The translations under genes were made by a program, and so were the position numbers. Shown here in pieces: positions 1 through 64,000 of a stretch of 64,000 nt of DNA. Each line of letters starts with the position of its first letter. Position 1 is the first letter of the stretch. The notes beneath the pieces are model-generated. The model saw only the letters and a program-made list of their open reading frames with translations, was not told where the DNA came from and ran no database searches. The stretch comes from Muribaculum sp. (GTDB lineage: Bacteria; Bacteroidota; Bacteroidia; Bacteroidales; Muribaculaceae), in NCBI GenBank assembly GCA_023666965.1, contig JAMPAZ010000004.1:20346-84345 (forward strand). The letters are read 5' to 3'.

Positions 1-213
1 GAGATTAAATTCGTGCAGAAGCTCGAAATGTCCGTGCAGTTTAAGTCTCTTGTGGAGGTGTGGATGCAGAGCCTCGATTATAGCCTTTACCTCTGATGTA
101 GTGTGCGATGGGTGGCGTAGATGCACAAAATCCCATCCATGGTCGAGGATCATGGCTATTCGTCGCGGCTCGTCGTCCAAAATGTCCGGCGGGGTGATGG
201 CAATTTTCAGCAT
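1..213 (-). CDS. thiE: Thiamine-phosphate synthase ThiE, N-terminal part (cut by window edge)
   Basis: Reading the minus strand from an ATG at 213 gives an open frame of 71 codons that runs off the window start. It begins MLKIAITPPDILDDEPRRIA and contains WDFVHLRHPSHT and LKLHGHFELL, the pattern of the Bacteroidota ThiE/TenI barrel start (first beta strand, then the 'LHLR' strand). ThiE joins hydroxymethylpyrimidine diphosphate to thiazole phosphate in the cytoplasm. The start lies 5 bp after the thiS stop, so it is the third gene of the thiD-thiS-thiE operon under the TPP riboswitch. The TenI-like regulator of the same fold is the main alternative. The catalytic half is not in the window. 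Confidence 0.8.
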   Translation of the reverse strand, partial: MLKIAITPPDILDDEPRRIAMILDHGWDFVHLRHPSHTTSEVKAIIEALHPHLHKRLKLHGHFELLHEFNL

Positions 214-218
214 TCGGT

Positions 219-419
219 TCAGCCGCCGTAATAGGGTTGAATCACCAATATTGAGTCGCCGTCTTTAAGCATTGTTGAGTCGCGGTCGATTAATTGCACG
301 ACTTCGCCGTTGAGGGCTGTGGCGATTCCGTCAGGGTTTATTCCTGCGAGATTAAGTGCTCCCTGAAGAGATGTATTGTCGGGAACTTCCATCTTTTTGT
401 CGTTAACGGTAATATTCAT
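219..419 (-). CDS. thiS: Sulfur carrier protein ThiS
   Basis: This 66-residue protein has the ubiquitin-like ThiS form: MNITVNDKKMEVPD at the start, a 'TALNGEVV' strand in the middle and the obligatory C-terminal Gly-Gly (ending QPYYGG). The terminal glycine is adenylated and then thiocarboxylated to deliver sulfur to the thiazole ring of thiamine. The length is normal for the family. It sits 23 bp after thiD and just before thiE, which supports thiamine synthesis over MoaD, the molybdopterin relative. No thiF, thiG or thiH is in view; they may follow thiE beyond the window edge. Confidence 0.95.
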   Translation of the reverse strand: MNITVNDKKMEVPDNTSLQGALNLAGINPDGIATALNGEVVQLIDRDSTMLKDGDSILVIQPYYGG

Positions 420-442
420 AATAAAATGTTTTTGGTTATGGT

Positions 443-1261
443 TCAGTTGATTATTGTCAGGGGTATCGGTGCAAACAGATGGTTGACTGGCCCGTGGCCG
501 TGGCCCATGGTGACGTAGGCCCCGGTTTCAAGAGCGCGTGATATGTACTGTTTGGACTCAATCACTGCTTTGGGTAGCGGATAGCCGAGAGCAAGGTACG
601 ATGCTATGGCAGACGAAAGTGTACATCCTGTGCCGTGTGTATTCGAGGTAGCTACTCTCGGACTTGTCAGACGCACGGTCGGTTCGCCGGGGGCTATCGA
701 AAGGATGTCTGTCGATTGAGAAGTGTCGCCACCCTCTATATCGCCGCCTTTAAGCAGGATGGCATTTGCCCCTAATTCGCGGAGACGCGTGATTTGGGCT
801 TCGGGGTCGGCAACCCCTGTGATTTCTCTTGCCTCGGCTACGTTAGGCGTCACTATTGTGCTCAACGGCAACAACAGCGACTTAACGGCCTCTATGGCAT
901 TGTCGTCGATGAGCTTGCTTCCGGATGTTGACACCATGACCGGGTCAAGGACTATGTTTGTCGCCCGGTTGCGGACCAGTGCTTCTGCCGTGGCAACAAC
1001 TATTTCTGTGCTGAACAGCATCCCGATTTTAACCGAATCGGGTCTAATATCGTCGTAGACGGCATCGATTTGGCCTGCTACGATGCCAGGGTCGATTCCC
1101 TGAACGGCGCGTACTCCCATGGTGTTCTGGACGGTGATGGCCGTGATGGCCGTCATTCCATAAACTCCCAGCGCCGACATGGTCTTCAAGTCGGCTTGCA
1201 CACCGGCTCCCCCCGACGAATCGGAGCCTGCTATCGTTAGTGCTGTAACGTATCTGCCCAT
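443..1261 (-). CDS. thiD: Hydroxymethylpyrimidine/phosphomethylpyrimidine kinase ThiD
   Basis: This 272-residue ribokinase-fold enzyme phosphorylates HMP and HMP-P to the pyrophosphate used by ThiE. Visible marks are the substrate loop LTIAGSDSSGGAGVQADLK (residues 8-26), the VLDPVMVSTSG strand near 104-114 and the HGTGC anion hole at 209-213. The length matches the family. It is the first gene of the operon and sits downstream of the TPP riboswitch, so it should be repressed when thiamine pyrophosphate is plentiful. Pyridoxal kinase is the closest alternative, but the operon settles the call. Confidence 0.96.
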   Translation of the reverse strand: MGRYVTALTIAGSDSSGGAGVQADLKTMSALGVYGMTAITAITVQNTMGVRAVQGIDPGIVAGQIDAVYDDIRPDSVKIGMLFSTEIVVATAEALVRNRATNIVLDPVMVSTSGSKLIDDNAIEAVKSLLLPLSTIVTPNVAEAREITGVADPEAQITRLRELGANAILLKGGDIEGGDTSQSTDILSIAPGEPTVRLTSPRVATSNTHGTGCTLSSAIASYLALGYPLPKAVIESKQYISRALETGAYVTMGHGHGPVNHLFAPIPLTIIN

Positions 1262-1300
1262 ATTAATCTATGCATCTTTAGTTAAAACAAACAGCTAATG

Positions 1301-1356
1301 CAAAAAGATTGCCGAGAGGCGAAGTTGGGTAGGAAAGCTGAGTGTGGGTCGGCAAT
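1301..1356 (-). terminator. Candidate terminator of the TPP riboswitch expression platform
   Basis: Between the riboswitch and thiD the minus strand holds a perfect 8-bp inverted repeat, ATTGCCGA (1349-1356) with TCGGCAAT (1308-1315), followed by CTTTTTG. The loop is about 33 nt, long for a simple terminator. It fits a ligand-controlled terminator, but translational control by the same riboswitch is equally possible. Confidence 0.4.
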
Positions 1357-1397
1357 GGTGCAGAATTTGGCGATATTACATCTCGCCTTACTTGTTT

Positions 1398-1484
1398 ACA
1401 ATCCCTTCGCCGGCGTTACCCGTAGCAGGTTCGTAGGGTCTAATCTCAGCTCACTCATATCCTTTTCGGCCGGTGGCACCCCTT
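1398..1484 (-). promoter_or_regulatory. TPP (THI-box) riboswitch
   Basis: The minus strand carries the conserved blocks of the thiamine pyrophosphate aptamer in order: GGGGTGCC near 1476-1483, then GCTGAGATTA, then ACCCTACGAACCTG, then GCCGGCGAAGGGA near 1402-1414. These match the THI-box consensus (GGGGUGC, CUGAGA, ACCCUUUGAACCUG, GCGAAGGGA). It lies in the leader of thiD-thiS-thiE, about 140 nt before the thiD start, and is expected to switch the operon off when TPP binds. Confidence 0.95.
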
Positions 1485-1500
1485 TGTCATTAAGTATTGG

Positions 1501-1532
1501 CAAATTTATATAGATTCCGTGTAACGGCCAAA
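1501..1532 (-). promoter_or_regulatory. Promoter of the thi operon
   Basis: On the minus strand TTTG (1529-1532) is followed after exactly 20 nt by TAAATTTG (1501-1508). This is a perfect match to the Bacteroidota sigma-70 consensus (-33 TTTG, -7 TAnnTTTG). Transcription would start near 1495, about a dozen nt upstream of the riboswitch aptamer. Confidence 0.8.
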
Positions 1533-1573
1533 TACGCAACCGACTTTTTTAACAATATTTTGTAATAGTGCTA

Positions 1574-1629
1574 TATAAAATAAGCCAAAGCTCTAATCGC
1601 TTCCGCAAAGAAGCTTTTAAAGCTTTGGC
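1574..1629 (-). terminator. Terminator downstream of kbl
   Basis: A perfect 9-bp inverted repeat, GCCAAAGCT (1584-1592) and AGCTTTGGC (1621-1629), encloses a smaller GCTTC/GAAGC hairpin. On the minus strand it is followed by TTATTTTAT. It starts 34 bp past the kbl stop codon and would separate kbl from the thi promoter. Confidence 0.6.
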
Positions 1630-1662
1630 ATACAAATATCGGTACTCTTTATGACGTGTATA

Positions 1663-2856
1663 TTACTTTATCACGTTCAGTTTTTTACCTACTTTGATGA
1701 ATGCGTTGATAGCGCGGTCGAGTTGCTCGCGATTATGTCCGGCAGAAAGCTGTACGCGAATACGCGCTTGTCCCTTCGGCACTACCGGATAATAGAAACC
1801 TGTAACATATATGCCCTCTTTCTGCATTTCGGCGGCAAAGTCTTGCGATAACTTTGCATCGTAGAGCATGACGGCGCAGATGGCCGATTGAGTAGGCTTG
1901 ATGTCGAATCCTGCCTCCAGCATTTTAGTGCGGAAATACTCCACGTTTTCCATAAGCTTGCTGTGGAGTTCCGAACTTTCGCCGAGCATTTTGAACATTT
2001 CCAGACTTGCGCCTACGATGCCCGGAGCAACGGAATTGGAGAACAAGTAGGGGCGCGAACGTTGACGGAGCATGTCGATAATCTCTTTGCGACCTGTCGT
2101 GAATCCACCCATGGCTCCTCCAAACGACTTGCCGAGGGTTCCGGTAAAAATGTCTATTTTACCGTAAAGGTCATACTTCTCTGCTACTCCGTGTCCTGTC
2201 GGGCCGACCACTCCTGCCGAATGGCTTTCGTCGACCATGACGAGTGCGTCGTATTTTTCGGCAAGCTCGACAATATTGTCCATCGGAGCCACGTTGCCGT
2301 CCATTGAGAATACGCCGTCGGTGGCTATGATTCTGAACCGTTGAGCTTGGGCTTCCTGCAGGCAGCGTTCAAGCTCGGCCATGTCGGCATTGGCATATCT
2401 GTAGCGTTTTGCTTTGCACAGGCGTACGCCGTCAATAATTGATGCATGGTTGAGGGCATCGCTTATGATGGCGTCTTCCTCGGTCAGCAATGGCTCGAAA
2501 AGACCGCCGTTAGCATCGAAACAAGCCGCATATAAGATGGTATCTTCTGTCTTGAAATATTCGCTGATCGCTTTTTCCAGCTCTTTGTGTAGGTCTTGTG
2601 TTCCGCAGATGAATCTTACCGACGACATTCCATAGCCGTGGGTGTCCATTGCCCGCTTTGAAGCCTCAATTAGCCGTGAGTTGTCGGAAAGTCCCAAATA
2701 GTTGTTGGCGCAGAAGTTCAAAACCTCTCCTGTGGTGCCCTCAACCTTGATTCCTGCCTTTTGTGGCGATGTGATTATACGTTCGTTTTTGTACAGTCCT
2801 GCATCTTTGATGTCCTGTAACTCTTTCTCCAAATGTGATTTAAAATTTGTGTACAT
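1663..2856 (-). CDS. kbl: Glycine C-acetyltransferase (2-amino-3-ketobutyrate CoA ligase)
   Basis: This 397-residue alpha-oxoamine synthase is a fold-type I PLP enzyme. It splits 2-amino-3-ketobutyrate with CoA into glycine and acetyl-CoA, the second step of threonine degradation. The NFCANNYLGLS region (47-57), the VDESHSAG aspartate motif (208-215) and the PLP lysine K243 in GTLGKSFGGA are all present, and the length equals the family norm. Relatives that make 8-amino-7-oxononanoate or aminolevulinate are excluded mainly by the divergently transcribed threonine dehydrogenase 121 bp away. Confidence 0.95.
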   Translation of the reverse strand: MYTNFKSHLEKELQDIKDAGLYKNERIITSPQKAGIKVEGTTGEVLNFCANNYLGLSDNSRLIEASKRAMDTHGYGMSSVRFICGTQDLHKELEKAISEYFKTEDTILYAACFDANGGLFEPLLTEEDAIISDALNHASIIDGVRLCKAKRYRYANADMAELERCLQEAQAQRFRIIATDGVFSMDGNVAPMDNIVELAEKYDALVMVDESHSAGVVGPTGHGVAEKYDLYGKIDIFTGTLGKSFGGAMGGFTTGRKEIIDMLRQRSRPYLFSNSVAPGIVGASLEMFKMLGESSELHSKLMENVEYFRTKMLEAGFDIKPTQSAICAVMLYDAKLSQDFAAEMQKEGIYVTGFYYPVVPKGQARIRVQLSAGHNREQLDRAINAFIKVGKKLNVIK

Positions 2857-2888
2857 GGTGAAGTGAGTTTTAACTAAAAAATTTTCCC

Positions 2889-2927
2889 CAAAATTAAGGA
2901 AAAATCAGATTAAATGGCGTAATTTTG
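2889..2927. promoter_or_regulatory. Divergent kbl/tdh promoter region (two -7 boxes)
   Basis: The 121-bp spacer holds TAATTTTG on the plus strand at 2920-2927, reading toward tdh, and TAATTTTG on the minus strand at 2889-2896, reading toward kbl. Both fit the TAnnTTTG -7 element. No clear TTTG -33 box lies at the usual distance for either, so an activator may be needed. Confidence 0.5.
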
Positions 2928-2977
2928 CGGAATAAAAATTCAGAAAATATAAAGAAATTGTCTAAACTTTTTTTGCA

Positions 2978-3955
2978 ATGAAGAATGTTCTGATAATTGG
3001 AGCTACAGGCCAGATCGGCACTGAGCTTACCATGAAATTGCGCGGTATGTATCCCAACGGCAATGTAGTGGCCGGATTTATTAAAGGCGCAGAGCCTAAA
3101 GGGGTGTTGGCTGAAAGCGGTCCATCGGCAGAGGTGGACATTACCAATCCAAATCAGATTGCCGATGCGGTTGAAAAATACAATGTTGACACAATCTATA
3201 ATTTAGCTGCCCTGCTCAGTGCAGTAGCAGAGGCTCGTCCTCAGCTTGCTTGGAAGATTGGCGTAGGCGGCCTGTATAACACTCTTGAGGTGGCACGTGA
3301 AAAGGGCTGTGCGGTGTTTACTCCGAGTTCGATTGGCTCTTTCGGCCCCGATACTCCCCACGACCGTACCCCACAGGACACCATTCAGCGTCCCCGTACG
3401 ATATACGGTGTCACTAAGGTGACCGGTGAGATGCTGTCCGACTATTATGCTCGACGTTTCGGTGTAGATACGCGCTCAGTACGTTTTCCCGGACTTATCT
3501 CATACGTAGCCCCTCCCGGTGGCGGCACCACTGACTATGCCGTAGATATTTACTATTCGGCTGTAAAGGGCGAGACATTTAAATGTCCGCTTCATGCAGG
3601 CACCTTTATGGACATGATGTACATGCCCGATGCTCTTCGCGCCGCCGTCGAGATTATGGAAGCTGATCCCTCTCGGCTCGTTCACAGAAACTCGTTCAAC
3701 ATAGCTTCAATGAGCTTTGACCCCGAAATCATATATAACAAGATTAAAGAATATGTCCCGGAATTCCGTATGGAATACGAACAGGATCCGTTGCGTCAGG
3801 CTATTGCCGATTCTTGGCCTAATTCCCTTGACGACACTTGTGCCCGCGAGGAGTGGGATTGGAAGCCGGAATATGATCTCGACAAGATGACTCAAGATAT
3901 GCTGAAACATCTGCGTATAAAATTGGGCGTTGCTGAAAAGGAGATGGCTTTATAA
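2978..3955 (+). CDS. L-threonine 3-dehydrogenase, short-chain (epimerase-like) type
   Basis: This 325-residue NAD-dependent SDR protein has the Rossmann motif GATGQIG (8-14) and the catalytic Tyr143-Lys147 pair (YGVTK), with SSIG at 117-120 supplying the serine. It resembles the UDP-galactose-4-epimerase-like threonine dehydrogenases, which oxidise threonine to 2-amino-3-ketobutyrate, rather than the zinc MDR type of E. coli. Divergent pairing with kbl, which uses that product, supports the substrate. An M18 peptidase gene follows 21 bp later and may be co-transcribed. A sugar-nucleotide epimerase is the alternative. Confidence 0.9.
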   Translation: MKNVLIIGATGQIGTELTMKLRGMYPNGNVVAGFIKGAEPKGVLAESGPSAEVDITNPNQIADAVEKYNVDTIYNLAALLSAVAEARPQLAWKIGVGGLYNTLEVAREKGCAVFTPSSIGSFGPDTPHDRTPQDTIQRPRTIYGVTKVTGEMLSDYYARRFGVDTRSVRFPGLISYVAPPGGGTTDYAVDIYYSAVKGETFKCPLHAGTFMDMMYMPDALRAAVEIMEADPSRLVHRNSFNIASMSFDPEIIYNKIKEYVPEFRMEYEQDPLRQAIADSWPNSLDDTCAREEWDWKPEYDLDKMTQDMLKHLRIKLGVAEKEMAL

Positions 3956-3976
3956 TAACTGATTAATTTAAGGTAA

Positions 3977-5281
3977 ATGACTAAGTACGGACCTTCTGTC
4001 GAGGGATTAATGCAGTTCATGGACGACAGCGTATGCAATTTTTTTGCGGTACATACACTGCGGAAGATGCTCGACGATGCCGGATTTTCCATGTTGAATC
4101 CGAAGGATAAATGGACATTGGAGCGTGGCGGAAAATATTATATAGTTAAGAACGATTCAGCGCTTTTTGCCTTTGTCGTAGGCATGGGGGAGAGCTATGA
4201 CGGATTCAAGATAATTTCTGCCCACAGCGATTCACCCGGTTTTCGGATAAAGCCCAGTCCGGAGATGCTTTCCGACGGTTGGGTAATGAAACTCAACACG
4301 GAAGTCTATGGAGGTCCGATATTGTACACTTGGTTTGACCGTCCGCTTTCGATTGCAGGTCGAGTGTTGCTAAAAAGTACCGATCCGCTACATCCGGTGA
4401 CTAAATTGGTCAAATTTGACCGTCCGCTTTTGACTATACCTCATTTAGCCATCCACTTTAACCGTGCGGTCAATGAGGGCAATCATTTGTCAAAGCAGAA
4501 AGATATGCTTCCTGTGATCGGCATAATAAAAGATTTGTCGGAAAAGGGTGGGTATGTGCAGCGCTTGGTGGCCAAAGAACTCGGGGTGGATTGCTCTGAG
4601 ATTATTGACTTTGACTTGTCGCTTTACGATACGACAAAAGCCGTGCTTTTAGGTGTGAACGACGAATTTGTCACATCCGGACGCCTTGACGACTTGTCGA
4701 TGGTACATGCCGCCGTATCGGCTCTGTTGACTGCCGATGGCAGTGATTGCCGGACTCGCGTTATGGCTATATTTGACAATGAAGAGACCGGTTCGGGAAC
4801 TAAACAGGGTGCCGCGTCGCCTGTGTTGATGAATATGATGCGCCGTATTACAGCGTCACTCGGCGGTTCGGAAGAAGACTATTTGAGAGGAATTGCAAAT
4901 TCGTTTATGGTGTCGGCCGACAACGCCCATGCGCTTCATCCAAACTATCCTGAAAAGCAAGATCCAACGAATCATCCCGTGGTAGGAGGTGGACCGGTGA
5001 TTAAAATAAATGCTAACTGCAAGTATATGACTGATGCCGACTCGGCCGCAGTGTTTAAAAGTATTTGCGACATGGCGGGAGTTCCTTGTCAATATTTCGT
5101 CAATCACTCTGATGTTGCCGGAGGGTCGACACTCGGAAATATCCTGACTTCGCAGATTGATCTCCGAGGCGTTGATATGGGTGCGCCCCTGTGGGCAATG
5201 CATTCCGTGCGCGAAACGGCCTCAGTAGCCGATCACCTGAACACAATCAAAGCATTCCGACAGTTCTACGAACTCTCCTGA
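3977..5281 (+). CDS. M18 family aminopeptidase
   Basis: This 434-residue cytoplasmic zinc aminopeptidase belongs to the aspartyl aminopeptidase/ApeB family, which removes N-terminal acidic or hydrophobic residues from peptides. The metal ligand motifs appear in family order: AHSDSPG near residue 83, SGRLDDLS near 235, FDNEETGSGT near 265 and the late NHSDVAGGS near 375. The length is typical. The ATG at 3977 follows tdh by 21 bp, and the gene ends before a repeat-rich spacer with a strong hairpin. The exact peptide preference cannot be read from sequence. Confidence 0.92.
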   Translation: MTKYGPSVEGLMQFMDDSVCNFFAVHTLRKMLDDAGFSMLNPKDKWTLERGGKYYIVKNDSALFAFVVGMGESYDGFKIISAHSDSPGFRIKPSPEMLSDGWVMKLNTEVYGGPILYTWFDRPLSIAGRVLLKSTDPLHPVTKLVKFDRPLLTIPHLAIHFNRAVNEGNHLSKQKDMLPVIGIIKDLSEKGGYVQRLVAKELGVDCSEIIDFDLSLYDTTKAVLLGVNDEFVTSGRLDDLSMVHAAVSALLTADGSDCRTRVMAIFDNEETGSGTKQGAASPVLMNMMRRITASLGGSEEDYLRGIANSFMVSADNAHALHPNYPEKQDPTNHPVVGGGPVIKINANCKYMTDADSAAVFKSICDMAGVPCQYFVNHSDVAGGSTLGNILTSQIDLRGVDMGAPLWAMHSVRETASVADHLNTIKAFRQFYELS

Positions 5282-5292
5282 CATCCTTTGTA

Positions 5293-5360
5293 AGCCGGGG
5301 AGAGCGTCGGGAAACCAATTCCGGTAATTCGTTAGAAGTTAAATCTTTATGTAGCCGGGG
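5293..5360 (+). repeat. Intergenic direct repeat, copy A
   Basis: This 68-bp segment recurs at 5649-5715 with about five differences. It starts AGCCGGGGAGAGCG, contains CCAATTCCGGTAATTCG and ends TTTATGTAGCCGGGG. The flanking 'TTTATGTAGCCGGG' motif also appears at the repeat edges, so the unit looks like a module bounded by GC-rich half-sites. The spacer 5282-5776 has no convincing gene. Confidence 0.8.
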
Positions 5361-5409
5361 AGATTGTCAGAATAGCATTTGCTTCTGAAAGAAGCTTTAA
5401 AATTGTATA

Positions 5410-5446
5410 GCCGGGTAAAGCGGTCGTCAGACCGATTTGCCCGGTT
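5410..5446 (+). terminator. Strong hairpin after the aminopeptidase gene
   Basis: CCGGGTAAAGCGGTC (5411-5425) pairs with GACCGATTTGCCCGG (5430-5444) around a 4-nt loop and is followed by TTTTAT. It is a good rho-independent terminator for the tdh-aminopeptidase unit. The 3' arm sequence GACCGATTTGCCCGG recurs in another gene spacer at 35767-35803, so it is also a dispersed repeat. Confidence 0.65.
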
Positions 5447-5648
5447 TTATATTGGAGTAATATGCGAAATCTGCAAAGATTTATTGTTGATTAATAAGTT
5501 GTTAAATCTTTCGAGATTTAATTGCTGTTTCAAACATAAACCGGAGATAGGCGCGTTGCGCCAATCCCAGGCTAATCAGTTTTGTGCATCTTTCAGATGC
5601 GATAATTCCATTTTAACACTGTCTCTTATCATTTTGAAATCTTTATGT

Positions 5649-5715
5649 AACCGGGAGAGCGTAGGGAAACCAATTCCGGCAATTCGTTAGAAATTAAATC
5701 TTTATGTAGCCGGGG
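5649..5715 (+). repeat. Intergenic direct repeat, copy B
   Basis: This is the second copy of the 68-bp unit at 5293-5360, lacking one G in the first G run and differing at about four other bases. It abuts the GC-rich palindrome at 5710-5736. It is not part of any frame that looks coding. Confidence 0.8.
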
Positions 5716-5736
5716 GTGAGCGAAGCGAACCCCCGG
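5710..5736. repeat. GC-rich palindrome near the 3' end of the glycosyltransferase gene
   Basis: CCGGGGGT (5710-5717) and ACCCCCGG (5729-5736) form a perfect 8-bp stem around GAGCGAAGCGA. No T tract follows on either strand, so a REP-like palindrome is more likely than an intrinsic terminator. A second short dyad, GCGCTACGCTTGCGAGAGCGC, lies at 5755-5775 just before the end of the glycosyltransferase gene. Confidence 0.55.
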
Positions 5737-5776
5737 TAATTGTATGAGAAAACGGCGCTACGCTTGCGAGAGCGCA

Positions 5777-6778
5777 TCATGGTCTCGAAATCCGATCAAA
5801 TATTCGATGCCCTAACAAATAATATTGAACTATAATATTAGGATGTTTGGGCAACAAATCGACATCGGGAAATGCCGTGTATGCCGACTTCATCCTTCTG
5901 AAATCGCGATGCGCCCTTAGTATAGAACCGGCATTTTTGAAGTCGAACCTCACCATGTACATTCCCCATGCGAGAGTGTCATACAGACGACGGACCAACA
6001 GACGGTGCCGCCGCGACGTGTCGGGAAGATTTTTATAAAGAAGCAGGAGGTTATTTCGGAAATTCAAGTAGGTCTTTTTGGGGTCGGATGGCGGCAAAGT
6101 ACCACCTCCGAGGTGGAAAACAGAGCTTTCAGGGACGGCAGCGATTTTAAAACCGGCTAACTTTACACGCCAACAGAGGTCTATCTCCTCCATGTGTGCG
6201 AAAAAACGAGCATCAAGCCCGCCGACCTTGCGGTATAAGTCGGTGCGTATCATCAGAGATGCTCCTGAAGCCCAAAATATCGATGCGACGGTGTCATACT
6301 GTCCCTTGTCGAGTTCCGAGACGGCAAATATCCGTCCGCGGCAATATGGATAGCCGTTTTTGTCGAGATAGCCTCCGCACGCTCCTGCATATTCAAGTAA
6401 GTCAGGACGGTTATACGACAGTATCTTGGGTTGACATGCACCGGTCGACGGATTTTCTTCCATGAACTTGTAGAGGGGCGATAGCCAATCCGGAGCGGGT
6501 GCTACGTCGCTGTTCAGGAGAATGGAATACTTGTGGTTCACTTGTTTTAATGCCAAATTATAGCCTTCGGCAAATCCATGGTTTTTGTCGAAGCGGATTA
6601 TTCCAACCTCCGGAAATTCATTTTCCAAAATCGATACAGATTCATCCGTACTTCCGTTGTCGGCCACTATTATGTCGGCTAACGACCTATCGGTTTCTGA
6701 TATTACTTTCGGCAGAAACTCGCGCAATAGCTTAGCGCCGTTCCAATTAAGAATTACTACTGCTATGGGCTTTGTCAT
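5777..6778 (-). CDS. Family 2 glycosyltransferase (rhamnosyltransferase-like)
   Basis: This 333-residue GT-A protein starts with the nucleotide-sugar fold (AVVILNWNGAKLL near residue 6, IIVADNGSTDES near 38). The metal-binding Asp is in ILLNSDVAP near 93, and an ASGASLMIRTDLYRKVGG acceptor region lies near 170. It has no obvious membrane segment. It is the last gene of an operon with the acyltransferase and mtaB, overlapping the acyltransferase by 4 bp. The neighbour suggests a role in lipid A, LPS or another surface glycan, but donor and acceptor are unknown. Confidence 0.88.
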   Translation of the reverse strand: MTKPIAVVILNWNGAKLLREFLPKVISETDRSLADIIVADNGSTDESVSILENEFPEVGIIRFDKNHGFAEGYNLALKQVNHKYSILLNSDVAPAPDWLSPLYKFMEENPSTGACQPKILSYNRPDLLEYAGACGGYLDKNGYPYCRGRIFAVSELDKGQYDTVASIFWASGASLMIRTDLYRKVGGLDARFFAHMEEIDLCWRVKLAGFKIAAVPESSVFHLGGGTLPPSDPKKTYLNFRNNLLLLYKNLPDTSRRHRLLVRRLYDTLAWGMYMVRFDFKNAGSILRAHRDFRRMKSAYTAFPDVDLLPKHPNIIVQYYLLGHRIFDRISRP

Positions 6779-7683
6779 GGTTCGGTCGGCATTTCTACTT
6801 TATGTTTCCACCGTTTGTGCGTCCAAAGCCATATTGACGGGTTCCGTCTGATAGTCTCCTCCAACATACGCCCGTAAGTGTCTGTGATGGAGTACAGCGG
6901 CATATCATCAGGATGCTCGGCTATTTTTCTTACGATCAAACGATAATGGCCTCTCGATGGCTTTTCTACATCCCAGTAAAACACTTCGAGGTCGAGTCTG
7001 CGTGCAAGAATCTCTGTTCCGGTTATTATGGCCGTAGGGTGGTTGAGAAACATCATAATGTGGCCTACATCGCCGTGCGACGGCTTTTGATCAGACATGA
7101 ATCCGGTGATCGACTGTATGTCGTCGCGCTTCAATTTTAGAAGATCGCGAAAAACCATTTTCTTGTCGTAGGAGAATGATCCGAATCGGCTTCGAAGCTT
7201 TAAAAAGTAGCTGTCAAACCACTTGTTTTTCAGGGGACGGTAGACCTGGGCGTATACGAGTTTGTCTGAAGGTTTATGCCGCGACCACAGCGTAATTGAC
7301 GGTGCCCACTCCCAATTGCCGCAGTGTGAAAAGTACATGGCTATCGAGCGTCCTTCATCAAAAGCCTTGTCGATTTCCTCTATTCCTACAAATACCATTC
7401 GGCGTTTCATCTCTTCGTCCGATATATGGGCGAGTTTGATTGTTTCAACAAAATAGTCCGTGAAGTTTCGGAAAAACTGTTTAAGAATCGCCTTGCATTC
7501 GGGCTCGCACTTTTCAGGAAATGACGACCGTATATTGGACATGGCCACTTTCTTTCGATAACCCACCACGTAGTAGATCAGAAAATACAGGATGTCACTG
7601 ATGAAATATAGAATGCCGAACGGCAGGCGTGCCAATCCTTCAAGCATCCATTTTACCGGAAGATATTTCAGTTCAGATTTCAT
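6775..7683 (-). CDS. Lysophospholipid acyltransferase family protein (LpxL/HtrB-like)
   Basis: This 302-residue protein has an N-terminal membrane anchor (PFGILYFISDILYFLIYYVVGY, about residues 22-43) and the HX4E acyltransferase motif in MYFSHCGNWEWAPS near 117. It ends with a basic tail containing IWLWTHKRWKHK. These fit the late acyltransferases that add secondary acyl chains to lipid A at the inner membrane. It overlaps mtaB by 4 bp upstream and the glycosyltransferase by 4 bp downstream, so the three are translationally linked. Another phospholipid acyltransferase role is possible. Confidence 0.88.
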   Translation of the reverse strand: MKSELKYLPVKWMLEGLARLPFGILYFISDILYFLIYYVVGYRKKVAMSNIRSSFPEKCEPECKAILKQFFRNFTDYFVETIKLAHISDEEMKRRMVFVGIEEIDKAFDEGRSIAMYFSHCGNWEWAPSITLWSRHKPSDKLVYAQVYRPLKNKWFDSYFLKLRSRFGSFSYDKKMVFRDLLKLKRDDIQSITGFMSDQKPSHGDVGHIMMFLNHPTAIITGTEILARRLDLEVFYWDVEKPSRGHYRLIVRKIAEHPDDMPLYSITDTYGRMLEETIRRNPSIWLWTHKRWKHKVEMPTEP

Positions 7684-8999
7684 AGCATGACGGTTCCGTT
7701 GATGAGTTCGTTGTCAGGCACAAGTGTGTCGAGTCTGACAGGCACTATTGTGTTTGCAATTTCCGGGTTGGGATTCATCTGTACGCGCAGATAGTTGTCC
7801 GTAAAGCCATACATTTGCTTGCCGGCCTTGGGCTCTTCGGGTAGAACGTTGCGTACCGTCCCTAAAAAGCGCGACGTAAAGCTGTTGAGTTTACGCTCTG
7901 AGAGCGACAGCATCCTGCATGTACGGCGATGTTTTTCCTCTTGGCTTACCACTCCGTCAATGACAAGGGCCTTGGTGCCGGGCCGTTCTGAGTAGGGGAA
8001 CACGTGGAGCCGGCTTATGTCTATAGAGTCGACGAAGTCGTATGACTGCTTAAATAAATCCTCCGTTTCGCCTCTTGCTCCCACAATCAAGTCGACACCG
8101 ATAAATGCGTCCGGCATGACTTCGCGGATGCGTTCGATGCGATGCCGGAACAATTTTGTGGTGTAATGGCGGCGCATAAGTCTTAATATTTCATCGGATC
8201 CCGCCTGTAGCGGAATGTGGAAGTGTGGCATGAACCTTTTTGACGACGCTACCCATTCGATTATTTCGTCCGACAGCAGGTTGGGTTCTATTGACGATAT
8301 TCGATAGCGCTCGATGCCGTCAACTTTGTCAAGTTCCCTGATTAAATCAAAGAATGTGTCGTCGCGTCCCTTTCCAAAGTCGCCTATGTTAACTCCGGTT
8401 AGCACTATTTCCCGGCCGCCGTCTTCTGCTACTTTGCGTGCTTGGTCGACAATCTGAGGTATGGTTCCCGAGCGGCTACGACCGCGTGCCATCGGTATGG
8501 TGCAGTATGAGCACCAGTAATCGCATCCGTCCTGTATTTTCAAGAAATAGCGTGTACGGTCTTCTCCGGAACATGATGGATGAAATTCGCGTATATCTTT
8601 TGCCGGAGTCACTTCGCGATATTTACCCCTGTCGTCCATCCACTTGTCGATATGGTTGGATATGGTGAGCTTTTGATCCGTACCCACCACGATGGTCACG
8701 CCTGGAATCTCGCTGATCTCCTCCGATTTAAGTTGGGCATAGCACCCCGTGACTATTATAAGTGCTTCGGGATAGTTTGACGCGAACCTGTGTATGGCTT
8801 GTCGGCATTTTTTGTCGGCTATTTCCGTCACGCTGCAGGTGTTCACAATTACAATGTCCGGTTTCTCTCCCGGTGATATGCGCCGAATGCCTTTGGCTGC
8901 AAGCTCTTTGGCGATCATGGATGACTCGGCAAAGTTCAACTTGCATCCGAATGTGTGAAACAGCGCTGTCGTATTGTCAAATGACGATGTATCAATCAT
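7680..8999 (-). CDS. mtaB: tRNA (N6-L-threonylcarbamoyladenosine-37-C2) methylthiotransferase MtaB
   Basis: This 439-residue radical SAM methylthiotransferase converts t6A to ms2t6A at position 37 of ANN-decoding tRNAs. The N-terminal UPF0004 domain shows its three cluster cysteines, C19 (TFGCKLN), C56 (NTCSVTE) and C87 (TGCYAQ). The radical SAM CxxxCxxC is at C160, C164 and C167 (GCDYWCSYC). A TRAM-like C-terminal region follows. CKLN and NTCSVT favour the MtaB group over MiaB or RimO. The start codon lies only 4 nt from a -7 box, so the mRNA may be leaderless. Confidence 0.94.
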   Translation of the reverse strand: MIDTSSFDNTTALFHTFGCKLNFAESSMIAKELAAKGIRRISPGEKPDIVIVNTCSVTEIADKKCRQAIHRFASNYPEALIIVTGCYAQLKSEEISEIPGVTIVVGTDQKLTISNHIDKWMDDRGKYREVTPAKDIREFHPSCSGEDRTRYFLKIQDGCDYWCSYCTIPMARGRSRSGTIPQIVDQARKVAEDGGREIVLTGVNIGDFGKGRDDTFFDLIRELDKVDGIERYRISSIEPNLLSDEIIEWVASSKRFMPHFHIPLQAGSDEILRLMRRHYTTKLFRHRIERIREVMPDAFIGVDLIVGARGETEDLFKQSYDFVDSIDISRLHVFPYSERPGTKALVIDGVVSQEEKHRRTCRMLSLSERKLNSFTSRFLGTVRNVLPEEPKAGKQMYGFTDNYLRVQMNPNPEIANTIVPVRLDTLVPDNELINGTVML

Positions 9000-9003
9000 A
9001 GTG

Positions 9004-9011
9004 CAAATTTA
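9004..9011 (-). promoter_or_regulatory. -7 box of mtaB operon, very close to the start codon
   Basis: TAAATTTG on the minus strand ends 4 nt before the mtaB ATG (8997-8999). Transcription from it would begin at or beside the ATG. The -33 region is not obvious. Confidence 0.45.
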
Positions 9012-9111
9012 CTGCTTTTTTATGTTATCGAGGTTGATTGACAAAACTATTTATTCTCGACGTTTGTATTAAAGATGTATAAAAATGATTTTTTTGCAGA
9101 AAACATAACCA

Positions 9112-10782
9112 ATGAGTAATCCAGACTTATTAAATGCCATTTACGCTCAGAGCTTTTGCGACAATTGGACTCTTCCTGCATTGTCGGAGTATGGCGATAA
9201 GAAAGCCATAACTTACGGAGGCTTGGCTGAGGAGGTTGCTAAGATGCACCTTATGTATGAGATGATTGGAATTAAGCCGGGCGACAAGATAGCCTTGATA
9301 GGGAAAAACACTCCGGGATGGATAATGGTGTTCATCTCCACGATTACCTACGGAGCCACGATAGTGCCCATATTGCAGGAATTTAATCCGGCCGATGCAC
9401 AACACATAATCAACCATTCTGAATCGTCATTGTTGTTTGTCGACAAGAATATTTGGGAAAATCTCGAATTTGAGAAGATGCCCCGCCTGCGCGGTGTCAT
9501 TTCGCTTACGGAGTCAAAGTTGCTGGCTGAACATCCTCTCAACGATAAGCAGATGGAGCTGCAATTGAAGAAATTGAAGCGGGCATTTAAGTCGCGTTAT
9601 AAAGGCGGTTTCGGACAGAAAGATGTCGTTTATCGCGAGATGGATGCCGACGATGTGGCTGTAATTAATTACACGTCTGGTACTACGGGATTCTCCAAAG
9701 GGGTGATGCTCACTTATCGGAATCTGTGGGGAAATGTAGTGTTTGGCATACAGTCGCGTCTGCATTTCCAGGGTTCGAGGTGTTTGTCGTTCCTCCCTCT
9801 TGCACATGCCTACGGGTGTGCTTTCGATATGCTTGTACCTTTGGCCGTAGGAACCCATATTACTGTTTTTGGCAAGTTGCCTACTCCTGTGCTTCTTATG
9901 AGGGCATTGGCGGAAGTGCGCCCCAATCTGGTTATTTGCGTACCGTTGATTCTGGAGAAAATATATAGAAAGCAGATTTTGCCGATGATTACCAAATCGC
10001 CGATGCGCTGGGTATTGGCAGTCCCCGGATTGGACAAGGCTCTCTACGTTATGATTCGGCGCAAGCTTGTTGAAGCGTTCGGCGGCGAGTTTGAGGAGGT
10101 TATTGTCGGCGGTGCTCCGCTTAATCACGAAGTAGAAGAATTTTTGCATAAGATTAAATTCCCCTTTACAGTAGGGTATGGAATGACTGAGTGCGGGCCG
10201 CTTATCAGCTATACTCCATGGCGCCAATTTTTAGTAGGCTCGTCGGGTCGTACTTTGCCGGGAATTATGGAGAGCAAGATTCTTAGCGACGATCCTGAGA
10301 AGATTCCGGGTGAAATCTGCGTGAAGGGTGTGAATGTGATGAGAGGTTATTATAAAAACCGTGAGGCTACAGAAGCAGTGCTCGATGAAGACGGCTGGCT
10401 ACACACTGGAGATATGGGTACTCGCTCTTCCGACGGAACGATATTCATAAAAGGTCGTTATAAGACGATGATATTATCGTCTAACGGACAAAACATTTAC
10501 CCCGAGGAAATCGAAGCGAAACTGAATAATATGCCTTTAGTGGCCGAAAGCCTGGTCGTGGAGCGCAACAATCATCTTGTAGCTTTGGTATATCCTGATT
10601 ATGAGACAATGGACAGTTACGGAATTGTAAATGCGCAGCTCCCGGAGGAGATGGAGAAGGTCCGACAGGAACTGAACAAGCTTGTGGCTCCGTATGAAAG
10701 AATTGATAAAATCCAGCTTATAGCTCAGGAATTTGAGAAGACACCAAAGCGCTCCATAAAACGCTACCTTTATAACGCTTGA
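9112..10782 (+). CDS. AMP-dependent synthetase, long-chain fatty acid-CoA ligase type
   Basis: This 556-residue ANL-superfamily enzyme activates a carboxylic acid, probably a fatty acid, with ATP and CoA. The phosphate loop YTSGTTGFSKG is at 187-197, the A5 motif GYGMTECGP near 359, and the hinge GDMGTRSSDGTIFIKGRYKT near 437-456. The C-terminal catalytic lysine is in TPKRSIKRY. No transit or membrane segment is evident. The antiporter gene follows with overlap or near overlap. The chain length of the substrate is not readable; o-succinylbenzoate or aryl ligases are less likely. Confidence 0.9.
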   Translation: MSNPDLLNAIYAQSFCDNWTLPALSEYGDKKAITYGGLAEEVAKMHLMYEMIGIKPGDKIALIGKNTPGWIMVFISTITYGATIVPILQEFNPADAQHIINHSESSLLFVDKNIWENLEFEKMPRLRGVISLTESKLLAEHPLNDKQMELQLKKLKRAFKSRYKGGFGQKDVVYREMDADDVAVINYTSGTTGFSKGVMLTYRNLWGNVVFGIQSRLHFQGSRCLSFLPLAHAYGCAFDMLVPLAVGTHITVFGKLPTPVLLMRALAEVRPNLVICVPLILEKIYRKQILPMITKSPMRWVLAVPGLDKALYVMIRRKLVEAFGGEFEEVIVGGAPLNHEVEEFLHKIKFPFTVGYGMTECGPLISYTPWRQFLVGSSGRTLPGIMESKILSDDPEKIPGEICVKGVNVMRGYYKNREATEAVLDEDGWLHTGDMGTRSSDGTIFIKGRYKTMILSSNGQNIYPEEIEAKLNNMPLVAESLVVERNNHLVALVYPDYETMDSYGIVNAQLPEEMEKVRQELNKLVAPYERIDKIQLIAQEFEKTPKRSIKRYLYNA

Positions 10783-10787
10783 CGAAA

Positions 10788-11762
10788 ATGTGGCTTAATA
10801 TCATATTGTTGATTGTAGGTTTGGCTCTGATTTTAGTCGGAGCCAATTGGCTTACCGACGGATCATCGGCCGTGGCAAAGAAGTGGGGTGTCTCAGATTT
10901 GGTAATTGGTCTGACGGTGGTGGCCTTCGGAACCTCGGCTCCGGAACTCGTAATCAGCATTGTCTCCGCTATACACGGAAGCGCAGGGCTGGCTGTCGGC
11001 AACGTAGTGGGAAGCAACATATTCAATATCCTTGTAATAATTGGTTGCGTGGCGGCAATATCTCCGGTTAAGGTAGACAAGGGCAATATGACTAACGACA
11101 TACCGTTAGTGATATTGTCGTCGTTGGCTCTGCTTTTCTGCTCAAACACGATGTTGCTCGACGGCACGGAGGAGAATGTCATCGAACGTTCGGAAGGATT
11201 GCTGCTGTTGCTGTTCTTCCTCATATTTATGCGCTACACATTCTCCATAGCCCGAAGTTCCGATTCTGCGGAAGGGGATAGTGGCGATGAGGCAAAAGCT
11301 CAGCCGATGCCGATTTGGAAGTCTGTTTTTTTTATTGTTGCCGGTCTTGCGGGTCTGATTTTCGGAGGCGAGTGGTTTGTCGACGGTGCTTCCGGTGTGG
11401 CTCGCGGGCTTAATGTCAGCGAGTCGATAATCGGTTTGACCATCGTGGCCGCCGGAACGTCTCTTCCTGAACTTGCTACCTCGATAGTGGCGGCGACAAA
11501 GGGTAAGACTGAACTTGCGGTAGGTAACGTGGTCGGGAGCTGTGTGTTCAACGTATTTTTAGTCCTCGGTGCGGCTGCCACTATTCGTCCGCTTCCATTG
11601 GGAGGAATAGGTAATTTCGACCTGCTGACCCTCGTGGGGGCAAGTTTGCTCTTCTGGTTCTTCGGTTGGCAGATAAAGTCGCGCACTATTACGCGGTTGG
11701 AGGGTGTATTGCTCCTCGCTGTTTACGTAGGTTATACCGCGATTCTCATATCCAAGGCATAA
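10788..11762 (+). CDS. Calcium/sodium antiporter (CaCA family, YrbG-like)
   Basis: This roughly 324-residue inner-membrane protein has about ten hydrophobic segments and the two inverted alpha repeats of cation/Ca2+ exchangers: GTSAPELVISIVSA with GNVVGSNIFNI in the first half, GTSLPELATSIVAA with GNVVGSCVFNV in the second. The acidic Glu in each 'APE/LPE' coordinates the cation. I chose the ATG at 10788. A TTG at 10779 overlaps the upstream stop codon and is the alternative. The exchanged ions are assumed from the family. Confidence 0.92.
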   Translation: MWLNIILLIVGLALILVGANWLTDGSSAVAKKWGVSDLVIGLTVVAFGTSAPELVISIVSAIHGSAGLAVGNVVGSNIFNILVIIGCVAAISPVKVDKGNMTNDIPLVILSSLALLFCSNTMLLDGTEENVIERSEGLLLLLFFLIFMRYTFSIARSSDSAEGDSGDEAKAQPMPIWKSVFFIVAGLAGLIFGGEWFVDGASGVARGLNVSESIIGLTIVAAGTSLPELATSIVAATKGKTELAVGNVVGSCVFNVFLVLGAAATIRPLPLGGIGNFDLLTLVGASLLFWFFGWQIKSRTITRLEGVLLLAVYVGYTAILISKA

Positions 11763-11782
11763 AGTCTGTCCTTTAATGGCGG

Positions 11783-12187
11783 CTAACGCCGTAGTAGTAT
11801 ATCCCGTTTAGCTTTTAAGCGGTTAAGATGTCTGACTATATCGCGGTGTCTGTCTAACTTTGGCTTGTCAGGATTTTGGAGCTCTTCAATGGGGCGGTCT
11901 GTCAAATTTTGTTCAACTTCTTTCTTGACACTGATATCCGTCGTTGGTGTCGTTGCAGTCTTTCTGTCCCGACGTGCTTGACGTTGTCTGGCTCGTCGGT
12001 CGACAATCTTTTTTATTAGAAGAAATGCCATCATCTCCGTGCCGTCAAGACCATCCGGCTGTCTACCGGTAAGCTGATAGTCGCGGATGGCTTGTTCCAT
12101 GACCTGCTGGCGTTGTGGTGGTAGAAGGGTTATCATCTCTTTCCATTCACGGTCAAAGCGTGGGGCGCGTCGTGCTGTGTGTCTCAT
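11783..12187 (-). CDS. Small basic protein with a DUF6291-like N-terminal region
   Basis: This 134-residue protein is rich in Arg and Lys. Its first 75 residues have the pattern FDREWKEMITLLPPQRQQV, then 'AIRDYQLTGRQPDGL', then 'AFLLIKKIVDRRARQRQARR'. It recalls DUF6291-type proteins, which often sit beside phage or plasmid replication genes (recalled resemblance, not searched). The rest is charged and probably disordered. The gene stands alone between the antiporter and the LytTR regulator, behind a promoter that overlaps a perfect 10-bp dyad, so it may be tightly controlled. Function unknown; DNA binding is possible from the charge. Confidence 0.65.
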   Translation of the reverse strand: MRHTARRAPRFDREWKEMITLLPPQRQQVMEQAIRDYQLTGRQPDGLDGTEMMAFLLIKKIVDRRARQRQARRDRKTATTPTTDISVKKEVEQNLTDRPIEELQNPDKPKLDRHRDIVRHLNRLKAKRDILLRR

Positions 12188-12216
12188 TTTAGTCTGATTT
12201 TAGGGTTAATTTTCAG

Positions 12217-12266
12217 CAAAGATAACACACATTTTACCCCGTTGTAGTGCGAAATTGGGGTAAAAT
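12217..12266 (-). promoter_or_regulatory. Promoter with overlapping 10-bp dyad (operator or terminator)
   Basis: A -7 box TATCTTTG (12217-12224, minus) lies about 30 bp before the small basic protein gene. Immediately upstream is a perfect inverted repeat ATTTTACCCC (12231-12240) and GGGGTAAAAT (12257-12266) with a 16-bp spacer, covering the -33 zone. It could be an operator. It could also serve as a hairpin terminator for the LytTR operon, which ends at 12315. Confidence 0.5.
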
Positions 12267-12314
12267 TTTCAGAACTTCGCCGCGAAGATCGCGATGAGGC
12301 AGTGTCAGAGGCCG

Positions 12315-13058
12315 TTATTCCTCGTTAGTGTCCCGAACAAATGTCAACGAGTGGCTCGAAATATAGTTGGTGAACGCTTGCTTGTAGCTTTCGCTGACCG
12401 GAATGTAATGACTTCCGAATACTATACGGTTACGCTCGATGACGCGCAGTTTAGTCGTATTGATTATAAATGAACGGTGTACACGCATAAACTCGGTCTC
12501 AGGCAGAAACTTTTCAAGCGACTTCATGCTCATAAGCGTCGTCACCGGAGTCTTTTCGTCCTCAAGATAGATCTTCACATAGTCCTTAAGGCCTTCGATG
12601 AACAATATGTCCTTGACCGGAATCTGAATATACTTATACTCGCTTTTGACTATCAGATATTGTTTGTCGGTCATGGCGGCTTCGGCTTTGCGGCGCAACT
12701 CAACCCATTCAAGAGCCCTATTGGCCGAATTGATAAACTCTTCGTAGCTGATAGGCTTCATCAGATAGTCGAGAGCATTCAGCTTAAAACCTTCGATAGC
12801 GTAGCGGTCGTATGCGGTTGTGAATACGACCCGACAGGATGGGGGTAAGATGCGGGCGAACTCCATACCACTGAGTTGCGGCATCTGTATGTCGAGAAAT
12901 ACGATGTCGATGTTGCTTTCAAGTATGGTCTTTACCGCATCTTGTGCTGAATTAAATTTGCCTATAAGGTCCATAAATGGAGTTTTTTCAATGTAGGATG
13001 CGATAAGATCCTGAGCGAGAGGTTCGTCGTCGACCACGACGCAACGAAGATTTGTCAT
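12315..13058 (-). CDS. LytTR-family response regulator
   Basis: This 247-residue regulator has a receiver domain (residues 4-118) with DDEP acidic pocket (10-13), phospho-acceptor D56 in FLDIQMP and the TTAYDRYAIEGF switch. A LytTR DNA-binding domain follows (about 140-240, with YVKIYLEDEK and MRVHRSFIINTTKL). It overlaps the LytS-type kinase gene by 4 bp and is the last gene of the efflux operon. It is therefore the likely output regulator of that operon, in a self-contained feedback loop. Confidence 0.95.
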   Translation of the reverse strand: MTNLRCVVVDDEPLAQDLIASYIEKTPFMDLIGKFNSAQDAVKTILESNIDIVFLDIQMPQLSGMEFARILPPSCRVVFTTAYDRYAIEGFKLNALDYLMKPISYEEFINSANRALEWVELRRKAEAAMTDKQYLIVKSEYKYIQIPVKDILFIEGLKDYVKIYLEDEKTPVTTLMSMKSLEKFLPETEFMRVHRSFIINTTKLRVIERNRIVFGSHYIPVSESYKQAFTNYISSHSLTFVRDTNEE

Positions 13059-14149
13059 GACTCTTTCAGTTTTATTTTTAAGTAAAATGTATATATGTCG
13101 TCGTCAATATCGGTGATAATCTGAGCATTATCGCCGTATATTATGTCAAGACGACGGCGCAGGTTGGACTGTCCTATGCCTGATGGTTGTGAATTTTGTT
13201 CGGTCGATGGAGAGAATCTGTTGGAGATTCGGCATTCCACCGTGCTGTCGCGGCACGTGATGTTGATGTCGATAAACGCGTCGGGTTTCCCCGTATTACC
13301 ATATTTAAAAGCATTCTCTACCGGAGAAATGAACAGCAACGGAGCTATGGCACACCCGTTGTTGTCACCCGCATCGAGCACTACTTTAACCGGGAATGTA
13401 TCGCCGATGCGCAGCTTCATCAATCTCACATAATTGTCGACAAATGTTAGTTCGTCTTCAAGAGTAACTGTTGATGAATTTTCATATAGCACGAAGCGTA
13501 GGAGTTTGCTCAGTTCGTGCACCGCTTTCTGCGCTTTTTCCGGGCTTATGGCTATAAGGGCATAAATGGAGTTGAGAGTATTGAAAAGGAAATGAGGATT
13601 CAGCTGATGTTTAAGATTGTCAAGCTCTTCTTGCCGTTGGGCCATCTCCATCTGATGATTCTTTTGATGGAGTTTCACCCAATAGTCGCTGAGTTTGACG
13701 GCGAGACTTAGACCCGCCGTCAAAACTACCATGACCATATCTTTCAGCATAAAAGACACTCTGCGCAACTGTTGCGCGACGGCCGGTGCATCGTGGTGCC
13801 TCGGGCCGTGCGGACCGGCATCGGACGGAGGAGACATTGTCAACGACATAACACCCATTGCTGCAACTACAACGAGCAGATTCCATCCAATTAGACGTAA
13901 TACCCAGTAACGTTTACCTATGCATTTGTCGATTATGATATAGTAGTTTAAATAAAATGCGCCTACATAGACCAATGCTTTTGAGTAAATATGCCAAGAT
14001 TCCAGGCCACCTCCGATACTTTTGGACATTAGCGCTTCAGGAAGAATGAATATTATGCTCAAACACAGAAAGTGGGTAAGCATTTTCACCCACTTTTGTG
14101 CGTTGGTTGACGGTCTCCATATCAGAGAACCTTCATTGGTCCTATTCAT
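13055..14149 (-). CDS. LytS-type sensor histidine kinase
   Basis: This 364-residue membrane kinase has about four hydrophobic segments in its first 170 residues. The His_kinase core follows with LKHQLNPHFLFNTLNSIYAL (phospho-acceptor His in NPHFLFN, about residue 199) and an ATPase N box in FISPVENAFKYGNTG. No PAS or extracellular sensor domain is visible, so the signal is probably sensed in or at the membrane. It overlaps the upstream permease gene by 8 bp and the downstream regulator by 4 bp, which makes co-translation with the transporter likely. Confidence 0.94.
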   Translation of the reverse strand: MNRTNEGSLIWRPSTNAQKWVKMLTHFLCLSIIFILPEALMSKSIGGGLESWHIYSKALVYVGAFYLNYYIIIDKCIGKRYWVLRLIGWNLLVVVAAMGVMSLTMSPPSDAGPHGPRHHDAPAVAQQLRRVSFMLKDMVMVVLTAGLSLAVKLSDYWVKLHQKNHQMEMAQRQEELDNLKHQLNPHFLFNTLNSIYALIAISPEKAQKAVHELSKLLRFVLYENSSTVTLEDELTFVDNYVRLMKLRIGDTFPVKVVLDAGDNNGCAIAPLLFISPVENAFKYGNTGKPDAFIDINITCRDSTVECRISNRFSPSTEQNSQPSGIGQSNLRRRLDIIYGDNAQIITDIDDDIYTFYLKIKLKES

Positions 14150-15362
14150 ATCTGATTGCTTCTATCGGGTCGAGATTAGCCGCTTTTTTTGCCGGATACC
14201 ATCCGAAAAATACTCCCGTCACGGTACATACGGCGAAAGAAAGCACCACGGAATAAATCTGAATGTAGACAGGCCAATGGGCGATTAAGTTGACAAGCCA
14301 TGAGGCTAATGCCCCCAGAATCACTCCGATAATGCCTCCGGTGACGCTGATGATGACTGCTTCGATGAGAAATTGCGAAAGTATGTCGATGCCGCGTGCG
14401 CCGATCGACATTCGAAGTCCAATTTCGCGTGTGCGTTCGGTCACCGACACATACATAATGTTCATAATTCCGATACCTCCGACCAACAGCGATATTCCTG
14501 CTATACAGGCCAGCAGAACGGTCATCATGTCGGACGTGGAGTTCATCATCTGGCTCAACTCTTGTTGTGAGCGGATTTCAAAATCGTCATCGGCATCCTC
14601 CTTGATTTTATGTTGCTGGCGCAGTATCTCCGTAATTTCATCTATTGCTTGGTCGGTATGATCCTCGTCGAGCGCACTTGCAAACAGCCCTTGGATATAG
14701 TCAATGGCCAGTACTCGCTTCATTATGGTGGTATATGGGGCTAAAACCACATCGTCCTGGTCCATGCCCATGGAGTTGGTACCTTTCTCCTCGAGGACAC
14801 CTATGACCGTGAATGGAATCTTGTTGAAACGCACGACGCGACCTATGGGATTCTCTCCGTCGGGAAACAAATTGTCAACGACAGTTTTCCCGAGCAGACA
14901 GACTTTTGCCGCTGTTTTAATATCTTGCTCGTCGAATATGTCGCCCTCTTTCACTTTGACTTTTCTGATTTCGAGATAGTCTGGAGTGATTCCGTATATG
15001 GTCGAGGGGTAGTTGTTGTTGCCGTTAATGAGCTGGCCCCCGCTGTTGACCGACGGCGATATTGCGGAGATATACTTGGCATTTTCTCGCAGCGCTTCAT
15101 AGTCGGCCACTTCGAGGGTCTGCATGTCGTCGGCGCTTTGGCGCACGCCACCGCGCTGCATGTTGCCAGGATGGATCATTATCATGTTGGAGCCCATCTC
15201 CGATATTTGGGCTTTGATGCTGTTCTTAGAACCTTGTCCGATGGCGAGCATCGTAATAACGGACGCAACTCCGATAATGATGCCGAGCATGGTGAGAAAG
15301 CACCGCATCTTATTGTTGTTGAGAGCCTTTAAGGCTATCTTTAGCAAATTTCCAAAGTTCAT
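14142..15362 (-). CDS. MacB-like ABC transporter permease
   Basis: This 406-residue permease has an N-terminal membrane helix after MNFGNLLKIALKALNNNKMR. A large periplasmic MacB core domain (about 45-260) follows, and a C-terminal FtsX domain holds three helices around 285-400, ending GWYPAKKAANLDPIEAIRYE, the family hallmark. It pairs with the separate ATPase gene 3 bp upstream. In MacAB-TolC systems the periplasmic domain moves substrate from the periplasm into TolC rather than pumping across the inner membrane. Substrate unknown. Confidence 0.94.
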   Translation of the reverse strand: MNFGNLLKIALKALNNNKMRCFLTMLGIIIGVASVITMLAIGQGSKNSIKAQISEMGSNMIMIHPGNMQRGGVRQSADDMQTLEVADYEALRENAKYISAISPSVNSGGQLINGNNNYPSTIYGITPDYLEIRKVKVKEGDIFDEQDIKTAAKVCLLGKTVVDNLFPDGENPIGRVVRFNKIPFTVIGVLEEKGTNSMGMDQDDVVLAPYTTIMKRVLAIDYIQGLFASALDEDHTDQAIDEITEILRQQHKIKEDADDDFEIRSQQELSQMMNSTSDMMTVLLACIAGISLLVGGIGIMNIMYVSVTERTREIGLRMSIGARGIDILSQFLIEAVIISVTGGIIGVILGALASWLVNLIAHWPVYIQIYSVVLSFAVCTVTGVFFGWYPAKKAANLDPIEAIRYE

Positions 15363-15365
15363 TTC

Positions 15366-16121
15366 CTATTCGTTTTCTACGGGTAATGCGTCAAATACCT
15401 CTTTGGCCGATGAAGGACTGGGATTGATTACGTCCGACACCACTTTCCCGTCGCGAAGCACAATGTTTCTCGACGAGTATGCGGCCAAATCCGGATTGTG
15501 GGTTACAAATATGATGGTTCTTCCTCGGGCGTGGAGTTCTTGGAAGAGCACCAGTATGCTGAAAGATGTGCGCGTATCAAGGTTTCCGGTCGCTTCGTCG
15601 GCAAGGATTATTACCGGATCGTTGACGAGTGCACGCGCTATGGCTACACGCTGTTGCTGACCTCCCGACATCTGGTTGCTCTTATGGTAGAGGCGGTCAT
15701 GCAACCCTACGGCTTCCAAAGCCTTTATAGCCATCTCTTCACGTTGCTTGGCTTTAATGTTGGGATTATAAAGCAGAGGCAGCTCGACATTTTCGATGGA
15801 CGTGGTCTTCGGAAGCAAATTGTAGTTTTGGAACACAAACCCGATTTTGCGGTTACGGGTCACGGCGCGTTCATTCTTACTCATCTCCTTGACCGACATC
15901 CCGTCCAGAATATAGTCGCCCGAAGTAGGTGTGTCGAGACATCCGAGAATGTTCAGTAAAGTAGACTTCCCGGAACCTGAAGTGCCCATTATGGTGACGA
16001 ACTCACCTTCATGGATTGTGAACGAAACGCTTCTGAGGGCCTTAACAGTCTCTCCGCCCACTATGAAGTTACGGCGTAGATGGTCCACTTTGATTATCTC
16101 GCGTTTATTTTGGGTATCCAT
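15366..16121 (-). CDS. ABC transporter ATP-binding protein (MacB/LolD type)
   Basis: This 251-residue ATPase has Walker A GTSGSGKST (46-54), the Q-loop VFQNYNLLPK, the signature MSGGQQQRVAIARAL (about 151-165), Walker B VIILADEATGNLD and the switch His in VTHNPDLA. The DEATGNLD form is typical of MacB/LolD/FtsE ATPases that act mechanically on an FtsX-fold permease. It lies between the adaptor (11 bp) and permease (3 bp) genes of the efflux operon. Confidence 0.95.
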   Translation of the reverse strand: MDTQNKREIIKVDHLRRNFIVGGETVKALRSVSFTIHEGEFVTIMGTSGSGKSTLLNILGCLDTPTSGDYILDGMSVKEMSKNERAVTRNRKIGFVFQNYNLLPKTTSIENVELPLLYNPNIKAKQREEMAIKALEAVGLHDRLYHKSNQMSGGQQQRVAIARALVNDPVIILADEATGNLDTRTSFSILVLFQELHARGRTIIFVTHNPDLAAYSSRNIVLRDGKVVSDVINPSPSSAKEVFDALPVENE

Positions 16122-16132
16122 TGTCAGTGGAA

Positions 16133-17317
16133 TTATTTCTTTTTATTGCGATTCGGCGGTTGCGGGGCAAACGGGCTTCTTTCCGCGTCTTGACCGTCAG
16201 ATACAGCATCGTTAGAACTTGCTTCATATCCTAAAGCGACGACATCGCCTTGATTAAGTCCGTTTACTATCTGGGTAGTAGCGCGGTTGTTGACACCGAC
16301 TGTTACGGTTGTGGGCAGAAGTTTGTTGTCCGACACTTTCCACACTATTTTCTGATCGGCGGCTAGAGCCGATTTTTCGGGTTCAGCAGAAGTGTCGGCC
16401 ACGGGCAGATTTTTTGCTTCGGGATAATCGCGCGGTGAGAACTGGAACGCGCTGTTGGGAAGCGTAAGAATGTCGGACTCCTGTGTAACGTATATAGTCA
16501 AGTTGGCCGTCAGTCCGGGTATAAGTTTGTGGTCGGGGTTAGGGGCGGCTACAACCACTTCGTATGTGACAACGTTGCTTTCAGTTGTCGGATTCAGACG
16601 GACTTGAGTGACGTGTCCCTCGAATTTGTGGTCGGGGTATGCCTCTACTGTGAATACTACGTTTTGACCTAATTTTACCTGGCCGATGTCGGCTTCGTCG
16701 ACATTTCCTACAACCTGCATATTGTCGAGATCCGCAATCACATACAGATTGGCCACGTTCATGCTCGAAACGACTGTCTGGCCTACTTCGACTTCCCTTG
16801 AGATGACCACCCCGTCGATAGGCGAATAAATCTCGGCGTAGTTTACATTTTTCGCGGCGCGGACGCGGTCGGCTTGAGCCTTTTCGTAAGCAGTCTTTGA
16901 CACTTCATAGTCTTTCAGCGAAGTCTGATATTCGTAGTCGCTTATAAGCTGTTTGTCGTGGAGCTTTTTATCGCGCTCGTAGTTTGTCTTGTTGTATTCG
17001 TATGTCAATCGTGCCGATTCCATATTTGCATCGGCACTTCTAAGTTCGCTTTCGAGCAGAGTTTTCTCGATTTCTGCAATTAGCTCGCCTTTGTGAACTA
17101 CGGAATTGTAGTCGGCATACAGTTTATCTACGATTCCTGTCACCTGCGTACCGACATCGACCTGTGTCACTGACTCTACGGTACCGGTGGCCGTGACCGT
17201 TTCGGTAATTTCACCCTTTTCGACACGAGCGGTCTCAAGTGTGATTTTCTCTTTTTTCGAACATCCCGCCATTGCCAATAGCGCGAGTCCGGTTGCGGTT
17301 AGCTTGTATATGTTCAT
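16133..17317 (-). CDS. Periplasmic adaptor subunit of MacA type (lipoprotein)
   Basis: The adaptor should start at the ATG at 17315-17317 (MNIYKLTATGLALLAMAGC), giving 394 residues. The longer frame to 17368 would overlap tolC and hide a clear lipoprotein signal with lipobox LLAMAGC and lipidated C19. Features in order are the barrel-sandwich half GTVESVTQVDVGTQVTGIV, an alpha hairpin rich in Lys/Glu, the returning lipoyl half IYSPIDGVVISREVEVGQTV, and beta-barrel and membrane-proximal domains. It links the MacB-like pump to TolC. The C-terminal tail is basic (NRNKKK). Confidence 0.93.
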   Translation of the reverse strand: MNIYKLTATGLALLAMAGCSKKEKITLETARVEKGEITETVTATGTVESVTQVDVGTQVTGIVDKLYADYNSVVHKGELIAEIEKTLLESELRSADANMESARLTYEYNKTNYERDKKLHDKQLISDYEYQTSLKDYEVSKTAYEKAQADRVRAAKNVNYAEIYSPIDGVVISREVEVGQTVVSSMNVANLYVIADLDNMQVVGNVDEADIGQVKLGQNVVFTVEAYPDHKFEGHVTQVRLNPTTESNVVTYEVVVAAPNPDHKLIPGLTANLTIYVTQESDILTLPNSAFQFSPRDYPEAKNLPVADTSAEPEKSALAADQKIVWKVSDNKLLPTTVTVGVNNRATTQIVNGLNQGDVVALGYEASSNDAVSDGQDAERSPFAPQPPNRNKKK

Positions 17318-17330
17318 ATATCTTATTGAA

Positions 17331-18626
17331 TTATGGCATTGTGATGTTAGCTGTTCGATAGTATTCAATCATTTTATGTCCGAGCATGGCCATATATTTT
17401 GCTTGAAGCAGAGAATGGCGGGCCTCGAGAAGATTGTTGTGTGCGGTCATTAATTCTACCGTGTTGACCAGACCGAGATTGAACTGTTCATTGACCAAGT
17501 CGTTGCTTAACGATGTAGAGGCGACTTTTTCAGTTCCGGCCTCGTAGCGAGCCTGCGAGGCTTGCAGGTCGATGTACCACGACTCTACGTTTTGAGCAAT
17601 GTCGTTGCGTCGCGACTGTTCGTCGAGTTCTGCGTTTATGCGTTGGATATTGGCTTTTGCAGTGGCTATCTTAGTCTTTTTCTTGTCAAAAATGGGCACG
17701 GATATAGTCAGTCCGATGTTTTCATTAAATCCCTGCTTCATCTGAGTGCCAAAGCCCGGACCTTCTGAATAGTATCCGGTGGAAACTCCGGCATTGAGAC
17801 CGATGGTAGGGTAGCGGTCAGACTTTGCAATGGCCACGTCGATGTCAGCGATATCCTTCTGCAGTTTAGCGGATTGGAGCTGTGCGTCGACGGCGAGGGC
17901 CATTTCATAGCTTTGGTCAATGGGAGGGGCGGTTGCCAATACCTCTTCGGCTGTCCAGTCAATATCCTTAACGGTAATGTCGCTGTCAATTCCGAGTTCA
18001 AGCAGTCGTTTAAGCTCCATGCGGCGGTTATCATATGTGCCCCTCGCGTTGACAAGGTTATACTTGTCTTGCTCGTACTGCGATTGAAGCTGGGCGTAGT
18101 CAACTCTTGAAAGTCGTCCGGCTTCCATCAGCTGTCTGGCTCGTTCGGCTTGTGCCTCGCTGAGTTTTACGGCTTCTTCGTAGATGGCTATTGATTCCTT
18201 ATTGTATAGGACATTGATGTAAATCGACAATAACTCCGTTTCGATGTTGCGGAATAAGTCCAGTGTCGACAGTGCGTTAATTGATGTCTGGATTTTTGCA
18301 CGTTTGATGTTGTTTTCACGTTTTCCTCCGTTCCAGACAGTCCATGCGGCCGACAGCCCGTAGTTACTGTTGTAGGCATTCTTTTTACCTTCCGACCACG
18401 GCGTATTGGTCAATCCGTGGGTTGTGGAGAAGTCGAGCGATGGTTGCCACTCGGCTTTTGACTCTTCGAGCGAATACTCCGACGTTTGTTCATTAAGTTC
18501 CGACTGTTTTAGCGAAATGTTGTGTTCGCGTGCATAATTCAGGCAATCGTCAAACGACCATACCTGCGCGGACGCATCATTGGCCAGAACCGTCATTACT
18601 GCAAGAAATGCGAGTTTACGTTTCAT
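17331..18626 (-). CDS. TolC-family outer membrane efflux protein
   Basis: This 431-residue protein has a signal peptide (MKRKLAFLAVMTVLANDASA, cleavage before QVWSFDD). It carries two OEP repeats of long alpha-helical coiled coil and beta strands: SLKQSELNEQTSEYSLEESK early, and KIATAKANIQRINAELDEQ late. It forms the outer membrane duct for the MacAB-like pump. It is the first gene of a six-gene operon (tolC, macA, ATPase, permease, kinase, regulator) with gaps or overlaps of no more than 13 bp. Confidence 0.93.
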   Translation of the reverse strand: MKRKLAFLAVMTVLANDASAQVWSFDDCLNYAREHNISLKQSELNEQTSEYSLEESKAEWQPSLDFSTTHGLTNTPWSEGKKNAYNSNYGLSAAWTVWNGGKRENNIKRAKIQTSINALSTLDLFRNIETELLSIYINVLYNKESIAIYEEAVKLSEAQAERARQLMEAGRLSRVDYAQLQSQYEQDKYNLVNARGTYDNRRMELKRLLELGIDSDITVKDIDWTAEEVLATAPPIDQSYEMALAVDAQLQSAKLQKDIADIDVAIAKSDRYPTIGLNAGVSTGYYSEGPGFGTQMKQGFNENIGLTISVPIFDKKKTKIATAKANIQRINAELDEQSRRNDIAQNVESWYIDLQASQARYEAGTEKVASTSLSNDLVNEQFNLGLVNTVELMTAHNNLLEARHSLLQAKYMAMLGHKMIEYYRTANITMP

Positions 18627-18654
18627 TGGCTACAGTATATGAAAATTTATGATA

Positions 18655-18686
18655 CAAAATTAGACATACGAGGCATTCATACCAAG
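18655..18686 (-). promoter_or_regulatory. Promoter of the efflux/two-component operon
   Basis: On the minus strand CTTG (18683-18686), one base off the TTTG -33 box, is followed after 20 nt by TAATTTTG (18655-18662), a perfect -7 element. The transcript would start near 18650, about 25 nt before the tolC ATG. Confidence 0.6.
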
Positions 18687-18795
18687 AAAAATGGATATAA
18701 AGACCTATGACAGAATAAATAAAGCGTGATTTTTGCGATGGAATTGATTTTTAGCGTATGCAATATTAAATAGAGTTAACGAACGTCTATAAACG

Positions 18796-18827
18796 TAAAA
18801 AGCGGAAGCTCGGCATTGAACTTCCGC
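18796..18827 (-). terminator. Terminator of gdhA
   Basis: On the minus strand GCGGAAG (18821-18827) pairs with CTTCCGC (18802-18808) around a 12-nt loop, followed by TTTTTACG. It lies about 30 bp past the gdhA stop. Confidence 0.75.
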
Positions 18828-18855
18828 CATATAATTATATAAGAGTCGTTGCACT

Positions 18856-20199
18856 TTAGATGATGCCCTGACCCATCATGGCGTTTGCCACTTTCATGAA
18901 GCCGGCTATGTTGGCACCCTTCATGTAGTTGATGTATCCGTCGGGCTCGGTACCATACTTTACACACTGTTCATGGATATTGTCCATGATGGAGTGGAGC
19001 TTCGCGTCGACTTCTTCTGCGCTCCACTGCAGGTGCATGGCGTTTTGGCTCATTTCGAGACCAGAGGTTGCTACGCCGCCGGCATTCACTGCTTTACCAG
19101 GAGCGTAAGTCGTACGAGTAGCGATGAAGTGGTCTATGGCTTCGGGTGTACAACCCATGTTGGACACTTCTGCAACCATCATTACTCCATTGTCGACAAG
19201 CATCTTGGCATCGTCGCCGTTAAGCTCGTTCTGAGTGGCGCAGGGACAAGCTATGTCAACCTTCTGTTCCCAAGGCTTGCGGCCGGGGAAGAATGTCGAG
19301 TTAGGATATTTTTCGGCATAGGGAGCGACAACGTCGTTTCCGGAAGCGCGGAGTTCCAGCATGTAGTCAATCTTATCGCCGGAGATGCCGTCGGGATCGT
19401 AGATGTAGCCGTCTGGACCGGAAATAGTGACAACTTTTGCCCCTAATTCGGTGGCTTTGAGTGCTGCTCCCCATGCAACGTTGCCGAATCCGGAGATGGC
19501 TACTGTCTTGCCTTCAATGGTGTCTTTCTTGTCGGCAAGCATATTCTTGACGAAGTAGATGGCACCGAATCCTGTAGCTTCAGGACGGATTAGAGAACCG
19601 CCAAAGTCGAGTCCTTTGCCGGTGAATGTGCCATTGTGCTCTTCTGTAAGTTTTTTGTACATTCCGTACATGTAGCCTACTTCACGGCCTCCTACGCCAA
19701 TGTCGCCTGCCGGAACATCGCGGTCAGGACCTACATTGCGCCACAGCTCAAGCATGAAGGCTTGGCAGAAACGCATTATTTCGCGGTCGCTCTTGCCACG
19801 GGGAGAGAAGTCGCTACCGCCTTTTGCACCTCCCATGGGAAGTGTGGTGAGCGCATTTTTGAATGTTTGTTCGAAGCCCAGGAATTTCAGAATGGAAAGG
19901 TTAACTGACGCATGGAATCGGATACCGCCTTTATACGGGCCGATAGCGTTGTTGAATTGAACACGATAGCCGAGGTTGGTCTGGACTTCGCCTTTGTCGT
20001 CAATCCATGTAACGCGGAAGGTGACGATTCTGTTGGGTTCGACCATACGTTCGATGATGCGTGCTTTCTCAAATTCAGGATGCTGATTGTAAACATCACC
20101 TACAGAGAGCAATACTTCTTTCACTGCCTGGAGATATTCTTTTTCACCCGGGTGTTTTGCCTCAAGGGCATTCATGATATTGGTAATATCCATAATCAA
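18856..20199 (-). CDS. gdhA: NADP-type glutamate dehydrogenase
   Basis: This 447-residue hexameric-type enzyme interconverts 2-oxoglutarate plus ammonia and glutamate. The active-site segment YKGGIRFHASVN (about 92-103), the catalytic lysine region TLPMGGAKGGSDF and the dinucleotide fold AISGFGNVAWGAA are visible. The length fits the small bacterial (about 445-residue) class, whose members are mostly NADP-dependent and biosynthetic. An ATG six bases downstream is an equally good start. It neighbours glnN and a PurF-type amidotransferase, a nitrogen-assimilation grouping. Confidence 0.95.
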   Translation of the reverse strand: MIMDITNIMNALEAKHPGEKEYLQAVKEVLLSVGDVYNQHPEFEKARIIERMVEPNRIVTFRVTWIDDKGEVQTNLGYRVQFNNAIGPYKGGIRFHASVNLSILKFLGFEQTFKNALTTLPMGGAKGGSDFSPRGKSDREIMRFCQAFMLELWRNVGPDRDVPAGDIGVGGREVGYMYGMYKKLTEEHNGTFTGKGLDFGGSLIRPEATGFGAIYFVKNMLADKKDTIEGKTVAISGFGNVAWGAALKATELGAKVVTISGPDGYIYDPDGISGDKIDYMLELRASGNDVVAPYAEKYPNSTFFPGRKPWEQKVDIACPCATQNELNGDDAKMLVDNGVMMVAEVSNMGCTPEAIDHFIATRTTYAPGKAVNAGGVATSGLEMSQNAMHLQWSAEEVDAKLHSIMDNIHEQCVKYGTEPDGYINYMKGANIAGFMKVANAMMGQGII

Positions 20200-20231
20200 A
20201 TTTTTTTATGATAGATGAATTTTAGTTGGGG

Positions 20232-20239
20232 CAAAAGTA
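20232..20239 (-). promoter_or_regulatory. -7 box upstream of gdhA
   Basis: TACTTTTG on the minus strand fits TAnnTTTG, 32 bp before the gdhA start. No TTTG is seen at the -33 spacing, which suggests dependence on an activator. A weak CCGC/GCGG hairpin near 20284-20302 may end the upstream purF transcript. Confidence 0.45.
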
Positions 20240-20305
20240 AAGAATAAATTTGAATTAACATCTCATTCCGGCATGAAAATTTTTCCGCTTCTTTTTTGCG
20301 GAGGC

Positions 20306-22195
20306 CTACCGTTTGTCGGGGTTACCTTCGTAATAGTTTATAAATGCTTGATTTACGAGACGTATGCCTCCGGGGGTGGGGTAGTCGCCCGAAAAGTACC
20401 AGTCGCCGGGCGAACTCGGCACTGATTTGTGCAGTCCCTCGAGTGTCTGGTAAATTATCTCGACATCCGCCTTGGTGCCTTCGGGGGTCAGCATACTCGC
20501 CGTTTTTGCAGATATTTCATCGTCGGTAAAGGGCGCATATATCTCCTTAACACAGTTGACCAGTTTGTCGTCGGGAGCATCGGACTGTTCGAGACATTTG
20601 CGGTAGACCGATTCAAGGATGTCTGAGCGTCCGGTCTCTTTCAGCAATTCCACTGCTGCGCGGAACGAACAAAATTCCCCCATCCTTGACATGTCGATGC
20701 CGTAGTAATCGGGATACCTAACCTGAGGCGACGAGCTGACCACTACGATTTTTTTCGGATGCAGACGGTCGAGCATCCTGATGATGGACTGTCGGAGAGT
20801 GGTGCCTCTGACTATTGAATCGTCAATCACCACGAGAGTGTCCACGTCGTTTTGTACGATTCCGTATGTGACGTCATATACATGTGCCGCGAGGTCGTTG
20901 CGTGATGTGCCTTCGGCGATAAATGTGCGCAGTTTTATATCTTTGATGGCTACTTTTTCTATGCGCAGCTTTTCTGCCATTATCTTCCTGATTTTATCTT
21001 CATCCGCGCAACCGCTTTGACAAAGTTGAAGAATCTTCGTGGCGCGTTGGCGGTCGAGATATTTTTCGAGTCCTTCGACCATTCCTATGAAAGCGACTTC
21101 TGCAGTGTTTGGTATGAATGAAAACACGGCATGCCGCAAATCATAGTCGACGCTCTTCAGGATTTTGTCGACGAGATGCCGTCCAAGGTTTTTACGCTCT
21201 TGGTAAATGTCGGCATCACTGCCTCTCGAAAAGTAGATGCGCTCAAACGAACATCTTTCATTTTTTTGCTCGCCGAGTATGTCTGTAATGGAAATGTCGC
21301 CGTTTTTGCCGACAGAGAGCATACTGCCGGGGGTCAGCTCCTTGACTTGCGATCGGCGGACATTGAACACGGTTTGTATCACCGGACGTTCTGAGGCCAC
21401 AACCACGACCTCGTCGTCGGCATAATAGAATGCCGGGCGTATACCGTGAGGGTCGCGGATGGCCCATAGGTCGCCTGACCCTAATGCGCCACAGATTACG
21501 AACCCTCCGTCCCATTCCGGAGCGGCGGCTTTAAGCACGGGAGCCATGTCTATGTTGTCTTCAATGGCTTTGGCGAGTTGCTGTCCATCAAGTCCTTCGT
21601 CGGACAGCCGATGGTAGAGTCGGCTGTTTTCACGGTCAAGTTCGTGGCCGAGTTGTTCGAGTATGATGACGGTGTCTGCGAATATGCGCGGATGCTGTCC
21701 CTTCGAAACCACTTCGTTGAAGATGTGGCCGACGTTAGTCATGTTGAAATTGCCGCACAGCATCAACGAACGCGAACGCCAGTTGTTTCGTCGTAGAAAC
21801 GGATGCACGTAACTCAGTCCGCTTTTGCCGGTGGTGGAATAGCGTAGATGTCCCATGTAAACCTCCCCGATAAACGGAGCGTAGGCTTCGATATCCTTTG
21901 CCGGCATGGAGTTGATGTCGGCGCTGTCGATCTGATGGTTGATTGACGAGAATATCTCTTGAATGGCGTTTGGACCGAGTGCCCTCTCGCGGAAAACGTA
22001 TTCGCTCCCGGCGGGCGAATGCATTTTGATGCACCCTGCACCGGCTCCCTCCTGGCCTCTGTTGTGCTGCTTTTCCATCAAAAGGTAGAGCTTATTCAGG
22101 CCATAGGAGTAGGTGCCATACTTTTCTTTATAATATTGAATGGGTTTGAGGAGCCGTATCATGGCCACTCCGCATTCATGTTTTAGTTGCTCCAT
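20306..22195 (-). CDS. purF: Amidophosphoribosyltransferase (long PurF-type)
   Basis: This 629-residue protein has a class II glutamine amidotransferase N-terminal domain. Catalytic Cys8 lies in KHECGVAMIR, which implies removal of a 7-residue propeptide, and RGQEGAGAG and IRDPHGIRPA follow. A phosphoribosyltransferase domain carries the PRPP loop VVIDDSIVRGTT near residue 457. The reaction would be PRPP plus glutamine to phosphoribosylamine, the first step of purine synthesis. It is about 150 residues longer than E. coli PurF. Whether it is the main PurF or a paralogue cannot be told here. It lies 167 bp after glnN, with a structured element between. Confidence 0.82.
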   Translation of the reverse strand: MEQLKHECGVAMIRLLKPIQYYKEKYGTYSYGLNKLYLLMEKQHNRGQEGAGAGCIKMHSPAGSEYVFRERALGPNAIQEIFSSINHQIDSADINSMPAKDIEAYAPFIGEVYMGHLRYSTTGKSGLSYVHPFLRRNNWRSRSLMLCGNFNMTNVGHIFNEVVSKGQHPRIFADTVIILEQLGHELDRENSRLYHRLSDEGLDGQQLAKAIEDNIDMAPVLKAAAPEWDGGFVICGALGSGDLWAIRDPHGIRPAFYYADDEVVVVASERPVIQTVFNVRRSQVKELTPGSMLSVGKNGDISITDILGEQKNERCSFERIYFSRGSDADIYQERKNLGRHLVDKILKSVDYDLRHAVFSFIPNTAEVAFIGMVEGLEKYLDRQRATKILQLCQSGCADEDKIRKIMAEKLRIEKVAIKDIKLRTFIAEGTSRNDLAAHVYDVTYGIVQNDVDTLVVIDDSIVRGTTLRQSIIRMLDRLHPKKIVVVSSSPQVRYPDYYGIDMSRMGEFCSFRAAVELLKETGRSDILESVYRKCLEQSDAPDDKLVNCVKEIYAPFTDDEISAKTASMLTPEGTKADVEIIYQTLEGLHKSVPSSPGDWYFSGDYPTPGGIRLVNQAFINYYEGNPDKR

Positions 22196-22224
22196 AGAGT
22201 ATGGGGGATGATGGTTTATTTGAG

Positions 22225-22317
22225 ATTTACCGGCAGGACAGTCTGTATCCGGGCTACTACTGGTAGGACGTAAACGTCTTGCGTCCCTTCGGATTGCAGA
22301 TTGGTCTGCCGGTAAAT
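22225..22317 (-). ncRNA. Structured RNA element between glnN and purF (identity unknown)
   Basis: A perfect 12-bp inverted repeat, ATTTACCGGCAG (22306-22317 read on minus) and CTGCCGGTAAAT (22225-22236), encloses 69 nt. That interior can form further nested stems: ATCCG with CGGAT, and inside it GGACG with CGTCC. No T tract follows the stem on either side, so it is not a simple terminator. It sits 30 bp before the purF start on the coding strand, the position of a leader regulator. I do not recognise it as a named riboswitch. Confidence 0.5.
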
Positions 22318-22362
22318 GTTGTATGCAATTAAATATTGAATGATGCTGTTCTTAACTACGGA

Positions 22363-24552
22363 TTAGCGGATGAACAATAGTTCGCGGTATTTCGGAAGAG
22401 GCCACATTTCGTCGTCGATCATCAGTTCGAGTTTGTCGATATGATAACGGATTACATCCATGCACGGCACGACATTGTCGTGGTAAGCAATGGCTTTTTC
22501 TCGTTCATCTTCTATCACGTTGGCTTCCTTGCGCGCATTTATCATCTTCTTTACTTCTGACATGATTGTGGCCATGTGCTTCGACATGCGTTCGATGGTG
22601 TCGAGGTCGAGCTGCGCGAGGTTGTCGCCCTTTTCGTTGGGGAACAAGGTCTTGAGCTTGAATACGTTGTCGGTAAGCACTGACTGATAGCGGATTGCCA
22701 CCGGAATCACGTGGTTAACGGCCAAGTCGCCAAGGACCCGCGCTTCGATTTGAATCTTCTTAGTGTACATCTCCCATTTTACCTCGTTGCGTGCTTTCAG
22801 CTCGACTTCCGAGAATACTCCGGTGGCTTTGAACATGTCCACAGAAGATTTGAGCAGGTAAGCGTCAAAGATTTTTGGAACGCTTGTCTCGCAGTCGAGT
22901 CCTCGTTTTTCGGCTTCAGCCTTCCATTCGTCGCTATAGCCGTTGCCGTCAAAATGTATGGCTTTGGAATATTTGATCAGTTCCTTTATCTCGGCTATAA
23001 GCGCGTGGTTGAGAGTCTCTCCGGCTTCCACACGAGCATCTACTTTGCGCTTGAAGTCGATTAGCTGTTCGGCTACGGCTGCATTGAGCGCGATCATCGC
23101 TGAAGCGCAGTTGGCCGATGAACCTACGGCACGGAATTCAAATCGATTTCCGGTGAACGCGAATGGCGATGTGCGGTTGCGGTCGGTATTGTCAATCAAT
23201 AGTTCCGGAATCTGGTCTACATTTAGTTTGAGTCCTGTCTTACCTTTAAGCTTTATTTCGTCGTCGGATTCATTTTTTTCGAGCAAGTCAAGAATCTCAG
23301 AAAGCTGGGTACCGAGGAACATGGAGATGATTGCAGGGGGAGCTTCATTGGCACCGAGACGGTGTCCGTTTGTAGCGGACGAAATTGACGCTTTGAGCAA
23401 TCCGTTGTGGCGGTATACGGCCGCCATGACGTTGGCTATGAATGTGATGAACTGTAGATTGTCTTTCGGCGTTTTGCCCGGAGCGAAAAGAAGAACTCCG
23501 GTATCGGTTCCGAGACTCCAGTTGTTGTGCTTGCCCGAGCCGTTGATTCCTGAGAAGGGCTTTTCGTGGAGCAGCACGCGGAAGTTATGTCGGCGTGCCA
23601 CCTCTGCCATGAGCGACATGAGCAACAGGTTGTGGTCGTTGGCAAGGTTTGTCTCCTCAAAAATCGGGGCAAGCTCAAATTGGTTGGGCGCTACCTCGTT
23701 ATGGCGTGTTTTAGCCGGAATGCCGAGTTTGTGGCACTCGATTTCGAGATCGAGCATAAAGGCTTCTACGCGAGAAGGTATAGCTCCGAAATAATGGTCT
23801 TCGAGCTGTTGGTTTTTTGCGCTTTCATGGCCCATCAGGGTTCTACCGGTCATCACGAGGTCGGGGCGTGCCGAGTAAAGGGCTTCGTCGACGAGGAAAT
23901 ATTCCTGTTCCCAACCGAGGTAGGAGTGGACATGCTTTACGTTTGAGTCAAAATATTGCGCTACGGCTGTTGCCGCTTTGTCGACGCTGTTTAGGGCACG
24001 GAGCAGAGGTGTCTTGTAGTCGAGCGACTCACCGGTATAGGAAATAAATATAGTCGGGATACATAGGGTATTGTCCAGAATGAATGCCGGGGAAGATATG
24101 TCCCATGCAGAGTAGCCTCTTGCTTCAAAAGTGTTGCGGATACCTCCGTTGGGGAAGCTTGAAGCGTCCGGCTCCTGCTGTACGAGAAGCTTGCCGGTAA
24201 ATTCTTCGACGACACCGCCTTTGCTGTCCCATTCGATGAAAGCGTCATGCTTTTCAGCCGTACCGTCGGTCAATGGATGGAACCAGTGGGTGTAGTGGCG
24301 TGCACCGTTGTCGATGGCCCACTGCTTCATACCTGCGGCTACGCTGTCGGCTACTTCGCGGGGTAGAGGACGCTTGTTGTCGATGGCATCGACCAATGCG
24401 TCGTATGCACTTTTCGGAAGATATTCAAACATCTTCTGTCGATTGAACACGTATTTGCTGAAATACTGTTCGGGACGTTCTTTGGGAATGTTTACGGGAA
24501 TGGCTTTACGGTCAAATGCCTCTTCCACAACTTTAAATCTCAACTTTGACAT
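22363..24552 (-). CDS. glnN: Glutamine synthetase type III
   Basis: This 729-residue GSIII makes glutamine from glutamate, ammonia and ATP. The class signature GHRLGANEAPPAIISMFLG is present near residue 400. The type III N-terminal block is also seen (FTGKLLVQQEPDASSFPNGG), as are the glutamate and ATP regions (HNEVAPNQFELAP, NNWSLGTDTGVLLFAPG). Length and domain order match Bacteroides GlnN. The gene begins 21 bp after the dapL stop, so it may be read as dapF-dapL-glnN. No separate promoter fits in that gap. Confidence 0.96.
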   Translation of the reverse strand: MSKLRFKVVEEAFDRKAIPVNIPKERPEQYFSKYVFNRQKMFEYLPKSAYDALVDAIDNKRPLPREVADSVAAGMKQWAIDNGARHYTHWFHPLTDGTAEKHDAFIEWDSKGGVVEEFTGKLLVQQEPDASSFPNGGIRNTFEARGYSAWDISSPAFILDNTLCIPTIFISYTGESLDYKTPLLRALNSVDKAATAVAQYFDSNVKHVHSYLGWEQEYFLVDEALYSARPDLVMTGRTLMGHESAKNQQLEDHYFGAIPSRVEAFMLDLEIECHKLGIPAKTRHNEVAPNQFELAPIFEETNLANDHNLLLMSLMAEVARRHNFRVLLHEKPFSGINGSGKHNNWSLGTDTGVLLFAPGKTPKDNLQFITFIANVMAAVYRHNGLLKASISSATNGHRLGANEAPPAIISMFLGTQLSEILDLLEKNESDDEIKLKGKTGLKLNVDQIPELLIDNTDRNRTSPFAFTGNRFEFRAVGSSANCASAMIALNAAVAEQLIDFKRKVDARVEAGETLNHALIAEIKELIKYSKAIHFDGNGYSDEWKAEAEKRGLDCETSVPKIFDAYLLKSSVDMFKATGVFSEVELKARNEVKWEMYTKKIQIEARVLGDLAVNHVIPVAIRYQSVLTDNVFKLKTLFPNEKGDNLAQLDLDTIERMSKHMATIMSEVKKMINARKEANVIEDEREKAIAYHDNVVPCMDVIRYHIDKLELMIDDEMWPLPKYRELLFIR

Positions 24553-24573
24553 AAATAAATGAATTATTGTGAA

Positions 24574-25806
24574 TCAGTTTAGTTTTAGATGTTTCATACG
24601 TCGGACGGCCTCGCAGGTGTCGTCGAAGTGTCCGAATGCCGTCAGTCGGAAATATCCTTCGCCTGCCGGTCCGAATCCGGAACCGGGAGTGCCTGCCACG
24701 TGGCATTCATCGAGCAACTTGTCGAAAAATTCCCAAGACGACATGTGGCGCGGAGTCTTAACCCATATATATGGAGCGTTGATGCCTCCATATGCTTCCA
24801 GACCGATGTCGCGCAGTCCGTCGCGCAAAATGGTGGCGTTGCGCATGTAGTAGTCAATCATTTCCTTTACTTGGCGACGGCCTTCTTCGGTGTAGAGAGC
24901 CTCAGCACCGCGTTGGACCACGTAGGATGCGCCGTTGAATTTAGTGCATTGCCGGCGACGCCATAAGGCGTTGAGTTTTACTTTAATACCGTCGGCCGAC
25001 ATGCCGGTAAGCTCCTCGGGAACCACAGTGTAGCCGCATCTCAATCCTGTGAACCCGGCCGTCTTAGAGAAGCTTCGGAATTCGATGGCCACTTCTTTTG
25101 CTCCGGGTATTTCATATATGCTGTGCGGTATGCCGGACTGGCGTATGTATGCCTCGTATGCGGAGTCAAACAATATAAGTATGTTGTTGGCACGTGCATA
25201 CTCGACCCACTTGGCGAGCTGTCCGACGGTCAATGTCGTTCCGGTGGGATTGTTCGGATAACATAGGTAGATGACATCCGGCGCACCTTTAGGAAGCTCC
25301 GGGATAAAGTTGTTTTCTGCAGTACATTCGAGATATTCTATCCGCTGCCAGTGTCCGGAGGCGAGTTCACCCGCTCGGCCTGCCATGACGTTTGTATCGA
25401 CATAAACGGGATATACCGGATCGGTGACAGCAATTTTTGCGTCGTGACTTAATATGTCACCGATGTTTCCGGTGTCGCTTTTTGCACCGTCGCTGATGAA
25501 TATTTCGTCGGGCGAAATGTCGATGCCTCGTTCGAGATAGTCGTATCGTGAGATTTTCTCCCGCAGAAAGTCGTAGCCTTGTTCCGGGCCGTAGCCGTGG
25601 AAAGTCTCGGCTTTTGCCTGCTCGTCGACGGCATTGTGCATAGCTTCGACGGCGGCTTTGCATATGGGGAGGGTCACGTCGCCGATACCCATTCGGATAA
25701 TATCGGCAGAGGGGTGTGCCTCTTTGAATTTGGCGATTCGCTGTGCTACTTCAGAGAAAAGGTAGCTTATCGGTAGTCGTGTGAAGTTTTCGTTAATCTT
25801 AATCAT
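24574..25806 (-). CDS. dapL: LL-diaminopimelate aminotransferase
   Basis: DapL converts tetrahydrodipicolinate and glutamate directly to LL-diaminopimelate for lysine and peptidoglycan. I place the start at the ATG at 25804-25806 ([17 protein letters not shown]), giving the standard 410 residues. The frame extends to 25860, but that would overlap dapF. Visible are the substrate loop [18 protein letters not shown] and the PLP lysine in [17 protein letters not shown]. It follows dapF, whose enzyme uses its product. Confidence 0.95.
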
Positions 25807-25825
25807 AGGTCGTGCATTTTTATGT

Positions 25826-26680
25826 TTAGTCTGATATTCGTCTGAAATACTTTCCCTCAAACACCTCGGTAGCTGTTCCGGTCATGTAGATGTGGTTGTC
25901 GGTGGCGTTCCATTCGATGTCGAGATCGCCACCTCGGAGGTGGACGGTGACTCTGCGGTCGGTTTTCCCTGTTATTATTGCCGCTACTGCTGTGGCGCAT
26001 GCTCCGGTTCCGCAAGCCATTGTTTCGCCGCTCCCCCTTTCCCAAACTCGCATCTTCAGTTCACGGGGCGACATTATCTGCGCAAATTCGATGTTAGCTC
26101 TGTCGGGCCATATCGGGGAGGTTTCGAGTTCGCGTCCGAGTCTGTGAACATCGACTTTGTCGGGGTCGGACACGAATATGACTCCATGTGGATTGCCCAT
26201 CGAGACAGCTGTCATTTTTACTGCTCCGGCAGATGTGGAAATTTCCGCTTCAATCATTGAGTCGCCCGGATGGCTGACCGGAATCAGCGGTGGGGAGAGT
26301 GTCGGTTCGCCCATATCGACGCGCACCGAGTCGACTGCGCCGTCTGACAAAATTAAATGAAGTCGTTTGATTCCGGCGAGAGTTTCGAGGGTTATGTCTG
26401 TCTTGTCTGTAAGCCCTTTGTCGTAGACATATTTCCCGACACACCGACTTCCGTTGCCGCACATTTTAGCTTCTGAGCCGTCGGCATTGAAAATCCTCAT
26501 TTTAAAGTCAGCTACTTCGGAAGGGCAGATAAGAATGATTCCGTCACCTCCTACGCCGGTATGGCGCTTGCTCATTTCGGTAGAGAGGGCACTAAGATTA
26601 TCAGGAACACCGCTCATACAATTAATGTAGATGTAGTCGTTACTGATCCCATGCATCTTAGTGAATCGAATCTCTTTCAT
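25826..26680 (-). CDS. dapF: Diaminopimelate epimerase
   Basis: DapF interconverts LL- and meso-diaminopimelate with two cysteines as bases. They are in [12 protein letters not shown] and [14 protein letters not shown] choose the ATG at 26678-26680 ([18 protein letters not shown]), giving 284 residues. The frame extends to 26749, but the -7 box TATATTTG at 26712-26719 lies inside that extension, so the longer start would not be transcribed. It heads dapF-dapL and perhaps glnN. Confidence 0.94.
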
Positions 26681-26711
26681 CGAGGGACGTATCGTTATTG
26701 TATTTCGGGTG

Positions 26712-26719
26712 CAAATATA
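26712..26719 (-). promoter_or_regulatory. -7 box of dapF operon
   Basis: TATATTTG on the minus strand matches TAnnTTTG exactly and lies 31 bp before the chosen dapF ATG. The -33 zone is A/T-rich without a clear TTTG. It decides the dapF start. Confidence 0.55.
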
Positions 26720-26874
26720 AACATTTTCTGTGAAAAAATAATAAATCAATAAAATTTTTCTTCAAAATCCGTTTTATGGAGTTTTGCCATGCGATTTCAA
26801 AGTGCGGGTGAAACTGAACTAGATACTTCAGATATGTCTATATATAAGTTCTGTGTATACTTTTTGACCGGTAA

Positions 26875-26908
26875 GTTGTGCTGTTGTAGACGGAATTTTG
26901 TAACTTTG
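26875..26908 (+). promoter_or_regulatory. Promoter of the cytidylyltransferase-flippase-licD cluster
   Basis: GTTGTG (26875-26880) precedes TAACTTTG (26901-26908) by 20 nt, matching the -33/-7 pair. Transcription would begin near 26915, roughly 20 nt before the first ATG. The preceding spacer 26750-26874 shows nothing else. Confidence 0.65.
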
Positions 26909-26934
26909 TTATTGCATCTAAATCCGTCTTCATT

Positions 26935-28764
26935 ATGCAAGCAATAATTTTAGCGGCCGGACTCGGGCGCAGATTGGGCGAACTGACATCGGATAACACC
27001 AAATGTATGGTAGAGGTGAACGGAGTTACGCTCATCGACCGTATGTTAGGTCAATTGGTAAGAGCTGATATAAGTCGTGTCGTGATTATCATTGGTTATA
27101 AAGGCGATAAACTGCGCGACTATATAGGCAATCGCTATCCGATGCTGCAGATCGAATATGTCGAAAACGATGTCTATGCATCAACCAACAATATCTATTC
27201 GCTTTGGTTGGCTAAGGATAGGCTTGTGGAGGACGACACCTTGCTTTTGGAGTCTGACATAATATTTGAAGAAGGAATGCTTCAGAAGCTTCTCGACGAC
27301 CCGGATCCCGACGTTGCGCTCGTGGCTAAATATGAACCTTGGATGGACGGGACAATGGTGCGCCTGGACCAGTTGGGCTATATCAGCTCGTTTGTTCCAA
27401 AGTCGGCATTCAACTATGACGAAATAGAACTGTACTACAAGACCGTGAATATATATAAGTTCAGCAAGAACTTTATTTCGTCGTACTACTTGCCGTTTTT
27501 GGAGGCGTACATAAAGGCCATGGGCAATAATGAATACTACGAGCAAGTGCTCCGGGTAGTTACGATGATTGATTCCTGCAATATTAAGGGTCTGCCTGTC
27601 GGAAGCCTCAGATGGTATGAGATTGACGACGTGCAGGATCTACGGATAGCAGAAGTGATTTTTTCTGATGCAGAACATCGGCTGTCGATGTTGCAGAAAA
27701 GTTTCGGCGGTTATTGGAGATATGCGGGACTGAAAGACTTTTGCTATCTTGTCAACCCATACTTTCCTACGGCAAAAATGATAAGTGAGATGCAGGCAAA
27801 CTTTGAGCCGTTGCTTCGTCAATATCCATCCGGTATGGATATAAACACTCTGCTTGCATCTAAATATTTCGGCATACGGCAAAGCTATACTGCGATAGGC
27901 AATGGTGCCGCCGAACTTATAAAGGAGCTTATGACGATAACGGCCTGCAGAGTGGGGGTGACCATCCCTACGTTTGAAGAATATGTCAATCGTATGCCGA
28001 AGGATAATGTTGTGGCGTTTAGACCGGCGAATAGCTCTTTCGCATACTCTGCCAAGGATTTGATTGAATTTTTTGCCGATAAGGAGATTTCTGCATTGCT
28101 TTTAGTCAATCCGGATAATCCATCGGGTAATTTTATTCGTCTGACCAGCGATTTGTCGTTGCTCAACTGGGCTAAAGAGCTTGGAATAAGGCTTATCGTA
28201 GATGAGTCTTTTGTGGACTTTGCTACGGACGGACTACAGTGTTCGCTCCTTGACAATGAACTGCTTGAACGTTTTCCAAATTTGTGCGTGGTGAAGAGCA
28301 TATCCAAGTCATACGGGGTTCCAGGATTGAGATTGGGAGTAGTGGCTTCGTCCGACGTTGACTTAATCAGCGAACTTCGCCACGGATGCTCCATTTGGAA
28401 TATAAATTCCTTTGCCGAATACTATATGCAGATCTTTGGAAAGTACGAGACCGACTATCGGCGAGCTTGTATGACGTTTGCAAAAGTACGCGATAAATTC
28501 TACGACGAGCTGTCGTCATTAGAGTGTCTGAGAGTTATTCCGTCGCAGGCCAACTACTTTCTATGTGAAGTCATGCCTCCGTTTACTGCGCATGGTCTTG
28601 CCCTTAAGCTTCTGACGGATTTCAATATATTGATTAAGGACTGTTCTACAAAGAAGGGTTTCCAGGGAGGTGCACAATATGTTCGTATCGCTGTGCGCGA
28701 TGTCGCCGATAATGATGCAATTGTTTATGCGCTGAGAGCAATAATGAAGCAGCCGGTGTGTTGA
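26935..28764 (+). CDS. Bifunctional LicC-like nucleotidyltransferase / CobD-HisC-like PLP enzyme
   Basis: This 609-residue fusion has two domains. Residues 1-240 are a LicC-like cytidylyltransferase: AIILAAGLGRRLGELT at the start, TKCMVEVNG in place of the usual KP loop, YASTNNIYSLWLAKD, and LLLESDIIF with the metal Asp. Residues 245-609 are a fold-type I PLP enzyme close to threonine-phosphate decarboxylase CobD and HisC: NPDNPSGNF, LIVDESFVDFAT, and PLP Lys in VKSISKSYGVPGLRLG. The second domain could make an amino-alcohol phosphate that the first activates to a CDP derivative. LicD, which transfers such groups, is two genes downstream. PntC-type phosphonate activation is an alternative, but no PEP mutase is nearby. 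Confidence 0.85.
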   Translation: MQAIILAAGLGRRLGELTSDNTKCMVEVNGVTLIDRMLGQLVRADISRVVIIIGYKGDKLRDYIGNRYPMLQIEYVENDVYASTNNIYSLWLAKDRLVEDDTLLLESDIIFEEGMLQKLLDDPDPDVALVAKYEPWMDGTMVRLDQLGYISSFVPKSAFNYDEIELYYKTVNIYKFSKNFISSYYLPFLEAYIKAMGNNEYYEQVLRVVTMIDSCNIKGLPVGSLRWYEIDDVQDLRIAEVIFSDAEHRLSMLQKSFGGYWRYAGLKDFCYLVNPYFPTAKMISEMQANFEPLLRQYPSGMDINTLLASKYFGIRQSYTAIGNGAAELIKELMTITACRVGVTIPTFEEYVNRMPKDNVVAFRPANSSFAYSAKDLIEFFADKEISALLLVNPDNPSGNFIRLTSDLSLLNWAKELGIRLIVDESFVDFATDGLQCSLLDNELLERFPNLCVVKSISKSYGVPGLRLGVVASSDVDLISELRHGCSIWNINSFAEYYMQIFGKYETDYRRACMTFAKVRDKFYDELSSLECLRVIPSQANYFLCEVMPPFTAHGLALKLLTDFNILIKDCSTKKGFQGGAQYVRIAVRDVADNDAIVYALRAIMKQPVC

Positions 28765-28803
28765 TTATAATTAAAGCGGACGGATTTAAAGCAACTTAAA
28801 GTC

Positions 28804-30273
28804 ATGTCATCCGGGGAGAAAGTGGTTTTTGGCACTATCTGGTCGACCATCGATCGGTTTGGTAATATGGCCATACAGTTCGTGGTCAATATGGTGCTTG
28901 CCCATCTTGTATTGCCAGTCGACTTTGGCTACATAGGTGTACTTGCAATATTTATGGCTGTATCACAGGTGTTGATTGACGGTGGTTTTGCATCTGCGCT
29001 AATTCAGAAAAAGTCGCCTTCGCAGACTGACTATTCTACCATATTTTTCTGGAACGTAGGGTTGGCCGTAGGCTTGTATGCAATACTTTTTCTTGTGGCG
29101 CCGCTTGTGGCGTCTTTTTTCCGGTTGCCAATTCTGACCGGAGTACTTCGTCTGTTCGGCATAATGCTTATATTCAGCGCTCTGTCGCAGGTTCATGCAG
29201 TCAGGCTGCGTAAACAGATGGCTTTCCGCACGATAGCCGTAGTCAATGTCTTGTCGTACACAGTGGCGGGTGCAGTAGCCATATATCTCGCGGCAAAAGG
29301 ATTTGGAGTGTGGGCGTTGGTGGCGATGCAGCTGACCAATACCGGCGTAGCGTTTGTGCTCTATTTCATAGTCACCCGTTGGCATCCGAGTCCGGTCTTT
29401 TCGTTGGAGGCTTTTAAGTCGATGTTTAAATTCGGAGGCTATCTCTTGGCTGCCGGATTGCTTCAAGAGATATGTAAGAATATTCCCGGAATTATTATCG
29501 GGCGCAGATTTTCCCCTACGCAAATGGGCTATTATTCACAAGCCAATAAGCTCGACCAAATTAACTCATACGCGGTGCCTCAAGCTCTGGTACAGGCTAT
29601 ATTTCCTTATTATTCACAAATACAGGACGATGCGGAACGCTTGGCGGCTACGTTGCTGCGGTGTATTAGGGTTATCGCATTCTGTATATTTCCGGTATTG
29701 GGTCTGCTGATAGTTATTGCACCTGAACTGATTACGCTTCTTTGGGGTGGCAAATGGCTTCCGGCTTCGCCATATTTTCGTATACTTTGTTGCGGAGGTA
29801 TATTCACATGTCTGCAAAACGTCAACTTTTATGCTGTGGCGGCCAGAGGACAAAGTAAGGACTTGTTCAAGTGGAGCTTTTACAAGTGGGGAATGTTAGG
29901 GCTGCTACTTTTCGGAGGAATGTTTTTGGGAATGGAAGGTATTATGTGGGCTTTCGTGGTCAGCAACGCAAATATTTATGCTGTAAACGCATTTTTAGTG
30001 CATAAACATGTCGGCTTGCATATATGGCGACAGTTCCGTGGTTGGTTGCCAACCGCCATTGCCGCTACTGTGGCTGTGGGCACAGCTTTTTTTGTTGGAA
30101 TGTTGTGCCGCGCAGGGATGCTCGGCGGTGCAAGATTGTCGATGATGGTGGCTGCCTTTATCGTATGCTACGCATGTATTGTTATGCTTTTTAATTTCCG
30201 AGCCGTCAACGATGTTTCGGCCATACTGCAACAATTATTAAACCGAAAGAAAAATGCCGACAATAAAAGATAA
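28804..30273 (+). CDS. Oligosaccharide flippase (PST/Wzx family)
   Basis: This 489-residue inner-membrane protein has about 12-14 hydrophobic helices. The N-terminal motif STIDRFGNMAIQFVVNMVLA and 'LVLPVDFGYIGVLAIF' are typical of polysaccharide transporters that flip undecaprenyl-linked glycans. It is 39 bp after the nucleotidyltransferase fusion and overlaps licD by 20 bp, so the three form one unit. The glycan is unknown, and no glycosyltransferases lie in the cluster. Confidence 0.9.
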   Translation: MSSGEKVVFGTIWSTIDRFGNMAIQFVVNMVLAHLVLPVDFGYIGVLAIFMAVSQVLIDGGFASALIQKKSPSQTDYSTIFFWNVGLAVGLYAILFLVAPLVASFFRLPILTGVLRLFGIMLIFSALSQVHAVRLRKQMAFRTIAVVNVLSYTVAGAVAIYLAAKGFGVWALVAMQLTNTGVAFVLYFIVTRWHPSPVFSLEAFKSMFKFGGYLLAAGLLQEICKNIPGIIIGRRFSPTQMGYYSQANKLDQINSYAVPQALVQAIFPYYSQIQDDAERLAATLLRCIRVIAFCIFPVLGLLIVIAPELITLLWGGKWLPASPYFRILCCGGIFTCLQNVNFYAVAARGQSKDLFKWSFYKWGMLGLLLFGGMFLGMEGIMWAFVVSNANIYAVNAFLVHKHVGLHIWRQFRGWLPTAIAATVAVGTAFFVGMLCRAGMLGGARLSMMVAAFIVCYACIVMLFNFRAVNDVSAILQQLLNRKKNADNKR

Positions 30274-31054
30274 TGCTTATTCACATTTCAATCCGGAGGG
30301 ATCGCCACTGAGACAGCATCAGCTCCGTATGCTCGGGATGCTTGAACAACTCGATGCCATCTGCCGACGACATCGCATACCATATTGGCTTAGTTCAGGA
30401 ACGCTCATCGGCGCGGTCAGGCATGGCGGTTTTATCCCTTGGGACGATGATGTGGACATTGAAATGATGGAGGATGATTATCGAAAACTTTTGGACGTAC
30501 TTGCTGAAGAATTGCATGATGAAGACTTCGCCGTACAGACAACGGCAACTGATCCGGAATTTTTGTTTCCTTTCGCAAAATTCCGTGATATGCATTCCTA
30601 TCTTGAGGAATCCAACGGACTTGATTCGCTTTTTCGTTTTCGAGGATGCTACATTGACATTTTCGTCATATCTCCATCTTCGTCGAAGATGATACACCGG
30701 TTAGGTTGCAAGCTTCTCGGCACAGAGATAAAGTTGCGTGTCAGGCATCCCCGATTGAAATGTGTCAACACAATGTTGCGTACTTTGCTCCATAAAGCGG
30801 TCTTCCCCGCAATGCGTATTGCCAGCCGCATTGGCTCCGGTCGGTGTCTGCGTCACAAAATACCATCTTTTTTCTCCGCAAGCCGCGACTACTCCGACAT
30901 ATTCCCATTATCCGAGGTCAGTTTCGAGGGTCGGAAATTCCCGGCACCCGGAAATGCAGATGCTTATCTCCGCAAAATATATGGAGATTATATGCGCTTG
31001 CCGGATCCCGATAAAATCCAAGTGCACACTACTCACGTAGACCTCGATCTTTAA
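30254..31054 (+). CDS. LicD family phosphotransferase
   Basis: This 266-residue protein has the LicD core RRHRIPYWLSSGTLIGAVRH, GFIPWDDDVDIEMMEDDY (metal-binding DDDVDI) and a C-terminal FPLSEVSFEGRKFPAPGNADAYLRKIYGDY. LicD proteins transfer phosphocholine or a related group from a CDP carrier onto surface glycans. The cytidylyltransferase fusion two genes upstream would supply the activated group. It overlaps the flippase by 20 bp, and its 3' end overlaps convergent meaB by 26 bp. Confidence 0.93.
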   Translation: MPTIKDNAYSHFNPEGSPLRQHQLRMLGMLEQLDAICRRHRIPYWLSSGTLIGAVRHGGFIPWDDDVDIEMMEDDYRKLLDVLAEELHDEDFAVQTTATDPEFLFPFAKFRDMHSYLEESNGLDSLFRFRGCYIDIFVISPSSSKMIHRLGCKLLGTEIKLRVRHPRLKCVNTMLRTLLHKAVFPAMRIASRIGSGRCLRHKIPSFFSASRDYSDIFPLSEVSFEGRKFPAPGNADAYLRKIYGDYMRLPDPDKIQVHTTHVDLDL

Positions 31055-32138
31055 AGTAAAAGTCGAGCACGTCGCGGGCGGCCGTAAATGACGACTGTTG
31101 GTTGTTAAGCACGCGGATTTCTTTTTCTTCGAGCAACTTTTCCACCTCGGGATTAGAATAGAAATTGCGCCGCAAACGCTCGTCGATGGTCTCATACATC
31201 CAGTATCGTGCTTGTTGCTGGCGCTTGCGTTCAAAATATCCGTTTTCTTTAACGAATTTGAAGTAGCGGTCAATCATCTCCCATACCTCATCGATTCCGG
31301 TTCCATAATAACCTGAATAGCAAAGCACTTCCGGGAACCAACCGGACTGTGTGGGGGGAAACAAGTGCAATGCGCTTCTGAATTGAGCTTGAGCCAGGCG
31401 GGCGCGGTCAACATTGTCGCCGTCGGCTTTGTTTATGACGATACCGTCGGCCATCTCCATAATTCCGCGTTTAATACCCTGAAGCTCGTCGCCTGTTCCG
31501 GCAAGCTGAATCAGCAAAAAGAAGTCGACCATCGAATGGACTGCAGTTTCGCTCTGTCCGACGCCTACGGTTTCGACAAAGATGTTATTATATCCGGCAG
31601 CCTCGCACAATACAATTGTTTCGCGAGTCTTCCTTGCAACTCCGCCTAAGCTTCCAGCCGAAGGGCTGGGACGAATAAATGCGGCGGGATGTATGGCCAA
31701 TCGTTCCATGCGTGTCTTATCGCCAAGGATCGAGCCTTTTGTACGTTCGCTGGAGGGGTCAATGGCCAGTACGGCGAGTTTGCCTCCGTCCTTGAGCACG
31801 TGCAGACCGAATACATCTATTGATGTAGACTTTCCGGCACCCGGGACTCCTGTAATACCGATGCGCCTTGAGTTGCCGGAGTATGGAAGGCATTTTTCTA
31901 TGACCTCCTGAGCTATTGCCTGGTGTTCCGGAGAGAGGCTTTCAACTAATGTCACAGCACGCGACAATGTTGTTATATCGCCTTTAAGAATACCTTCGAT
32001 AAGCTCGCCTGATGTGGGCAACGGACGGCGTTTCCGAGGTTTAAGGTAGGGGTTGACTACAGGTTGTTGTTTAACGCCACTGTTTACGGTCAGACCGATA
32101 TATTTTTCGTCGTTCTCAATGTGTTCGTGTTGATCCAT
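31029..32138 (-). CDS. meaB: Methylmalonyl-CoA mutase-associated GTPase MeaB
   Basis: This 369-residue G3E GTPase has Walker A TGVPGAGKSTSIDVFG (about residues 100-115), the DPSSERTKGSILGDKTRM switch I, ETVGVGQSE Walker B/switch II and the NKADGDN base motif. It guards and reloads adenosylcobalamin on methylmalonyl-CoA mutase, which links succinate and propionate in Bacteroidales. The mutase genes are not in the window. It follows two DUF1573 genes on the same strand by about 20 bp. Confidence 0.94.
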   Translation of the reverse strand: MDQHEHIENDEKYIGLTVNSGVKQQPVVNPYLKPRKRRPLPTSGELIEGILKGDITTLSRAVTLVESLSPEHQAIAQEVIEKCLPYSGNSRRIGITGVPGAGKSTSIDVFGLHVLKDGGKLAVLAIDPSSERTKGSILGDKTRMERLAIHPAAFIRPSPSAGSLGGVARKTRETIVLCEAAGYNNIFVETVGVGQSETAVHSMVDFFLLIQLAGTGDELQGIKRGIMEMADGIVINKADGDNVDRARLAQAQFRSALHLFPPTQSGWFPEVLCYSGYYGTGIDEVWEMIDRYFKFVKENGYFERKRQQQARYWMYETIDERLRRNFYSNPEVEKLLEEKEIRVLNNQQSSFTAARDVLDFYFKDRGLRE

Positions 32139-32158
32139 GGAGCGAAAAAGATGATTAG

Positions 32159-33244
32159 TTATTTTATAAACTCACCCACTATTCTCACGGAAGATTGCGG
32201 ACGTTGTGGGTCGTTCGTGATAATTATAAGTTTGCTGTTTATGATGGAAACGTCCTCAGGTACTTTCGACGTGTCGACAGTGACAGTCAATCGGGCGTTG
32301 GCACCGTGTTTGACTTTCTCCTTGTTAAGCTTAAAGGATATTTCAGGGTCGGCGCACGATATTTTTCTGATAATAAGCGGATCTTTCCCGTAATTGTCAA
32401 TGCTTATTTCAGCAATATGCTTCAATCCACGCTCAATGCGTCCAAGGTCTATAGCAGACTCGGATACGGCTATTCGCGGCGCATTCTCTCTTTGTTTTTC
32501 AGTCAAATTGCTGAAGTCTTCATTAACAATGCCGATTAGGGAAATTGACTGATTGGAAGTTTCACCCGTGTCACCGTATATTACGGCATTAGCGGTAGTC
32601 AATCCCCAGTCAGGAGCTTTAGCCGAGTTGAAGAAGAATGTAAAAGTGAGCTGTTCGCCCGGTGGTACCTCTTTGGGCGCGATATTTACATCGATATATT
32701 CAGGCAGACCTTCCACTCTGGGTCTAATCGTGTCGTTGCTCTGATTGTATCCGTCAAGGAAAGCCGTCTTGGTGCGTCCCTTTGTAATCTCACCGAAAGG
32801 GAGTGCGGTATTGCGTATTTTAAGTTTCCCTACTTCTACGGGGTAGTGGGCACGAAGGGTCTTTGTGGCTCCTATTACCACACCTTTGATCGTTATGACG
32901 CTTTGGGCCGGAAGGGTGTTTGTCTCGATTTTTACTCTCTTGTCGAACTTTCCCGGTCGTCCGGCCGGATTATAAGTGACTTCAACGATTGCTGTGTCGC
33001 CCGGAGCAATCGGGTCGTGGGTGTAGCTTGGTACAGTACATCCGCAAGTGGCTCTCGCCGCCATTATGACGAGCGGCTCCGTTCCGGTATTAACGAGCTG
33101 AAATGTGCTTGTGACAGGACCCATGTCTTCGTCGAATGCGCCAAAGTCATGTACTTTTTGCAACCACTCGGCCTTTGGTTGGGCCGAGACTGCAATCGCG
33201 CAGCATAATGCGCAATATGTCAGAATATATCGGAAGATGTGCAT
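32159..33244 (-). CDS. DUF1573 domain protein, exported
   Basis: This 361-residue protein has a signal peptide (MHIFRYILTYCALCCAIAVSA). Ig-like DUF1573 units follow, with HDFGAFDEDMGPVTSTFQLVNTG, a RATCGCTVPSY cysteine pair and VTYNPAGRPGKFDKRV. A second block (AIDLGRIERGLKHIAEI with ISCADPEI) makes the C-terminal half. DUF1573 proteins are common periplasmic or surface Bacteroidota proteins of unknown role, with an ASPM-SPD-2-Hydin-like fold. It lies between a short DUF1573 gene and meaB. Confidence 0.88.
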   Translation of the reverse strand: MHIFRYILTYCALCCAIAVSAQPKAEWLQKVHDFGAFDEDMGPVTSTFQLVNTGTEPLVIMAARATCGCTVPSYTHDPIAPGDTAIVEVTYNPAGRPGKFDKRVKIETNTLPAQSVITIKGVVIGATKTLRAHYPVEVGKLKIRNTALPFGEITKGRTKTAFLDGYNQSNDTIRPRVEGLPEYIDVNIAPKEVPPGEQLTFTFFFNSAKAPDWGLTTANAVIYGDTGETSNQSISLIGIVNEDFSNLTEKQRENAPRIAVSESAIDLGRIERGLKHIAEISIDNYGKDPLIIRKISCADPEISFKLNKEKVKHGANARLTVTVDTSKVPEDVSIINSKLIIITNDPQRPQSSVRIVGEFIK

Positions 33245-33271
33245 AAACGATGTTGAGTTTAGGTGGCGTTG

Positions 33272-33661
33272 TTATTTACTTTTTGGAATCACCACGCCTG
33301 AGATTTTGAGTTTAAAGCTATTAGGTTTGGCGTTGGTTTTTACGGTGATAGTCTTTTGAAACTCTCCGGGACGTCCTGACGGATTGTATGTTACATTGAT
33401 TGATGCTTTTTCTCCGGACTTTATCGGTTCCTTCGGGATAATTGGAGTAGTGCAACCACATTGAGCATTTGCGGAAATTACTATCAACGGAGCTTCTCCT
33501 ACATTTTCTATGATAAATTCATGGCTGACAGGGCCGTCTGCTTCTTGTATGTTGCCAAAGTCGAAGCTCTTTTCAGGAATCTTGATTTTAGAAGTTCCAC
33601 CGGCAAGCACTGTGGATATGGACAAGAGCATTACAGCAATTAACGTCAATATTCTATTCAT
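33272..33661 (-). CDS. Short DUF1573 domain protein, exported
   Basis: This 129-residue single-domain relative of the next gene has a signal peptide (MNRILTLIAVMLLSISTVLAG) and one complete DUF1573 unit: KSFDFGNIQEADGPVSHEFIIENVG, NAQCGCTTPI and VTYNPSGRPGEFQKTI. The cysteine pair CGC is shared with the downstream protein, so the two probably arose by duplication. Function unknown. The gene starts 40 bp from repeated AAGTTAACAAGT sequences. Confidence 0.88.
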   Translation of the reverse strand: MNRILTLIAVMLLSISTVLAGGTSKIKIPEKSFDFGNIQEADGPVSHEFIIENVGEAPLIVISANAQCGCTTPIIPKEPIKSGEKASINVTYNPSGRPGEFQKTITVKTNAKPNSFKLKISGVVIPKSK

Positions 33662-33675
33662 AACTGAGAATTTTT

Positions 33676-33754
33676 AAGTTAACAAGTATAACATGTAAAG
33701 TTAACAAGTCTGCAATTTATAAAGAGCGCATATTGGGTTAATTAACGTTAACAA
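33676..33754. repeat. GTTAACAA repeats upstream of the DUF1573 operon
   Basis: AAGTTAACAAGT occurs exactly at 33676-33687 and 33698-33709, a spacing of 22 bp or two helical turns. A third GTTAACAA is at 33747-33754. They lie in the 97-bp spacer just upstream of the short DUF1573 gene. They may be regulator binding sites. Confidence 0.45.
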
Positions 33755-33758
33755 CATG

Positions 33759-34535
33759 TTATGGGCGAACACTAAGGCTTTTTCCCATGACTCCGATTCC
33801 GAACAGAGCATAGTCGTACAGCACTGGATCGTCGGGACGCATCTCCCTAAGCCGTTCTGTCAGCTGGAGTACGGCATTTTTGTCATTTCCCTTTCGGCTG
33901 AGTAATCCGAGCTCTCTCGCAGTATTTCCGACGTGGACATCGAGCGGAATATACAGTTGAGCAGGGGTAAGCACGCCTTTCCAGACACCGATATCGACGA
34001 TACCGTCGTCACGTACGAGCCAACGAAGAGCCATATTTAGTCGTTTAAGTGCTGTAGTTTGAAGGTTTCCCGGTAAGCATCGCGAATTGGAAGCACCATC
34101 GTTTGCCTTATAGAGTTCTTGATTGATGTATTCAGCAAGTTTCCATGCCGGAAGTTCTGCTGATTCTATCGACTTCGATTTTGCAAACTCCGCAATTGAA
34201 CCGTAGACCGAATATATTCGGTTCAAACCTCGCAAAAAATGGCGCATGTCTTTGGCGAAAAATGTCCGATGGATATTCATGTCGGGCAATTCTTCGTAGC
34301 CCTTATCCATGACATAGTTGTGGGGTTGATAGTCCATCAGGCGTAATATCTTCTCGCAGTTTGAACAAATCATTTTTCTGTTTCCCCAGGCTATGGCTGA
34401 GGACAGCAGGGATACAATCTCTATGTCCTGAAGCTTCTCGAACCTGCGCGGGAATTGCACGGGATCTTTATCGATAAAGTCAGGACTGTTGATTATTCGT
34501 GCCTCGTGGTCGAGGAGCTCTTTTACGTCAATCAT
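33759..34535 (-). CDS. TIGR02757 family protein (DUF2400)
   Basis: This 258-residue protein has the family blocks SLLSSAIAWGNRKMI near 40, 'LNMALRWLVRDDGIVDIGVW' near 165, and 'LYIPLDVHVGNTARELGLL' near 192. The fold is expected to resemble the HhH-GPD DNA glycosylases, including the 'PLDVH' aspartate. No activity is established to my knowledge. It overlaps the mechanosensitive channel gene by 4 bp. Confidence 0.88.
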   Translation of the reverse strand: MIDVKELLDHEARIINSPDFIDKDPVQFPRRFEKLQDIEIVSLLSSAIAWGNRKMICSNCEKILRLMDYQPHNYVMDKGYEELPDMNIHRTFFAKDMRHFLRGLNRIYSVYGSIAEFAKSKSIESAELPAWKLAEYINQELYKANDGASNSRCLPGNLQTTALKRLNMALRWLVRDDGIVDIGVWKGVLTPAQLYIPLDVHVGNTARELGLLSRKGNDKNAVLQLTERLREMRPDDPVLYDYALFGIGVMGKSLSVRP

Positions 34536-35737
34536 TGTCTTTCCAATACCGGATTGTCTAAGTGTCTGTTAATGTCCGCGCCGGCCGGGGCTTGGAATAT
34601 CCTCAATCCAAATTCATTAATCATTGCTATAATATGGTCGAAAATGTCGGCAGCTATTGTCTCATAGGCTTTCCACTCGGTAGCTGATGTGAAGAAGTAT
34701 AGTTGTATAGGCAGACCTTGAGTGGTCGGGTCAAGTTGTCGAACCATTAACAACATTTCTTTTGATAACACGTCCGGATGAGACGCGAGATAGCGTTCGG
34801 CATATCGGCGGAATATGTGCAGGTTTACAATTCGTCGGTCAGACGGCAGATCGGATTCATCAATCCAGCCCAAGTCGATGAAATGTCGGATTTCCTTTTC
34901 TTTGGCAAAACGCACGGTATTAATGTCGATGTTAAGCGCACGCATCACCCTACGTCCTCCGCTCAACTGCATACCGCGCCAATTTTGAAAAGATTCAGAA
35001 ATCAGATAGTATGGCGGAATGGTTATGATGGTGTTGTCGTAATTCTGCACTTTGACGGTCGTCAGCGTCACTTCGCGCACTATACCGTTGGCATTGCGTG
35101 CCGGAATAGTGATCCAGTCGCCTACTTTGAGCATGTCGTTCAGTGTTAACTGTATTCCTGCAACGAGACCTAGAATAGAGTCTTTAAACACCAACATCAA
35201 CACAGTCGCGGCAGCACCGAGTCCGGTCAGAATAGTAATAGGATTTTTGCTCAGCATGGTGCTGACGGCTATAATTACGCCAATGCCTATTACTACGAGC
35301 TTAAGCATTTGGTATATGCCTTTGAGGGGATGGTTCTCCATCCCTTTTCTGGTCAGAGCACCCTCGTATGCTCCGCTAAGTACCGCACAGACAAGTCGCA
35401 CGGATATGCCGATAATGTATATCAATAGCAACTTTGACACGTAAAATTCTATCGTAGGAAGTCCGCGTAGTATTGCCGGTACGAAGAAAAATACTATTAC
35501 GGGGAGCAATAAATGCCACAAATTATTAAGTACGTTGTCGTTTAGCAAGTAGTCGTCCCATTTGGTGTCTGTTTTTTTGATAATACGGTGTATTATCTTG
35601 GTGACAACGTTGCGGCACAGATAATCTATGCCTACAGTGACGATAAGCACTATGCCGAGGATTATAATTCTTGTGGTCCAAGCCATTTCGTCCTCCGGAA
35701 TGCCTATGGCTATCAAAAAGTCGTCTAATTGGTTCAT
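34532..35737 (-). CDS. Mechanosensitive ion channel (MscS family)
   Basis: This 401-residue membrane protein has about four helices in the first 190 residues. The MscS pore helix and beta domain follow: ILTGLGAAATVLMLVFKDSILGLVAGIQL, then LKVGDWITIPARNANGIVREVTLTTVKVQNYDNTIITIPPYYL, then a C-terminal alpha/beta region. It releases solutes on hypo-osmotic shock. It resembles the YbdG-like longer-tailed members. The gene is co-transcribed with the TIGR02757 gene downstream. Confidence 0.92.
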   Translation of the reverse strand: MNQLDDFLIAIGIPEDEMAWTTRIIILGIVLIVTVGIDYLCRNVVTKIIHRIIKKTDTKWDDYLLNDNVLNNLWHLLLPVIVFFFVPAILRGLPTIEFYVSKLLLIYIIGISVRLVCAVLSGAYEGALTRKGMENHPLKGIYQMLKLVVIGIGVIIAVSTMLSKNPITILTGLGAAATVLMLVFKDSILGLVAGIQLTLNDMLKVGDWITIPARNANGIVREVTLTTVKVQNYDNTIITIPPYYLISESFQNWRGMQLSGGRRVMRALNIDINTVRFAKEKEIRHFIDLGWIDESDLPSDRRIVNLHIFRRYAERYLASHPDVLSKEMLLMVRQLDPTTQGLPIQLYFFTSATEWKAYETIAADIFDHIIAMINEFGLRIFQAPAGADINRHLDNPVLERQ

Positions 35738-35766
35738 AGCGCGGATATTTAAGTGTTTAAACTCAA

Positions 35767-35803
35767 GCCGGGCAAATCGGTCGAAAAGACTGTTTTACCC
35801 GGC
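35767..35803 (-). terminator. Hairpin after yebC (dispersed repeat)
   Basis: GCCGGG (35767-35772) and CCCGGC (35798-35803) close a hairpin with AAA/TTT inner pairs, 50 bp past the yebC stop on the minus strand. Read on minus, the arms CCGGGTAAA and GACCGATTTGCCCGG match the hairpin at 5411-5444. The T tract is weak. Confidence 0.5.
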
Positions 35804-35853
35804 GTTGCTGTTATCTGTTCCGTCAGAGACGGGAGGTGCTCGCAAACAAGCGA

Positions 35854-36582
35854 TTATTCGTCAATATCCTCTTCCTTCATGTTGTGGAATACGTTCTGAA
35901 CGTCTTCGTCTTCTTCAAGTTTTTCGAGAAGCTTTTCGATGGCGGCACGTTGTTCAGGAGTGACTTCTTTCAGTTCATGCGGAATACGCTCGAATTCTGA
36001 GCTGATGATTTCAAATCCGTTGTCTTCGAGATACTTCTGAATGTTTGAATATTCTTCAAAAGCACCATAAATCATGAGTTCGTCTTCGTCGTTTTCGATT
36101 TCGTCAACGCCGTAGTCGATGAGTTCGAGTTCGAGGTCTTCGAGCGAAACGCCCTCTTTTGCTTTAATCTTAAATACCGACTTATGGTCGAATAGGAATG
36201 TCAAAGAACCCTGTGTGCCAAGATTGCCTCCGTGTTTGTTAAAGTAGGAGCGCACATTTGCAACCGTACGGGTGTTGTTGTCGGTAGCGGCTTCAACGAA
36301 AATGGCAATTCCGTGGGGGCCGTATCCTTCGTAAGAGATTTCTTTGTAGTCGCCGGCATCTTTATCGGTAGCTTTTTTGATGGCGCGTTCAACTGTGTCT
36401 TTCGGCATGTTTTCGGCTTTCGCATTCTGCATCAGAGCACGGAGTCGGGGATTGGTTGACGGATCCGGACCACCGGCTTTAACGGCGATGGTGATTTCCT
36501 TACCTATTCTGGTAAATGTGCGGGACATATTGCCCCAACGTTTCAGTTTTCTTGCTTTGCGGTATTCAAACGCTCTTCCCAT
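35854..36582 (-). CDS. YebC/PmpR family protein
   Basis: This 242-residue protein opens MGRAFEYRKARKLKRWGNMS and has the family segments FTRIGKEITIAVKAGG, LRALMQNAKAENMPKDTVERAIKKA and YEGYGPHGIAIFVEAATDNNNRT-like DNNTRTVANVR. The acidic C-terminal tail (EEDEDVQN) is normal. Members have been described as DNA-binding regulators and, for some YebC proteins, as factors that help ribosomes through proline stretches. It lies 35 bp after pheT on the same strand. Confidence 0.95.
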   Translation of the reverse strand: MGRAFEYRKARKLKRWGNMSRTFTRIGKEITIAVKAGGPDPSTNPRLRALMQNAKAENMPKDTVERAIKKATDKDAGDYKEISYEGYGPHGIAIFVEAATDNNTRTVANVRSYFNKHGGNLGTQGSLTFLFDHKSVFKIKAKEGVSLEDLELELIDYGVDEIENDEDELMIYGAFEEYSNIQKYLEDNGFEIISSEFERIPHELKEVTPEQRAAIEKLLEKLEEDEDVQNVFHNMKEEDIDE

Positions 36583-36617
36583 ATTGTATGTGAAAATTTA
36601 AAAGTTAATCTATTATT

Positions 36618-39095
36618 TTATCGGAGTTGTGCTCCAAGTTGATTTTTCAGATTTGTTATTATTTTATTCATTGTAGCTTCTATCTGCTTGTCTTGGAGGG
36701 TTTTTTCGTCGTCCTGCAGAGTGATGGCGATAGCGTAGCTCTTTTTCCCGGGCTCAAGGTTCTTGCCTTCGTAAACGTCAAAGAGGGTTATATCGCGAAG
36801 TAGTCTCTTCTCGCTGTCGCGTACCACTTTTTCTACCTGAGACATTGTGACGTTGTTGTCAAGAAGCAATGCCAAATCACGTTTCACCGGTTGAGTGCGC
36901 GGGAGCGGCGTGAATGTCACTTTCTTCTTTACTGCGAGTTTAACTACGGCGTTCCAGTCAAGCTCGGCAAACAATACTTCCTGCTTGACATCGCATAATT
37001 TTAGCCATTTGTTTGCCACTATGCCCATATAACCAAGGCTTTTACCAGAACGGGTAGATATTTCCAATGCAGAGCTGAAAAGCGGCTGTTCGACTGACTT
37101 CAACTCAATCTCGCGCAAAGATATTCCGAGACGGGCAAATATATTGGCGACATCAGCTTTCAAATCAAAGAATGTGGCTTTTTCCTGTGGACGTGACCAA
37201 TTGCCTTGACGGCTATTTCCGGTCAGCCATATTCCAAGGTGTTCACATTCAGAATAGGGGGCAATAGGAGCGTCGGCTGTAGACTCTACTGTAGAATCGG
37301 CGGAATAGGTGTTGCCAAATTCATATAGCATAAGATCCGGGTCACGCCGGTTTATATTATGATTGATCACTTCAAGTCCGCCGAACAAAAGGGTCATGCG
37401 CATGACGTTGAGGTCGCCGCTGAGAGGATTGAGCAATTTTACCGGTACCCGCTTGGGGTCACTTGAAAGGTCGGTATAATAGCTTTCGGCAGTAAGCGAA
37501 TTGTTCAAAATCTCGTTGAATCCGATGGCAGTCAGTTGGTTGCTGATTAGTTCCTTCAGTTGGTTGGATGAGTCGGTCAGATTTTTGAACGACAAGCTTG
37601 AATGGAGCGTACTGGAAAATTCCACATTATTGTAGCCGTAGATACGGAGAACGTCTTCCACTACATCGCACGGGCGCTGAACATCGACTCGATAGGTCGG
37701 AACAAGCAGATTCACGCCGTTTTCCGTGTGTCCGGTGATTTTCATTTCAAGGGCAGAAGCGATGTTGTCGATTTGTTCGGAAGGTATATCCTTGCCAACT
37801 AAAGTGTTGAAATAACCGTAGTCCAGTTCTACAGGGAACGGCTTAACAGGATCAGGATAGATGTCTACTACGGGTCCGCAAATTTCACCACCGGCTAATT
37901 CTTTCACCAAAAGCGCAGCTAACTTGAGGCAGTACATGGTGTCATTCGGATCGGTTCCTCGTTCATATCTGAATGACGCGTCGGTGTTTAGGCCGTGGCG
38001 ACGGGCTGTCTTTCTGATTGATGTCGGGTTAAAGTATGCACTTTCGAGGAATATGGATGTCGTGGTGTCTGTGACGCCTGAGTCGCGTCCTCCGAATACG
38101 CCTCCGATGCACATCGGCTCCTCTTCGTTGCAAATCATTAAGTCGCGACTATCGAGTTCGCGCTTAACGCCGTCTAAAGTGGTGAACGGAGTTCCCTGCG
38201 GACATGTCTTCACCACGATTCTGCCACCTTTAATTTTGTCGAGGTCAAAGCAGTGGAGCGGTTGCCCCATGCCGAGGAGTATGAAGTTTGTAATGTCTAC
38301 GATGTTGTTTATCGGGCGTTGGCCTACAGCCGACAATATATCTTTAAGCCATTTCGGGCTTTCTGCTACTTTTATGTTGCGGATAGTGACTCCCGAATAT
38401 CTCGGACATGCTTTGCTGTCGGCTACCTCGACCTTTATGGCTTTCCCGGGGTCGGTAGAATCAGCTACAAAATTTTCGACTGACGGACGATGTACCTTGG
38501 GTGCATTGTTCCCTTCATGGCAGGCCATCCATGCGCTTAAATCTCTTGCTACTCCATAGTGAGAAGCGGCATCCACACGGTTAGGGGTGAGGTCAACTTC
38601 AAGTACGTAGTCTGACTCTAATCCGAAATATTCGGTGGCCGGCGTACCCGGTTTTAAATCAGTGTCGAGCACCATTATTCCATCGTGGGAATTCCCGACA
38701 CCGATTTCATCTTCGGCACAAATCATTCCAAACGACTCAACGCCTCTGATTTTTGACTTTTTTATTTGAAATTCTTTATCTCCGTCATAGAGCGTGGTGC
38801 CGACTGTGGCAACGACGACTGTCTGTCCGGCAGCTACATTCGGAGCCCCGCATACTATTTGGACCGGTTCATTACCGCCCAAATCCACCGTCGTAATATG
38901 GAGGTGGTCGCTATTAGGATGCATCTCACATGTTAAGACATGTCCTATGACGATGCCGCGCAGACCGCCGCGAATGGATTCAACTTCTTCGACACTACCG
39001 GTCTCTAGTCCGGTAGATGTCAATATGTCGGCAAGTTTTTCCGGAGTCACCGACAAGTCAATGTACTGTTTGAGCCAATTGTATGATATATTCAT
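36618..39095 (-). CDS. pheT: Phenylalanine-tRNA ligase beta subunit
   Basis: This 825-residue subunit has the full bacterial layout. The EMAP-like tRNA-binding domain (about 40-155) contains CEMHPNSDHLHITTVD. B3/B4 editing and B5 domains follow, then a catalytic-like module near 480-690, and the C-terminal ferredoxin-fold anticodon-binding domain ends TPLPRTQPVKRDLALLLDN onward. It pairs with PheS (not in the window) to charge tRNA-Phe. A -7 box, TAAATTTG on minus (39199-39206), lies about 105 bp upstream. Confidence 0.97.
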   Translation of the reverse strand: MNISYNWLKQYIDLSVTPEKLADILTSTGLETGSVEEVESIRGGLRGIVIGHVLTCEMHPNSDHLHITTVDLGGNEPVQIVCGAPNVAAGQTVVVATVGTTLYDGDKEFQIKKSKIRGVESFGMICAEDEIGVGNSHDGIMVLDTDLKPGTPATEYFGLESDYVLEVDLTPNRVDAASHYGVARDLSAWMACHEGNNAPKVHRPSVENFVADSTDPGKAIKVEVADSKACPRYSGVTIRNIKVAESPKWLKDILSAVGQRPINNIVDITNFILLGMGQPLHCFDLDKIKGGRIVVKTCPQGTPFTTLDGVKRELDSRDLMICNEEEPMCIGGVFGGRDSGVTDTTTSIFLESAYFNPTSIRKTARRHGLNTDASFRYERGTDPNDTMYCLKLAALLVKELAGGEICGPVVDIYPDPVKPFPVELDYGYFNTLVGKDIPSEQIDNIASALEMKITGHTENGVNLLVPTYRVDVQRPCDVVEDVLRIYGYNNVEFSSTLHSSLSFKNLTDSSNQLKELISNQLTAIGFNEILNNSLTAESYYTDLSSDPKRVPVKLLNPLSGDLNVMRMTLLFGGLEVINHNINRRDPDLMLYEFGNTYSADSTVESTADAPIAPYSECEHLGIWLTGNSRQGNWSRPQEKATFFDLKADVANIFARLGISLREIELKSVEQPLFSSALEISTRSGKSLGYMGIVANKWLKLCDVKQEVLFAELDWNAVVKLAVKKKVTFTPLPRTQPVKRDLALLLDNNVTMSQVEKVVRDSEKRLLRDITLFDVYEGKNLEPGKKSYAIAITLQDDEKTLQDKQIEATMNKIITNLKNQLGAQLR

Positions 39096-39261
39096 CGCAA
39101 ATGATATTGTCTTTGGTCAATTATTGCCATTCAGGAATTACCTGATCGTTTTTGTCGTTAAAAAATGTGGCAGGCTTGTGTGCCTTCCATTTTACGCGCA
39201 AATTTACGAAAAATATTCTAAATGCGGCTAACATTTTAAGCTCGCTTCGTTGACATCATAT

Positions 39262-39302
39262 AAAAAAGTGACACCGCGCGAATCTCTGCCCGCTCGGTGT
39301 CA
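39262..39302 (-). terminator. Terminator of the DUF4332 gene
   Basis: On the minus strand TGACACCG (39295-39302) pairs with CGGTGTCA (39269-39276), and CTTTTTTATA follows. It lies about 35 bp past the DUF4332 stop. Confidence 0.8.
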
Positions 39303-39334
39303 ATATAAAAATCTGTAGGGATTAATTCCCGGAA

Positions 39335-39742
39335 TTAGTAGCTTATGGCCGGTTCCATCTCTTTTGCCTGTGCAATCATGCGTTCGAGTTCGCTGACCGA
39401 CGGAACACGATTGCAAAGATTCTTCAGGTCGTTGACTTCAACCAGTTTGGGCTGTAGATTGGCAGCCACGCGATGACGTAATTCTTTAACAGTGTCTACT
39501 CCGGCCGCTTCAAGCAACTCGGCAAACTGTCCGGCTACTCCTTTGATTCGGAACAAGTCAGCGTGATTTGCCCATTTTAGAATAAGTTTCTCACTGATCC
39601 CAGTCTCTTCCGCCAACTTTTCGCGACCTTTCTTCGTTGCTGCCTTTTCGAGCAGGTTCTCAGTAGTTTTTACACCTGCCTCTTCGAGCTTCTTCGCGTA
39701 GGCATCGCCTATACCCTCAATATCTGCTATTTTATAAGCCAT
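39335..39742 (-). CDS. DUF4332 domain protein with helix-hairpin-helix motifs
   Basis: This 135-residue soluble protein has two helix-hairpin-helix-like units: IADIEGIGDAYAKKLEEAG (residues 5-23) and FRIKGVAGQFAELLEAAG (about 62-79). Each is followed by a 'VKTTENLL' or 'VDTVKELR' helix. This is the DUF4332 pattern, related to the nucleic-acid-binding domains of RadA or ligase, but the role is unknown. It has its own terminator and stands alone. Confidence 0.88.
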   Translation of the reverse strand: MAYKIADIEGIGDAYAKKLEEAGVKTTENLLEKAATKKGREKLAEETGISEKLILKWANHADLFRIKGVAGQFAELLEAAGVDTVKELRHRVAANLQPKLVEVNDLKNLCNRVPSVSELERMIAQAKEMEPAISY

Positions 39743-39814
39743 AGTTGTATATGAAATTAGTTAATATTCCTATTATTACAACCATAATTGAGGCAAAATG
39801 TTCAGTGGCAAAGG

Positions 39815-40390
39815 TCATTCATTTGACTTTTTCCCGGAGCCTTTAATGACTACAGAAGAGTCGGCGCGTTTAGCTTTCTTCATTTTAGCGGCATCAACTC
39901 TGCGGTCGTCGGGACGCATTCTGCGATCATCAGGGCGTACTCGACGGTCGTCGCGGCGAAAATCCTTTCCTCCATTTGGGCCGGCAGGACGGTTGATTGC
40001 CATGTTTTCGAGGAACTGAACGTATTGCTCCGGTGTCAAGATCTCCTTGATCGAATGAAGATAGTTGAGCTGATCGGCGCGTCGAAGTGAATCGGACTGT
40101 GCCTTTTCTGCTCTACGGTTCTCCTTGAACGATTCTTTGCGCTCTTTCGCGGAATTGTCCTTTAAGGCTTTTAATTTAGCCTGTTGTTCCTGTGTGAGGT
40201 CGAGTCCTTGAAACGGGCCAAATTCGCATGTTCCGGGAGCGCAATTTTCAGGATTCTCACAATTTTGCGGACCGGGACATTCCATGCAGGGAGTATTTGA
40301 GTGTTTGTTGTTGCCATGATGCTGTGCAAAAGAGTTCAGCGGAAGCAATGCCATGCCAAGTACAAGGATGCTGAAAAGTTGTTTCTTCAT
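39815..40390 (-). CDS. Exported Spy/CpxP-like protein with RPDDRR repeats
   Basis: This 191-residue protein has a signal peptide (MKKQLFSILVLGMALLPLNSFAQ) and a Cys-containing linker (CMECPGPQNCENPENCAPG). A helical Spy-like region follows, with LDLTQEQQAKLKALKDNSAKER and LTPEQYVQFLENM, the LTxxQ motif of CpxP/Spy chaperones. The tail carries three near-repeats of R(V/M)RPDDRR and is very basic. It is probably periplasmic. A chaperone or stress role is inferred only from the LTxxQ motif. The 164-bp upstream spacer shows no clear promoter. Confidence 0.78.
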   Translation of the reverse strand: MKKQLFSILVLGMALLPLNSFAQHHGNNKHSNTPCMECPGPQNCENPENCAPGTCEFGPFQGLDLTQEQQAKLKALKDNSAKERKESFKENRRAEKAQSDSLRRADQLNYLHSIKEILTPEQYVQFLENMAINRPAGPNGGKDFRRDDRRVRPDDRRMRPDDRRVDAAKMKKAKRADSSVVIKGSGKKSNE

Positions 40391-40554
40391 AAGAATTTAT
40401 TATTAATTAGTTTAGTAAATTGGTTTTGTCATTAAGACGAGATTAAACGGCTATAGTTTAAGCTATATGTCTAAATTAACAATAAATTAACTATCCTTAT
40501 CTCGATTAAATATTTAATGTTCCAATTTAAATATAGCATCATCATGCATTCAGT

Positions 40555-43350
40555 CTATGAAGATAGCTTGTCCTTTAAGAATCGACCAGTATAGCTGTCC
40601 TTGCATTTGGCTACCTCTTCAGGAGTTCCGGCTATCACTAAATTGCCGCCTTTGTCGCCACCTTCAGGTCCTATGTCGATTATATGGTCGGCACACTTGA
40701 TGACATCGACATTGTGCTCGATTATGACCACGGTGTGTCCTTGGGCAATCAATCGGTTGAAGCTGTCCATAAGGGTGTTTATGTCATTGAGGTGCAGACC
40801 GGTTGTCGGTTCGTCGAATATGAACATCGTGGGTTGGGGCTTTTCCTGGGACAAAAAGTATGCGAGTTTGACTCTCTGGTTCTCACCGCCGGAAAGGGTC
40901 GAAGAAGATTGTCCTAACTTTATGTAGCCAAGCCCTACATCTTTAAGAGGCTGAAGCCGGCGGACGATTTTTTTAGATGTCGAATCAGATGATTCTCCAA
41001 AAAATTCGATGGCCTGGTTTACGGTCATGTTGAGCACATCATTAATATTTTTGTCTCGATACGTAATTTCGAGTACGTCGCGTTTGAAGCGTTGCCCATG
41101 GCAAGCTTCGCAGGGAATAACAATGTCGGCCATAAACTGCATCTCGATAGTGATGGTCCCTTCACCTTTACACTCTTCGCATCGGCCTCCTTCGGCATTA
41201 AAAGAGAAGTAGCCAGGGGTGAAGCCCATCTGCTTTGCGCCTTGTTGTTCGGCAAAAAGCTTTCTAATTTCGTCAAAGGCTTTAAGATAGGTGGCCGCAT
41301 TGCTCCTCGATGATTTTCCGATGGGATCTTGGTCGACGAACTCTACGGACGAGATTCGCCCGAGGTCGCCTTCAAGCCTCTTATGAAGTCCCGGTGCGTC
41401 GCCTGCTTCGCCAAGATGACGCACCAACGCGCGGTAAAGTATGTCGCGCACCAGTGTCGACTTGCCGGAGCCAGACACACCTGTGACAACCGTCATCACT
41501 CCGAGAGGGAATTTTACATCTATATTTTTCAGATTATGTTCCTTCGCGCCCACGACTTCGATACTGTCGCGCCATTTACGTCTTCGCTTCGGTGTCGGCA
41601 CTCTAAGCTGGTCGTTTAAATATCTAACGGTGTATGATTCACTGTCGACCGGTAGATTTTGAATCGGCCCGCTGAAGACTATGTTGCCTCCATTTCGGCC
41701 CGCGTCCTTGCCTACGTCGATGAGATAGTCGGCGGATCGCATTATTTCTTCATCGTGCTCGACAATTACAACTGTGTTGCCTATCTCTTTCAGCTTTTTG
41801 AGCACCCCGATTAGACGCTGTGTGTCGCGCGGATGCAGTCCTATGCTTGGTTCATCAAGAATGTACAACGATCCTACGAGACTGCTGCCCAACGATGTAG
41901 CCAGATTAATTCGCTGGCTTTCACCTCCGGAGAGTGTGGACGACATTCTGTCCAATGTCAGATAGCCCAGGCCCACGTCGCATAGGAATCCGATGCGGTT
42001 GTTGATTTCCACAATTAGCCGCCGGGCCACTTTCAAGTCTCGTTCGTCGAGATTGATGTCGAGAAACCACCGGCGCAGATCCTCTATCGGCATCTTCACG
42101 AGATCAGATATGGTGCGACCATTGATTTTTACATACTCGGCATCTTTACGAAGCCTTGTCCCATGACAATCGGGACACATAGTCTTGCCTCGGTAGCGTG
42201 CTTTCATCACGCGATACTGAATCTTATATTGATTCTCGTCAACCATCCGAAAAAATCCGTCGATTCCTCCGAATCTTCCAAATCCGTGCCAAACTATGTC
42301 ACGCTCACGTTCAGTGAGGTCGCTGTATGGCTTATGGATAGAGAGTCCGGCCATTGGGGCTACACGTATCAACTCGCGTTTCCATTCGCTCATCTTCTCT
42401 CCGCGCCAACATACCACTGCGTCGTCGTAGACTGACAGCGACGGGTCGGGGACCACCAGGTTGGGGTCTATGCCAATGGTCTTCCCAAAGCCTTCGCATG
42501 TGGGACACGCTCCGTATGGATTATTAAAATTAAACATCAAGTCTGTCGGTTCCTGGAATGTCATTCCGTCGGCTTCAAATCGCTTGAAAAAGTCGTGGCG
42601 GCGAACTGTGGAGTCGGCCCACACGAAAATGCTCAGTTTGCCGTCTCCTTCAAAAAATGCCGTTTCTGCGGAATCGGCAAGCCGGCTTAGTTCATCGCCT
42701 TCATAGTTCACCGAAAGTCGGTCGATGAGCAGATCGTAGCGTTCGGCAGAGTCTTTAAGATGTTCGTCGGCCAATAGATCTTCGATGTTTACAAATTCAT
42801 GCCCATCTTTAATCAGTCGAGAATAGCCTCCTTTAAGCAGGATTTCAAGCTGGGTCCGGAAGGGCCTTTTTTCGGGGAGGGGAATGGGGGATGCCACGGC
42901 TATGCGTGTGCCTTCGGGGTAGCTCTTTGCGAGGGCTATAATATCTTCTACCGTATGTTTTTTCACTTGTTCTCCGCTAACCGGCGAATATGTCTTTCCG
43001 ATTCGCCCGAAAAGCAGACGCATATAGTCGTATATTTCAGTTGATGTTCCGACGGTCGAGCGGGGATTGCGGGTGTTGACTTTTTGTTGAATGGCTATGG
43101 CGGGCGGAAGTCCTTTTATAAAGTCGACTTCGGGCTTTGCCATCTTTCCTAAAAACTGGCGTGCGTATGCTGAAAGGCTCTCGACATATCGGCGCTGGCC
43201 TTCTGCATACAAAGTGTCAAACGCGAGCGACGACTTGCCTGAACCGGACACACCGGTGACTACAACCAAATTGTTGCGCGGAATTTCGACTTCAATGTTT
43301 TTCAGATTATTTACTCTCGCTCCTTTAATATATATATTGTCATTAGGCAT
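40555..43350 (-). CDS. uvrA: UvrABC excinuclease subunit A
   Basis: This 931-residue damage sensor of nucleotide excision repair has two ABC modules. The first Walker A is [20 protein letters not shown] near residue 34, the second [16 protein letters not shown] near 636. Zinc motifs are [16 protein letters not shown] and CEECKGEG...CEACHGQRF. Signature sequences [10 protein letters not shown] and [10 protein letters not shown] are intact. The length is typical. The UvrA2-type insertion or deletion is not seen. It is divergent from the sua5 gene, with a -7 box TAACTTTG on minus at 43401-43408. Confidence 0.97.
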
Positions 43351-43502
43351 GTGTCAGAATATTTTTCCGGTGACTTTGAATTCAGATTTCTTTTAACTTG
43401 CAAAGTTAATCATATTCCTTCAAATATTATGCGGGCAGATAAAATGGACATGTACAAAAATATTTAACGCCACTTAAATTTCGTAATATCCTGCCCAACC
43501 AT

Positions 43503-43510
43503 TATCTTTG
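43503..43510 (+). promoter_or_regulatory. -7 box immediately before the sua5 gene
   Basis: TATCTTTG matches TAnnTTTG and ends 11 bp before the TTG at 43522. The mRNA would have almost no leader. No clear -33 TTTG is present. Confidence 0.45.
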
Positions 43511-43521
43511 TGGTAAAATAA

Positions 43522-44088
43522 TTGACTGTGGAAAGAGATATACGACAAGCTTGCGAAGTACTTGAACGTGGCGGACTAATACTGTATCCCACCGATACGG
43601 TTTGGGGGATAGGGTGTGATGCCGCCAATGCGGAGGCGGTGCGTAAAGTGTATGACTTAAAGCGCCGTTCAGACAGTAAGGCTTTGATTGTTCTTGTCGG
43701 TTCCCGGAGAATGTTGGATGAGTGCGTGGCAGACGTGCCCGATTCCGCAAAGGAGTTTCTTTCCGGGAAGCGGCCAACGACACTTGTCCTTGACAGTCCG
43801 CATGGACTGGCTTCGAATTTACTTGCCACCGACGGAAGTGTCGGGCTTAGAGTGAGCCACGAAGCATTTTCTTCGGCATTATGTCAGGAATTCGGACGTC
43901 CGATAGTCTCAACATCGGCCAACATCAGCGGGACTCCCTCTCCGGCATCGTTCGCTGAAATTTCAGATGAAATAAAGGCGGGTGTTGATTATGTCTGTAC
44001 TTCTCGACGCGACGACGACGGCAATGGCATCCCGTCGAGGATTGTAAAGATAGATATGAATGGTGGCATTCAAATTATAAGACCTTGA
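43522..44088 (+). CDS. Threonylcarbamoyl-AMP synthase (Sua5/YciO/YrdC family)
   Basis: This 188-residue YrdC-fold enzyme makes threonylcarbamoyl-AMP from threonine, bicarbonate and ATP, the first step of t6A37 on tRNA. Its product feeds MtaB, encoded elsewhere in this window. LERGGLILYPTDTVWGIGCD, the basic KRRSDSKAL loop and STSANISGTPSP are present. No ATG is available: an in-frame TAA lies directly before the TTG at 43522, and the other choice is GTG at 43528. It overlaps the next gene by 4 bp (TTGA). Confidence 0.92.
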   Translation: MTVERDIRQACEVLERGGLILYPTDTVWGIGCDAANAEAVRKVYDLKRRSDSKALIVLVGSRRMLDECVADVPDSAKEFLSGKRPTTLVLDSPHGLASNLLATDGSVGLRVSHEAFSSALCQEFGRPIVSTSANISGTPSPASFAEISDEIKAGVDYVCTSRRDDDGNGIPSRIVKIDMNGGIQIIRP

Positions 44089-45509
44089 GCAAAGAACATC
44101 TACATAGATTGATATATGTAGTCGGCGATTTTATCTCAACAAATATCGCCGTCCTGCTCTTTAACGTCTTTCGCTATTATCACATCCCGGCGGTGTTTGA
44201 GGCTGATACTCTCATGGGTTATTTGGCGTATCCGCAGGTGAGGCTTGAACAGTTGCTGGTGCCTGTCGTCATGGTCGGCATTTATTGGATAACGGGGTAT
44301 TATAATTCCGTTTTTTTAAAGTCGCGACTTGAAGAGTTGGGTTCGACGCTTGTATCGGTGGCTGCGGGCAGTGTCATGTTCTTTTTCGTGGCTCTGATTG
44401 ATGATCTGACCCCCGACCGTTATGAATCGTACCTTTCGATATTGGTGCTTATGGGAATCATGTTCGGATCTGTATACACAGTTCGGTTCGCCATAACTTC
44501 CATGATTATGCGTCAGATAAGGATTGGATTGTGGAGCAAAAATACCCTTATTGTCGGCACGACCCGCAGTGCGGTAACGATGGCCGACCGCATACGGGAA
44601 TATGGCAGTCGGATGGGCATTAAAGTCGTCGGGTTTGTGTCCAACAGCAATGATGCCCCGGGCTACAATACGATTGACGGATTGCCTGTCTATTCGCTCG
44701 ATAATTTGCCTGAAGTGTGCGAAAACCTTAATGTCTCTAATTTCGTGGTCATACCACATCAACATGGGCTAAAGGCTACTTTGGATCTCATCAACATGTT
44801 GCTTCCGTACGGACGTCCGGTGTTGATGGCTCCGGATTTATATTGGATGTTGACATCTCAAAAGCGTATATCAAATATTGTGGGTGAACCGCTTGTCGAT
44901 ATGGCGCACGCAAATATAGGGGAAAGCACACGAAATGTAAAGCGTCTGATGGACATAGTGGTGTCTTTTTTAGCTTTAGTGGTGCTGTCGCCTTTGCTTT
45001 TAGTGTTGGCCATACTTGTTAAGCTGGATTCACCCGGTCCGGTTATATATAGTCAGGAACGTATAGGTCGCCATAAGCGCCCGTTTATGCTGTATAAATT
45101 CCGTTCTATGTATTGCGATGCCGAGTCGGATGGAGTACCGCTGCTCTCGACGGTTAACGATGCGCGAGTGACGCGTGTAGGACGGTTCATGCGTAAATAT
45201 CGTCTCGACGAGTTGCCTCAGTTTTGGAACGTGCTTAAAGGAGATATGTCGCTGGTCGGCCCGCGTCCTGAACGTGGCTACTATATAGAACAGATCATGC
45301 GCCATACGCCATATTATACGCTTGTGCAGCAGGTGCGTCCGGGCTTGACTTCGTTGGGAATGGTCAAGTACGGATATGCCAGCAGCATCGACGGAATGCT
45401 TGAGCGTCTGCGCTACGACCTCATGTATCTGGAAAATGTGTCGCTTTTAATGGATTTAAAAATAATGATATATACGGTCAAGACGGTGTTGACCGGTAAG
45501 GGAATTTAA
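44085..45509 (+). CDS. Polyprenyl-phosphate glycosylphosphotransferase (exopolysaccharide initiating)
   Basis: This 474-residue WcaJ-like membrane enzyme has four N-terminal helices and a CoA-binding-like domain (LIVGTTRSAVTMADRIREYG). One hairpin helix (RLMDIVVSFLALVVLSPLLL) and the bacterial sugar transferase catalytic part follow, with YSQERIGRHKRPFMLYKFRSM and VGPRPERGYY. It loads a sugar-1-phosphate on undecaprenyl phosphate to start a glycan. The start appears to be TTG at 44085, overlapping the sua5 stop. The stop overlaps the next ATG (TAATG). Confidence 0.92.
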   Translation: MSKEHLHRLIYVVGDFISTNIAVLLFNVFRYYHIPAVFEADTLMGYLAYPQVRLEQLLVPVVMVGIYWITGYYNSVFLKSRLEELGSTLVSVAAGSVMFFFVALIDDLTPDRYESYLSILVLMGIMFGSVYTVRFAITSMIMRQIRIGLWSKNTLIVGTTRSAVTMADRIREYGSRMGIKVVGFVSNSNDAPGYNTIDGLPVYSLDNLPEVCENLNVSNFVVIPHQHGLKATLDLINMLLPYGRPVLMAPDLYWMLTSQKRISNIVGEPLVDMAHANIGESTRNVKRLMDIVVSFLALVVLSPLLLVLAILVKLDSPGPVIYSQERIGRHKRPFMLYKFRSMYCDAESDGVPLLSTVNDARVTRVGRFMRKYRLDELPQFWNVLKGDMSLVGPRPERGYYIEQIMRHTPYYTLVQQVRPGLTSLGMVKYGYASSIDGMLERLRYDLMYLENVSLLMDLKIMIYTVKTVLTGKGI

Positions 45510-47314
45510 TGAAGCAGATAGTAAATAAATATTCGCATTTAGGGAGTTCGTGGTTTACGAAGTTGCTGATATGGCGTGAACGTCATATTAAGGAGAGGGA
45601 CTTTGTGCTGATTTTAGCATTGGTCACCGGAGTAATATGCGGATTCGCGTCATTGATTTTTAAATGGCTGATACATTTTATTTCCGGTTCGCTGTTGTTT
45701 AACATCGATATCACCGGCAGTAACTACTTGTATTTAATCTATCCGTTCATCGGAATTTTTATTGTGACGTGCTATGTCCGCTATGTCGTGCGCGACAACA
45801 TTTCGCATGGAGTCACACGTGTGCTTTATGCCATATCACAGAATAAGAGCCGATTAAAATCGCACAATTGCTATACTTCCATCGTTGCATCGTCCATAAC
45901 CATCGGATTTGGCGGTTCGGTTGGTGCCGAGGGGCCTATCGTTTATACCGGCGCGGCCATCGGCAGCAATATAGGCCAAGCATTCAGACTGTCGCCACGC
46001 CTGTTGATGATATTGGTTGGGTGCGGCGCGGCGGGGGGCCTTGCCGGAATATTTAAGGCTCCTCTTGCCGGAGCGCTATTCACTCTTGAGGTGCTGATGA
46101 TTGACCTTACGACGGTGTCGGTGATGCCGCTTCTTATATCATCTATTTCGGCCGCTACGGTGGCTTATATCTTTACCGGTTTCGAGGCGCAGTTTTTCTT
46201 CATGCAGAGCGAGACATTTTTGCCGGTAAGAATCCCCTACGCGTTGGTGCTCGGTGTGCTTTGCGGATTAGTGTCGCTATATTTTATACGTGTGATAAAT
46301 ATGATGGAGAATTTCTACGGCTCCATTAAAAATCCTTGGAAGAAAGCTTTGATCGGTGGTGTAATACTTGCGGGTTTGATATTCTTGTTCCCTCCGCTGT
46401 ATGGTGAGGGTTACGATGTGATAACATCGATGATAAATGGCGACGCGGCATCGGTTCTTAACGGATCTCCCTTTTATAAAGACAGGGGTTTGGCATGGGT
46501 TATAGCATTATATGTCGCGGCGCTCACGCTAATGAAGGCATTTGCTACTTCGTCGACTAACGGGGCAGGGGGTGTCGGTGGCACATTTGCCCCTGCTTTG
46601 CATGTGGGATCTATGCTTGGATTCTGTTTTGCCTTTTCATTGAACCATATCGGGCTCGGAATTGACCTATCGGTTAAGAATTTCGCTTTGATGGGTATGG
46701 CCGGTGTGATGAGCGGTGTGATGCATGCCCCTTTGATGGCGATTTTCCTTACTGCGGAGCTGACTGGCGGATATGATCTGTTTCTGCCGTTGCTGATTGT
46801 ATCGACCATCTCTTACGGCACGATAAAGATATTTGAGCCTTACAGCATATATGCGATACGTTTGGCCAAGCGAGGAGAACTTCTGACGCATCATAAGGAC
46901 AAGTCGGTGCTTCGGTTGCTTAAGATAAACAGCGTGATTGAAAACGACTTTAAAATCGTTCATCCTGACATGAGCCTGAAGCAGATGGTGGATGTCATAT
47001 CGCAATCTAACCGCAATCTGTTCCCTGTAGTCGACGATTCCAACACATTGCTCGGAGTGGTGCTTTTGGACGATATACGAAATATCATGTTCCGCCCGGA
47101 CTTGTATAGAAAGATGTATGTGCGCAAGTTTATGAGTTCGCCACCGGCCATGATTGAAATAGGCGACACAATGGAGAAAGTTATGAAGACTTTTGACGAT
47201 ACGGGTGCATGGAATCTTCCAGTGGTCGAAGGGGGAAAGTATGTGGGTTTTGTTTCTAAGTCCAAGATTTTTAATTCTTACCGTCGGGTTCTTCGACATT
47301 ATTCAGAGGACTGA
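45509..47314 (+). CDS. CLC-family chloride channel/antiporter with CBS domains
   Basis: This 601-residue membrane protein has the CLC core (about 12 helices, residues 30-440). The ion-path motif GAEGPIVYTGAAIGSNIGQ keeps the gating Glu, which suggests Cl-/H+ exchange, and GAGGVGGTFAPALHVGS is the second selectivity motif. Two cytoplasmic CBS domains follow (about 480-595, VIENDFKIVHPDMSLKQMV and MIEIGDTMEKVMKTF). The start codon overlaps the upstream stop. The 3' end overlaps the convergent second CLC gene by 44 bp. Confidence 0.94.
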   Translation: MKQIVNKYSHLGSSWFTKLLIWRERHIKERDFVLILALVTGVICGFASLIFKWLIHFISGSLLFNIDITGSNYLYLIYPFIGIFIVTCYVRYVVRDNISHGVTRVLYAISQNKSRLKSHNCYTSIVASSITIGFGGSVGAEGPIVYTGAAIGSNIGQAFRLSPRLLMILVGCGAAGGLAGIFKAPLAGALFTLEVLMIDLTTVSVMPLLISSISAATVAYIFTGFEAQFFFMQSETFLPVRIPYALVLGVLCGLVSLYFIRVINMMENFYGSIKNPWKKALIGGVILAGLIFLFPPLYGEGYDVITSMINGDAASVLNGSPFYKDRGLAWVIALYVAALTLMKAFATSSTNGAGGVGGTFAPALHVGSMLGFCFAFSLNHIGLGIDLSVKNFALMGMAGVMSGVMHAPLMAIFLTAELTGGYDLFLPLLIVSTISYGTIKIFEPYSIYAIRLAKRGELLTHHKDKSVLRLLKINSVIENDFKIVHPDMSLKQMVDVISQSNRNLFPVVDDSNTLLGVVLLDDIRNIMFRPDLYRKMYVRKFMSSPPAMIEIGDTMEKVMKTFDDTGAWNLPVVEGGKYVGFVSKSKIFNSYRRVLRHYSED

Positions 47315-48713
47315 CACCTTCATCCACGATAGGTTTGTCAAGATTAGCCGAAGTGTACTGCGACTGGAAGAAAGGCTCTTTCATGCAGATTTTTACTATG
47401 CAGAACGACAGCGATGCCGTGATCGTAATTGGAACAAGCAATCCTAAATTGCCGGTAAGCTCTGTCGTAAGGAAGATTGCCATCAAAGGGGCACGGATTA
47501 CGCCTGCCATTACGCCTGCCATACCCATTAGTGCAAAGTTTGCCGCGTCAAGTTTTGTTCCAAAAATATAGTTTGAAGCCATGGCGAAGAGCAACCCGGT
47601 CATGCATCCGGCGAAAAGAGTAGGGGTAAAGTCGCCGCTCACGCCACCGCCGCTATTAGTCAGACCTGCGCATATTGCTTTTGCAAGAATTATTCCTGCA
47701 AGCACAAGAATCAGTGTAAGCGTGTGGCCATGGTGTTCGTAATAAAGGCTGCTGTAGGTAATGGAGGTAACATTGTCGGCCAAAACTTTGGTCATACTAT
47801 CGAATCCTTCGCCATACAGAGTTGGAAAAAGAAAAATGAATCCGGACAGACATATTCCTGCAATTATATTTTTAACCCAGTGGTTCTTGAACATCTTGAG
47901 CTTACTGTCGATATAGCGCATAATGCCGAAATAGTAAAATGAATACAGACCGCAGAATATGCCCATAATTATGACAGAGGGAATCATTGAAGATTCAAAG
48001 GGATACAATTGATCGAATCTCACGTCGACATTGAAGCCTGACAGAGAATATGAAACCATGGCAGAAATAAGGCATGTCATCATCATGGCTACCACCGAGA
48101 CGGTAGACATCTCGACTTTCAGTACTTCGAGCGCATATAACATGCCTCCTATCGGAGCCTTATATATGCCGGAAATGGCACCGGCGGCTCCGCAACCGAT
48201 AAGCATCATCATAAAGCGCGGCGGTACCCTGAACATCTGGCCGATATTACTACCTATTGCCGCCCCGGAGTAGGCAATAGGGCCTTCGGCTCCGGCCGAT
48301 CCTCCGAATCCGAGTGTGAGCGAGCATCCGATAATCGGGGCGTAGGTGATGTTACGCTTGATGTTGAATTTGCGTTGCTTGATTAAGTTGATTATTTTAT
48401 CTGTGCCGTGAGATAGGTCGTCATGCGCTATGAAGCGGGAGTAGCAAGCAGTTAACAATATTCCTATGAGGGGAAGACAAAGGAAAATGTAGCCGGCATG
48501 GGATACTTCGAGGTGGCTTATAAGGATTTTTGTTACCAATGAAATCAGTACGCGCAGGCATGAGGCTCCCAATCCCGACAAAATTCCCACCATAAACGCT
48601 AAAATGAATATGAAGGTATTGTCCGGTATGTGGTTTCTGCGCCACTGCGAGAGGTCGCTCCAGATAATTTTGATTTTATTGCTAAAATCCCTCATGCGTT
48701 GCCTGAACATCAT
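47271..48713 (-). CDS. CLC-family chloride channel/antiporter without CBS domains
   Basis: This 480-residue paralogue of the convergent neighbour has the same motifs in the membrane core: SAGAEGPIAYSGAAIGSNIGQ and GGGVSGDFTPTLFAG. It ends about 30 residues after the last helix and lacks the CBS tail. The two genes are tail to tail, and the last 44 bp code on both strands. That makes an ancestral inverted duplication possible, though sequence divergence is large. Ion specificity is inferred from the family. Confidence 0.93.
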   Translation of the reverse strand: MMFRQRMRDFSNKIKIIWSDLSQWRRNHIPDNTFIFILAFMVGILSGLGASCLRVLISLVTKILISHLEVSHAGYIFLCLPLIGILLTACYSRFIAHDDLSHGTDKIINLIKQRKFNIKRNITYAPIIGCSLTLGFGGSAGAEGPIAYSGAAIGSNIGQMFRVPPRFMMMLIGCGAAGAISGIYKAPIGGMLYALEVLKVEMSTVSVVAMMMTCLISAMVSYSLSGFNVDVRFDQLYPFESSMIPSVIIMGIFCGLYSFYYFGIMRYIDSKLKMFKNHWVKNIIAGICLSGFIFLFPTLYGEGFDSMTKVLADNVTSITYSSLYYEHHGHTLTLILVLAGIILAKAICAGLTNSGGGVSGDFTPTLFAGCMTGLLFAMASNYIFGTKLDAANFALMGMAGVMAGVIRAPLMAIFLTTELTGNLGLLVPITITASLSFCIVKICMKEPFFQSQYTSANLDKPIVDEGVSPLNNVEEPDGKN

Positions 48714-48721
48714 GTTACCGA

Positions 48722-48760
48722 CAAAATTTTTAACAATGCTGTTATAAAACTCTTAACAGC
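48722..48760 (-). terminator. Terminator after leuB
   Basis: On the minus strand GCTGTTA (48754-48760) pairs with TAACAGC (48738-48744) around 9 nt and is followed by ATTGTTAAAAATTTTG. It lies 60 bp past the leuB stop and 25 bp before the second CLC gene. Confidence 0.5.
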
Positions 48761-48819
48761 GACCGGTGCAACAAAGTTCGTATGCTTTCAGAATTTAGCG
48801 TCCGTAATCGTGCAATCTC

Positions 48820-49878
48820 TCAATGGCGTTGGATATATTCTACAATCCATTGTCCTACGGCCGAAGTGGAGTGGTGGTAACGATTTCCGGTCAGGTCAGG
48901 TGTAGAGAATCCTTCGTCGAGCGATGCTTTTACGGCTTGTCTGACAAGTGAAGCTTCTTCCATCATGTTGAAGTATTCGAGCAACATGGCAACGGAGAGT
49001 ATCTGTGCCACCGGATTGGCTATGTTTTTGCCTTTGGCTTCGGGCCAAGAGCCGTGTATAGGCTCGAACACGGGCGTGCCGCTACCTGTCGAGGCTGATG
49101 GAAGCAACCCCATGGACCCGGATATGACCGAACTTTCGTCGGTCAAAATATCGCCAAAAGTGTTTTCTGTAACTATTACATCGAAAAATCTTGGTTCTTG
49201 AATAAGCTTCATAGATGCATTGTCGACATACATGAAGTCTGTTTTAACTTCCGGGTAATGCGTGGACATTTCTTGGGCTATTTTACGCCATAAACGCGAC
49301 GACGCAAGCACGTTGGCTTTGTCTACGACCGTCAAGTGGCGACGGCGGCGGGCTGCATATTCAAAGGCCACTTTAAGAATCCTCTCGATCTCTTTACGTG
49401 TGTAGAAATTTGTGTCGTAGGCTTCAGAGTCGCTTTCATATTTTTTGCCGAAATACATGCCGCCGGTGAGTTCGCGTATGCATACAAAGTCGACTCCTTC
49501 GACAATTTCGGGCTTCAACGGCGATTTGTTCAACAGGCATTTGAAGGTCTGGATAGGACGTATATTGGCAAAAAGACCGAGTTTTTTCCGCATAGACAGC
49601 AATCCTTGCTCAGGACGGACTTTGGCCGTCGGGTCATTGTCGTATTTCGGATCTCCCACGGCCGAAAACAGTACAGCGTCGTTTCGCTTACATAGTTCGT
49701 AGGTTTGCTCCGGGAACGGATCGCCAACGGCATCTATAGCCGCGGCGCCTACTATACCGTATTCAAAAGTGACTTTATGTCCGAATTTATCGCATACGGC
49801 TTGGAGAACATCAACACCTTGGGTGGAAATCTCCGGTCCTATGCCGTCGCCGGGCAATACTGCTATCTTTAAGTCCAT
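48820..49878 (-). CDS. leuB: 3-isopropylmalate dehydrogenase
   Basis: This 352-residue NAD-dependent decarboxylating dehydrogenase has GDGIGPEI (10-17), the substrate Arg region [13 protein letters not shown], the [10 protein letters not shown] loop, [26 protein letters not shown] and the cofactor site [18 protein letters not shown]. It is the last gene of leuA-leuC-leuD-leuB and catalyses the third step of leucine synthesis. Gaps inside the operon are 15-19 bp. Confidence 0.96.
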
Positions 49879-49897
49879 GTTAGTTATCTCTTATTTA

Positions 49898-50500
49898 TTA
49901 TAGTACGATTTGCTCCCTATTATTTTCAAATTCTTCGATGTCGGCTTTGCGCGACAACATCAGCTCAATGTCGTCAAGACCTTTCTCAAGACATTGCTTT
50001 TTGTAAGGATCGATGTCAAACCTCTCACAGCGTTCGGTGGTTAAGTTGGTGATGGTTTGTTCGCCCAAATCGACCTTTACTTCAGTTGTAGGATCGGCAT
50101 CGATGCTGGCAAAAAGCTCGGCAAGAAACGATTCGCTTACGACTACGGGTAAAACGAAATTGTTAAGCTCATTGTTTTTGTGGATGTCAGCAAAATAGCT
50201 CGATACTACGACTCTGAACCCATAGTCGGCAATAGCCCAAGCGGCATGTTCGCGGCTTGACCCGCATCCAAAATTTTTACCTGCCACAAGAATGCAACCG
50301 GCAAATCGAGGGTCGTTAAGCACAAAGCTTTCTATGGGACGACCTTCACTGTCGTAGCGCCAGTCACGAAACAGGTTTTTGCCGAATCCGACCTTTGATG
50401 TCGCTTTAAGGAATCGTGCCGGAATTATTTGGTCGGTATCTACATTCTCCATCGGCAGCGGCACGCAACGCGATGTTATAGAGGTGAATCGTTCTTTCAT
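49898..50500 (-). CDS. leuD: 3-isopropylmalate dehydratase small subunit
   Basis: This 200-residue swivel-domain subunit of the aconitase-type isomerase has [13 protein letters not shown] (20-32), [37 protein letters not shown] and the C-terminal LGEQTI strand. It completes LeuC, whose gene begins the pair 15 bp upstream. The length is normal. Confidence 0.96.
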
Positions 50501-50515
50501 TGTCGGTTGTCGGGA

Positions 50516-51913
50516 TTACATTAGAGTTCGTGGATCTGTTATTACGCCCGTGACAGCTGAGGCGGCGGCAACAAGCGGCCCGGCCAATATGGTGCGTGCT
50601 CCTGGGCCTTGGCGGCCTTCAAAATTTCGGTTAGAAGTGGATACACACAATTTGCCGGATGGCACTTTGTCGTCGTTCATGGCCAAACATGCCGAACATC
50701 CTGGTTGGCGCAGTTCAAAACCCGCATCGGAGAGTATTTTGTCAATGCCCTCATCTCGAATCTGACGGTCGACGGCCCAAGAACCCGGCACAAGCCAAGC
50801 CGTGACTCCCGGAGCCTTATGTCGACCTTTAACAATCGAGGCAAAGGCTCTGAAATCTTCTACCCGTCCGTTGGTGCAACTACCGAGAAAGACATAGTCC
50901 ACAGGATGTCCTTCCAGTTTTGTGCCGGCGTTAAAGCCCATGTAGTTTAATGACTTTTCGTATGAAGCTTTGGCGGCGGCATCCGTAAAATCCGGCGAGG
51001 GGATTGTCTCGCATATAGCGATTCCCATGCCCGGATTTGTGCCAAAAGTGATTCTGGGCTCAATATCGGCTCCATTGAATGACACTTCCTTGTCAAATAC
51101 GGCATCGGGACCGGAAGAAAGCGATTTCCAGTATTCGATGGCTCGATCCCAGTCGGAGCCTTTCGGCGCAAAGTCACGGCCTTTAAGGTAATTAAATGTC
51201 GTTTCGTCGGGAGCCACCATGCCGCCGCGGGCACCCATCTCGATAGACAGGTTGCAGAGTGTCATGCGCTCTTCCATACTCATGTTGCGAACGACCTCTC
51301 CTGCGTATTCAACGAAGTAGCCGGTCGCACCCCCGGTGGTCATCTTGGCTATGACATAAAGTGCCACATCCTTAGCCGTAACCCCGCGGCTTAGTTTTCC
51401 GTCGATGTTTATACGCATGGTCTTAGGCTTGGGTTGAAGAATGCATTGGCATGACAACACCATTTCGACCTCGGATGTGCCGATGCCGAACGCTACGGCT
51501 CCAAAAGCACCGTGGGTAGATGTATGGCTGTCGCCGCAAACAATCGTCGCCCCCGGCAGGGTAAGCCCGTTCTCAGGCCCCATGACATGTATTATTCCAT
51601 TTTTTTCGTGACATAAACCAAATAAGGTTAATCCGAATTCCTCCGCATTTTCAATTAGGGTGGCTACCTGGTGGCGAGATACTTCGTCGGCGATCGGCTT
51701 ATCTTGATCATGTGTGGGTATATTGTGGTCGGGTGAGCAAAATGTCCTTTCCGGCCTGAATACTTTTAGTCCGCGTTGGCGCAGACCCTCAAATGCCTGG
51801 GGACTTGTCACTTCATGGCAATAGTGGCGGTCGATATAGAGTTGAGTCGGACCGCCTTCCATTACATTGACGGCGTGCGAGTCCCAAATCTTGTCGAATA
51901 AAGTATGTGGCAT
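50516..51913 (-). CDS. leuC: 3-isopropylmalate dehydratase large subunit
   Basis: This 465-residue aconitase-superfamily subunit has the three iron-sulfur cysteines expected: [14 protein letters not shown]-associated region, [14 protein letters not shown] and [14 protein letters not shown]. It isomerises 2- to 3-isopropylmalate with Leu[16 protein letters not shown] is a standard start. It lies 17 bp after leuA. Confidence 0.97.
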
Positions 51914-51930
51914 GAGATTCGAGTATTATT

Positions 51931-53427
51931 TTATCTGACAAATTTATTAATAGCATCGATGAATGCTTCGGCACTGGCGGCGATTATATCCGTGTTGGCA
52001 GAGAAGCCGTAGTAGTTAACGCCATCATGCTCGACGGTGATGTGCACTTTGCCTACATCATTGCTGCCGTGGTTTATGGCCTGGATAAGGAACTCTTTGA
52101 CGTGCATTTTGCGGCGGATGATATGCTTGATGGCTTGGATTGCGGCATCCACCGGGCCATTGCCCGACGCGCAAGCCTCAAATTTTTCTCCGGCGATGTC
52201 GAGACCGATGGAGGCTACCGCCTTCACCCCTACGCCTGACGTCACCTGTAAGAAGTCGAGTTTTAAGCGGTGCTTTGCCTTGTGGTGCTCGCCGGCAATG
52301 AGCATTACATCGTCGTCATTAATCTCTTTCTTGCGGTCGGCCAATTTGAGGAATGCTTCGTAAGCCTTGTCGAGGGCATCCTTGTCGAGATCTATGCCCA
52401 ACACATGTAGACGATGTTTTAGAGCCGCACGTCCGGAACGGGCGGTCAAAACGATTGAGTTTTCGTCAACTCCGACATCCTTAGGATCGATGATCTCGTA
52501 GCTCTCGCGGTTTTTAAGCACTCCGTCTTGATGTATTCCGGAGCTGTGCGCAAATGCATTACGTCCGACAATGGCCTTGTTTGGCTGAACTGGCATATTC
52601 ATAAGATTGGATACCATGCGGCTTATTCCGGAGATGCGAGGAGTATTGATATTAGTGTCTATCGACAGCTCCCTATGCGATTTAAATATCATCGCTACTT
52701 CTTCGAGCGACGTATTACCGGCTCGTTCGCCTATGCCGTTTATCGTTACTTCGGCTTGGCGTGCTCCGTTAAGCACCCCGGCTATAGTATTTGCCGTAGC
52801 CAGCCCCAGATCGTTGTGGCAATGTGTAGCAATCGTTACCTTATGGATGCCATCGACATGCTCCATGAGGTATTTGATTTTTTCACCGAATTGATTCGGC
52901 AAACAGTAGCCGGTAGTGTCCGGAATGTTGACCACGGTCGCACCAGCTTTGATAACGGCCTCAATAACCCGGGCAAGATATTCGTTGTCGGTGCGTCCGG
53001 CATCCTCTGCGTAAAACTGCACATCTTCGACAAATCGTTTGGCATATTTCACGCATGCGATGGCGCGTTCCAGTATTTCTTCGCGGGTAGAATTAAATTT
53101 ATACCTTATATGATAGTCGGATGTTCCGATTCCGGTGTGGATTCTCTTCCGCTTAGCGTAGGTAAGCGAGTCGGCGGCAACTCGTATGTCGTTTTCGACG
53201 GCACGTGTTAGTGCGCAAATAGTTGGCCATGTTACAGCTTTTGATATTTCCACCACTGAGTTGAAGTCGCCCGGACTTGACACGGGGAATCCGGCTTCGA
53301 TAACGTCGACTCCGAGTTCTTCGAGAGCCTTGGCAACTTCGATTTTTTCAACCGTGTTAAGTTGGCATCCCGGCACTTGTTCTCCGTCGCGAAGGGTAGT
53401 GTCAAAAATGAATAGTCTATCGCTCAT
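51931..53427 (-). CDS. leuA: 2-isopropylmalate synthase
   Basis: This 498-residue first enzyme of leucine synthesis condenses acetyl-CoA with 2-oxoisovalerate. The HMGL-like barrel has [17 protein letters not shown] (8-24) and the metal HxH in [15 protein letters not shown] linker and the C-terminal LeuA dimer domain follow ([22 protein letters not shown] onward), which normally carries leucine feedback. Citramalate synthase is the main alternative, but the leuCDB context supports LeuA. A perfect promoter lies 60 bp upstream. Confidence 0.96.
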
Positions 53428-53486
53428 AGATTCATTAAAATTGTAGAGTAATACGTAACTTCTAAGATTGAATTAATGTGATTTTG

Positions 53487-53518
53487 CAAATTTAACAATA
53501 TCAAATGATACTATCAAA
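53487..53518 (-). promoter_or_regulatory. Promoter of the leuACDB operon
   Basis: On the minus strand TTTG (53515-53518) is followed after 20 nt by TAAATTTG (53487-53494), a perfect -33/-7 pair. The predicted leader is about 50 nt with no room for a leader peptide and terminator, so classical leucine attenuation is not visible. Confidence 0.8.
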
Positions 53519-53624
53519 CATAAAAGGAAATAATTGCACTAATTGTTCAACCGCAACCTAAATTATCCAAAAAAATATTATTCCCCCGATTGATCGTTAG
53601 GAACTTGCCTGTGGCAAAAATGGA

Positions 53625-53657
53625 TTGTGTGAATGTACGATATTTTTTGTAATTTTG
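53625..53657 (+). promoter_or_regulatory. Strong promoter of the structured RNA
   Basis: TTGTG (53625-53629) and TAATTTTG (53650-53657) are separated by 20 nt, matching the consensus. Start of transcription is expected near 53661-53664. No plausible reading frame begins close downstream. Confidence 0.75.
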
Positions 53658-53660
53658 CAT

Positions 53661-53991
53661 TCAGACTTCCACGCTGTGGGTGCTTGGCTCAGAGGAGCGT
53701 ATAGCTTCGGCATGTGGGAAGCCTTAGACATTTTGAGAAAGCGTATATTGTCGCTCTGTCTCCAACTGTTCAGAACTTAGGACACTCTGAAAACTCACTG
53801 AAGACTTAGTAGCAATAGACGCCACGGGTATGTATATACCTATCCGGGCTCATTTCAAGCATACGCTTGGAATGGGTTTGGGGTATCTGCATATAACGGC
53901 GTGGAGTCTGTTGCTCAATCCGGTGAGTTGGGCACGTCCTAAGGCCTTGAACAGCGGTGCGAGTAACGATAAAGGCTCCCGCTTTTCTTTT
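53661..53991 (+). ncRNA. Highly structured non-coding RNA, about 330 nt (identity uncertain, perhaps 6S-like)
   Basis: The segment starts at a strong promoter and ends in CTTTTCTTTT. Five helices can be drawn. A closing stem of 11 pairs joins 53714-53725 to 53972-53982 with one bulged A. A 15-pair stem with one mismatch joins 53811-53826 to 53900-53915 (AGCAATAGAC with GTCTGTTGCT). Hairpins are TTCAGA/TCTGAA (53769-53791), GGTAT/ATACC (53828-53840) and TTTCAAGC/GCTTGGAA around ATAC (about 53853-53873). GGGAAGCCTTAGAC recalls the GAGAAGCCUUAAAAC of enterobacterial 6S RNA. RNase P and tmRNA signatures are absent. Open frames here are short and overlap the helices. Confidence 0.55.
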
Positions 53992-54077
53992 CACCGTAAA
54001 CCAATCAAAATTGCCATGTCGGAGTCAGTGGCTGTGAGAGCAAGAGACTCTTGAAACACAAAGGTTGAAACATTATA

Positions 54078-56045
54078 ATGGATAGACTAAACATGAAAAG
54101 CGGTGACGTGGCTGATACAAATGTGGCTAAGATAGCCGCATTGTTTCCTCAGTGTGTTACAGAGACTGCTGAAAAGGTCATTAAACAGGACGGCACGGTG
54201 AAATATGTAAGTCGCTATGCCATCGACTTCGACAAACTCCGTGCGGAGCTGTCGAAAGATGTGCTCGATGCCGGAGAGGAACGCTATCAGTTCACCTGGC
54301 CTGATAAGCGTGCCGCTTCGCGTCTTGCCAATGAACCCACTGACAAGACTCTCCGCCCTGACATAGAGTCTTCTGTCGATTTTTGGAACACCAAAAATCT
54401 CTATATAGAAGGCGACAACCTTGACGTGCTGAAAGTTCTCCGCGAGAACTATCTCGGCAAGGTCAATATGATTTACATTGACCCTCCATATAACACCGGT
54501 AACGACTTCGTCTATAATGACGATTTCGCTCAATCGCGTGAAGACTTCGAGGCTAACAGCGGCCTTTTCGATGAAGACGGCAACCAAACCGTTGACCCAA
54601 TGGTGCGTAACACCGAGTCCAACGGTCGCTACCACACCGATTGGCTAAATATGATATATCCTCGCCTAAAAGTCGCTCGCGACTTGCTCGCCGAGGATGG
54701 AGTCATCTTTATCTCCATAGACGATAACGAGCAGGATAATTTGCGCAAAGTTACTGATGAAATTTTTGGTGAATCCAATTTTATCGCGCAAATTGTCAAT
54801 GTTAATAATATCGCTGGACGTAGTGATTCGCGCCATATTGCTACGGCTCATGAGTATGTTTTAATGTATCAAAAATCCCCTTCTTTTGTTTCAAAAGGGC
54901 TACCTTTAACTGACGAACAAAAGAAAGAATATAGATTCTCTGATGAAAAAGGCAATTATCGTCAGCAAGGATTGCGTAAAAGAGGTTCGGGTGCTCGGCG
55001 AGAGGATAGACCTAATATGTATTACCCTGTATACTATTCTCCCGAAACTGGTACAATTTCTTTGTTAAATTTTCCCGGTGCAGTTGAAATTTTCCCAAAA
55101 CTTTCAGACGGAACTGATGGCCGTTGGAGATGGGGAAAAGGCACTTTTGCACAAAAAATTGAATTTGTTGAAGTCAAACTTGTTCAAGGCAGAAATGAAT
55201 ATGATGTTTATGAAAAAGTGTATTTAGGTGATGGCGATGAAGAAAGAACAATGAAACTAAAATCGTTCCTTCAAGACGCTAAATATACTTCAGATACTGC
55301 AACTACTGAATACAGGTCAATAATGCCTGGTAAAACTTTTGAATCTCCAAAGCCTTCAAGTTTCATTGCATTATTGGCTACTATTGCCACAGATAAGGAC
55401 TCTGTTATCCTTGACTTCTTCAGCGGTTCTGCTACAACCGCACACGCTGTTATGAAGTTGAACGCTGAGGACGGAGGACACCGCAAATTCATTATGGTTC
55501 AGCTTCCCGAAATCACGGATGAAAAGAGTGAAGCTCGCAAGGCAGGTTATGAAACTATCTGCCAAATAGGTGAGGAACGTATTCGCCGAGCAGGTAAGAA
55601 AGTCAAGGAGGAAGCGGGCCTGAATGGTCAAGACCTCGACACCGGCTTCCGTGTGCTGAAACTCGACTCGTCGAATATGGAGGACGTATTCTATACGCCC
55701 GAAGATTTCAACGAGAATACTCTTTTCAATACCGTTGACAATGTCAAACCTGACCGCACTCCGCTCGACTTGCTTTTCCAAGTGATGCCTGAACTCAATA
55801 TTGAGTTGTCGGCTAAAATCGAGGAAAAGGATGTCAACGGAAAGAAAGTGTTCTTTGTCGATGGCTCATATCTTATCGCCACTTTCGACACTGATGTCAA
55901 CGAATCTACCGTGACGGAAATTGCCAAGATGCAGCCGCAATACTTCGTTATGCGTGATGCCTCTGCCGCCAATGACAACGTCCTTGACAACTTTGAGCAA
56001 ATTTTCCGTCACTATTCGCCCGACACAATCCGCAAAATATTGTAA
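54078..56045 (+). CDS. Type III restriction-modification DNA methyltransferase (Mod)
   Basis: This 655-residue beta-class N6-adenine methyltransferase has motif IV DPPYNTG (135-141) ahead of the SAM motif I FFSGSATTAH (about 446-455), the order expected for Mod. The middle section (about residues 235-435, bases 54780-55380) should be the target recognition domain. It is visibly richer in A/T than both ends, as if exchanged. Mod alone methylates one strand of an asymmetric site and guides Res. No promoter is obvious in the 86 bp after the RNA element. The DUF2971 gene starts 3 bp after its stop. Confidence 0.93.
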   Translation: MDRLNMKSGDVADTNVAKIAALFPQCVTETAEKVIKQDGTVKYVSRYAIDFDKLRAELSKDVLDAGEERYQFTWPDKRAASRLANEPTDKTLRPDIESSVDFWNTKNLYIEGDNLDVLKVLRENYLGKVNMIYIDPPYNTGNDFVYNDDFAQSREDFEANSGLFDEDGNQTVDPMVRNTESNGRYHTDWLNMIYPRLKVARDLLAEDGVIFISIDDNEQDNLRKVTDEIFGESNFIAQIVNVNNIAGRSDSRHIATAHEYVLMYQKSPSFVSKGLPLTDEQKKEYRFSDEKGNYRQQGLRKRGSGARREDRPNMYYPVYYSPETGTISLLNFPGAVEIFPKLSDGTDGRWRWGKGTFAQKIEFVEVKLVQGRNEYDVYEKVYLGDGDEERTMKLKSFLQDAKYTSDTATTEYRSIMPGKTFESPKPSSFIALLATIATDKDSVILDFFSGSATTAHAVMKLNAEDGGHRKFIMVQLPEITDEKSEARKAGYETICQIGEERIRRAGKKVKEEAGLNGQDLDTGFRVLKLDSSNMEDVFYTPEDFNENTLFNTVDNVKPDRTPLDLLFQVMPELNIELSAKIEEKDVNGKKVFFVDGSYLIATFDTDVNESTVTEIAKMQPQYFVMRDASAANDNVLDNFEQIFRHYSPDTIRKIL

Positions 56046-56048
56046 TCC

Positions 56049-57005
56049 GTGAATATAGTATATAAATTCATTCCTAATACGGTGATTTCTGATGATGGTA
56101 CTAAACGTGATGTTAGTACCATCGTTAACCGGCAGTTTTTTGCGGCAACGTACAAAAGTCTAAATGATCCTTTTGAATGTTCTGCAAGATTTAGCGGTGA
56201 TAATCGCACAATAGAAAGTCTGCAAACAAAAATCAATCATATGACATACAATGCAGGTATTTTCTCATTGTGCAAACCCTTGCCCAATGAGAAATTCCCA
56301 TGCAGTGAAACCATGTGGGCTTATTATGCAGATTCTCATAAAGGCTTTTGCATAGCCTTTGATATTGATGTCTTAAATGATAGAACGCATTATGACTTAA
56401 TAGATGTTATAAATGTCAATTACCAAGACAATTCTCCAATTGTTTCAGCCGATGATTCTGATGATTCAATAAGAGAAAAAATTTTTGGTAAGAAATCAAA
56501 ACATTGGAAAAAGGAAAATGAAATTAGGCTTGTTTTTGGTAATTCCGGTCTAAAATCTATTCCACAAAATGCTATAACAGCCATTTATTTCGGATTAAAT
56601 ATGCCACTCGCTGAAAGGAATGATATAATTAACGGTCTAAATGACTGTGGTATTTCATTCTTTCAGATGGAAACAATTCCGAATCATTATAAACTAAAAG
56701 CTACTCCACTTATGGGCGAGATTGAGTATAGAATAATAAAGTTTGAAAGAAAACCTTTAGTGGATAACTATAATATCCTGTATATGGCTGAAGCTAAAGA
56801 CAAACAGAGTATCGAGGAATTTGTCACAGAATTCCGTAAAACGCTTACTCGACCTTCAAACATTACAGTTGTTGATGACTCGTGGGCTTGCGATTTACTG
56901 GATAAATTTAGCCGAACTTATGATGAAGAAGCCTTTGTTTCTAAGCATTGGCTTGCTTATTCTACATTTGATGCACCGGATTTTGTTTGGTATCACCCAG
57001 AATAA
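56049..57005 (+). CDS. DUF2971 domain protein between mod and res
   Basis: This 318-residue protein starts at GTG, 3 bp after mod, and its stop overlaps an ATG of the res frame (TAATG). The DUF2971 core includes FAATYKSLNDPFECSARF, FSLCKPLPN, SETMWAYYADSHKGFCIAFDID and KKENEIRLVF. No signal peptide or membrane segment is seen. Its function is unknown. DUF2971 genes turn up in defence neighbourhoods (recalled, not searched). It is A/T-rich compared with res, so it probably joined the operon separately. It may be a third component or an independent passenger. Confidence 0.88.
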   Translation: MNIVYKFIPNTVISDDGTKRDVSTIVNRQFFAATYKSLNDPFECSARFSGDNRTIESLQTKINHMTYNAGIFSLCKPLPNEKFPCSETMWAYYADSHKGFCIAFDIDVLNDRTHYDLIDVINVNYQDNSPIVSADDSDDSIREKIFGKKSKHWKKENEIRLVFGNSGLKSIPQNAITAIYFGLNMPLAERNDIINGLNDCGISFFQMETIPNHYKLKATPLMGEIEYRIIKFERKPLVDNYNILYMAEAKDKQSIEEFVTEFRKTLTRPSNITVVDDSWACDLLDKFSRTYDEEAFVSKHWLAYSTFDAPDFVWYHPE

Positions 57006-57016
57006 TGTATATTGTC

Positions 57017-60000
57017 ATGAAATTTAAATTCAAAATACAACAATATCAGACGGATGCGGTGCAGAACACAACCGCTATCTTCACCGGGCAACCAAACCGC
57101 GACGCTTCTAAGTATCGTCGCGACCTCGGCAAGCGAGGCAAAGATGTTATTCGTTTCGATGGTGACGATGACGGCTATCGCAATGCAGATGTGGAGCTTT
57201 CCTCCAAGCAGTTGCTTGAAAATCTCCACTCGGTGCAAACCTCCGCAGGTGTGCCGCTATCAAAGTCGCTTTCTAAGGTGGACAGTCTCGGTGCGGTCAA
57301 TCTCGATGTCGAGATGGAAACCGGCACCGGCAAGACCTACGTCTATATCAAAACGATGTTTGAACTTAACAAACTCTACGGTTGGTCGAAGTTCATCATC
57401 GTTGTGCCAAGCATCGCCATCCGCGAGGGTGTAGCCAAATCTTTCCGTATGCTTGAAGAACACTTCATGGAGCATTACGGCAAGAAAGCCCGGTGGTTTG
57501 TCTACAACAGCTCAAACCTCAATCAGCTCGACCAGTTCTCGCAGGATGCCGGGCTGAATGTGATGATCATAAACACCCAGGCTTTTGCCGCCTCCCTCAA
57601 AGAGGGCGGGCGCAGCAAGGAAAGCCGCATCATTTACTCGAAGCGTGACGAGTTCGCTTCTCGCCGGCCCATTGACGTGATTGCCGCCAACCGCCCAATC
57701 ATCATCATGGACGAGCCGCAGAAAATGGAGGGCGCTGCAACGCAGTCGGCCCTCAAAAAGTTCAACCCACTGTTCGTGTTGAACTATTCGGCTACGCACA
57801 AGACAAAGCACGATACTGTCTATGCCCTTGATGCTTTCGACGCTTACCGCGAGCGTCTTGTGAAGCGCATCAAGGTTATCGGTTTTGAACTGAAAAACCT
57901 CCGAGGCACCAACGGCTATATGTATCTCGACAATATCATATTGTCGCCAAACAAACCTCCGATGGCTCGCATATCCATCGAGGTCAAGAACGCCGCCGGT
58001 GAGCCTCGCCGCCATTTCAAAACCTTTGGTGTCGGTGACTCTCTGTTCGTTGAGTCCAACGAACTGCTCCAGTATAAGGACTATACTGTCGCTGAAATCT
58101 TCCCCGGCTCTGCTACGCAGCCTGTCGGATATGTCACCTTCACCAACGGAGTAACACTCCGCAAGGGTGATGTCGTTGGTGATACCAACGAGCTGCACAT
58201 GCAACGTGTGCAAATCCGCGAGACCATAAAGGCTCACTTCGAGAAAGAGCGCAAGCTGTTCAAGAAAGGCATCAAATGCCTGTCGCTGTTCTTCATTGAT
58301 GAAGTGGCGAAATACCGCTCATACGATAGCGACGGCAATCCTGTCAAGGGTATCTTCCAACAAATCTTTGAGGAAGAATACGCCCGGCTTGTCAATGAGG
58401 AATACCACATCTTCGATGAGGAATACAACGAGTATCTGCGTCGCTTCTATCCTTATCAGACGCATCGCGGATATTTCTCCATCGACAAGAGAGGGAAGAT
58501 GATTGACACCAAGACAAAGCGAGGCTCTGACGTGAGCGAAGAAGCATCGGACTACGACCTCATTCTTCGCGACAAGGAGCGTCTGCTCAGTTTTGATGAA
58601 CCGACTCGCTTTATCTTCTCGCACTCGGCTCTGCGCGAGGGTTGGGATAATCCCAACGTGTTTCAGATTTGCACACTGCGCCACAGCAATTCCACCACAG
58701 CCAAACGGCAGGAGGTGGGGCGTGGCTTGCGCATCGCCGTTGACCGCAACGGCATACGTCAGGACAAGGAACTGCTCGGTGACGAGGTTCACAACATAAA
58801 TGTGCTCACCGTTATCGCCAACGAGAGTTATTCCGACTTTACCAACGCTCTGCAACGTGAAACTCGCGAGGCGTTGCGTGAACGTGCATCGAAAGCATCC
58901 ACCAACTACTTCGAGGGTAAGACTATCAAGGTTGACGGTCAGCCCCATGTCATTACCGACACTGAGGCCGCTCGCATTATGATTTACCTCGAAGATAACG
59001 ACTATGTGGACGATACCGGCAACATCACCCCGAAATATCATGCTGATGTTGCATCTGACTCGCTCGCTCCGCTTGGCAACAAACTCGCTCCTATGGCCGA
59101 GGGCGTAACTCGCCTTATCAACTCCATCTTCGACCCGTCTTTGCTCGACGATATGACTGAGAACGGTGGCAAAACAAAATTGCCTGAGCCAAGGCTCAAC
59201 GCCAATTTTGCGAAGCCGGAGTTTCAGGCTCTCTGGAACGCTATCAACCACCAGTATGTCTATACCGTCAGCTACGACACTACCGAACTGGTTAAGAATG
59301 CAATTCTGCATCTTAACACTGATGAACTGCAAGTGCGCACCCTGCGCTATATAAAGATTGAGGGTCAGCAGCAAGACGAGGATGTGACGCAATTTGGTGA
59401 CACCAAATCGTCGTCAAACGAGCTGACAGATGTCAGCACTTCGTCTGTGAAGTATGACCTTATCGGACAGGTTGCCACGGGTGCGAACATCACCCGGCGC
59501 ACTGCATCGAAAATCCTTCAGGGGCTTCGTCCGTCGAAACTCGCGCTGTTCCGTAATAACCCCGAAGAATTTATCCGCAAGGTCATACAGATTATCCGTG
59601 AGCAGAAAGCCACAATGATTGTCGACCATATCCATTATCATCTTACCGATGGCAAGTATGATTCCGACATCTTCACTGCGGCAAGCAAGGCAGACTTCGA
59701 CAAGGCTTATCAAGCCACCAAGCACGTCACCGACTATGTCGTTTCCGACAGTATCGGTGAGCGTAACTTCGCCCACGATTTGGACGAGGCCAACGAGGTC
59801 GTTGTCTATGCCAAACTCCCTCGCTCTTTCCAAATCCCCACGCCGGTAGGCAACTATGCCCCCGACTGGGCGATAGCGATGCAGAAGGGCGATGTCAAAC
59901 ACATTTTCTTTATAGCCGAAACCAAAGGCTCATTGCAGTCAATGCAACTCAACGCAATAGAAAATGCCAAAATTGACTGCTGCACCCAACTATTTAATGA

Positions 60001-60079
60001 AATGTCAACCGGGAACGTGCGTTACCACAAGGTTACTTGTTATCAAGACCTTATTGACGCAATGGCCTCTGCTAAATAA
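57017..60079 (+). CDS. Type III restriction endonuclease subunit (Res)
   Basis: This roughly 1020-residue SF2 ATPase-nuclease has motif I METGTGKTYV near 100, motif II IIMDEPQKME near 230 (DEPQ in place of DEAD), and motifs V-VI FSHSALREGWDNPNVFQ with RQEVGRGLRIA near 535-570. The C-terminal PD-(D/E)xK nuclease has YAPDWAIA and IAETKGS near 946-969. I choose ATG 57017 (MKFKFKIQQYQ), the usual Res beginning. ATG 57005, overlapping the upstream stop, is the alternative. It cuts near head-to-head unmethylated sites with Mod. Confidence 0.93.
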   Translation: MKFKFKIQQYQTDAVQNTTAIFTGQPNRDASKYRRDLGKRGKDVIRFDGDDDGYRNADVELSSKQLLENLHSVQTSAGVPLSKSLSKVDSLGAVNLDVEMETGTGKTYVYIKTMFELNKLYGWSKFIIVVPSIAIREGVAKSFRMLEEHFMEHYGKKARWFVYNSSNLNQLDQFSQDAGLNVMIINTQAFAASLKEGGRSKESRIIYSKRDEFASRRPIDVIAANRPIIIMDEPQKMEGAATQSALKKFNPLFVLNYSATHKTKHDTVYALDAFDAYRERLVKRIKVIGFELKNLRGTNGYMYLDNIILSPNKPPMARISIEVKNAAGEPRRHFKTFGVGDSLFVESNELLQYKDYTVAEIFPGSATQPVGYVTFTNGVTLRKGDVVGDTNELHMQRVQIRETIKAHFEKERKLFKKGIKCLSLFFIDEVAKYRSYDSDGNPVKGIFQQIFEEEYARLVNEEYHIFDEEYNEYLRRFYPYQTHRGYFSIDKRGKMIDTKTKRGSDVSEEASDYDLILRDKERLLSFDEPTRFIFSHSALREGWDNPNVFQICTLRHSNSTTAKRQEVGRGLRIAVDRNGIRQDKELLGDEVHNINVLTVIANESYSDFTNALQRETREALRERASKASTNYFEGKTIKVDGQPHVITDTEAARIMIYLEDNDYVDDTGNITPKYHADVASDSLAPLGNKLAPMAEGVTRLINSIFDPSLLDDMTENGGKTKLPEPRLNANFAKPEFQALWNAINHQYVYTVSYDTTELVKNAILHLNTDELQVRTLRYIKIEGQQQDEDVTQFGDTKSSSNELTDVSTSSVKYDLIGQVATGANITRRTASKILQGLRPSKLALFRNNPEEFIRKVIQIIREQKATMIVDHIHYHLTDGKYDSDIFTAASKADFDKAYQATKHVTDYVVSDSIGERNFAHDLDEANEVVVYAKLPRSFQIPTPVGNYAPDWAIAMQKGDVKHIFFIAETKGSLQSMQLNAIENAKIDCCTQLFNEMSTGNVRYHKVTCYQDLIDAMASAK

Positions 60080-60085
60080 ATTTTA

Positions 60086-60139
60086 ACTTTCATGTGCTGA
60101 ATTATTGCCCACCGCAATGCTAATTTTGCACATGAAAGT
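60086..60139 (+). promoter_or_regulatory. 12-bp perfect dyad overlapping a -7 box downstream of res
   Basis: ACTTTCATGTGC (60086-60097) and GCACATGAAAGT (60128-60139) are exact inverted copies, 30 bp apart. TAATTTTG (60121-60128), a consensus -7 box, lies at the inner edge of the right arm. No T tract follows. A repressor site over the promoter of the next two genes fits best. A stabilising 3' hairpin for the res mRNA is the alternative. Confidence 0.5.
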
Positions 60140-60177
60140 CATATTGGCATTCCTTGAAACAATCAAGCGAAAGAATT

Positions 60178-60255
60178 ATGTCAATAATTATCATGATTTT
60201 ATGTGGTTTGGCTTGGCTCGGTCAGGCATTGAAAGATGGATCTGATATAAAGTAA
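60178..60255 (+). CDS. Tiny membrane peptide gene, 25 residues
   Basis: An ATG at 60178 opens a 25-codon frame: MSIIIMILCGLAWLGQALKD then GSDIK and stop. It is one hydrophobic helix with a polar C-terminus. It lies about 40 nt after the predicted start of transcription at the dyad and 20 bp before the coiled-coil gene. No close Shine-Dalgarno is seen, which is usual in Bacteroidota. Small-toxin or membrane-anchor roles are conceivable. With so short a frame, chance cannot be excluded. Confidence 0.4.
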   Translation: MSIIIMILCGLAWLGQALKDGSDIK

Positions 60256-60275
60256 CCGGTTAATGAATTTTGTAT

Positions 60276-60659
60276 ATGAGTTTTTGGAATTTTCTTGGCG
60301 GTTTTGCCCTATTCAATGCGGTTTGCGATATGTTTTCAAGTAAGCCCAAACGGATGTATGTTCCTCCCCGGCAACATTTTCATGATTATGACCATGAGGA
60401 TTATTGGGACTTGGGAACAACAGACTCTGATATTGATGCGTTGCAAAACAAAGTTGACGAGTTGGAGCTAAGATTGGCTGAAACAGATTCGATGTCAGAC
60501 CAATATGATGAGTTACAAGACCGTATTGACGAGCTTCAGGACCGCATCGACTGCTTGGAAGAAATAGATGACATGCAAGATGAGCTTGATGATCTGCAAG
60601 ATGAATTGGATGACCTTGAATTCGACCGCGACTTATACGACGACCACGAAGACTGGTAG
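60276..60659 (+). CDS. Acidic coiled-coil protein with hydrophobic N-terminus
   Basis: This 127-residue protein starts at ATG 60276 (MSFWNFLGGFALFNAVCDMF). The frame also has a TTG at 60270. A short hydrophobic N-terminus is followed by a basic PKRMYVPPRQH stretch. A long acidic heptad-like helix follows (about 50-115, repeated DELQDRI and DELDDLQ units), then an Asp-rich tail. I do not recognise it. It could be membrane-tethered and multimeric. It forms a unit with the tiny membrane peptide, next to defence genes. Confidence 0.7.
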   Translation: MSFWNFLGGFALFNAVCDMFSSKPKRMYVPPRQHFHDYDHEDYWDLGTTDSDIDALQNKVDELELRLAETDSMSDQYDELQDRIDELQDRIDCLEEIDDMQDELDDLQDELDDLEFDRDLYDDHEDW

Positions 60660-60682
60660 CTATATGGAATTAGACAATTCAG

Positions 60683-60970
60683 TTATCCTTCCTTTTTTAT
60701 AGCCAAAGCATTGATATCAGACAGTAATTTATAAACGATAGCCTTTGATTTATCATAGTCCTTGGAGACAAAAAGTTCATAACTTAAATCTACCCAATCT
60801 TTTGCCACTTCTTTTTCGACATCAGTGTTATTCGACCAGATAATGCCGAGTTTGGCTAATTCAGTCAAGAACTTAGCAGAATTCTCAGATGTTGGATTGT
60901 CATTGTATTTCATGACCGCATCCGCAACTTTTGCACGTTGCTCTATATCCTTGGATTCATTCTCTTTCAT
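60683..60970 (-). CDS. Hypothetical helical protein
   Basis: The frame runs to 61063, but I place the start at ATG 60968-60970 (MKENESKDIEQRAKVADAVM), giving 95 residues, since the longer version overlaps the AbiEii stump. It is predicted mostly helical and mildly acidic, with KFLTELAKLGIIW and KDWVDLSYELFVSKDY. It has no signal peptide and no recognised domain. It converges with the coiled-coil gene. A small partner of a toxin system is only a guess from position. Confidence 0.5.
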   Translation of the reverse strand: MKENESKDIEQRAKVADAVMKYNDNPTSENSAKFLTELAKLGIIWSNNTDVEKEVAKDWVDLSYELFVSKDYDKSKAIVYKLLSDINALAIKKEG

Positions 60971-60989
60971 ATTATGTTCGTATGGGCGA

Positions 60990-61205
60990 TTATTCGATAT
61001 TACGGAATCGTGTTTGGAGTTCTTCAAGACGAGCGATAAGGTTGTCGAAGGGGAGTTTGTCACCGTAAATCATTGTTGACATCATGGCTTCATAGTCTGT
61101 TCGCATCTTGTCAAGGACTTCACCGGTGGGACAGAATGAAATGGTATCCGGGCGATTGAGATCGTAATTGACTCCTCCAACGTGATAGAAAGCAAATGAA
61201 AGCAT
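60990..61205 (-). pseudogene. 3' remnant of an AbiEii nucleotidyltransferase toxin gene
   Basis: The last about 70 codons read FAFYHVGGVNYD, then FCPTGEVLDKMRTDYEAMM, then MIYGDKLPFDNLIARLEELQ and stop. This is the usual C-terminal end of AbiEii/type IV toxin nucleotidyltransferases (DYExMxxxMIYG...LPFDxLIxxL). The whole catalytic N-terminus is missing. Upstream the frame meets a TGA at about 61239-61241, right where the Abi_2 gene ends. No AbiEi antitoxin gene is seen. A deletion or replacement by the Abi_2 gene is the simplest reading. Confidence 0.65.
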
Positions 61206-61241
61206 AGGGCAATGAAAAAAAAGGGATGGTGAAAAGAAAAA

Positions 61242-62144
61242 TCAGTCGGAGCTTGTCCAAAGTGGCTGTGATTCCCAATCAGACGGAAAGCCCATCGCTT
61301 CGACATCCACATTAGGATAGGAGCGTATTAGGTTCTTCAATTCTGATGCAAATTTATTGTGAGAATGAATTGCGTCCTCCAAATATTTCAAAACGCACAG
61401 TTGAGCATACAGTTTTTCTTCTCTAACATCGGTTACTTCAATCCATTTGTTTGGGAGTCGTTGTGGCATCAATGGTTTATATGGGTATTTTCTATTCCAT
61501 ACCCTTGCATGATGAGCAATGTAATTTCGCACTCCTGATATGCTTTTTATCCAACTTTCAAGAAATTTCCTATGGGGAAGATTGAATTCCGCTGCAATTA
61601 TTTTCTTGACTGAACGGTCTGAGAAATTCTCCAGAAGTTTTGACAACGTGCCAAAAGACACCACCTCCAATGTCTTCCATACGGGAGGATAAGGGGGATA
61701 GGTATATTTTGCATTGTGTTCCAGAATAAAGTCTTCCCTTGAACGACTTAATTCTGCTTGAATATGTGCCAAATTGCTGGCAAACATATGAGGATTTGTG
61801 GCCAATGATTCGTCAGCAAACCAAAATGCACCATACTTCATGCCGATATGGTGAATTACTTTCGTCCTTAATGCAATTTCTATGCTTTGGACTACCTTGA
61901 AGAGCAATGCCCGGAGATGCTTGTCAAAATAGTATAAGCTTACAGCGTTTTCAAATGTACTCTTTGGTTTGAAAATGTGAGAAGCCTTATCCATCTCCAT
62001 TGGCCTCCAGTATGATGCAAGTCGGAAATAACTGATTATGCCTAATTGACGTATTGCATATTCTTCGTCGGCAATTATTAATCCACGTCGTCGGAGCATT
62101 GCTATTTGCTCAGGATAATCTATTGGTTGCTTGGTATAATTCAT
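61242..62144 (-). CDS. Abi_2 family abortive infection protein (AbiD/AbiF-like)
   Basis: This 300-residue protein has the Abi_2 (PF07751-type) pattern: YPEQIAMLRRRGLIIADEEYA at 10-30, RQLGIISYFRLASYWRPM, FDKHLRALLFKVVQSIEIALRTKV near 75-97, FGTLSKLLENF, and the HEPN-type RNYIAHHARVWNR (RX4-6H) near 207-219. Such proteins block phage growth, probably as HEPN ribonucleases. The protein is complete. A -7 box TAACTTTG (62214-62221, minus) lies 70 bp upstream, and the leader holds a 7-bp hairpin. Confidence 0.9.
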   Translation of the reverse strand: MNYTKQPIDYPEQIAMLRRRGLIIADEEYAIRQLGIISYFRLASYWRPMEMDKASHIFKPKSTFENAVSLYYFDKHLRALLFKVVQSIEIALRTKVIHHIGMKYGAFWFADESLATNPHMFASNLAHIQAELSRSREDFILEHNAKYTYPPYPPVWKTLEVVSFGTLSKLLENFSDRSVKKIIAAEFNLPHRKFLESWIKSISGVRNYIAHHARVWNRKYPYKPLMPQRLPNKWIEVTDVREEKLYAQLCVLKYLEDAIHSHNKFASELKNLIRSYPNVDVEAMGFPSDWESQPLWTSSD

Positions 62145-62164
62145 ATTGGTATATAAAATAAAAG

Positions 62165-62203
62165 TTCCGCCTGGTACGCATGCTAAGCCTAAGCGCGGCG
62201 GAA
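62165..62203 (-). promoter_or_regulatory. Hairpin in the abi mRNA leader
   Basis: TTCCGCC (62165-62171) and GGCGGAA (62197-62203) are perfect inverted repeats, 25 bp apart. They lie between the -7 box at 62214-62221 and the Abi_2 start at 62144. They could restrain expression of a toxic product. Confidence 0.4.
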
Positions 62204-62300
62204 TTTGTCACCGCAAAGTTAATCATTTTTTTTGAGATGACAATGGATTTATGTGAAAAATCCGAATTTTAACATTCGGTTGTTCTTATTTGGTTTGGTT

Positions 62301-62321
62301 CGGGCTATATGTATATGCCCG
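62301..62321 (-). terminator. Hairpin between integrase and abi genes
   Basis: CGGGC (62301-62305) and GCCCG (62317-62321) with inner ATAT/ATAT pairs form a hairpin 55 bp past the integrase stop. Outer GGTT/AACC pairs can extend it. Its T tract is poor, so termination is tentative. Confidence 0.4.
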
Positions 62322-62375
62322 ATAAACCTTAAACCAATATATAGGGCTGGGCAAAAAAAGAAAATGAGGATTGCA

Positions 62376-63725
62376 TCACACTGGCGGCACTATGAATATT
62401 TTCTCGTTGAACGATTGCATCATGGCCGGGGTGACATTGGATATGTAACCGGCAAGAAGCGAAGACACCTCCGATGTGGCGTGTCCGACAGCATAGTCAA
62501 TATAGGCGGTCATGACACCATGATGCGCCAATGCCGAAATGAAAGAATTTCGTGCGTATTGGGGTGTGACGCTCTGTATGCCGAGCGATTCACACACATC
62601 TTTGATGTTCTTTGAGATACGTCGGTTGTAGTCATGAACCCTTATCGCTTTCTGTTCGTCAGTCACAGCATTCAGGAAGATATCGGGAAAGACGAGTTCT
62701 CCGGGATTGTAAGGCGAGGCATATTCGTCAAGCAGAGTGCGCAGTTGAGGAATGATTGGCACACAAGTTTCATCGAGCTGTTTGCCAATCGGCTTGTTAG
62801 CCCTGTCAATCTTGGAACGGATAAAGGAGAACTGCGGAAATTCTTGTTCCGCAGATGCCTTTTCCGTCCAGACAAGTTTAGCCATGTCTATTGTGTTCAT
62901 GCCATTGAGACAGTAAAGAAGCAGCCAACGACCGACGGCTCGTGCATATTTCGATTGTTTGTCGGGCGATGCAAGCCAATATTCCCACAGCCTCAGCACT
63001 TCTTCCACTGTCAGCGCGTTCAGCCTGCGCCTATTGCCGGCATGGATAAGTCCTTTGAAGTTTGGCGCGACTGCAGTGTGTCCGTCCTTATGAGCTTGAT
63101 TGAATACGGCACGTGTCGCACGGAGTATCATCATCCTTGTATCGAGGGATAAAGGTTGGTCAGTACCGTTGCGTGATTTCTGCCCGTCAAGCCATTTGGA
63201 GAATTGCGTGACAATAGCCGTGTCAACCGCCGTCAGAGATATAGGCTTGTCATTGCGAAAGAGTTTGAACCAGCCAAGAGCCGAGGCATACATCTCTTTG
63301 GTCTTAACCTTCTCCTTTGAGGATGTAAGAGCCGTCCAATAAGAAAAGGTATCATCCGCTTTCAATGCTGATTCCGTCACCTTTCCCTCCGACTTATCGA
63401 GATAGTTTTTCAGGTCGGCCACCGAAAAACGGTTGAGCAGAATCAGCTCATCTGTTTTTGCACAGACTTGATCAAATACCTTCCTCAACTCTTTGCGCGT
63501 CTCGATGGCGGCATTCGACTTGGAGAACAGTGCCTCATACTCCTTCATTGATGAAATTTTGTACCCCGTCGGGAAATAACGTCTCATCCTCTGGTGGGTC
63601 ACGCATATCGACAACGGCACTGATTTGCCATCCTCGAATTTGTATCTATTGTCCGGCGCAAGAACGATGCGTATCGTCGCCCCGGCGAATCGTCTGGATT
63701 CATCACCGAAAAGAGCCTTGTTCAT
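62376..63725 (-). CDS. Tyrosine-type site-specific integrase
   Basis: This 449-residue recombinase has an N-terminal arm-binding region, then a SAM-like core-binding domain (about 110-215, TFSYWTALTSSKEKVKTKEMY), then the catalytic domain. Visible catalytic parts are the first Arg region YARAVGRWLLLYCLNGMN, YARNSFISALAHHGV (second Arg, with Tyr/Gln where many have HxxR), VGHATSE and the nucleophile Tyr in LLAGYISN. This is the form common in Bacteroidota mobile elements. Its start faces repeats and a truncated tRNA-Met, which implies that tRNA is its target. Confidence 0.93.
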   Translation of the reverse strand: MNKALFGDESRRFAGATIRIVLAPDNRYKFEDGKSVPLSICVTHQRMRRYFPTGYKISSMKEYEALFSKSNAAIETRKELRKVFDQVCAKTDELILLNRFSVADLKNYLDKSEGKVTESALKADDTFSYWTALTSSKEKVKTKEMYASALGWFKLFRNDKPISLTAVDTAIVTQFSKWLDGQKSRNGTDQPLSLDTRMMILRATRAVFNQAHKDGHTAVAPNFKGLIHAGNRRRLNALTVEEVLRLWEYWLASPDKQSKYARAVGRWLLLYCLNGMNTIDMAKLVWTEKASAEQEFPQFSFIRSKIDRANKPIGKQLDETCVPIIPQLRTLLDEYASPYNPGELVFPDIFLNAVTDEQKAIRVHDYNRRISKNIKDVCESLGIQSVTPQYARNSFISALAHHGVMTAYIDYAVGHATSEVSSLLAGYISNVTPAMMQSFNEKIFIVPPV

Positions 63726-63730
63726 ATCGT

Positions 63731-63822
63731 TGTGTTCAAGTTTGTGTTCAAGATTACATCAGACCCGGCAGAAAAATCAGGGAGTGTGTTCACAAATGAT
63801 ATTTGAACACATTTTGAACACA
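63731..63822. repeat. TGTGTTCAA repeats in front of the integrase gene
   Basis: TGTGTTCAAG is at 63731-63740 and 63743-63752. The inverted form TTTGAACACA is at 63802-63811 and 63813-63822, and a partial TGTTCAC is at 63787-63793. Paired copies are 11-12 bp apart, about one helical turn. They look like arm-type integrase or excisionase sites and overlap the integrase leader. Confidence 0.65.
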
Positions 63823-63848
63823 ACTCATCAGTTTCAAGAGGTCTCATG

Positions 63849-63880
63849 CAAAGTTACAATAATTTCACGATATATCCAAA
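63849..63880 (-). promoter_or_regulatory. Promoter of the integrase gene
   Basis: On the minus strand TTTG (63877-63880), then 20 nt, then TAACTTTG (63849-63856), a perfect match. The leader of about 120 nt runs through the TGTGTTCAA repeats, so integrase binding could control its own expression. Confidence 0.7.
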
Positions 63881-63945
63881 CATCTGATACTCAAAATGTA
63901 TGACGATAACAAAGAATCACAAAATTTCATAGAATTTCACCCTAT

Positions 63946-63994
63946 CACCTGACTCATAATCAGGGAGTCCTTGGTTCAAGCCCAAGTGGGACCA
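63946..63994 (+). mobile_element. Attachment-site remnant: 3' part of tRNA-Met(CAT)
   Basis: The anticodon arm CCTGA-CTCATAA-TCAGG (63948-63964, anticodon CAT at 63955-63957), a 5-nt variable loop, the T arm CTTGG-TTCAAGC-CCAAG (63970-63986), TGGGACC (63987-64-base end at 63993) and discriminator A63994 form the 3' half of a tRNA. No D arm and no GGTCCCA acceptor strand lie upstream. This is the expected displaced 3' end left by integration into the tRNA gene, and it sits next to the integrase. It is not a functional tRNA. Confidence 0.8.
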
Positions 63995-64000
63995 CAACAT

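Follow-up and report, generated by a model that had tools for sequence, protein, structure and literature searches.

A fused cytidylyltransferase and PLP enzyme beside flippase and LicD genes in Muribaculum, with a dehydrogenase as candidate partner in glycan decoration

The window, that is, the whole 64,000-nucleotide stretch of Muribaculum sp. DNA that was analysed, holds a compact three-gene unit with the following features.

26901-26908, + strand: candidate Bacteroidetes-type -7 element, TAACTTTG, weak, 26 bp 5' of the fusion ATG
26935-28764, + strand: fusion gene (ORF, 609 aa), putative cytidylyltransferase plus putative PLP-dependent phospho-amino-acid decarboxylase
26935..27654, + strand: LicC/PntC-like cytidylyltransferase domain of the fusion (residues 1-240), from profile and structure-relative matches
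27667..28761, + strand: PLP domain of the fusion (residues 245-609), nearest to 6oux, PLP lysine K458
28804-30273, + strand: Wzx/MOP-type glycan flippase, 489 aa (PF13440, Polysacc_synt_3, 6.9e-83)
30254-31054, + strand: LicD-family phosphotransferase, 266 aa (PF04991, 3.6e-39; PWDDDVD motif in the translation)

Open reading frames and profile matches bore out the original prediction of a fusion adjoined by a flippase and then a LicD gene, as well as its tight spacing: 39 bp separate the fusion from the flippase gene, and the flippase and LicD genes overlap by 20 bp. The unit is isolated, with dapF/dapL to its left and meaB to its right, all on the opposite strand, and its GC content (0.445-0.474) is slightly under that of the left flank and similar to most of the right flank, so that a recent insertion finds no compositional support. 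Inspected by eye, the element TAACTTTG, which we take to be of the Bacteroidetes -7 type (TAnnTTTG), has no good -33 partner. LicC-like and LicD genes occur together in the unit, as in the Lic pathway, and neither a choline kinase LicA nor an importer LicB is among its three genes.

Within the N-terminal half, the NTP_transf_3 profile matched residues 3-133, and the structural relatives were LicC (1jyk, 7e-15), whose substrate is choline phosphate, and Tde-PntC (6pd1, 2e-12). The domain belongs to the MobA-like NTases, having both the catalytic Lys and a GxGxRx(n)K-type signature, and G9, G11, R13, L14, and K23 were unvarying across 41 aligned fusion rows. Fusion residue E106 aligned with Glu104 of Tde-PntC (Tde1415 PntC-AEPT), which contacts the AEP amine according to the available text of PMC6697681, whereas LicC has Asp105 there; Glu196 of PntC was not conserved in the fusion.

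The C-terminal half was covered by Aminotran_1_2 (PF00155, residues 310-595), a different Pfam family from that of AEP transaminase (class V), and its best NCBIfam models, CobD (TIGR01140, 146.3 bits versus a curated cut-off of 290.55) and HisC (TIGR01141, 114.9 bits versus 276.55), were both under cut-off. The closest solved relative was SMUL_1544 (6oux), which we take to be the L-serine-O-phosphate decarboxylase of norcobamide synthesis and a Sulfurospirillum relative of which is annotated as a serine-phosphate decarboxylase, followed by CobD and, more distantly, HisC. The free tree, the fold ranking, and four residue positions all placed the PLP half with the decarboxylases, in support of the CobD-type C-terminus of the original prediction, and the catalytic positions were unvarying in the 41 aligned rows. 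Approximately unbiased (AU) tests, from which 4 of 44 rows were omitted (Bactfus_G297, Bactfus_L087, L016_other, and HisC_RCC1099), returned p 0.050 for uniting the fusions with HisC and p 0.076 for uniting them with CobD alone; a further tree in the analysis was built quickly and has many weak forks. Because these values are borderline, our sequence-based assignment of the PLP half to the phospho-amino-acid decarboxylases (the CobD plus serine-phosphate decarboxylase group), and not to HisC, is made with moderate confidence. Residue 568 is Lys in the 41 aligned fusions, unlike the Arg of CobD and of serine-phosphate decarboxylase, including SMUL_1544, and substrate recognition may therefore differ.

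By description, the two-domain order of an NTase followed by a PLP decarboxylase in one polypeptide is common to the fusion and to FrbH of FR-900098 biosynthesis, which first cytidylylates and then decarboxylates a C-P analogue of phosphoserine, 2-amino-4-phosphonobutyrate (available text of PMC8976061 and PMC6697681). FrbH serves a phosphonate antibiotic, whereas the fusion is accompanied by a flippase, LicD, and an opine-type dehydrogenase (below), with no phosphonate gene found. This known enzyme of the same architecture had gone unmentioned in the original prediction. Cj1436, again likened by description, converts serine phosphate to ethanolamine phosphate (available text of PMC11800397); it and SMUL_1544 are stand-alone enzymes from capsule-amide or cobamide contexts, whereas the enzyme in the window is fused.

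In the 80 related loci that were kept from 439 found, the fusion showed 58-77% identity over almost its full length, which, together with the invariant catalytic positions, argues that the arrangement is not due to chance. The fusion-flippase-LicD order, for which a search in other genomes had been proposed, was present again in four of these loci, and an order of fusion, dehydrogenase, flippase, and LicD in 10. LicD profile matches occurred in 51 loci and flippase matches in 50, both counts resting on profiles that may miss divergent copies, and among the 61 loci with 7 kb downstream, both genes lay downstream in 23 and neither in 22. The transfer step thus appears less constant. Carriage of the fusion by phages was considered and rejected, as none of 17 matching phage records spanned 80% of it; viral contigs, scanned with the dehydrogenase and not the fusion, yielded no relative.

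The most consistent companion of the fusion was an opine-type or imine-reducing dehydrogenase of either the octopine-dehydrogenase (ODH) or the ornithine-cyclodeaminase/mu-crystallin (OCD) family, present in 74 of the 80 loci and fused to the NTase-PLP polypeptide, as a trifunctional protein, in six. Among 149 genomes of the source organism's family, the dehydrogenase was found in 31 of 32 that carry the fusion, and a strong match in 0 of 117 that do not; in seven of the 31 it lay on a different contig from the fusion. Cultured commensals that bear the fusion include Paramuribaculum intestinale DSM 100749 and Xylanibacter rarus (L031 and L041). The genome of the window is one with an ODH on another contig, where it is an isolated gene (G000:C11:131821-132834; L106 9319-10335) that matched PF02317 with 107.5 bits versus a gathering score of 30. 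Its translation carries NPLLH and RYFTED, which we take to hold the catalytic His and Arg-x4-Asp of octopine dehydrogenase and CENDH, and similar motifs (NPxLH-like and RYFxED-like) were detected in 66 of 72 ODH genes, the remaining six being two short pieces and four genes of 384-510 aa. Between near-identical loci, ODH and OCD were swapped gene-for-gene. Neither family was found in four fusion-bearing genomes (G055, G431, G248, and G297), the first three of which also bear a LicD-like gene, and nine genomes in an order-level sample had unfused NTase and PLP genes with no ODH or OCD match. The co-occurrence is mostly a matter of physical linkage and may in part reflect joint transfer. The original prediction of a possibly self-sufficient unit is not supported in that form, as most fusion-bearing genomes add the dehydrogenase and this one encodes it elsewhere.

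To our knowledge, the known members of these dehydrogenase families have amino acids or cyclic imines as substrates, and a role in glycan decoration is what we infer here. N-[(R)-1-carboxyethyl]ethanolamine phosphate is a constituent of enterobacterial polysaccharides (Proteus O-antigen), a group of the same kind as that predicted here but in another phylum. A P. mirabilis dehydrogenase (L157) matched the ODH profile with 177 bits, and the 21 kb examined there had no fusion, LicD, or OCD profile match, so it does not explain the Proteus carboxyethyl group. The Serratia homologue, also set aside, lies in a siderophore-like cluster. The N-(1-carboxyalkyl)ethanolamine phosphate type is listed for Proteus and Klebsiella polysaccharides in a review (PMC9630907), the available text of which does not state which species bear the carboxyethyl group.

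On balance, we favour the reading that the window encodes the making and the transfer of the donor for a surface-glycan decoration, in a pathway that is completed by the dehydrogenase encoded elsewhere in the genome. Gene content, homology, invariant positions, co-occurrence, and the fusion and replacement of genes were observed directly, whereas all of the chemical steps and their order, the oxo acid, and the acceptor are what we infer. Specifically, the fusion would convert CTP and O-phospho-L-serine to CDP-ethanolamine, which is the best reading, with decarboxylation falling before or after cytidylylation, since the Cj1436 and FrbH precedents differ. The ODH (L106) would then join a 2-oxo acid, for which pyruvate is the likeliest candidate, to the amine of ethanolamine by reductive condensation. 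LicD would move the resulting N-(1-carboxyalkyl)ethanolamine-phosphate group onto a glycan, probably lipid-linked, for export by the flippase. Earlier, ethanolamine- and aminopropanol-phosphate had both been put forward; two observations now favour phosphoserine and ethanolamine over threonine and aminopropanol, namely that among characterised relatives the closest is a serine-phosphate decarboxylase and that a single phosphonate locus has, in place of the fusion, machinery for 2-aminoethylphosphonate, an isostere of ethanolamine phosphate. A tentative extension is that ODH might set an (R)-N-(1-carboxyalkyl) centre, and OCD either the (S) counterpart or a centre derived from a different oxo acid, in a modular 'opine' glycan decoration of gut Bacteroidales; so read, exchanging ODH and OCD between capsule loci that are otherwise almost the same would give rise to a new antigen through one stereocentre.

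The original proposal that the unit makes plain ethanolamine (or aminopropanol) phosphate for transfer by LicD, with the dehydrogenase serving something else here, is doubtful but retains a real share of probability. LicD family members transfer phospho-amino-alcohols, the unit itself has no dehydrogenase, and in G055, G431, and G248 no ODH or OCD was found beside the fusion and a LicD-like gene; yet the near-complete association across the family, including the copies on other contigs, and the trifunctional fusions tell against this proposal. These same fusions and unlinked copies, together with an OCD directly behind a PntC-AEPT gene and a single Rhizobium case that was counted against an independent role, make it unlikely that the dehydrogenase forms another opine-like substituent (carboxyethyl-lysine or alanopine) and only shares clusters with the fusion, even though glycan clusters recombine blockwise and such substituents occur in O-antigens (available text of PMC10609480).

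We regard it as slightly less probable again that the PLP half acts as a transaminase, for example forming serinol phosphate like Cj1437, or is a HisC: the fold is common to both kinds of enzyme and the AU test against HisC is borderline, but the tree, fold ranking, and residue positions side with the decarboxylases, PF00155 argues against AEP transaminase, and the genome encodes a separate HisC over cut-off (L002, 325 bits). Activation of 2-aminoethylphosphonate by the fusion is very improbable. It would suit the PntC-related N-domain with its PntC-type Glu, and one locus, L115, is a phosphonate version with a same-family dehydrogenase, having OCD directly 3' of a PntC-AEPT gene (a single example). 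However, that gene has a class V C-terminus, unlike the fusion; the PEP-mutase match in the 83%-complete genome of the window falls under the family cut-off; and, among the loci examined, matches spanning most of PEP mutase were confined to L115 and one Bradyrhizobium record. The phosphonate route, already considered less likely in the original prediction, was rejected.

Among the titles and abstract openings listed in capped literature searches, we recognised no published description of the fusion with an opine dehydrogenase and found no account of biosynthetic genes for N-carboxyethyl ethanolamine phosphate. If correct, the decoration pathway that we favour would supply a gene route to this glycan substituent. 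It would also give bacteria a direct path from phosphoserine to CDP-ethanolamine that needs no import of choline or ethanolamine, and it would extend opine chemistry to surface glycans in gut bacteria. That one dehydrogenase family is exchanged for the other, gene for gene, suggests that the fine chemistry of the decoration is under selection, and this chemistry could be recognised by phages, antibodies, and lectins.

The three genes lie where the original prediction placed them, in agreement with the gene coordinates, and Pfam and NCBIfam confirmed its domain assignments:

26935-28764, cytidylyltransferase (NTase)-PLP enzyme fusion
28804-30273, flippase
30254-31054, LicD

The unit is isolated, its neighbours, on the opposite strand, being dapF/dapL on one side and meaB on the other. 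In the window's genome assembly (2.4 Mb, 66 contigs, completeness 83%), which its closest relatives place in Bacteroidales, the sole match of a PF13714 search for PEP mutase scored below the cut-off.

Across 80 stretches holding fusion relatives, our own profiles, which divergent copies may escape, matched LicD in 51, a flippase in 50, and both in 36. Where at least 7 kb was available downstream (n = 61), both followed the fusion in 23 loci and neither in 22. The uninterrupted order fusion-flippase-LicD occurred in 4 of the 80 loci, and fusion-dehydrogenase-flippase-LicD in 10, the dehydrogenase belonging to either the octopine-dehydrogenase (ODH) or the ornithine-cyclodeaminase/mu-crystallin (OCD) family. 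Given these counts, the fusion is accompanied more constantly by the dehydrogenase than by LicD or the flippase.

In a single draw of 149 genomes from the window genome's family, fusion matches at 1e-20 were present in 35, of which three (G083, G126, G145) were dropped because they held the NTase part only; the remaining 32, a few with the fusion split across contigs, spanned 10 genera. Strong ODH was found in 16 of these, strong OCD in 17, and both in 2, such that all except one (G055) had a dehydrogenase (31/32). No strong ODH or OCD was detected among the 117 fusion-less genomes, one of which (G079) had a distant ODH (27% identity). The Fisher p for this association was 3e-31, or 1e-29 with G079 counted, although the co-occurrence figures here and below represent association rather than independent events, given the relatedness of the genomes, the overlap among the draws and the 80 loci, and the inflation of such values by physical linkage. 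The dehydrogenase was on a separate contig from the fusion in 7 of the 31 (G000, G132, G030, G100, G036, G139, G136), and its surroundings were inspected in six of them. In G000, the window's genome, the single PF02317 gene (C11:131821-132834; 9319-10335 of stretch L106) is solitary among seemingly unrelated genes, and is 71% identical to the unlinked G132 copy and 45-51% to fusion-adjacent ODHs of the family draw. A PF02423 search of this genome gave no match.

An order-wide draw (295 genomes, threshold 1e-30) gave 27 matching genomes. The fusion was present in 11 (in one of them as two frames), the NTase and PLP genes occupied separate places in 9, and just one of the two was present in 7. 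A dehydrogenase was found in 6 of the 9 fusion genomes outside the window genome's own family, and in 2 of 284 fusion-less genomes (G375 and G384, both OCD); the 9 genomes with separately placed NTase and PLP genes had no dehydrogenase match. Over both draws, four fusion genomes had no dehydrogenase match (G055, G431, G248, G297). The PLP domain of the G297 fusion (L114, 7679-9421) looks degenerate, lacking several otherwise invariant positions, and is possibly decaying or altered in function.

Residues 1-240 of the fusion matched LicC (1jyk, 7e-15) and, in T. denticola Tde1415, the PntC domain (6pd1, 2e-12). In PntC, Glu104 and Glu196 are described as near the AEP (2-aminoethylphosphonate) amine, with smaller Asp residues there in LicC (PMC6697681). 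E106 of the window fusion aligned to PntC Glu104 and LicC Asp105 and was unvaried across 41 aligned fusions, a correspondence that leans towards a primary-amine substrate; Glu196 aligned to Y202, so that the second amine contact is not common to both in that alignment.

We propose that the fusion would convert phosphoserine and CTP to CDP-ethanolamine, the dehydrogenase would couple the amine with a 2-oxo acid, LicD would move the amine-modified group, and the flippase would export the glycan. N-[(R)-1-carboxyethyl]ethanolamine phosphate is a component of a Proteus O-antigen. It is also named in the glossary of PMC9630907 and in the legend to a figure there that covers capsular polysaccharides from K. 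pneumoniae and O-polysaccharides from P. mirabilis, indicating that the predicted kind of product exists. FrbH is described as cytidylylating 2-amino-4-phosphonobutyrate first and decarboxylating it afterwards (PMC8976061, PMC6697681), and Cj1436 as decarboxylating serine phosphate (PMC11800397). Because we infer its chemistry, liken it to FrbH and Cj1436 by description, and see dehydrogenase-less exceptions, we file the unit as a new form of decoration by nucleotidyl-activated phospho-amino-alcohols rather than as a member of Lic, Pnt, or Frb.

One fusion-less genome offered a clue to the dehydrogenase target. The G375 locus (L115) encodes PEP mutase, a TPP enzyme (by context, phosphonopyruvate decarboxylase), a PntC-AEPT fusion, and then, with a 4-bp overlap, an OCD 50% identical to that of locus L018; the G384 OCD is at a contig end, next to LicD genes. 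Ethanolamine phosphate has AEP as its C-P isostere, so the occurrence of one dehydrogenase family after either donor pathway points to the 2-aminoethyl amine as the target, the phosphonate version being represented by one case (L115).

Several loci had other arrangements. Trifunctional chains of ~945 aa joined NTase, PLP enzyme, and octopine dehydrogenase (L053, L055, L062, L063, L066, L075). On a Rhizobium sp. 007 plasmid (L160, 3270-8165), a single case from another phylum, NTase, CDP-alcohol phosphotransferase, PLP enzyme, octopine dehydrogenase, and methyltransferase genes adjoin. On a Gloeothece verrucosa plasmid (L142, 3227-6689), a SAM methyltransferase and then LicD come next after the fusion, an order that fits a slot for amine tailoring; these genes perhaps decorate a glycan with methylated ethanolamine or choline phosphate. 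The Fusobacterium vincentii fusion (L107, 5291-11137; 48% identity over the PLP domain) lies between formyltransferase-family and DUF1015 genes, near LicD, a setting that may reflect a different type of amine tailoring. In five loci, an NTase and a PLP enzyme, either fused (with the NTase part cut short in L108) or neighbouring, adjoin a CDP-alcohol phosphotransferase. This enzyme carries that annotation in L108 and L159, matches PF01066 in L119, and corresponds to a similar-sized gene in L120 and L121. The arrangement suggests phosphatidylethanolamine-like lipids made directly from phosphoserine. Plasmid pBM700 of Priestia megaterium (L110, 6508-10906) bears its own dxr gene together with an NTase-PLP fusion, an AAC(3)-type acyltransferase, and ATP-grasp genes, and the 17-kb stretch gave no PEP mutase match; this looks like a cluster for a fosfoxacin-like DXR inhibitor, with dxr for self-resistance.

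Finally, the two dehydrogenases appear to replace one another. In a quickly built tree covering 81 fusions (ODH label on 41, OCD on 29), the label switched at least 20 times, or 12 when only forks of 95 or more were kept, compared with means of 22.5 and 17.2 for shuffled labels. Loci L059 and L079 have 96% identical fusion proteins and different partners. Between loci L059 (OCD) and L070 (ODH), which come from metagenome assemblies, the DNA is 88% identical up to within 10 bp of the fusion gene's end and 95% identical over 7 kb starting at the flippase start codon, while the dehydrogenase gene in between differs. Two characterised opine dehydrogenases are described as handling D or R centres, namely N-(1-D-carboxyethyl)-L-norvaline and (R)-pseudopaline. 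Mu-crystallin-type enzymes yield L (S) centres. We therefore raise, as a tentative and rather doubtful idea, that ODH would set an (R) and OCD an (S) N-(1-carboxyalkyl) centre, whereby the exchange of one gene would create a new antigen.
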